The position numbers and the translations under genes were made by a program. 23,459 bases of DNA from a virus. Of this stretch, positions 1 to 23,459 are shown piece after piece. The notes below the pieces were generated by a model that saw only the letters and a program-made list of their open reading frames with translations, searched no databases and was not told where the DNA came from. The DNA lies in IMG/VR virus record IMGVR_UViG_3300028393_000343, positions 1 through 23,459 of that record; one strand, 5' to 3'. Every line of letters starts with the position of its first letter. Position 1 is the first letter of the stretch.

Positions 1-4
1 TGCG

Positions 5-529
5 ATGCAAGAAATAATTGGTAAAATAAGAAAAGCAATCGAAGATGCATTAGTATCTGATGCATTATCGCCCGTTCTTAGTCAAATTAAAGCGGCCGCC
101 AAATATATTGTAGATGTATTAAAAGATATCAATTTCTTTTTGACACAATACATAGAAGCAGCAGCGCTTTTAATTGCCGCAGAAAGATATATTAATGGTC
201 TAATTACTTTCATCAAATCACTACCAGCATTACTTGCAGATGCGTTAAAAGAATGTTTAGATGCATTAGTAAATTCATTGTCGTATGCATTGACATCGAA
301 TAGCACAATAGATAGTGGTGGTGTATTACAACAGGTTAGAGATTTACAAAGTAATCTTGCATTAGCAGAATCCGCAACACAACAGGTAATTAATGGGGCA
401 AATGAAATTGTCAATAATTTTAATACTATTCCACAAAGTATAAGTGCAGGTTCAAATGCACTTATTAGTGCGATAAAAAATATTAAAAATAATCCACCAA
501 AACCTATAGTGAACGTAAACATTATTTAA
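5..529 (+). CDS. Unrecognised helical protein upstream of the spike gene (possibly 5'-truncated)
   Basis: I do not recognise this 174-residue protein. It is mostly alpha-helical in character, with alanine- and leucine-rich amphipathic stretches at about residues 35-95 and heptad-like helices at about 105-155, and it ends in a short proline-containing tail (NNPPKP). No signal peptide or convincing membrane segment is visible. The first ATG lies 4 bases from the window edge and the frame is open to the edge, so the true start may lie upstream. The stop is followed after 9 bases by the spike-like gene, whose Shine-Dalgarno sequence (AAGGA, 528-532) overlaps this stop. That tight coupling, inside a baseplate operon, suggests a virion or baseplate assembly role, but this is context only. 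Confidence 0.7.
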   Translation: MQEIIGKIRKAIEDALVSDALSPVLSQIKAAAKYIVDVLKDINFFLTQYIEAAALLIAAERYINGLITFIKSLPALLADALKECLDALVNSLSYALTSNSTIDSGGVLQQVRDLQSNLALAESATQQVINGANEIVNNFNTIPQSISAGSNALISAIKNIKNNPPKPIVNVNII

Positions 530-538
530 GGATATAGT

Positions 539-1435
539 ATGGCAAATCAATTACCTATCGGTAGTGTTTGGTTAACCTCAGAACAAAAACCAGGATCATA
601 TCCATATGTAAATGTTACACAAACGGAATCTGGTCATTTTCTGATGATGGACGATACACCAGGAAACGAAACAGTACGATTGCAACATGGAAAAATACAA
701 CAGTTACAACTATCGGATTCAGGACCAACGACAAACGCAGCAACATATTTACGAATGATGCCTGATGGATCAATGGAAACAATTGTTACTGGAAATAATT
801 TTACAGTAGTTGTTAATGACCATAACGTTAATGTTATTGGTGTATGCAATATTACGGTTAATGGTGATTCTAAATTACATGTGTATGGTGACTGTTTTTC
901 GCAAATTGATAGAAATTTAATTGCAAATATCAACGGACAAACTAAAATCCATGCAGAAAAAAACGTCGATATGTCTTGTGCGGGAACAATAGCAATTTCA
1001 GCAGGAAATCAAAGTAGTTTACTTGGTGGAGATATTCGTCTGTCAGCATCAGGAACAGTTCAGGTAAAAGGCGACTTAAATGTAAGCGGTTCGATTACTA
1101 GTGCATCAGCAATTAATGCAGCAACAAACTTGACTGCTGGTTACAAATGCTATGCTATTGGTGGTTTAGAAACACTAGGTGGTGCAAATATTGGATTCTC
1201 GACACCAGGACAATATATTCCTACTGGCGTTCTAACTGCTTCATCATTAGTACAAGCACCACAAATTATTGCTGGTATAGGTAATGTAGGTTTGATGAAA
1301 ACTATAATGACCAGTGATATGGGTGGATTCTTGTCTCAATTTAGAACAATATTTAATATTCATAGCAATCGTGGATATGGAAACGATATACCTGATGTAG
1401 GTACAGGACCAGCACCGATAGGTTTTACAATTTAA
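539..1435 (+). CDS. Baseplate central spike-like protein (gp5/VgrG-type beta-helix, no lysozyme domain)
   Basis: This 298-residue protein probably forms the trimeric membrane-piercing spike under the tail tube. Residues 39-50 (DTPGNETVRLQH) match the conserved entry segment of gp5/VgrG-type spikes. Residues about 80-185 show the alternating short beta repeats (VxVxG spacing) of a triple-stranded beta-helix. T4 gp5 is 575 residues and carries OB-fold and lysozyme domains; neither is evident here, so this looks like the needle part only, with any hub domain encoded elsewhere. The C-terminus (about 265-298) reads FNIHSNRG then TGPAP, which resembles the metal-binding HxH tip of P2 gpV-type spikes but with Asn277 where the second His would be. 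The start has an AAGGA Shine-Dalgarno 6 bases upstream. The spike assignment is by motif and position; the tip comparison is from memory of the family. Confidence 0.7.
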   Translation: MANQLPIGSVWLTSEQKPGSYPYVNVTQTESGHFLMMDDTPGNETVRLQHGKIQQLQLSDSGPTTNAATYLRMMPDGSMETIVTGNNFTVVVNDHNVNVIGVCNITVNGDSKLHVYGDCFSQIDRNLIANINGQTKIHAEKNVDMSCAGTIAISAGNQSSLLGGDIRLSASGTVQVKGDLNVSGSITSASAINAATNLTAGYKCYAIGGLETLGGANIGFSTPGQYIPTGVLTASSLVQAPQIIAGIGNVGLMKTIMTSDMGGFLSQFRTIFNIHSNRGYGNDIPDVGTGPAPIGFTI

Positions 1436-1457
1436 TGTATATTATAGGGAATAAATG

Positions 1458-2300
1458 ATGGCAACAAATACATTTGACAGGTTTCATTATAATTTTGATA
1501 GCACTAAGTTTGGTGATGCAATTAATTTGTCTGACCAAAGTGTTAATGTATTGAATCAAATTACAACTAGCAGTCCAATTTCAGAATGGCAAAAAGTTGC
1601 ATTGGCTAACGGTCCACTGAATAGGCGTGATTACTTTAAGAATCCTGTTGCTAATGTGACTTCTGATTTGATCGATACGTTGAATAGTTTAGCAAATACA
1701 GCAAACGGAGCAGTTTTTACCAATGATAGTGGAAATTTGCAATATAATCTTACGGGTCTCGGTGCAGAGAAAAGAATAAAACTATTACAGGCATTTTGGT
1801 CACATACAAATAATGTTTCTGGATATTCAGCAAATGTGGGGTCACAACTTTCTCCAGTTTATGATACGATAAAAGGTTTAGGAACTCAAACGACTATGAT
1901 CCTAAATACAACAGATGGTGTATCCAATGCAATTGGCATGTTAGGTTGTATGACTAGTTTATTCATTGGTGGTGAACTCACTGCAAATGTGGTTCAATTT
2001 CAACAGGCCAATACAGATATTGCAAATGGGTTAATTCAAACATTTTTTCCATCAGGTGTTAGTTGCAATATTTCAGCAGAAATGTGCAATAGTATTAATG
2101 TAGCATTGAATGGATTGAGTACAATGGTATATGACAGAATAAATGGTGATTGGTATTTTTATCAATCAGCAGGTTCAGTTAGCAAAGACAGTTCTTTTTT
2201 GAATCAGTTTTCAAGTTTGAGCAACACTCAAGAATATTTGATTAAAAATCTGATTGGAACAGACAAATTGAAGGCAAATGTCATTACAAATGCAGCATAA
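1458..2300 (+). CDS. Unrecognised baseplate-region protein
   Basis: I do not recognise this 280-residue protein. It is soluble-looking, with a tyrosine- and asparagine-rich N-terminus, a glycine- and serine-rich middle (about residues 105-165) that may be flexible, two mid-protein cysteines, and a C-terminal helical end. Two tandem ATGs occur at 1455 and 1458. The AGGGA Shine-Dalgarno at 1446-1450 is only 4 bases from the first but 7 from the second, so I choose 1458 (protein beginning MATNTF). It lies between the spike-like gene and gene 25, where T4-like phages keep hub and wedge proteins, so a baseplate role is likely by position only. Its stop overlaps a late-promoter-like CATAAATA. Confidence 0.72.
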   Translation: MATNTFDRFHYNFDSTKFGDAINLSDQSVNVLNQITTSSPISEWQKVALANGPLNRRDYFKNPVANVTSDLIDTLNSLANTANGAVFTNDSGNLQYNLTGLGAEKRIKLLQAFWSHTNNVSGYSANVGSQLSPVYDTIKGLGTQTTMILNTTDGVSNAIGMLGCMTSLFIGGELTANVVQFQQANTDIANGLIQTFFPSGVSCNISAEMCNSINVALNGLSTMVYDRINGDWYFYQSAGSVSKDSSFLNQFSSLSNTQEYLIKNLIGTDKLKANVITNAA

Positions 2301-2303
2301 ATA
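2296..2303 (+). promoter_or_regulatory. Weak candidate T4-type late promoter motif (CATAAATA)
   Basis: CATAAATA matches the NATAAATA consensus used by T4-like marine phages for sigma-gp55 late transcription. It overlaps the stop of the preceding gene and lies only 4 bases before the gene 25 ATG. Transcription would therefore begin at or just past that ATG and give a leaderless or truncated message. The motif also occurs by chance inside genes in this AT-rich DNA, so it may be coincidental. Confidence 0.2.
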
Positions 2304-2307
2304 ACAT

Positions 2308-2700
2308 ATGGCAAACTTAACAAAAATATACTCAGACATCGATTTAACGTTTACCCGTGTTCCTGGGACCAATGATGTGGCCTTGAGTTATGACGAACAA
2401 GCAGTAATTCGTTCTGTTAGAAACATTTTATTGACTAATCGGTTTGAGAGACTATTTCAACCTGATATTGGTTCTGCTGTTCAATTAATGTTGTTTGAGA
2501 ATCTGTCTCCTTCTATAGCAAATACGCTTGAATTGGAGATAAAAACAACATTAGAAAATGAAGAACCTAGAGTATCATCTACGACTGTTAAAGTGACACC
2601 CGACTACGACAAAAACGGATATTATGTAAATTTAACGTTTTACATAGGAAATAATACGCAACCTACAGTGGTGGGTTTTCTTTTAGAGAGGTCTAGATAA
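2308..2700 (+). CDS. 25: Baseplate wedge subunit gp25-like
   Basis: Gp25 is a small structural wedge protein that helps link the inner baseplate to sheath assembly; it is homologous to TssE of type VI secretion and to the so-called gpW/gp25 lysozyme-like family. The 130 residues nearly equal T4 gp25 (132). The hallmark segment is at residues 45-63, with RFERLFQPDIGS followed by a hydrophobic LFE turn, and the C-terminal half carries the beta strands ending in VGFLLERSR. No convincing Shine-Dalgarno precedes the ATG, unlike most neighbours, so initiation may rely on coupling or a leaderless transcript. The stop overlaps the start of gene 6 (TAATG), as expected for a stoichiometric wedge operon. 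Confidence 0.93.
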   Translation: MANLTKIYSDIDLTFTRVPGTNDVALSYDEQAVIRSVRNILLTNRFERLFQPDIGSAVQLMLFENLSPSIANTLELEIKTTLENEEPRVSSTTVKVTPDYDKNGYYVNLTFYIGNNTQPTVVGFLLERSR

Positions 2701-4775
2701 TGGCAACGGCCAACAATAATTTGCAGATTTCGGAATTAGATTTCAATAATATCAAAGCAAGTCTTACAAGCTTTCTAAAAAGTCAGGACACATTCAAGGA
2801 CTATAATTTTACAGGTTCTGGTCTAAATGTACTTCTTGATGTTTTAGCATACAATACTCAATATAATGCATACTATCTGAATATGGTGGCAAATGAGATG
2901 TTCTTAGATAGTGCAACACAAAGAGAATCTGTAGTTTCTCACGCAAAAGAATTGAATTATATACCAAGATCAGTGATTACACCGACTGCAACAGTAGATG
3001 TGGTAGTAACAGGACTCAGCACAAATTCATTAACATTACCAAAATATTCAACATTTATTTCTGAAAATATTGATGGAAAAAATTATCCTTTCGTAAGTAT
3101 TGACAATCAGACAGTTAATGTTGTTGCCAATACAGCAACATTCAGTAACCTAACAATCAAACAAGGTATTCCTGTAACGTATAGTTTTACTTATAATCAG
3201 ACATCAAATTTAAAAGCAATGTTTGATTTACAAGATATGAATGTGGATACAACTACACTGGAAGTTGAGGTATACCCCAATTCTTCAAATAGTGAATATG
3301 ATGTATATAATCTATCTAATGACTATCTGACATTGAATGGTGAATCTAAAGTATATTTTCTACAAGAAGGAATAAATGGTAAATATCAAATATATTTTGG
3401 CGACGGAGTTTTGGGTAAACAATTAGAAGATGGTAGCAAAGTATCAGTATCGTATATCGTGACAAAAGGTATGGCGGCCGCTGGTGCAAATAATTTCACT
3501 CTTACAACATCACTAGGTGGTACTGCGGTAGTCAACTCTTTGACTTCGGCAACATCTGGTTCAGACAGAGAATCAATCGATTCGATTAAGTTTCAAGCAC
3601 CAAAAGCGTATTCTGCACAAAATCGTGCAGTCAGTAAAAATGATTATATTACTGCAATTCAACAAAATAATTTAGGTTTCTCTTTTGATTCTGTTAATGT
3701 ATGGGGTGGAGAACAAAATGATCCACCAGTGTATGGCCAAGTCTTTATATCAATGAAACCTGCAGGTGCGTATGTATTTACAGAAACGCAAAAACAACGA
3801 ATTATTTCTGAAGTTATTAAACCTGTTAGCATTCTTACGGTAACACCAACGATTGTTGATCCCGACTATATCTATATTAAATTAAATATAACTGCTTATT
3901 ATGATCCAACAAAAACTAATTTAACTGCGGCACAATTAGAAAATGGAATAAAAAATTCTGTTCAGAATTTTGCAGCAAATACATTAAATACATTCAATTC
4001 AACATTTAATTCGTATGAATTATTAACTACAATTCAAAATTATGACCAGTCAGTCATTACGAGTGAATTTAAAATAAATTTGCAGAAGAAGTTTTTTCCA
4101 AATTTGACAGGACCAACTACATATAATTTGTATTATAATACTCCACTAGAAAAAGGAATATTATTAAGTGGTATAAGTAGTTCGCCAGGATTACAATTTA
4201 GAGATCCTTTAACTCCAACACTCATAATCGATCAAATTTATATCGAAGAAGTCCCATCTTCAACGCATGGAGTTGAGTCTTTGTCGATTTTGAATCCAGG
4301 ATTTGGATATCAATATGCACCAACAATAACAATATTAGGTGATGGTACAGGAGCAACAGCACATGCAGTCATCGTTGCTGGTTCAATTTATAGTATTGTT
4401 ATCGATACACCAGGTGATGGATATACAAGTGCGATTGCAACAGTCACACCACACCCTGGAGATACAACAGGTAAATTAGCATCATTAACAGTGAATCTTG
4501 CCGGTAGATATGGTACACTAAGAACATATTATAATAATACAAAAAATGTCAAGACAATATATAATTCTAATATCGGAACAGTAGATTATCAGACTGGACT
4601 TGTAACTTTAAATGGATTTAATCCAATTAACGTCGATAATGATTTAGGTCAACTTGCAGTGACAGTCACGCCAACATCATCTATTATTTCATCATCATAT
4701 AATAGAATAATTACAGTTGATCCTTATGATCCAACAGCAATTACAGTCAGTCTCATAGCAAAAACTAATAAATGA
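2700..4775 (+). CDS. 6: Baseplate wedge subunit gp6-like (baseplate J family), with added GxGY module
   Basis: Gp6 dimers form the continuous inner ring of the baseplate and join the wedges together. Residues 46-72 hold the classic block LDVLAYNTQYNAYYLNM followed by a buried FLDSA. A FGDGVLGKQL turn lies near residue 235, and the SIKFQAP...QNRAVSKNDY block at about 290-316 is the baseplate-J core signature. At 691 residues it slightly exceeds T4 gp6 (660). The extra length is near the C-terminus, where about residues 527-585 hold a GFGYxxAPTIxIxGDGxGA beta module that recurs in three neighbouring proteins. An AGAGAGG Shine-Dalgarno (2685-2691) sits inside the end of gene 25. The stop overlaps the next start as ATGA. 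Confidence 0.93.
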   Translation: MATANNNLQISELDFNNIKASLTSFLKSQDTFKDYNFTGSGLNVLLDVLAYNTQYNAYYLNMVANEMFLDSATQRESVVSHAKELNYIPRSVITPTATVDVVVTGLSTNSLTLPKYSTFISENIDGKNYPFVSIDNQTVNVVANTATFSNLTIKQGIPVTYSFTYNQTSNLKAMFDLQDMNVDTTTLEVEVYPNSSNSEYDVYNLSNDYLTLNGESKVYFLQEGINGKYQIYFGDGVLGKQLEDGSKVSVSYIVTKGMAAAGANNFTLTTSLGGTAVVNSLTSATSGSDRESIDSIKFQAPKAYSAQNRAVSKNDYITAIQQNNLGFSFDSVNVWGGEQNDPPVYGQVFISMKPAGAYVFTETQKQRIISEVIKPVSILTVTPTIVDPDYIYIKLNITAYYDPTKTNLTAAQLENGIKNSVQNFAANTLNTFNSTFNSYELLTTIQNYDQSVITSEFKINLQKKFFPNLTGPTTYNLYYNTPLEKGILLSGISSSPGLQFRDPLTPTLIIDQIYIEEVPSSTHGVESLSILNPGFGYQYAPTITILGDGTGATAHAVIVAGSIYSIVIDTPGDGYTSAIATVTPHPGDTTGKLASLTVNLAGRYGTLRTYYNNTKNVKTIYNSNIGTVDYQTGLVTLNGFNPINVDNDLGQLAVTVTPTSSIISSSYNRIITVDPYDPTAITVSLIAKTNK

Positions 4776-7537
4776 TAGAAACTAGTCAAAAAACATCGTT
4801 ACTTGTCAAGTATCAACTTCCTGAATTTATTCGGGATAATCCTTCATACTCTAAATTTGTAGAATTTTTGCAAAAATATTATGAGTGGACGGAGCAGAAT
4901 GACAACATCTATGACAGATCAAAGAATCTTTTAAATTATCAAGATATTGATAATACATCAAATGAATTTCTACAATATTTTTATAATGATCTACTGCCTT
5001 ATTTTCCAACTAAGATTGCCGCAGACAAACGAAAAGTATTAAAGATAGCAAAAGAATTATATAAAACAAAAGGAACACCAAATTCATATAAGTTTCTTTT
5101 TAGAGCATTTTATAATTCAGATGTTGATATTTTCTATACAAAAGATGCCGTTCTTAGGGCATCTTCAGGTAAATGGTACTTACCTAAAAGTTTAAAACTT
5201 GCCACGGAAGATAGAAATTTTTTAAAAACAAACAATCTTAGAATATTTGGTGAAACATCAAAATCAATTGCAACAATCGAAAATTCAGTTGTTGCTGGAA
5301 CAAAAACAGAAATATTCATTTCCAATATTGAACGTCTGTTTCAGTCAGGTGAAACGGTTCGTATTGTTGATAATAATAATCAATCTGTTTATTTTTTAGA
5401 TGGAAAAATAGTTCAACCAGATACACCAGGCGCAGAAATACTAAGAGCAAAACTTGTTGGTCAAATTAGTTCAGTAAATATTGATCCAAAAAATAGAGGA
5501 ACACTTTATCGTGTTGGTGATCCTGTTGTTTTTTATGGTGGATTAAATTCAATTACAGGTTATGGTGCGACCGCATTGATTGGTTCAGTAACCTCTGGTT
5601 CTATTCAACGTGTTCTTGTTGCTACTGGTGGGTATGGGTACACCGAAGCACCAAATACAGTTATTGATGTGACAAATGCGCCTGGAGCAATACTGACTGT
5701 TGGTAGTGTGGATACAACGAAGCCAGCAAATGTAACTTTTCTTCCAAGTGATACTATTGCTTTATCTGTATATACAACAATTGGTAATACACAATATTCA
5801 TTCTTTTCAAACAACATGACCGCAAATGCAAATACAAAATTGTCTGATGCATTTGAATTTTTATCATATACAACATATCCAATTTCTTCGGTTATTGTAC
5901 AAAATGGTGGTGGAGGAATTTTTGATATTCCAGTTGTTACTGCTCGATCTTTATTTTCAAATAATATTTCTCGCCTCGCAGGATTTCCACCAGAAAATAA
6001 TTTAGCAGCATTAGGTATTCTTGCACCAATGATTATTCAAAATGGTGGTTTGGGCTATGTTGCAAATGATAAAATCATTATCTCTGGCGGTTCGGGAACA
6101 GGTGCATTTGCAAATGTAACAAATGTCTCATCAAATGGTACCATAACTCAAGTCGATTATGTTTATGATGGAGATATTGTTGATTATCCATTAGGTGGGT
6201 TTGGATACAAAATAGATAATTTACCAAGATTGAGTGTTGTTTCTGCAAATGCACAAGCATATGGTGCGTCTATAGCAGTTCGCGGAATCTTGGGTGCGGG
6301 TGCAACATTCTCAGTTCAAACAGATCGTGTTGGTGCTATTACCACAATTAATGTATCAGATTTTGGTGAAGATTATGTTGCTGCACCAAACGTATCGTTA
6401 AGAATTCAAGATATGGTAGTTTCTAATTTGAGTATTAGTTTATTACCACAAAAAGATGACATTGTGTATCAAGGCACATCATATAATACCTCAAGCTATC
6501 ATGCAAATGTTGCATCAGTCACGTTACTTGTTCCTGATGATGATCCTAGAAAGAGTTTATATAATCTTAGAGTATATAATTATACATCAACACCAAATAC
6601 ATCATTAACTCTGAATACAAATTCTGGTGTTGTGATGAACACATCTTCGTATCCATATGCAAATACTGTTGGTTATAATTTAGATGGTTTAAAAACTTAC
6701 GGTGATGGAACAGCAAAAGCAGCTGCAAAATTTTTAAATGGCTTAACAATTGGTCAAGGTCAATACCTAGATACAACGGGACAACCCAGTTCTTTTGATG
6801 TTTTGCAAAATCAAGAATATAATAATTACACATATAAATTGACAGTAGAAAAAGAAATTGCAAAATACAGAGAACCATTACTAAACTTGTTGCACCCAAC
6901 AGGAACACATGTTATTGGTAGATATGCTGTTAAATCTTCTGCTAATGTTACGCCATATGTGACAAATACAATGACAAGAGGTCACACGTTAGCATATTAC
7001 GTTGATGCAGTAGGTTCATATGCAACAATGCAAGCAGATTTTACAAATCAAAGTAATAATATAATTACTTTGCATAATCTTAAACCAACAACAAATATTG
7101 CAGCATTTATAAATTCTAATAATTGGATTGAATTAAATTCTGAAACTGGACCAAATGTATACTCTCAAGTCATTTCAGTTGATGCAACATCGAACACCAT
7201 AATTATTAAAGATAATGTATGGTTAACTTTTGCTAATGTTGCTTATGTTACAGGAAACTCTGGTTCTAACGTCATAAATATAACATCACTGACAGGATCA
7301 TATGATATCATAAACAATGGAAATTACAGTAATACTGCGTATCCATTACATGATATTGTTTTTGCTGGAGATATAATTCTAGTTGCTAATAATACACAAA
7401 AGACAGTATCTGGTGTTGATTATGATGCAGGATTACTATTCTTGAGTTCAAACTTAACAGCAGATGCAAATTCGGTAATGTCTGTTAATAGAACGGCAAA
7501 TACAACAAATGTTAAAATATTCGCAACCAATCAATAG
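4772..7537 (+). CDS. 7: Baseplate wedge gp7-like structural protein
   Basis: This 921-residue protein sits exactly between genes 6 and 8, the position of T4 gene 7 (1032 residues), whose product is the long peripheral wedge arm. Residues 16-39 (LPEFIRDNPSYSKFVEFLQK then YYEW) form the N-terminal signature I associate with the gp7-like proteins of marine T4-like phages. Residues up to about 125 are helical, with a conserved-looking KGTPNSYKFLFRAFY segment. The rest is beta-rich and includes several GGxGY modules at about residues 282-300, 418-485 and 529-545. Another helical patch at about 690-720 (YKLTVEKEIAKYREPLLNLL, then HPTGTHV) precedes a beta-rich C-terminus. The start overlaps the gene 6 stop (ATGA) with no clear Shine-Dalgarno, which suggests translational coupling. 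The name rests on gene order and the N-terminal motif. Confidence 0.75.
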   Translation: MIETSQKTSLLVKYQLPEFIRDNPSYSKFVEFLQKYYEWTEQNDNIYDRSKNLLNYQDIDNTSNEFLQYFYNDLLPYFPTKIAADKRKVLKIAKELYKTKGTPNSYKFLFRAFYNSDVDIFYTKDAVLRASSGKWYLPKSLKLATEDRNFLKTNNLRIFGETSKSIATIENSVVAGTKTEIFISNIERLFQSGETVRIVDNNNQSVYFLDGKIVQPDTPGAEILRAKLVGQISSVNIDPKNRGTLYRVGDPVVFYGGLNSITGYGATALIGSVTSGSIQRVLVATGGYGYTEAPNTVIDVTNAPGAILTVGSVDTTKPANVTFLPSDTIALSVYTTIGNTQYSFFSNNMTANANTKLSDAFEFLSYTTYPISSVIVQNGGGGIFDIPVVTARSLFSNNISRLAGFPPENNLAALGILAPMIIQNGGLGYVANDKIIISGGSGTGAFANVTNVSSNGTITQVDYVYDGDIVDYPLGGFGYKIDNLPRLSVVSANAQAYGASIAVRGILGAGATFSVQTDRVGAITTINVSDFGEDYVAAPNVSLRIQDMVVSNLSISLLPQKDDIVYQGTSYNTSSYHANVASVTLLVPDDDPRKSLYNLRVYNYTSTPNTSLTLNTNSGVVMNTSSYPYANTVGYNLDGLKTYGDGTAKAAAKFLNGLTIGQGQYLDTTGQPSSFDVLQNQEYNNYTYKLTVEKEIAKYREPLLNLLHPTGTHVIGRYAVKSSANVTPYVTNTMTRGHTLAYYVDAVGSYATMQADFTNQSNNIITLHNLKPTTNIAAFINSNNWIELNSETGPNVYSQVISVDATSNTIIIKDNVWLTFANVAYVTGNSGSNVINITSLTGSYDIINNGNYSNTAYPLHDIVFAGDIILVANNTQKTVSGVDYDAGLLFLSSNLTADANSVMSVNRTANTTNVKIFATNQ

Positions 7538-7544
7538 ATAAGTT

Positions 7545-8966
7545 ATGGCAAATCAATCTCTCTTTACATATGCAGGAAAAGTAGCAGAAGTAGAACACGT
7601 TTACTTCTCACCTATTGCAACTCTGCCTGCACCAATTAATCAAGTAATTGGTACAACATATTGTTTTTTGTCAAAAGTTCATCCTTGGTTCAATGAAAAC
7701 GATCCTCCGGTACCACAACAGGATCAGAAATACATAAAAAATGTGTTCAAGAACATGTTTGTAGCAAAAAGAGTACGAGCTAATAATATATCTCCAGTTG
7801 CAGAAAGAATAGACTGGACAACAGGCACAGTGTATGATTATTATCAAGATGACATTGATCTGTTTCAGACAGATTCCAATGGTAAATTAATTTATAAATT
7901 TTATGTAAAAAATAGGTACGATCAAGTTTTTAAATGTCTTTGGAACAGTTATAATACAACGTCAGTAAACGAGCCATTTTTTCAACCCGGAACATATGGA
8001 ACAAATAATATCTTTACTGGTGCTGATGATGGATATAAATGGAAATATATCTATACCGTAGATTTAGCATCAAAACAAAATTTTATGGATGCAAATTATA
8101 TGCCTGTTCCAGTTGGGGCATATACACCAAACGGACTGCAAACCAATCCAACTTCAAAAATTAAATGTGGATATGGAAGTATTGATGTAATTAACGTACT
8201 AGAGAATGGCAGTGATTATGATCCAGTAACAAATGTTGTCTCTGTAGTAATTACTGGAGATGGAATTGGTGCATCAGCAACAGCAGAAGTTGCCAATGGA
8301 GCAATAAGCAATATTATTGTCACAAACCCAGGGATGAATTATACTACTGCAACAGCGACTATCGTATCAGATAACGGTAGTGGTGCAGTATTGTATGCGC
8401 CTACATCACCAATAGGTGGTCATGGATTTGATGCGGTGTCAGAACTTGGTTGCTCAAAAGTTATGTTTGTTACTGAATTCAACGGTTCAGAAGGTGGACT
8501 CATTCCAACAGATATGGAATATAGACAATTAGGATTAGTAATTAATCCTGTTGCATTGAGTACCTATGTTGAAGCAACAGACACGGCAAATCCAGCAGAA
8601 GGAGTAATATATAAAACAACAATGGATTTTGTAGTATCATCTGGATTTGGAATATATGTTAGTGATGCACTAGTATTTCAGGTACCAATAGGTGCACCAG
8701 TAGACATAAACAATGCATGTTTTATTGGAACAGTTTTGAGTTTCAATCAAACAACAAATGTAATCAAGTTAATAAATACTACAGGAACGTATATAACTAA
8801 TGCTCCAGTATACGGAAATACATCTAAGACAACTCGAACTTTGTTATCAGTAAGTTTACCAGATTTTCAAGTATTGTCTGGATATTTATCATATATTGAA
8901 AATCGATCAGGCATTCAAAGAAGTGCAGACGGCATAGAACAAGTAAAAATTGTATTACAATACTAA
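7545..8966 (+). CDS. 8: Baseplate wedge subunit gp8-like, enlarged
   Basis: Gp8 is a dimeric wedge protein that binds gp7 and gp10 in the baseplate. Residues 43-57 (SKVHPWFNENDPPVP), about 66-102 (FKNMFVAKRV, then RIDWTTGTVYDYY) and about 117-170 (KFYVKNRYDQVFKCLWN, then DDGYKWKYIYT) fit the gp8 fold signature. T4 gp8 is 334 residues; this protein has 473. Part of the excess is a GxGY-type beta module at about residues 215-277, similar to those in gp6, the gp7-like protein and the 720-residue protein downstream. The gene follows the previous stop by 7 bases with only a weak Shine-Dalgarno, so its translation probably depends on ribosomes from upstream. Confidence 0.9.
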   Translation: MANQSLFTYAGKVAEVEHVYFSPIATLPAPINQVIGTTYCFLSKVHPWFNENDPPVPQQDQKYIKNVFKNMFVAKRVRANNISPVAERIDWTTGTVYDYYQDDIDLFQTDSNGKLIYKFYVKNRYDQVFKCLWNSYNTTSVNEPFFQPGTYGTNNIFTGADDGYKWKYIYTVDLASKQNFMDANYMPVPVGAYTPNGLQTNPTSKIKCGYGSIDVINVLENGSDYDPVTNVVSVVITGDGIGASATAEVANGAISNIIVTNPGMNYTTATATIVSDNGSGAVLYAPTSPIGGHGFDAVSELGCSKVMFVTEFNGSEGGLIPTDMEYRQLGLVINPVALSTYVEATDTANPAEGVIYKTTMDFVVSSGFGIYVSDALVFQVPIGAPVDINNACFIGTVLSFNQTTNVIKLINTTGTYITNAPVYGNTSKTTRTLLSVSLPDFQVLSGYLSYIENRSGIQRSADGIEQVKIVLQY

Positions 8967-8975
8967 AGGAATAAA

Positions 8976-11900
8976 ATGAAGAATTTTAATGTTGATCCGT
9001 ACTATGATGATTTTGACCCAAGTAAAAATTTTCATAGAATTTTGTTTAAACCAGGATATGCTGTTCAAGCAAGAGAATTAACACAGGCTCAAACAATATT
9101 ACAAGATCAAATTTCTAAATTTGCGGATAATATTTTTAAACAAAATACACCAGTAACTGGTGGTAAGGTAACTGTAAATCTTAATGCATATTATGTACAA
9201 CTGAATACACAGTATAACGGTCAGAATGTTGTCGCACAAGATTTTCTTAATAAAGTAATTGCTGATTCTACAGGAACAATTTTAGCAAAAGTTATCGCAA
9301 CCGCAGAAGGCACTGGTACTTCTGTTGTGGCTGGAGATCCACCAACACTAATTCTTTCGTATCTATCAGGTGTACATTTTTCTGATGGTGATGTTTTAGT
9401 TCCTACAGATGGTACCAATATTGGTGCCACAGTTGCAATTTCAATAGCAAATGCACCATCAACAGGAAAATCATCCGTTGCATCGATTTCTGATGGTGTT
9501 TTTTATGTTGTCAATGGATATTCACAATCTTCAGTACAAAATCAAGACGGAAGTTATACAAAATATTCTATTGGTAATTTTGTATCTGTCCAACCACAAA
9601 CTATTATTCTTGACAAATATAGTAACACACCATCATATCGTGTTGGATTATCAATAACCGAAACAATTGCAGATTATATTAATGATCCTTCATTATTAGA
9701 TCCAGCAATCGGCGCATCAAATTACCAAGCACCTGGTGCAGACAGATACCAAATTATTTTATCATTAATTACATTCCCTCTGACAGTGGGTAACGATGAT
9801 GCATTTATTGAATTAGTTAGAATAGATCAAGGTAATGTAATCAAACAGGTAAATGGAACAGTTTATGCTGTAATTGATGATTATTTTGCAAAACGTGATT
9901 ATGAAACAAATGGTGACTATGTTGTTGATGAATTTAGACTAACGCCATCCGCAAACACACTGTATACATCAAAATATGATTTAAGTGTTAGTAAAGGTGT
10001 TGCATATGTTCATGGTTATAGAATTGAGAATCAAGCAAGCATAACATTAACAAGTGATAGAGCCCAAACAACAACAGCAATTGATAATAATGGTGTATAT
10101 ATTGATTATGGTTCATATTTTTATGTTGATACCGTAACTGGCACGTTCGATGTTACCACAATGCCAACAGTTGATTTTCATTGTGTTTCGGCATCTGATA
10201 TTGTATCATCTAATGTAAAAAATTACACATCAACATTAGTTGGCACTGGTTATATTAGAAATCTAAATTTTGATTACAATATGTCTGGTGATGCAGATAC
10301 AGATTATTATGTCTATAAAGCATATGTTTGTGATATTGTTACAAATACACTGACAGGTAATGCTGCATCGGGAACAACAAATACAATCACATTTAATAAT
10401 ACAAATCATAAATTTTCTCGTTCAGCGAATGCATACTATGGAGCAACAATTACAATTACTGCCGGAACGAGTGTCGGTGACTCTAGAAAAATTGTATCAT
10501 ATAATGGTAGCACAAGAGTTGCTACAGTAGATCAACCGTTCAGTGTTGTTCCCGATTCAACAAGTGCATTTAGTCTTGCATTTACGATAGGAACAATAGA
10601 TTCAATAGCAAAAGCAAACAGCACTTATGCAGTTCTTGCTTCTGCAAATATTAATGCACAAAGTAAACTCAGAAATATTGTAACAAACGATACAATATTA
10701 GGAAATGCAGGTTATCCAGAAATGTTGTTTAAGATTGGATATCCATATGTTGCATCAATTACTGATTCTAATTATAGTTCAACAAAAGTATTTCGTTCAA
10801 AAACATTTACAAACTCCAGTGGTACACCAACAATAACAATCAGCATACCATCAGGCACACCCTTAAAGTTCTTAGGAACAGGTACGTTACATAGTGATAC
10901 CATTAAACAGAATTATACGGTTATTGATCATGCTACAGGTAAAGTTTTAGATTTATGCACAACAGGGAATACTGTTACGGTTGCTGCGAATAGTTCAACT
11001 GTAACATTTACTTCTACTGAATATAATGGTAAAATTGTTGATATTATTACAAATGTTTCTGTTGCAAATGCAGATTATCAAACAAGTGGTCATGTATTAA
11101 AAATTAAAAATTTAGTTTCTGGCAATACAACAGATCCTATTGCACATACTTCTGGTACAGTAATTAGAACAAATACATATGTTGATACGGCAGACGGTCA
11201 AGTCTATATTAAAAATGCAGCATTGAGTACAAATAAAATGTCGTTGTATGTTGCTGACGTAAAGAAAATTAAAAAAATTATTGACACAAGAAGTCCAACT
11301 GCAATACCAACAGCATCAATGATGTTAAATTCAACCTATGATGTAACAACATCTTTTAGATTGGATAATGGTCAACGGGACAATATGTATGATCATGCAT
11401 CAATTCAATTGATTCCTGGTGCACCTATGCCTGTTGGTAATATTTTGATTGTGTTTGATTACTATTCGCACACAGGCGGTGATGGATATTTTAGTGTTAT
11501 GTCATATCTTGCACCATTGTCTAGTTCACCAGAACCAACAATTGCAACAATTCCTTCATATACAAGTAGTCATGGCACATTATATAATCTTGAGGATAGT
11601 TTAGATTTTAGACCATCAAGAAAAAATGCAGTAACATCCTACACGTTTGAAACAACAGGCACACCAAGTGTAGATGATACTGGTATTTTAATTCCTTCTA
11701 ATCTGAGTCAATTCACACACAATTATTCATATTATCTTGGAAGAAAAGACAAATTAATCTTAACCAAAGATCAATCATTTAAGATTATTAATGGCACACC
11801 TTCGACAAATCCACTTTTACCCAAAGAACCAGACGGGTCGTTAGTTCTTGCAGAGTTGAGTCTTGATCCATATACCGCATATGTTCCCGGTGAAGGACCA

Positions 11901-14111
11901 CCTGGAGTAATATCAAATTTATCAATTAATAAAATTCTGCATAAACGTTGGGCAAAAAGTGATATAACTGATTTACAAACGCAGTTAAATAATCTTGAAT
12001 ATTATACATCATTGAATATGCTTGAACAGAGAGCATCCGCATTACAAGTATCAGATGTCAATGGGTTAAACCGTTTTAAAAATGGTATTCTTGTTGATGA
12101 TTTCTCATCTTATTCTACTGCCGATACATTTAATCCAGATTATTTTGCAAATATTAATACACGAACGAAACAACTATCGCCGACAACAATTGTTAATAAT
12201 TTTCAATTGCAAAACCCAACAGTTCTTAGCACATTAGGAACACTAGCAAATACAACAGGATATAGTGTTAAAAGCATCGCAGGAACACAAACTAATATTT
12301 TTACATTACCATATACCACTGCCAATGTTGTAACACAACAACTTGCAAGTAATACAGTCAGTGTTAATCCATTCAATGTTACAATTCAAGAAGGTATTGG
12401 TACATTAAATCCACCTATGGATAACTGGGTGGATAATACAAATGCACCTGCAATTCTGATTACCGATCCTGCGATGCAAGTTTTTCAACAAAGTGCTGGT
12501 GTTAACCTAACAAATAGTGGTGATTTTCAAACTATTCCTGGAACAACATCAACCTCAACATCATCTGTTAGAACTGGTAGAGTAGTTGCATCGACTACAT
12601 CAACATATGGTTCGCAAATTCAAAATCAATCTACTACTGAAGGATATAGTCCAGTATCATCAACATATGCTTCAAACAATGGGTATTTGACAAATGTTGC
12701 AGTATTACCTTATATTAGACCACAGCAAATAATTGTTAGTTCTAAAGGACTTTTAGTTAATACACCAGTAAGTGCATGGTTTGATGGTCAAGATGTGAGT
12801 GCATATATTACTACACCAAATACTATTGAGTTGACTGATGTTTCTGGTAAATTTTTAACGAATGATGTTGTTGGTTTCTATCTTGCTGACAATGATACAT
12901 TTTATCCTATTGGTAGAGTTACTTCAGTATACACATATCCAAAAGTAACAGGCCAATCGACAAAAGTAAGATTGTATATGGGAACGTTTATTGGTTTACC
13001 CGCAACAGTTGCAACTACTACATTGAGAAATGCACACTTTGATTCAAATGGTAATTATATTAATTATGCTTCTGATTCAAAAGCAGCAAGTGGTAAAACT
13101 TTAAACGATGCAATTATTTCATTGAGTAGGTCTGGAAATATTACTGCCGCGGGTGGTAGTTTTACAATATCAGGAAATACTGTTGCTCAATCAATGTACA
13201 AGACTCCAACATACAGTACATATTGTTCGTTCTTAAATCAATATGGTGTTTGGGGTACACCAAATAATTCATCAACATACAATGCATCATTTATTATAGA
13301 AAATATACCAGCAGATACGTATACATTTACATCATCCGCACATACTGGCGCTGTCATAAAGGCGAACGGAAGACCTATAGTAAATGTTTCAAGTTGGACA
13401 ACAACAACAACAAACACAGTATCTCTTCCGGAAGGAACAGCCAACCTATCGATTTCAGCAACTAATAGTTCTGGTGGTGCAGCAGTTGCAGTAACGGTTG
13501 CAAATTCAAAAGGTAATATTGTGTGGACATCATTAAATCCACCAGGATTAACCCGATCAAATGTTAAAACGGAATTAGTGATGCCTTTAGGTGGCGCATG
13601 GTTTGAAGGTGTGACTGCTGTACAGTTAGACTCAAATGCATCTGCAAATAATGAGTATTACACAGGAACAACTATCAATATTACATCAAAGTACATTTAT
13701 AGTTTCACTTATGGTGCAACGTATGTTCCACCAAAAAAGAAAAGTAGTTGCTGTGTCGTTGCAACTGCAATGACTAATAGTGGAAATATGTCGCTTATGA
13801 AATATGCAAGAATTAATGCATGGGCGACCAATAAATTAGATAAAAGTTGGATAGGCGAACGTTTTCATAGAGGTTATCATATTATAGGATCAAATATTCT
13901 TATTCCTATGATGAGACAAAATAATATACTATCAAAATATGTACAATGGTCATTTAGTAATGGTACCAATATGCTGATGGGTAAAAAATATAATAAATGG
14001 TCTATACCAAATAGCATACCTTGGTTAACCGCAATGATGATAACTGGACTATTTGTGAGTAAAGAGTATGCAGAGAAAACATGGAATTCTTTGTATAAAA
14101 AAAAGCAATAA
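8976..14111 (+). CDS. Giant virion structural protein (DUF4815-type) with C-terminal CxxATA-like domain
   Basis: At 1711 residues this is the largest product in the window. The N-terminus (residues 22-46, with PGYAVQARELTQAQT) and a LDFRPSR element near residue 880 match DUF4815-containing structural proteins of T4-like marine phages, thought to lie at the baseplate periphery or fibre attachment. A LPYIRPQ segment near residue 1242 followed by a WFDGQDVSAYIT stretch is another family hallmark. Most of the protein is beta-rich; residues about 995-1040 form a helical, coiled-coil-like segment (QTQLNNLEYYTSLNMLEQRA). The last 120 residues differ: after a KKKSS linker, Cys1592-Cys1593 begin CCVVATA, followed by charged and tryptophan-rich helices, resembling the CFIATA-type domain at the ends of many bacterial and phage proteins. 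An AAAGGA Shine-Dalgarno lies 5 bases before the ATG. The exact structural role is inferred. Confidence 0.85.
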   Translation: MKNFNVDPYYDDFDPSKNFHRILFKPGYAVQARELTQAQTILQDQISKFADNIFKQNTPVTGGKVTVNLNAYYVQLNTQYNGQNVVAQDFLNKVIADSTGTILAKVIATAEGTGTSVVAGDPPTLILSYLSGVHFSDGDVLVPTDGTNIGATVAISIANAPSTGKSSVASISDGVFYVVNGYSQSSVQNQDGSYTKYSIGNFVSVQPQTIILDKYSNTPSYRVGLSITETIADYINDPSLLDPAIGASNYQAPGADRYQIILSLITFPLTVGNDDAFIELVRIDQGNVIKQVNGTVYAVIDDYFAKRDYETNGDYVVDEFRLTPSANTLYTSKYDLSVSKGVAYVHGYRIENQASITLTSDRAQTTTAIDNNGVYIDYGSYFYVDTVTGTFDVTTMPTVDFHCVSASDIVSSNVKNYTSTLVGTGYIRNLNFDYNMSGDADTDYYVYKAYVCDIVTNTLTGNAASGTTNTITFNNTNHKFSRSANAYYGATITITAGTSVGDSRKIVSYNGSTRVATVDQPFSVVPDSTSAFSLAFTIGTIDSIAKANSTYAVLASANINAQSKLRNIVTNDTILGNAGYPEMLFKIGYPYVASITDSNYSSTKVFRSKTFTNSSGTPTITISIPSGTPLKFLGTGTLHSDTIKQNYTVIDHATGKVLDLCTTGNTVTVAANSSTVTFTSTEYNGKIVDIITNVSVANADYQTSGHVLKIKNLVSGNTTDPIAHTSGTVIRTNTYVDTADGQVYIKNAALSTNKMSLYVADVKKIKKIIDTRSPTAIPTASMMLNSTYDVTTSFRLDNGQRDNMYDHASIQLIPGAPMPVGNILIVFDYYSHTGGDGYFSVMSYLAPLSSSPEPTIATIPSYTSSHGTLYNLEDSLDFRPSRKNAVTSYTFETTGTPSVDDTGILIPSNLSQFTHNYSYYLGRKDKLILTKDQSFKIINGTPSTNPLLPKEPDGSLVLAELSLDPYTAYVPGEGPPGVISNLSINKILHKRWAKSDITDLQTQLNNLEYYTSLNMLEQRASALQVSDVNGLNRFKNGILVDDFSSYSTADTFNPDYFANINTRTKQLSPTTIVNNFQLQNPTVLSTLGTLANTTGYSVKSIAGTQTNIFTLPYTTANVVTQQLASNTVSVNPFNVTIQEGIGTLNPPMDNWVDNTNAPAILITDPAMQVFQQSAGVNLTNSGDFQTIPGTTSTSTSSVRTGRVVASTTSTYGSQIQNQSTTEGYSPVSSTYASNNGYLTNVAVLPYIRPQQIIVSSKGLLVNTPVSAWFDGQDVSAYITTPNTIELTDVSGKFLTNDVVGFYLADNDTFYPIGRVTSVYTYPKVTGQSTKVRLYMGTFIGLPATVATTTLRNAHFDSNGNYINYASDSKAASGKTLNDAIISLSRSGNITAAGGSFTISGNTVAQSMYKTPTYSTYCSFLNQYGVWGTPNNSSTYNASFIIENIPADTYTFTSSAHTGAVIKANGRPIVNVSSWTTTTTNTVSLPEGTANLSISATNSSGGAAVAVTVANSKGNIVWTSLNPPGLTRSNVKTELVMPLGGAWFEGVTAVQLDSNASANNEYYTGTTINITSKYIYSFTYGATYVPPKKKSSCCVVATAMTNSGNMSLMKYARINAWATNKLDKSWIGERFHRGYHIIGSNILIPMMRQNNILSKYVQWSFSNGTNMLMGKKYNKWSIPNSIPWLTAMMITGLFVSKEYAEKTWNSLYKKKQ

Positions 14112-14114
14112 ATA
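14107..14114 (+). promoter_or_regulatory. Candidate T4-like late promoter (AATAAATA)
   Basis: AATAAATA fits the NATAAATA late-promoter consensus of T4-like marine phages. It overlaps the stop codon (TAA, 14109-14111) of the 1711-residue gene and ends 26 bases before the next ATG. That leaves room for a transcription start around 14120 and the AGGAAA Shine-Dalgarno at 14131-14136. The 29-base gap is the longest between the large structural genes here, so separate late expression of the downstream genes is plausible. Confidence 0.4.
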
Positions 14115-14140
14115 ATTAATTGAACATTTTAGGAAAATAA

Positions 14141-16303
14141 ATGGCAAATCCAGCAATAACATTATCGAGTTTGTACACATATACTGCAAACATAGTTTCA
14201 TATGACGGTACAACAAAACTTGCACAGTTAGATACGCCGGTTAGTATTTCTTTGGGACAAAATGAGCAAGAAGGAATGATAAGTTCTAAATATTCAATTA
14301 TCGGAAATGCTACAAATATTTCTAGAGCAATATCGTCTGGAAGACCAGCTACATTATCAACCGACGAATCTGGTAATTTTGTTGGTATTTTTAATGTTCC
14401 GCTAGCTACATTTCAAACCGGACAAAGAGTATTTCGTATAGATAATAGAACAGTACCGAATGATCCAGCATCAGCAACTACATATAGTGAGGCAACATTT
14501 ACTGCATCAGGACTTTCAACAGTATCACAAAAATTAAATTTTGGACCGTCAGTTGATGCATCAGGAACAACATTTACCCAAGTAAATCAAACACCAAGAC
14601 ACTTGCTGAGTTCAGTCACAACATATTTTAAAGTTGATCCAATTGCACAAACATTTATTATTGATAAAGATAACTATCCAAATGGTTTATTTTTAAGTTC
14701 GGTTAAAATATTCTTCTATTCAAAGCCGGCAACCGATATTCCTATTCAATTATCATTATTAGGAACACTTAATGGGTACCCAAACGGAGTAACACTAGAT
14801 CATTCTAAAGTGATGTTAAATTCAAGTCAGGTTGTTGTATCAAGAAATCCGCATTATTTAGATTCAGCAACATATACCGAATTTATGTTTGAGGCACCCG
14901 TATATGTAGAGTCTGGCGTTTTATATGCAATCATGTTGCATTCCAGTTCAGCTGATTATCAAGTTTATTTTGCTCAACAAAATGCTATAGCAAAACCCTC
15001 AACAGCAAAAGCATTACCCACAGATGCTAATCCTACAGATACTACAAAAATTAATGGTACACCTTATGTTGGTGCATTATTTGAATCACAAAATGGAATT
15101 ACTTGGACAGCAGATCAGACAAAACAAATGATGTTTGTTATTGATAGATGTGTGTTCAACACAAATGTGTCATCAACTATTCCATTTGTTGTGCCTAGAA
15201 ATTTACCATTTAGAAAATTAGGTACTGATGATATTCAACATAGACTAGATGCAAATAGTGTATCGAATTTATATGGAAATTATAGTAGAGAACTTGTTAT
15301 GGATGCGTTGAACATATCAACTACGCAGTATTTGCCAACAGAAACAAACGTTGACTATTCATATCAGGCGGTTATAAAGAACGGTAACAATTTAGATAGC
15401 ATACAGTCAGTTCATCCAGGTCAATATGGAACACCAACATCCGATAACATATATTTGGATGATGGTTTGGGAGAACGAATTTTATTAAAAAATAGAGACG
15501 CAGCGTTTACTCTATATGCAACTCTATCATCTAACGACCCCAACGTCAGTCCAATTGTTTCTGATGATGGTATTACCTTATATAATATTCAATATGTAAT
15601 CAACAATATGGGGATAGGAAATAATGTAATTTCTATTAGTGATGGTGGTTTAGGATATAATATTGCAAATACACAGGTTATTGTGAGTAATCCAGATATT
15701 GGATCCGATGCTGCGATTTTTGGATTAACCGCAAATTCATCCGGAACAATAACAGATGTATATACAGTATATCCCGGTTCTGGTTACATAACAACACCGA
15801 CAATTAGTTTATATGATCCAAATGCGACAATACCGGCAGTTGCAACTATTCATGGAGAAACATCATCAACTGGTGGTAATTCATTTGCGAAATATTTTAC
15901 GAAGAAAGTTGTTTTAACTCCAGCAAATGATTCTGGCGATTTAAGAGTATTCTATACTGCATATAAACCATTAGGAACAAATATTTTTGTTTATTACAAA
16001 ATATTGAATAGAAATGATAGTCAACAACTTGAAGAAGGTAATTGGCAATTAATGACACAAATGGGAAATCAAACCGTATACTCAACATCAAGAACAGATT
16101 TAATTGAATTTGAATGTGCTCCCGGTGTATATGGCTCAGGTCAAGCAGACAATTTTATATCATACACAAGCAATAATGGAACAACATACACAATATTCAG
16201 TCAATTTGCAATTAAAGTTGTAATGGCAACAAATGATAATACGAATGTTCCGTTTTTAAGTGACATTCGAGCATTAGCATTGCCTTCAGGAACAGGAATT
16301 TAA
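14141..16303 (+). CDS. Virion structural protein with DPxAQTF motif and GxGY module
   Basis: This 720-residue protein is beta-rich. Near residues 164-195 it has DPIAQTF followed by NGLFLSSVKIFF, then IPIQLSLLGTLNGYPNG and an APVYVESGVLYAIM stretch. I know this DPLAQSF-type block from peripheral baseplate and structural proteins of cyanophages and related T4-like phages. Residues about 500-558 hold a GGLGY...GSGYITTPTISLY unit, the same module class as in gp6, the gp7-like protein and gp8. The C-terminal part (about 580-720) is a separate beta domain with VFYTAYKPLGTNIFVYYKI. AGGAAA lies 4 bases before the ATG, and a late-promoter-like motif sits upstream. It probably works with the preceding giant protein at the wedge edge or fibre socket; this is inferred from order and motif. 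Confidence 0.8.
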   Translation: MANPAITLSSLYTYTANIVSYDGTTKLAQLDTPVSISLGQNEQEGMISSKYSIIGNATNISRAISSGRPATLSTDESGNFVGIFNVPLATFQTGQRVFRIDNRTVPNDPASATTYSEATFTASGLSTVSQKLNFGPSVDASGTTFTQVNQTPRHLLSSVTTYFKVDPIAQTFIIDKDNYPNGLFLSSVKIFFYSKPATDIPIQLSLLGTLNGYPNGVTLDHSKVMLNSSQVVVSRNPHYLDSATYTEFMFEAPVYVESGVLYAIMLHSSSADYQVYFAQQNAIAKPSTAKALPTDANPTDTTKINGTPYVGALFESQNGITWTADQTKQMMFVIDRCVFNTNVSSTIPFVVPRNLPFRKLGTDDIQHRLDANSVSNLYGNYSRELVMDALNISTTQYLPTETNVDYSYQAVIKNGNNLDSIQSVHPGQYGTPTSDNIYLDDGLGERILLKNRDAAFTLYATLSSNDPNVSPIVSDDGITLYNIQYVINNMGIGNNVISISDGGLGYNIANTQVIVSNPDIGSDAAIFGLTANSSGTITDVYTVYPGSGYITTPTISLYDPNATIPAVATIHGETSSTGGNSFAKYFTKKVVLTPANDSGDLRVFYTAYKPLGTNIFVYYKILNRNDSQQLEEGNWQLMTQMGNQTVYSTSRTDLIEFECAPGVYGSGQADNFISYTSNNGTTYTIFSQFAIKVVMATNDNTNVPFLSDIRALALPSGTGI

Positions 16304-16304
16304 T

Positions 16305-16526
16305 ATGTCTCTAGTTAAAGTTACTAATTCAAATTTTGTAAGAGATACTCAAAGTATGGCATTAATGAATACAGATGATACGGCCAGAAATGAGTATTAC
16401 TCTAAGGTTCGCATGTTAAAGACTCAGAAAGATGAGATAAATACTGTGAAACAAGAGATAGATGGCATCAGAAACGAAATGTCTGAAATCAAACAATTGA
16501 TGCTCAAATTAATAGAAAAAGGTTAA
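16305..16526 (+). CDS. Small coiled-coil structural-region protein
   Basis: The 73 residues have a compact N-terminus with NFVRDTQSMALMNTD (10-24), a motif that recurs in small proteins beside tail-fibre genes in T4-like marine phages. Residues about 35-70 form a strongly predicted coiled coil (heptads of I, V, M and L among E and K). The gene starts 1 base after the previous stop, with AGGA at 16294-16297 inside the upstream gene, and is followed after 1 base by the fibre gene. A connector or oligomerisation role between fibre and baseplate is plausible from the coiled coil and location, but is not shown. Confidence 0.78.
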   Translation: MSLVKVTNSNFVRDTQSMALMNTDDTARNEYYSKVRMLKTQKDEINTVKQEIDGIRNEMSEIKQLMLKLIEKG

Positions 16527-16527
16527 A

Positions 16528-19500
16528 ATGGCGAATACCGTTACTTTATTAAGTTATGCCAATACTTTTGGTGATTGGGTTACTACTACCAATCAGGTAG
16601 TAAAAGAGAATAATGATCTTGCTGCAAATAACTACATTAAACCCACAGGAACATTATACTTAAATGATCCAACAACAGGATTATCTGTTTTAACTGGCGC
16701 AATATTTCAAGGTACATTTCAAGTTGCTGGCACTGGATCTTCTGCATATGTTCAAAATAATCTTAGTGTAGATAGACAAGTATATTTTACAAATACAACT
16801 TTAGGTTTAACTAATTCTGGACAAGCAAATATCAATGGTCTTTTAATTGCACAAGGACCAGGTTTGAGTTTGTATGTTGCAAATAATGCAAATATCAAAG
16901 GCGTATTGACCGTCAGTAATAATGTAACAATTACAGGTAATACCAATTTACAAAACACATTGTATGTTACGGGCAATACCACGTTAAGTAATACACTATC
17001 TGTTGTTGGTAACACAGCACTGGAAAGTGCTTTAGATGTAACAGGTAATACAAGATTAGCAGATAAATTATATGTTTCTGGTAGTGTAACAATTAGTAAT
17101 GATTTAAATGTTACATCAACTGGAATAGTTCATATTCTTCAAGCAAATACGGCAGTCAATACAGCAACAGTTTCGGTTGTTGGTAGAACAATCACAGATA
17201 CTTTGGTAGCAAATACTTCATCAAGAACACCAATTGTTTATACCGAAAATGTAAAGGCAAACAATTCAGTAAATACGGCCGTAGCGTCGATTGTGGGGAC
17301 AACATATACAAACAGACTACAAGCAAATGCCACAGTCAATACAGCGACTTCTAGTGTCTCTGGTACATCATATACAAATATACTTCAGGCGAACTCGGTA
17401 GTCAATACTGCCACATCCAGTGTTACTGGCACAAATTATGCAAATGTTACTCAGGCAAATACTGCGGTAAATACAGCAACACTATCTGTTGTTGGTACAT
17501 CATATACAAATATCATAAAAGCAAATACTGCTGTAGATGTGAGTGGAAATGTGTACGCAGATGTGGTTTCTGCGAATTCAAGTATAAGTGTACCAACATT
17601 ATCTGTTACGACTAGATTAAATGGTAATTTAGCAAATATGTCTGCAAATTCCATGGCAATTGGTACTGGTGGTTTGAGTGTCGCAGGAAATTTTATTATT
17701 AATGGTCAGACAGTTTATAATGTGGATACATTTACATTAAGTGCAGGTGCCACTGTTGGAATAAATGGATATTTTCAGAATTATAGAGGTGCTAACACAG
17801 CGAATGCAGTTATTCGTTGGAATGAAGATAGCAAGTATTGGGATTTAAATGATGTCAACAATTTAAATCAGGCAACAACATATTCAAAAATTTTAACTGC
17901 TAACTTAATCAGTGACTCAGTATCGTCATTATCGTCAAGTACACTTGCATCATCTAAAGCAGCAAATACATTAAATGATAGTATTGTTACCGCAAATACA
18001 AACTCAAAATTATATACTGATGCACAAATAGCTGCAAATGCAGTAAGTGCAAACAGCGTAATTACTACTGCAAATAGTAACATGAAGTTATATGTAAATT
18101 ATGTAGTAACGGATAATGCAACAAGTGCCAATGCATATACTGATGCACAAATAGCTGCAAATGCAGTAAGTGCAAACAGCGTAATTACTACTGCAAATAG
18201 TAACATGAAGTTATATGTTGACGCCAACGTATCATCATTGCAAACACAAATATCATCAAATGTAACTTCGTTGCAAAGTCAAATTACTGCTAATGTTAAT
18301 ACCATTTCAAGTATTAATTCATATCAAAATACCAATATAACAATTACTGGTTCGTATGCTAACTCTGCATACAATAGAGCAAACGCAGCAGCAAATAGTT
18401 TCACAGGCACAACAGGTACCGCAACACCTACAAATGGAAATATTACATTTGCAAGTAATAATGGTGTTATTATTTCCGGTCAAGGAAGTACCTTATATGT
18501 TAATACATCACAAGATTTAAGAACAACTGCATCACCAACATTCAACTCATTAACATTAACCAATCCTCTTGCAACAACACAAGGTGGTACTGGATCAGCA
18601 ACAACTAGTGGTGCGATTCAAAATCTGTTAGGAGGATTAGGATCAGGATCAGCAGGTTATGCTGTTCTTACGAATGGTGCGGGTTCATTCTATTTAGGTT
18701 CTAGTGGTGGTGGTGGTGCAACTACTGCCGTTGGTACATTAATTAATATTTCAAGTAATACACAAACGGCACCAGCAGCACAAACATTATTTTATTCTGC
18801 AAACGTTGCAACCAATACCCCATACACACCGGGATTGAACCAATTAAAAGTTTTCATTAATGGTATAAGACAAACATTAAATGATTACACAGAATATTCA
18901 AATGGTGCATTTAGATTGACTAGTGGTGCAACTGCTGGAGATGTGGTTTTGTCTGAGGTATATGGTCAATACACATATGATAATTGGGCAAATGCAACAG
19001 TATTCACAGTTAATAGTAATATTTCTTCAACTGCAAATACTGTTCAACTTGCTATTGATGGATTGACAAGTAAACTCACCACATATTATGCAAACACCAG
19101 TTCTTCATACTCAAATCCAAGTTGGATTACATCACTAGATGCTACCAAGATTAGTTCTGGAACATTACCTAGTGCTAGATTATCTGGTTCTTACACTAGT
19201 ATAAGTGGTGTTGGTACATTAACAGCAGGTTCAATACCAACAACTTTAATTACTGGTCTTGCTACATCAGCAACAACAGATACAACTAATGCAAGTAATA
19301 TTACTTCTGGAACATTAGCAAATACAAGATTTGGAACAACAAGTAATGTTCAATTCTTCTCAATTGGCGCTGGAACTGCCGCATCTGCATCTATTGGTGA
19401 GATTCGTGCAACGGGTAAAATTACTGCTGGTTATTCTGATGATAAATTAAAAACTAAATTAGGTAGCATTGAGAATGCACTAAGTAAGGTGATGGATTTA

Positions 19501-19734
19501 AATGGTTTCTACTACGAAGCAAACAAAACAGCACAAGAACTTGGCTATAAAGTAAACCGTGAAGTTGGTTTGTCAGCACAAGAAGTCAAAAAAGTGTTAC
19601 CTGAAGTAATTGTAACAGCACCAATAGACGATAAATACTTGACTATTCAGTATGATAGAGTTGTTCCTTTATTAGTTGAGGCAATCAAAGAGTTGAAACA
19701 TGAAATAGATATGTTAAAAGGAAGTAAACAATGA
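16528..19734 (+). CDS. Trimeric-type tail fibre with C-terminal S74 intramolecular chaperone
   Basis: This 1068-residue protein is a long tail fibre. The N-terminus (1-90) begins with a LLSYANTFGDWVTTTNQVV attachment segment. Residues about 115-195 contain 12-residue beta-helical repeats (VxGNTxLxxxL), and 205-330 a 22-residue QANxxVNTAT array. About 440-600 is an alanine- and serine-rich helical shaft containing an exact 28-codon duplication. About 660-690 carries QDLRTTASPTFNS and a GGTG motif, and about 725-815 an adhesin-like NGIRQ...DYTEYSNGAF domain. The last 99 residues form a peptidase S74 chaperone: Ser970 and Lys975 (SDDKLK) match the spacing of the autocleavage dyad of endosialidase-type fibres, followed by GFYYEAN, GLSAQEV, LPEVI and a C-terminal helix. 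Cleavage before Ser970 after trimer folding is expected. AAAAAGG precedes the start by 5 bases. The stop overlaps the next gene (ATGA). Confidence 0.92.
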   Translation: MANTVTLLSYANTFGDWVTTTNQVVKENNDLAANNYIKPTGTLYLNDPTTGLSVLTGAIFQGTFQVAGTGSSAYVQNNLSVDRQVYFTNTTLGLTNSGQANINGLLIAQGPGLSLYVANNANIKGVLTVSNNVTITGNTNLQNTLYVTGNTTLSNTLSVVGNTALESALDVTGNTRLADKLYVSGSVTISNDLNVTSTGIVHILQANTAVNTATVSVVGRTITDTLVANTSSRTPIVYTENVKANNSVNTAVASIVGTTYTNRLQANATVNTATSSVSGTSYTNILQANSVVNTATSSVTGTNYANVTQANTAVNTATLSVVGTSYTNIIKANTAVDVSGNVYADVVSANSSISVPTLSVTTRLNGNLANMSANSMAIGTGGLSVAGNFIINGQTVYNVDTFTLSAGATVGINGYFQNYRGANTANAVIRWNEDSKYWDLNDVNNLNQATTYSKILTANLISDSVSSLSSSTLASSKAANTLNDSIVTANTNSKLYTDAQIAANAVSANSVITTANSNMKLYVNYVVTDNATSANAYTDAQIAANAVSANSVITTANSNMKLYVDANVSSLQTQISSNVTSLQSQITANVNTISSINSYQNTNITITGSYANSAYNRANAAANSFTGTTGTATPTNGNITFASNNGVIISGQGSTLYVNTSQDLRTTASPTFNSLTLTNPLATTQGGTGSATTSGAIQNLLGGLGSGSAGYAVLTNGAGSFYLGSSGGGGATTAVGTLINISSNTQTAPAAQTLFYSANVATNTPYTPGLNQLKVFINGIRQTLNDYTEYSNGAFRLTSGATAGDVVLSEVYGQYTYDNWANATVFTVNSNISSTANTVQLAIDGLTSKLTTYYANTSSSYSNPSWITSLDATKISSGTLPSARLSGSYTSISGVGTLTAGSIPTTLITGLATSATTDTTNASNITSGTLANTRFGTTSNVQFFSIGAGTAASASIGEIRATGKITAGYSDDKLKTKLGSIENALSKVMDLNGFYYEANKTAQELGYKVNREVGLSAQEVKKVLPEVIVTAPIDDKYLTIQYDRVVPLLVEAIKELKHEIDMLKGSKQ
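16900..17110 (+). repeat. 12-residue beta-helical repeats in the tail fibre
   Basis: The fibre residues here repeat with a 12-residue period, as VTGNTTLSNTLS, VVGNTALESALD, VTGNTRLADKLY and VSGSVTISNDLN. Alternating hydrophobic positions and the recurrent GN turn are typical of beta-helical fibre shafts. The boundaries are approximate. Confidence 0.7.
17140..17517 (+). repeat. Array of 22-residue (66-bp) repeats in the tail fibre
   Basis: Units begin at 17140, 17254, 17320, 17386 and 17452, each exactly 66 bp, with consensus (Q/K)ANxxVNTATxSVxGTxYTNxx. A shorter 16-residue diverged unit lies at 17206-17253, and a degenerate unit follows from 17518. The amino-acid pattern is well kept while codons differ between units, so the array looks old and maintained by selection on protein structure. 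Confidence 0.88.
18012..18095 (+). repeat. Exact 84-bp direct repeat, copy 1
   Basis: This segment is identical, base for base, to 18135-18218, 123 bp downstream. It encodes YTDAQIAANAVSANS and the following residues within the fibre shaft. Both the repeat and the offset (41 codons) keep the reading frame. Confidence 0.95.
18135..18218 (+). repeat. Exact 84-bp direct repeat, copy 2
   Basis: This is the second copy of the 84-bp segment at 18012-18095, with no mismatches. It is bounded by a mismatch on each side (t/c before, a/t after). Perfect identity suggests a recent in-frame duplication or ongoing gene conversion within the fibre gene. Confidence 0.95.
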
Positions 19735-20174
19735 CCACAAAAGTCACACCATCAGTATTGCAAAATACTGCGGTAAGCGCAGGATCATATGGTAATACCA
19801 CACAACATGTTGCAATAACCGTCGATGCTCAAGGACGATTAACCTCCGCAGCAAATGTAACACCAAGTATAGCAAATACACAAATTACTGGTGTGATGAC
19901 TGCATCACAATTAGCAAGCACTGCGGTTACTGCTGGTTCATATGGTAACTCTACAACATCTATAAGTTTAACAATTGATGCACAAGGTAGAATAACATCA
20001 GCAGCAAATGCAGCAATATCAGTTGCAGGTGGTGTCATATATGAAAATAATCAAACAATAACATCAAACTATACTATGACTAGCGGTAAATCAGGAATGT
20101 CCGTTGGACCAATCACACTAAATACTGGGGTAACAATAACATTACCTACTGGTTCTCGCTGGGTTATTTTATAA
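19731..20174 (+). CDS. Short tail fibre tip/adhesin-like protein with two DAQGR modules
   Basis: The 147 residues contain two copies of a tail-fibre module with consensus TAVxAGSYGNxT...DAQGRxTSAAN, at about residues 12-44 and 63-97. The C-terminus is a beta strand element (SVGPITLNTGVTITLPTGS then RWVIL) typical of phage fibre ends. The start lies inside the last codon of the fibre gene (ATGA), and its Shine-Dalgarno AAAGGA (19717-19722) is encoded by the final Lys-Gly codons of the S74 chaperone. The protein is paralogous over its first 44 residues to the product of 22376-22870. A role as an exchangeable fibre tip or receptor-contact protein is inferred from module type and location. Confidence 0.8.
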   Translation: MTTKVTPSVLQNTAVSAGSYGNTTQHVAITVDAQGRLTSAANVTPSIANTQITGVMTASQLASTAVTAGSYGNSTTSISLTIDAQGRITSAANAAISVAGGVIYENNQTITSNYTMTSGKSGMSVGPITLNTGVTITLPTGSRWVIL

Positions 20175-20185
20175 AAGGATAATTT

Positions 20186-20773
20186 ATGAGTAGTCTTATT
20201 TTAACTTCAGAAGCATTAGCAGGAAGTCCTTCAGTTGGACAAATAGAATATAACGGTCAGTTTTATGGAACTGACAGCAACTCTGCTAGAGCGCAGATGC
20301 AGAGAATTACTTTAAGAACTGTTCAAGCAACTACATCAGGAACAGGACCATTTACTTTTACTGGAATACCTGCTTGGGTTAAGAGAATTACTGTGCAGTT
20401 TAGCGGCGTTTCAGCAAGCGCAAGCAATCTAGGAGTTCAAATTGGATCAGGTTCGTACAGTACGTCTGGATATGTGGGCGGCGGTGTTATTCTTAACTCT
20501 AGTGGAAATACATTAGTGTCAACTGGAAATCAACTTGGTTTTTACGGAAGTGTTACTTTATCAACAGGTACAAACAGCGGGATTATTGTACTAACAAATA
20601 TAACTGGAAATACTTGGGTGGGAACAGTAAATGCAAGTAGATCAGATGGAGTATCATTAGTACATAACGCAACTATTACACTTGGTGGCGTTTTGGATAG
20701 ACTTCAAGTTACTACTTTTACTGGCACGGCGACTTTTTCTGCTGGGCAAATCAATATTTTATGTGAGGGTTAA
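20186..20773 (+). CDS. Putative tail fibre/adhesin beta protein
   Basis: This 195-residue protein begins with LTSEALAGSPSVGQIEYNGQFY. The segment resembles the short beta element found in many phage tail-fibre proteins (generic form: extra leucines, P-x-x-G-x-I-E-Y-D/N-G). From about residue 40 it is a serine-, threonine- and glycine-rich beta domain with a WVKRITVQFSGVS strand pair, ending in INILCEG. Its size and sequence fit a small jelly-roll-like adhesin domain, but I do not recognise the family exactly. AAAAGGA (20173-20179) gives a good ribosome site. Its base composition looks somewhat less AT-rich than the baseplate genes, consistent with exchange of host-range modules. Confidence 0.72.
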   Translation: MSSLILTSEALAGSPSVGQIEYNGQFYGTDSNSARAQMQRITLRTVQATTSGTGPFTFTGIPAWVKRITVQFSGVSASASNLGVQIGSGSYSTSGYVGGGVILNSSGNTLVSTGNQLGFYGSVTLSTGTNSGIIVLTNITGNTWVGTVNASRSDGVSLVHNATITLGGVLDRLQVTTFTGTATFSAGQINILCEG

Positions 20774-20775
20774 AC

Positions 20776-21192
20776 ATGGCAGGCACATTAGTAGTAGATA
20801 CAATACAAAGTGGTGCGAGTCTTACACCACCAACTATCACAGATAGTGCAGGAACACAAATTGGTACGTTGTGCAGAGCGTGGGTAAACTTTGGTTATGT
20901 ATCTTCCGCCATAACTGTTCGTGCCTCATTTAATGTGGCTAGTGTCACAAGAAGTGCGGTTGGCACTTATTTAATTACCTTTACTAATGCAATGCCAGAT
21001 GCAAACTATTCTGTTTGTTTTGGAAATGTAAGTTCTGGCGCAACTAACTTAACTATCACTACTGTTTTGCAAGGTGTATATACCACAGGTGCTACAGCCA
21101 AAACAGCGGCATCAGTAGGCATTTATACTGGATCATCAGCGGCGGCTTCTATTGTTGATGTAGCCGATGTTTCAGTCAATATTTTTCGATAA
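20776..21192 (+). CDS. Small tail protein of the CRAWVNF type
   Basis: The 138 residues start MAGTLVVDTIQSG and contain CRAWVNF (33-39), RASFNVASVTRS (49-60) and MPDANYSV (73-80). These motifs occur together in a widespread family of short phage tail proteins, usually annotated as tail fibre or hypothetical tail proteins and predicted to be beta-sandwich host-contact domains. The gene begins 2 bases after the upstream stop, with GAGGG at 20765-20769. It is full length for the family as I know it. The receptor-binding role is inferred. Confidence 0.8.
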   Translation: MAGTLVVDTIQSGASLTPPTITDSAGTQIGTLCRAWVNFGYVSSAITVRASFNVASVTRSAVGTYLITFTNAMPDANYSVCFGNVSSGATNLTITTVLQGVYTTGATAKTAASVGIYTGSSAAASIVDVADVSVNIFR

Positions 21193-21201
21193 GAGGACAA
21201 A

Positions 21202-21606
21202 ATGAAAGTAATTATTTTTACAAACGACAACGGTGGTGTATCTGTCTGTACTCCATCAGGTGAAGTAGATATTGCAACTGTTAAAGCAAAAGATACACCA
21301 GCAGGTTCTATTATCGTTGATGCATCGACTCTTCCAAACGCAGACAATGATTTCTTTGATGCATGGGAACTGAGTGGTGAAACAGTATCAGTCAACATCA
21401 ACAAAGCAAAAAATATCACAAAGAACAGACTTCGTGCTGAACGTGAACCATTATTGGCAGCACAAGATGTATTGTTTCAACGTGCATTGGAAACTAATTC
21501 AGATACAACTTCAATCGTTGCAGAGAAAAACAGATTACGTGATATCACAAAACTTGTTGATACATGTACTACAACAGAACAACTGAGAGGTCTAAAATGT
21601 CAATGA
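21202..21606 (+). CDS. Small phage tail accessory protein, possible fibre-assembly helper
   Basis: The 134 residues have a beta-rich N-terminal half (MKVIIFTNDNGGVSVCTP, then DFFDAWELSG near 50-59). The helical C-terminal half is charged, with RLRAEREPLLAAQDVLFQRA (76-95) and EKNRLRDIT (108-116). This pattern is shared by small proteins beside tail-fibre genes in many phages; the helical half recalls tail-fibre assembly chaperones, but the match is by general layout. AGAGGA (21192-21197) is a strong Shine-Dalgarno. The stop lies within the start region of the next adhesin, which argues for coupled synthesis of helper and client. The chaperone role is inferred. Confidence 0.75.
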   Translation: MKVIIFTNDNGGVSVCTPSGEVDIATVKAKDTPAGSIIVDASTLPNADNDFFDAWELSGETVSVNINKAKNITKNRLRAEREPLLAAQDVLFQRALETNSDTTSIVAEKNRLRDITKLVDTCTTTEQLRGLKCQ

Positions 21607-22085
21607 TTTTAGATGGTAGTGCAGGAGTTACATTTAACAATGCCACATCACAAAATAGTGGTGGTGTAGCACTGCAAGTTGTAACTAGTAATACTAAAAC
21701 TCAAATTTCAACAACCAGTGCTACTTATGTAAATACTCCATTATCACTTTCTATTACGCCATTATTTTCTACCAGCAAAATTTTAATAATGGTGAGTGGT
21801 CAAATGTTTGGGGGCGCGGACAATGCCACCATGGGTGCGTTGGGCATTACAAGAAATTCAACACTTATCTTTGATGACCAAAGAGCACTTATGGATAGTG
21901 TAAATGCTATTGTAGGTATTGGTTATAGAACTAATATTATTTATTTAGATTATCCTTCAACAACAAGCGCAACAACTTATACTGTACAACTAGCTAGATC
22001 AGCTACAGCAGGAACAAGTTATCCGATTTACTTTACTTATGGTGTCAATTCCATTTCAACAATTATTTTGATGGAGATTGCATGA
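21597..22085 (+). CDS. Putative short tail adhesin
   Basis: The chosen start at 21597 (MSMILDGSAGVTFNN) has GAGAGG 6 bases upstream, and the ILDGSAGVTF opening is frequent in phage tail proteins. An in-frame ATG at 21564 has no ribosome site and would add 11 unlikely residues. The 162-residue product has a short beta tail followed by a beta-sandwich-like region from about residue 25, with many S and T residues and hydrophobic alternation and a C-terminal TIILMEIA strand. Similar short phage proteins are host-contact tips. The gene overlaps its predecessor by 10 bases and its successor by ATGA. Confidence 0.75.
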   Translation: MSMILDGSAGVTFNNATSQNSGGVALQVVTSNTKTQISTTSATYVNTPLSLSITPLFSTSKILIMVSGQMFGGADNATMGALGITRNSTLIFDDQRALMDSVNAIVGIGYRTNIIYLDYPSTTSATTYTVQLARSATAGTSYPIYFTYGVNSISTIILMEIA

Positions 22086-22333
22086 TGATTACTTTACATG
22101 ACGCTATTTTTGCACTTAATTTACCTATTGTAACTATTCGTGGTGATGTTGCATATGACTCCAATGAACAAGAAGTAGTCTACGACATGGCACAAGCAAA
22201 AGTTAAACTTGCAGAAATGATTGCAGAAGAAACTGCTAAACAAGAAGCACAAGCAACAGTTAAAGAATCAGCAATAGCTAAACTGGCTAAACTTGGCTTA
22301 ACTGAAGATGAAATTAAGGCACTTATAGGTTAA
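22082..22333 (+). CDS. Small helical tail accessory protein
   Basis: The 83 residues open with ITLHDAIFALN and a short beta segment (VVYD). They continue as a charged helix (about 36-70) and end in KLAKLGLTEDEIKALIG. That last motif closes many small phage proteins lying next to tail-fibre genes. ATG codons at 22082 and 22085 are both possible; the first overlaps the previous stop (ATGA), and GGAG at 22073-22076 serves either. Together with the 134-residue protein upstream it could act as an assembly helper for the adhesins around it, which is inference. Confidence 0.75.
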   Translation: MMITLHDAIFALNLPIVTIRGDVAYDSNEQEVVYDMAQAKVKLAEMIAEETAKQEAQATVKESAIAKLAKLGLTEDEIKALIG

Positions 22334-22334
22334 T

Positions 22335-22379
22335 ATGACTATTAAAATAATAGATATGTTCAAAGAAAGTAGACAATGA
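22335..22379 (+). pseudogene. 14-codon remnant of an S74 chaperone C-terminus
   Basis: A tiny frame reads MTIKIIDMFKESRQ and stops at a TGA overlapping the next ATG. Its end is homologous to the end of the tail fibre (IDMLKGSKQ). Positions 22350-22379 match 19705-19734 at 27 of 30 bases, including the ATGA junction. I read it as a leftover of a duplicated fibre-end/adhesin-start segment rather than a functional peptide. It may still supply the leader for the next gene, although its AAAGAA is a poorer ribosome site than the AAAGGA of the parent. Confidence 0.6.
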
Positions 22380-22870
22380 CAACCAAAATCTCAGGATCAG
22401 TATTAGCAAATACTGCGGTTACAGCAGGAGTATATGGCAACACAGCCATAATTCCAAACATTACTGTTGATGCACAAGGAAGATTAACTGCGGCAGCCAA
22501 CGTCAATGTGTCATCTATGACAGTTGATGGCGTAAACTCAATTGGGTATTTAAACGCACCACTCAATAGTCAATCTGCTGCATATACGACTGTATTATCC
22601 GATTCGGGTAAAATTATCTATCATCCATTAGGAGATACACTAAGAACGTATACGATTGCCAACAATGCAACTGTAGCGTATGCTCTTGGTACAACATTGT
22701 CGTTTGTTAATATGGCAACTAGTGTGATAACTATTTCAATTGCAAATGATACGATGTATTTAGGAGGAACTGGTGCAACAGGCAATAGAACGCTGGCTCA
22801 ATATGGCATGGCAACTGCTGTTAAACTGACTTCTACAACGTGGTTAATTTCTGGAACAGGAATAACCTGA
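22376..22870 (+). CDS. Tail fibre tip/adhesin-like protein with one DAQGR module
   Basis: This 164-residue protein shares its first 44 residues (SVLANTAVTAGVYGN, then ITVDAQGRLTAAANV) with the protein at 19731-20174. It then switches to an unrelated beta-rich domain containing AYTTVLSDSGKIIYHP, a segment seen in small phage tail tips that carry glycine- and threonine-rich strands. The C-terminus reads WLISGTGIT. The homology to the earlier paralogue extends upstream across the start codon into the chaperone remnant. This is a mosaic: a conserved N-terminal attachment module joined to a variable tip. The stop overlaps the next start (TGATG). Confidence 0.78.
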   Translation: MTTKISGSVLANTAVTAGVYGNTAIIPNITVDAQGRLTAAANVNVSSMTVDGVNSIGYLNAPLNSQSAAYTTVLSDSGKIIYHPLGDTLRTYTIANNATVAYALGTTLSFVNMATSVITISIANDTMYLGGTGATGNRTLAQYGMATAVKLTSTTWLISGTGIT

Positions 22871-23459
22871 TGTCCGCAATTATTAATTTGTTGTTAGCCG
22901 GCGCCGCAAAAGTAAAAGACGCCTATTTTAATTTGGTTATGTTGTTGTTGAATGCATCAACAACTACCGGCGTAACAAACAATACATTTCAAGATTCTTC
23001 AAGTAATAATTACTTAGTTACTCGAAACGGTAGTGCAACGCAAGGAACATTTACACCGTTCAGTCCGACCGGGTGGAGTAATTACTTTGGTGGTAGTGGA
23101 AACTATGCTGTTAGTAGTGCTGCGGTTATTACTACCACGACTACAACGTTTACTATAGAGGGGTGGATACATCCAACTGTTGCTGCGATATCTTCAGGTA
23201 ATGTTCCTGCTATTATTGGAGATATGCAGCCTACAGGAGCAACAAATGCTTGGAGTTTTGGTACATTAGCTTCAGGTGCCGTTGCTTTTTATTGGTATGA
23301 TGGAGCAGCAAAAACAGCAATAACTAATGGAACAGTATCACTAAATCAATGGTCACATATTGCTATTTCAGTTAATGCAAATGCAATTTCTATTTTTATA
23401 AATGGTACTTTGCAAACATTAACAGGAACAACAACATTAACAAATAGAAATCAAACCAC
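22870..23459 (+). CDS. LamG/concanavalin-like lectin tail protein (3'-truncated by window)
   Basis: The open frame starts at the ATG overlapping the preceding stop (TGATG) and runs to the window edge without a stop, giving at least 196 residues. Residues 1-28 are hydrophobic and helix-like (INLLLAGAAKVKDAYFNLVM), followed by LLLN and TFQDSSSNN with GTFTPFSPTG. This is the usual entry to phage LamG-type domains, continuing with YFGGSGNYA, FTIEGWIHP near residue 96, and WSHIAISVNANAISIFINGT near 160-180. These are the beta-sandwich landmarks of laminin-G/concanavalin-like domains that bind glycans. It likely recognises host surface polysaccharide. The C-terminal part lies outside the window. 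Confidence 0.82.
   Translation, partial: MSAIINLLLAGAAKVKDAYFNLVMLLLNASTTTGVTNNTFQDSSSNNYLVTRNGSATQGTFTPFSPTGWSNYFGGSGNYAVSSAAVITTTTTTFTIEGWIHPTVAAISSGNVPAIIGDMQPTGATNAWSFGTLASGAVAFYWYDGAAKTAITNGTVSLNQWSHIAISVNANAISIFINGTLQTLTGTTTLTNRNQT

Follow-up and report, generated by a model that had tools for sequence, protein, structure and literature searches.

The 30 bases at positions 22350-22379 of the virus record analysed here (the window, 23,459 bases in full) are probably what recombination has left of an S74 fibre gene of the phage's own lineage, a scar made up of its final ten codons (stop included) that now stands alone ahead of a second MTTK-DAQGR gene. In this reading, which we consider well supported, the S74 tail, the ATGA overlap and the head that follows form a shared exchange joint. 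The match itself was observed directly, as were its specificity, the recurrence of the joint over different S74 cores and one copy of 55 bases within a single genome.

The fibre locus and the second S74 tail

The nearest matches to the window's baseplate wedge gene, at ~39% identity, come from two T4-like phages, HTVC008M (Pelagibacter) and Melnitz (Methylophilales); the window's fibre start found no isolate match in the phage collection. All genes of the window discussed here lie on the plus strand. A long tail fibre gene (16528-19734, 1068 aa), with PHROG matches to distal long tail fibre families, ends in an S74 intramolecular-chaperone domain (Peptidase_S74, PF13884, positions 19435-19608, residues 970-1027; E=1.2e-8, 35.5 bits against a cut-off of 22). 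The SDDKLK and GLSAQEV motifs can be read in this domain, and autocleavage at the S-D site is predicted. The fibre shaft contains a perfect 84-nt direct repeat (18012-18218, copies 123 nt apart), which looks like a recent in-frame duplication of 41 codons. The helical S74 tail, IDMLKGSKQ and a stop (19705-19734), also supplies the gene after it with a Shine-Dalgarno site (AAAAGGAA, 19716-19723). That gene, the first of two MTTK-DAQGR genes (19731-20174, 147 aa; product beginning MTTKVTPSVL...DAQGR), overlaps the fibre gene by ATGA. Five small genes (20186-22333) separate it from the second one (22376-22870, 164 aa); they start at 20186 (fibre-like), 20776 (fibre tip), 21202 (assembly-like), 21597 (fibre-like, with no relatives in viral_contigs) and 22082 (mobile, 83 aa). 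A laminin-G/concanavalin-like lectin gene (22870-23457; PF13385, E=2.5e-13) follows and continues past the window's end.

Directly upstream of the second DAQGR gene, the sequence holds a mini open frame of 14 codons (22335-22379; MTIKIIDMFKESRQ followed by a stop). Its own ATG is separated from the stop of the 22082 gene by a single base (TAA-T-ATG), and the frame overlaps the 22376 gene by ATGA. Only the last 30 bases of this 45-base frame (22350-22379) match the fibre tail. The initial annotation had claimed that they agree with 19705-19734 at 27 of 30 bases, including the ATGA junction, and alignment and shuffles confirmed this. The three differences (TTA/TTC, GGA/GAA and AAA/AGA, tail/scar) each change an amino acid, which leaves no visible conservation of the peptide. 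The remnant consists of tail codons alone, outside the Pfam span; of 12 S74 queries run with tblastn, none matched anything in the window except the domain of the gene ending at 19734, and the catalytic domain is therefore absent upstream of the scar.

Ribosome sites resemble one another in an AT-rich window such as this, and a similarity of this length might be fortuitous. However, none of 100 dinucleotide shuffles produced it. When the last 30 bases of each S74 end were compared with their own contig, the best second copy reached 27/30 in the window and 30/30 in L204, and at most 23/30 in all others. These results refute a chance match, whose probability we regard as negligible. A pattern search of the window with three mismatches allowed returned the two occurrences. 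Over the 26 bases that precede the ATG, the scar and the phage's own S74 tail match at 0.88, against 0.73 for the next best tail (L116), with none tested higher; this bears out the derivation of the 30 bases from an S74 fibre gene end. Among 1637 upstream regions of other genes, taken as controls, one reached 0.88. The tail type of the scar, IDxLKGSK, is that of this lineage (window, L116, L289 and L297). In a separate scan, the perfect non-MTTK matches were S74 gene ends themselves, in L123 and L204.

Junctions in related phages and probable exchange at the joint

Junctions were collected through the head sequence, by scanning viral_contigs with a pattern for genes that begin with MTTK, and all relatives are uncultured T4-like contigs. 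Intact S74 genes running into DAQGR genes, which the initial annotation had proposed looking for, proved common: of the 53 distinct junctions whose flanks were complete, 39 lay on an S74 gene end. Many different S74 domains in these contigs end in a nearly identical tail (KELKAEVEELKGQIK), followed by ATGA into the MTTK-DAQGR head, and the S74 genes at junctions finish in KELKxEVExLKGQIK-like codons. Across 28 representative junctions, AAAAGG is nearly invariant at -15 to -10 before the ATG; the last chaperone codons of intact junctions thus encode the ribosome site of the next gene, as had been suggested. Consecutive S74-ended genes form arrays in L123, L319, L323 and L325.

A second sample, picked by the fibre N-terminus, comprised 80 loci and the window, with 67 complete fibre genes, 56 of them S74-ended. 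Intact joints were common there too. No isolated scar in the 80 loci passed the PWM threshold, which the window's mutated scar fails to reach as well, and scars of this kind are therefore rare or quickly decaying.

Tail conservation must in part reflect selection for the ribosome site. Nevertheless, tail identity over 45 nt tracks the downstream DAQGR gene and not the S74 core: at equal S74-core score, the last 45 nt were 0.551 identical with a DAQGR gene downstream of both, vs 0.402 (6/2000 label permutations). For the helix part alone, upstream of the ribosome site, the corresponding figures were 2/2000 permutations overall and 40/2000 within the score bin. The S74 cores of L136 and L153 hardly align, whereas their 45-nt tails are 96% identical. 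In L123 (also in L204), two consecutive genes with dissimilar S74 domains share exactly the same last 55 nt (L123:12296-12350 and 13564-13618), after which the L123 heads differ, MTTK vs MTLSRNLS. L205 and L184 correspond in the fibre shaft (80%) and the downstream DAQGR gene (85%), but the tips between them differ, and both are S74-less. The interval holds a tip, a Phage_tail_APC-like gene and a cupin-like gene in L205, and a tip and a 58-aa gene in L184; homology restarts inside the scar (L205:13306, L184:10411). The L205 scar, LKFIKKLKVDELKGQIK and a stop (...KKLKVDELKGQIK and a stop), matches S74 tails at 0.92. A single joint sequence found between unrelated flanks in several genomes is the pattern that modular exchange would be expected to leave, and the idea of a swap point gains support from its recurrence with differing S74 cores, tips and heads (L136/L153, L123, L205/L184).

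In L205, tail-assembly-chaperone-like and cupin-like genes (L205:12206-13275) occupy the place where S74 is expected; cupins are uncommon in fibre clusters. S74-tail remnants at further S74-less junctions, which had been anticipated, do exist: that of L205 is clear, and those of L184, L191 and L303 are recognizable only at the level of the ribosome site. L184 was accordingly dropped as a full scar. We likewise rejected the 28-codon frame before L113-type DAQGR genes, which mostly overlaps the upstream gene and shares only the ribosome site. The DAQGR genes of L111/L194, L131, L170 and L361 had no detectable scar.

Origin of the scar and expression of the 22376 gene

Homology does continue for about 44 codons into the downstream genes, as first described, with 69.6% amino acid identity over residues 1-46 and 69% nucleotide identity over 129 bases. 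The two DAQGR heads of the window, 69% identical in DNA, are not nearest neighbours: the L179 head is 73% identical to the second, and the L200 head 74% to the first. These nearest-neighbour identities do not support the two heads as sister copies. Heads of ~44 codons are common to genes with C-terminal parts of many tail-fibre/collar families, glycine-rich domains or S74. Within the phage collection, the DAQGR head matched only cyanophages and one Pseudomonas phage.

The phage's own junction block at ~19700-19860 (S74 tail and DAQGR head) could have been copied to 22350 as a single unit and then diverged. Such a duplication would account for the contiguity of tail and head similarity (95 nt at 80%) and for a scar tail closest to the phage's own S74 tail. 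The unequal divergence of tail and head would not be unusual either, since tails at 0.88 or above also persist in 23% of the S74 junction pairs whose heads diverge to a similar degree. However, the heads, at 69%, are no closer to each other than to those of other phages, vs 90% for the 30-nt tail, and the L123 tails were copied without the head. We consider this origin possible but unlikely. The earlier proposal that the chaperone end and the adhesin start moved as one unit was accordingly not upheld, given heads that are just 69% identical and an L123 tail duplicated with a different head. Its description of a duplicated chaperone end is doubtful: copying may have occurred, but it is not the sole route, as relics of the same kind in L205/L184 arise by fibre-end replacement.

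We therefore return to the recombination scar. The S74 helix codons, the ribosome site, ATGA and the MTTK head would together constitute a joint common to otherwise unrelated genes. Through crossovers in or beside this joint, whole fibre-end cassettes would be replaced, inserted or copied; the short 3' remnant would persist in its role as leader of the downstream gene. Homologous recombination is the presumed agent, and we infer that the scar arose as the 19731-22333 block came between the S74 end and the second DAQGR gene. The order of events may have been insertion before that gene, or tail copying. No direct precursor, with S74 joined to a gp9/gp10-type DAQGR gene, was present among the contigs found. 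The breakpoint is approximate, as the scar is just 30 bases long.

The change from GGA to GAA in the scar leaves the 22376 gene with a weaker Shine-Dalgarno site, predicted pairing to the 16S end falling from -5.8 kcal/mol in the intact window tail to -1.1 in the scar. The notion that junction and expression signal travel together thus fails for the weakened scar copy; intact junctions do encode the next ribosome site. The mini-frame's own start pairs at -3.3 kcal/mol, and the 22376 gene probably now depends on translational coupling from the mini-frame. Selection might even have kept the mini-frame as a functional leader peptide, coupling 22082 to 22376, in which case its resemblance to S74 tails would come from shared leader selection and not from descent. 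The TAA-T-ATG reinitiation layout, the ATGA overlap and the contrast between the two Shine-Dalgarno sites fit this account. Selection on the ribosome site would nonetheless leave the matching ATAGATATGTT upstream of that site unexplained, the peptide has changed at all three differing codons, and a degenerate DNA pattern of the IDM tail had no further occurrence in viral_contigs; we judge a leader of this kind improbable.

Under the recombination reading, the mini-frame start (ATGACTATTAAAAT) may, speculatively, represent what is left of the start of a former neighbour of the 22082 gene, truncated and fused to the scar, because that gene is mobile and has changing downstream neighbours, often in the TAA-T-ATG arrangement. 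The 22082-22333 gene (83 aa) has over 200 relatives in viral contigs, with mostly differing downstream neighbours and often this stop-start layout; it is a mobile small gene of fibre regions.

The 22376 protein had no Pfam match, no PDB sequence match and no informative PHROG match. Its N-terminal DAQGR head (residues 1-44) yielded no usable model (pLDDT ~42-62), whereas residues 57-163 were modelled with pLDDT mostly >90. The fold predicted for this C-terminal beta domain (~57-163) matched T4 gp9 (Z 9.4), T4 gp10 (8.8), CBA120 TSP4 (10.3) and a Klebsiella phage KP1 baseplate chain (12.2) in VIA comparisons. Superposition of the model on gp9, gp10 and TSP4 over ~90 residues at 2.4-2.7 A rmsd suggests a shared fold. 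More than 70 viral contigs carry relatives of the gp9/gp10-type domain, for the most part attached to different N-terminal regions. The adhesin role first assigned to the downstream gene is unproven, and the modelled fold argues rather for a tail component with a gp9/gp10-type domain.

On an even balance of probability, the S74 tail, ribosome site and ATGAC make up a general cassette joint of uncultured T4-like freshwater phages. Containing both the end of one fibre gene and the whole start signal of the next, the joint would let any S74-ended gene precede any MT-headed tip gene with expression intact, and continued recombination would keep copies within one genome (L123, 55 nt identical) similar. 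Should the joint prove general, LKGQIK-ATGACNACNAAR would be a sequence handle for the history of fibre arrays in uncultured phages. It would also explain how tip genes are exchanged without broken expression, because the start signal lies in the last codons of the neighbour. The scar indicates that such exchanges leave readable relics.

Comparison with known exchange systems

In T-even phages, fibre-tip modules are exchanged at conserved sequences, according to Tetart 1998 as cited in PMC11414711. The window locus resembles this arrangement, as far as the cited account describes it: a chaperone/adhesin gene follows the distal fibre gene, and host-range modules cross over at short conserved sequences. 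The conserved piece differs from the one in that account, being here the S74 C-terminal tail, with the ribosome site and start of the next gene, and the DAQGR head. The window's S74 region matches gp37 of the S16 gp37-gp38 tip weakly in the PDB (6f45, E=0.0035), and no gp38 homologue was identified at the window locus.

Tail-spike clusters of Ackermannviridae are arrays of receptor-binding genes whose conserved 5' ends have been proposed as sites of homologous recombination (PMC11414711). The solved N-terminal part of CBA120 TSP4 shares its fold with the modelled C-terminal domain of the 22376 protein. In those clusters, however, the homology is a 5' end coding for XD/TD domains, whereas here it crosses the gene border and includes the previous stop codon. 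The T5-like phage DT57C carries two fibre genes, LtfA and LtfB, both S74-ended (pfam13884), and recombination within ltfA alters host range, as reported in the relevant parts of PMC4728585. Those parts describe neither ATGA-coupled DAQGR heads nor isolated S74-tail scars in this siphovirus. Our search of the open-licence literature found no description of a joint that crosses a gene border and combines stop, ribosome site and start within a single short piece of shared sequence. Gene swapping in phage tail fibres is already well known; the joint described here differs in that it spans the border between two genes.
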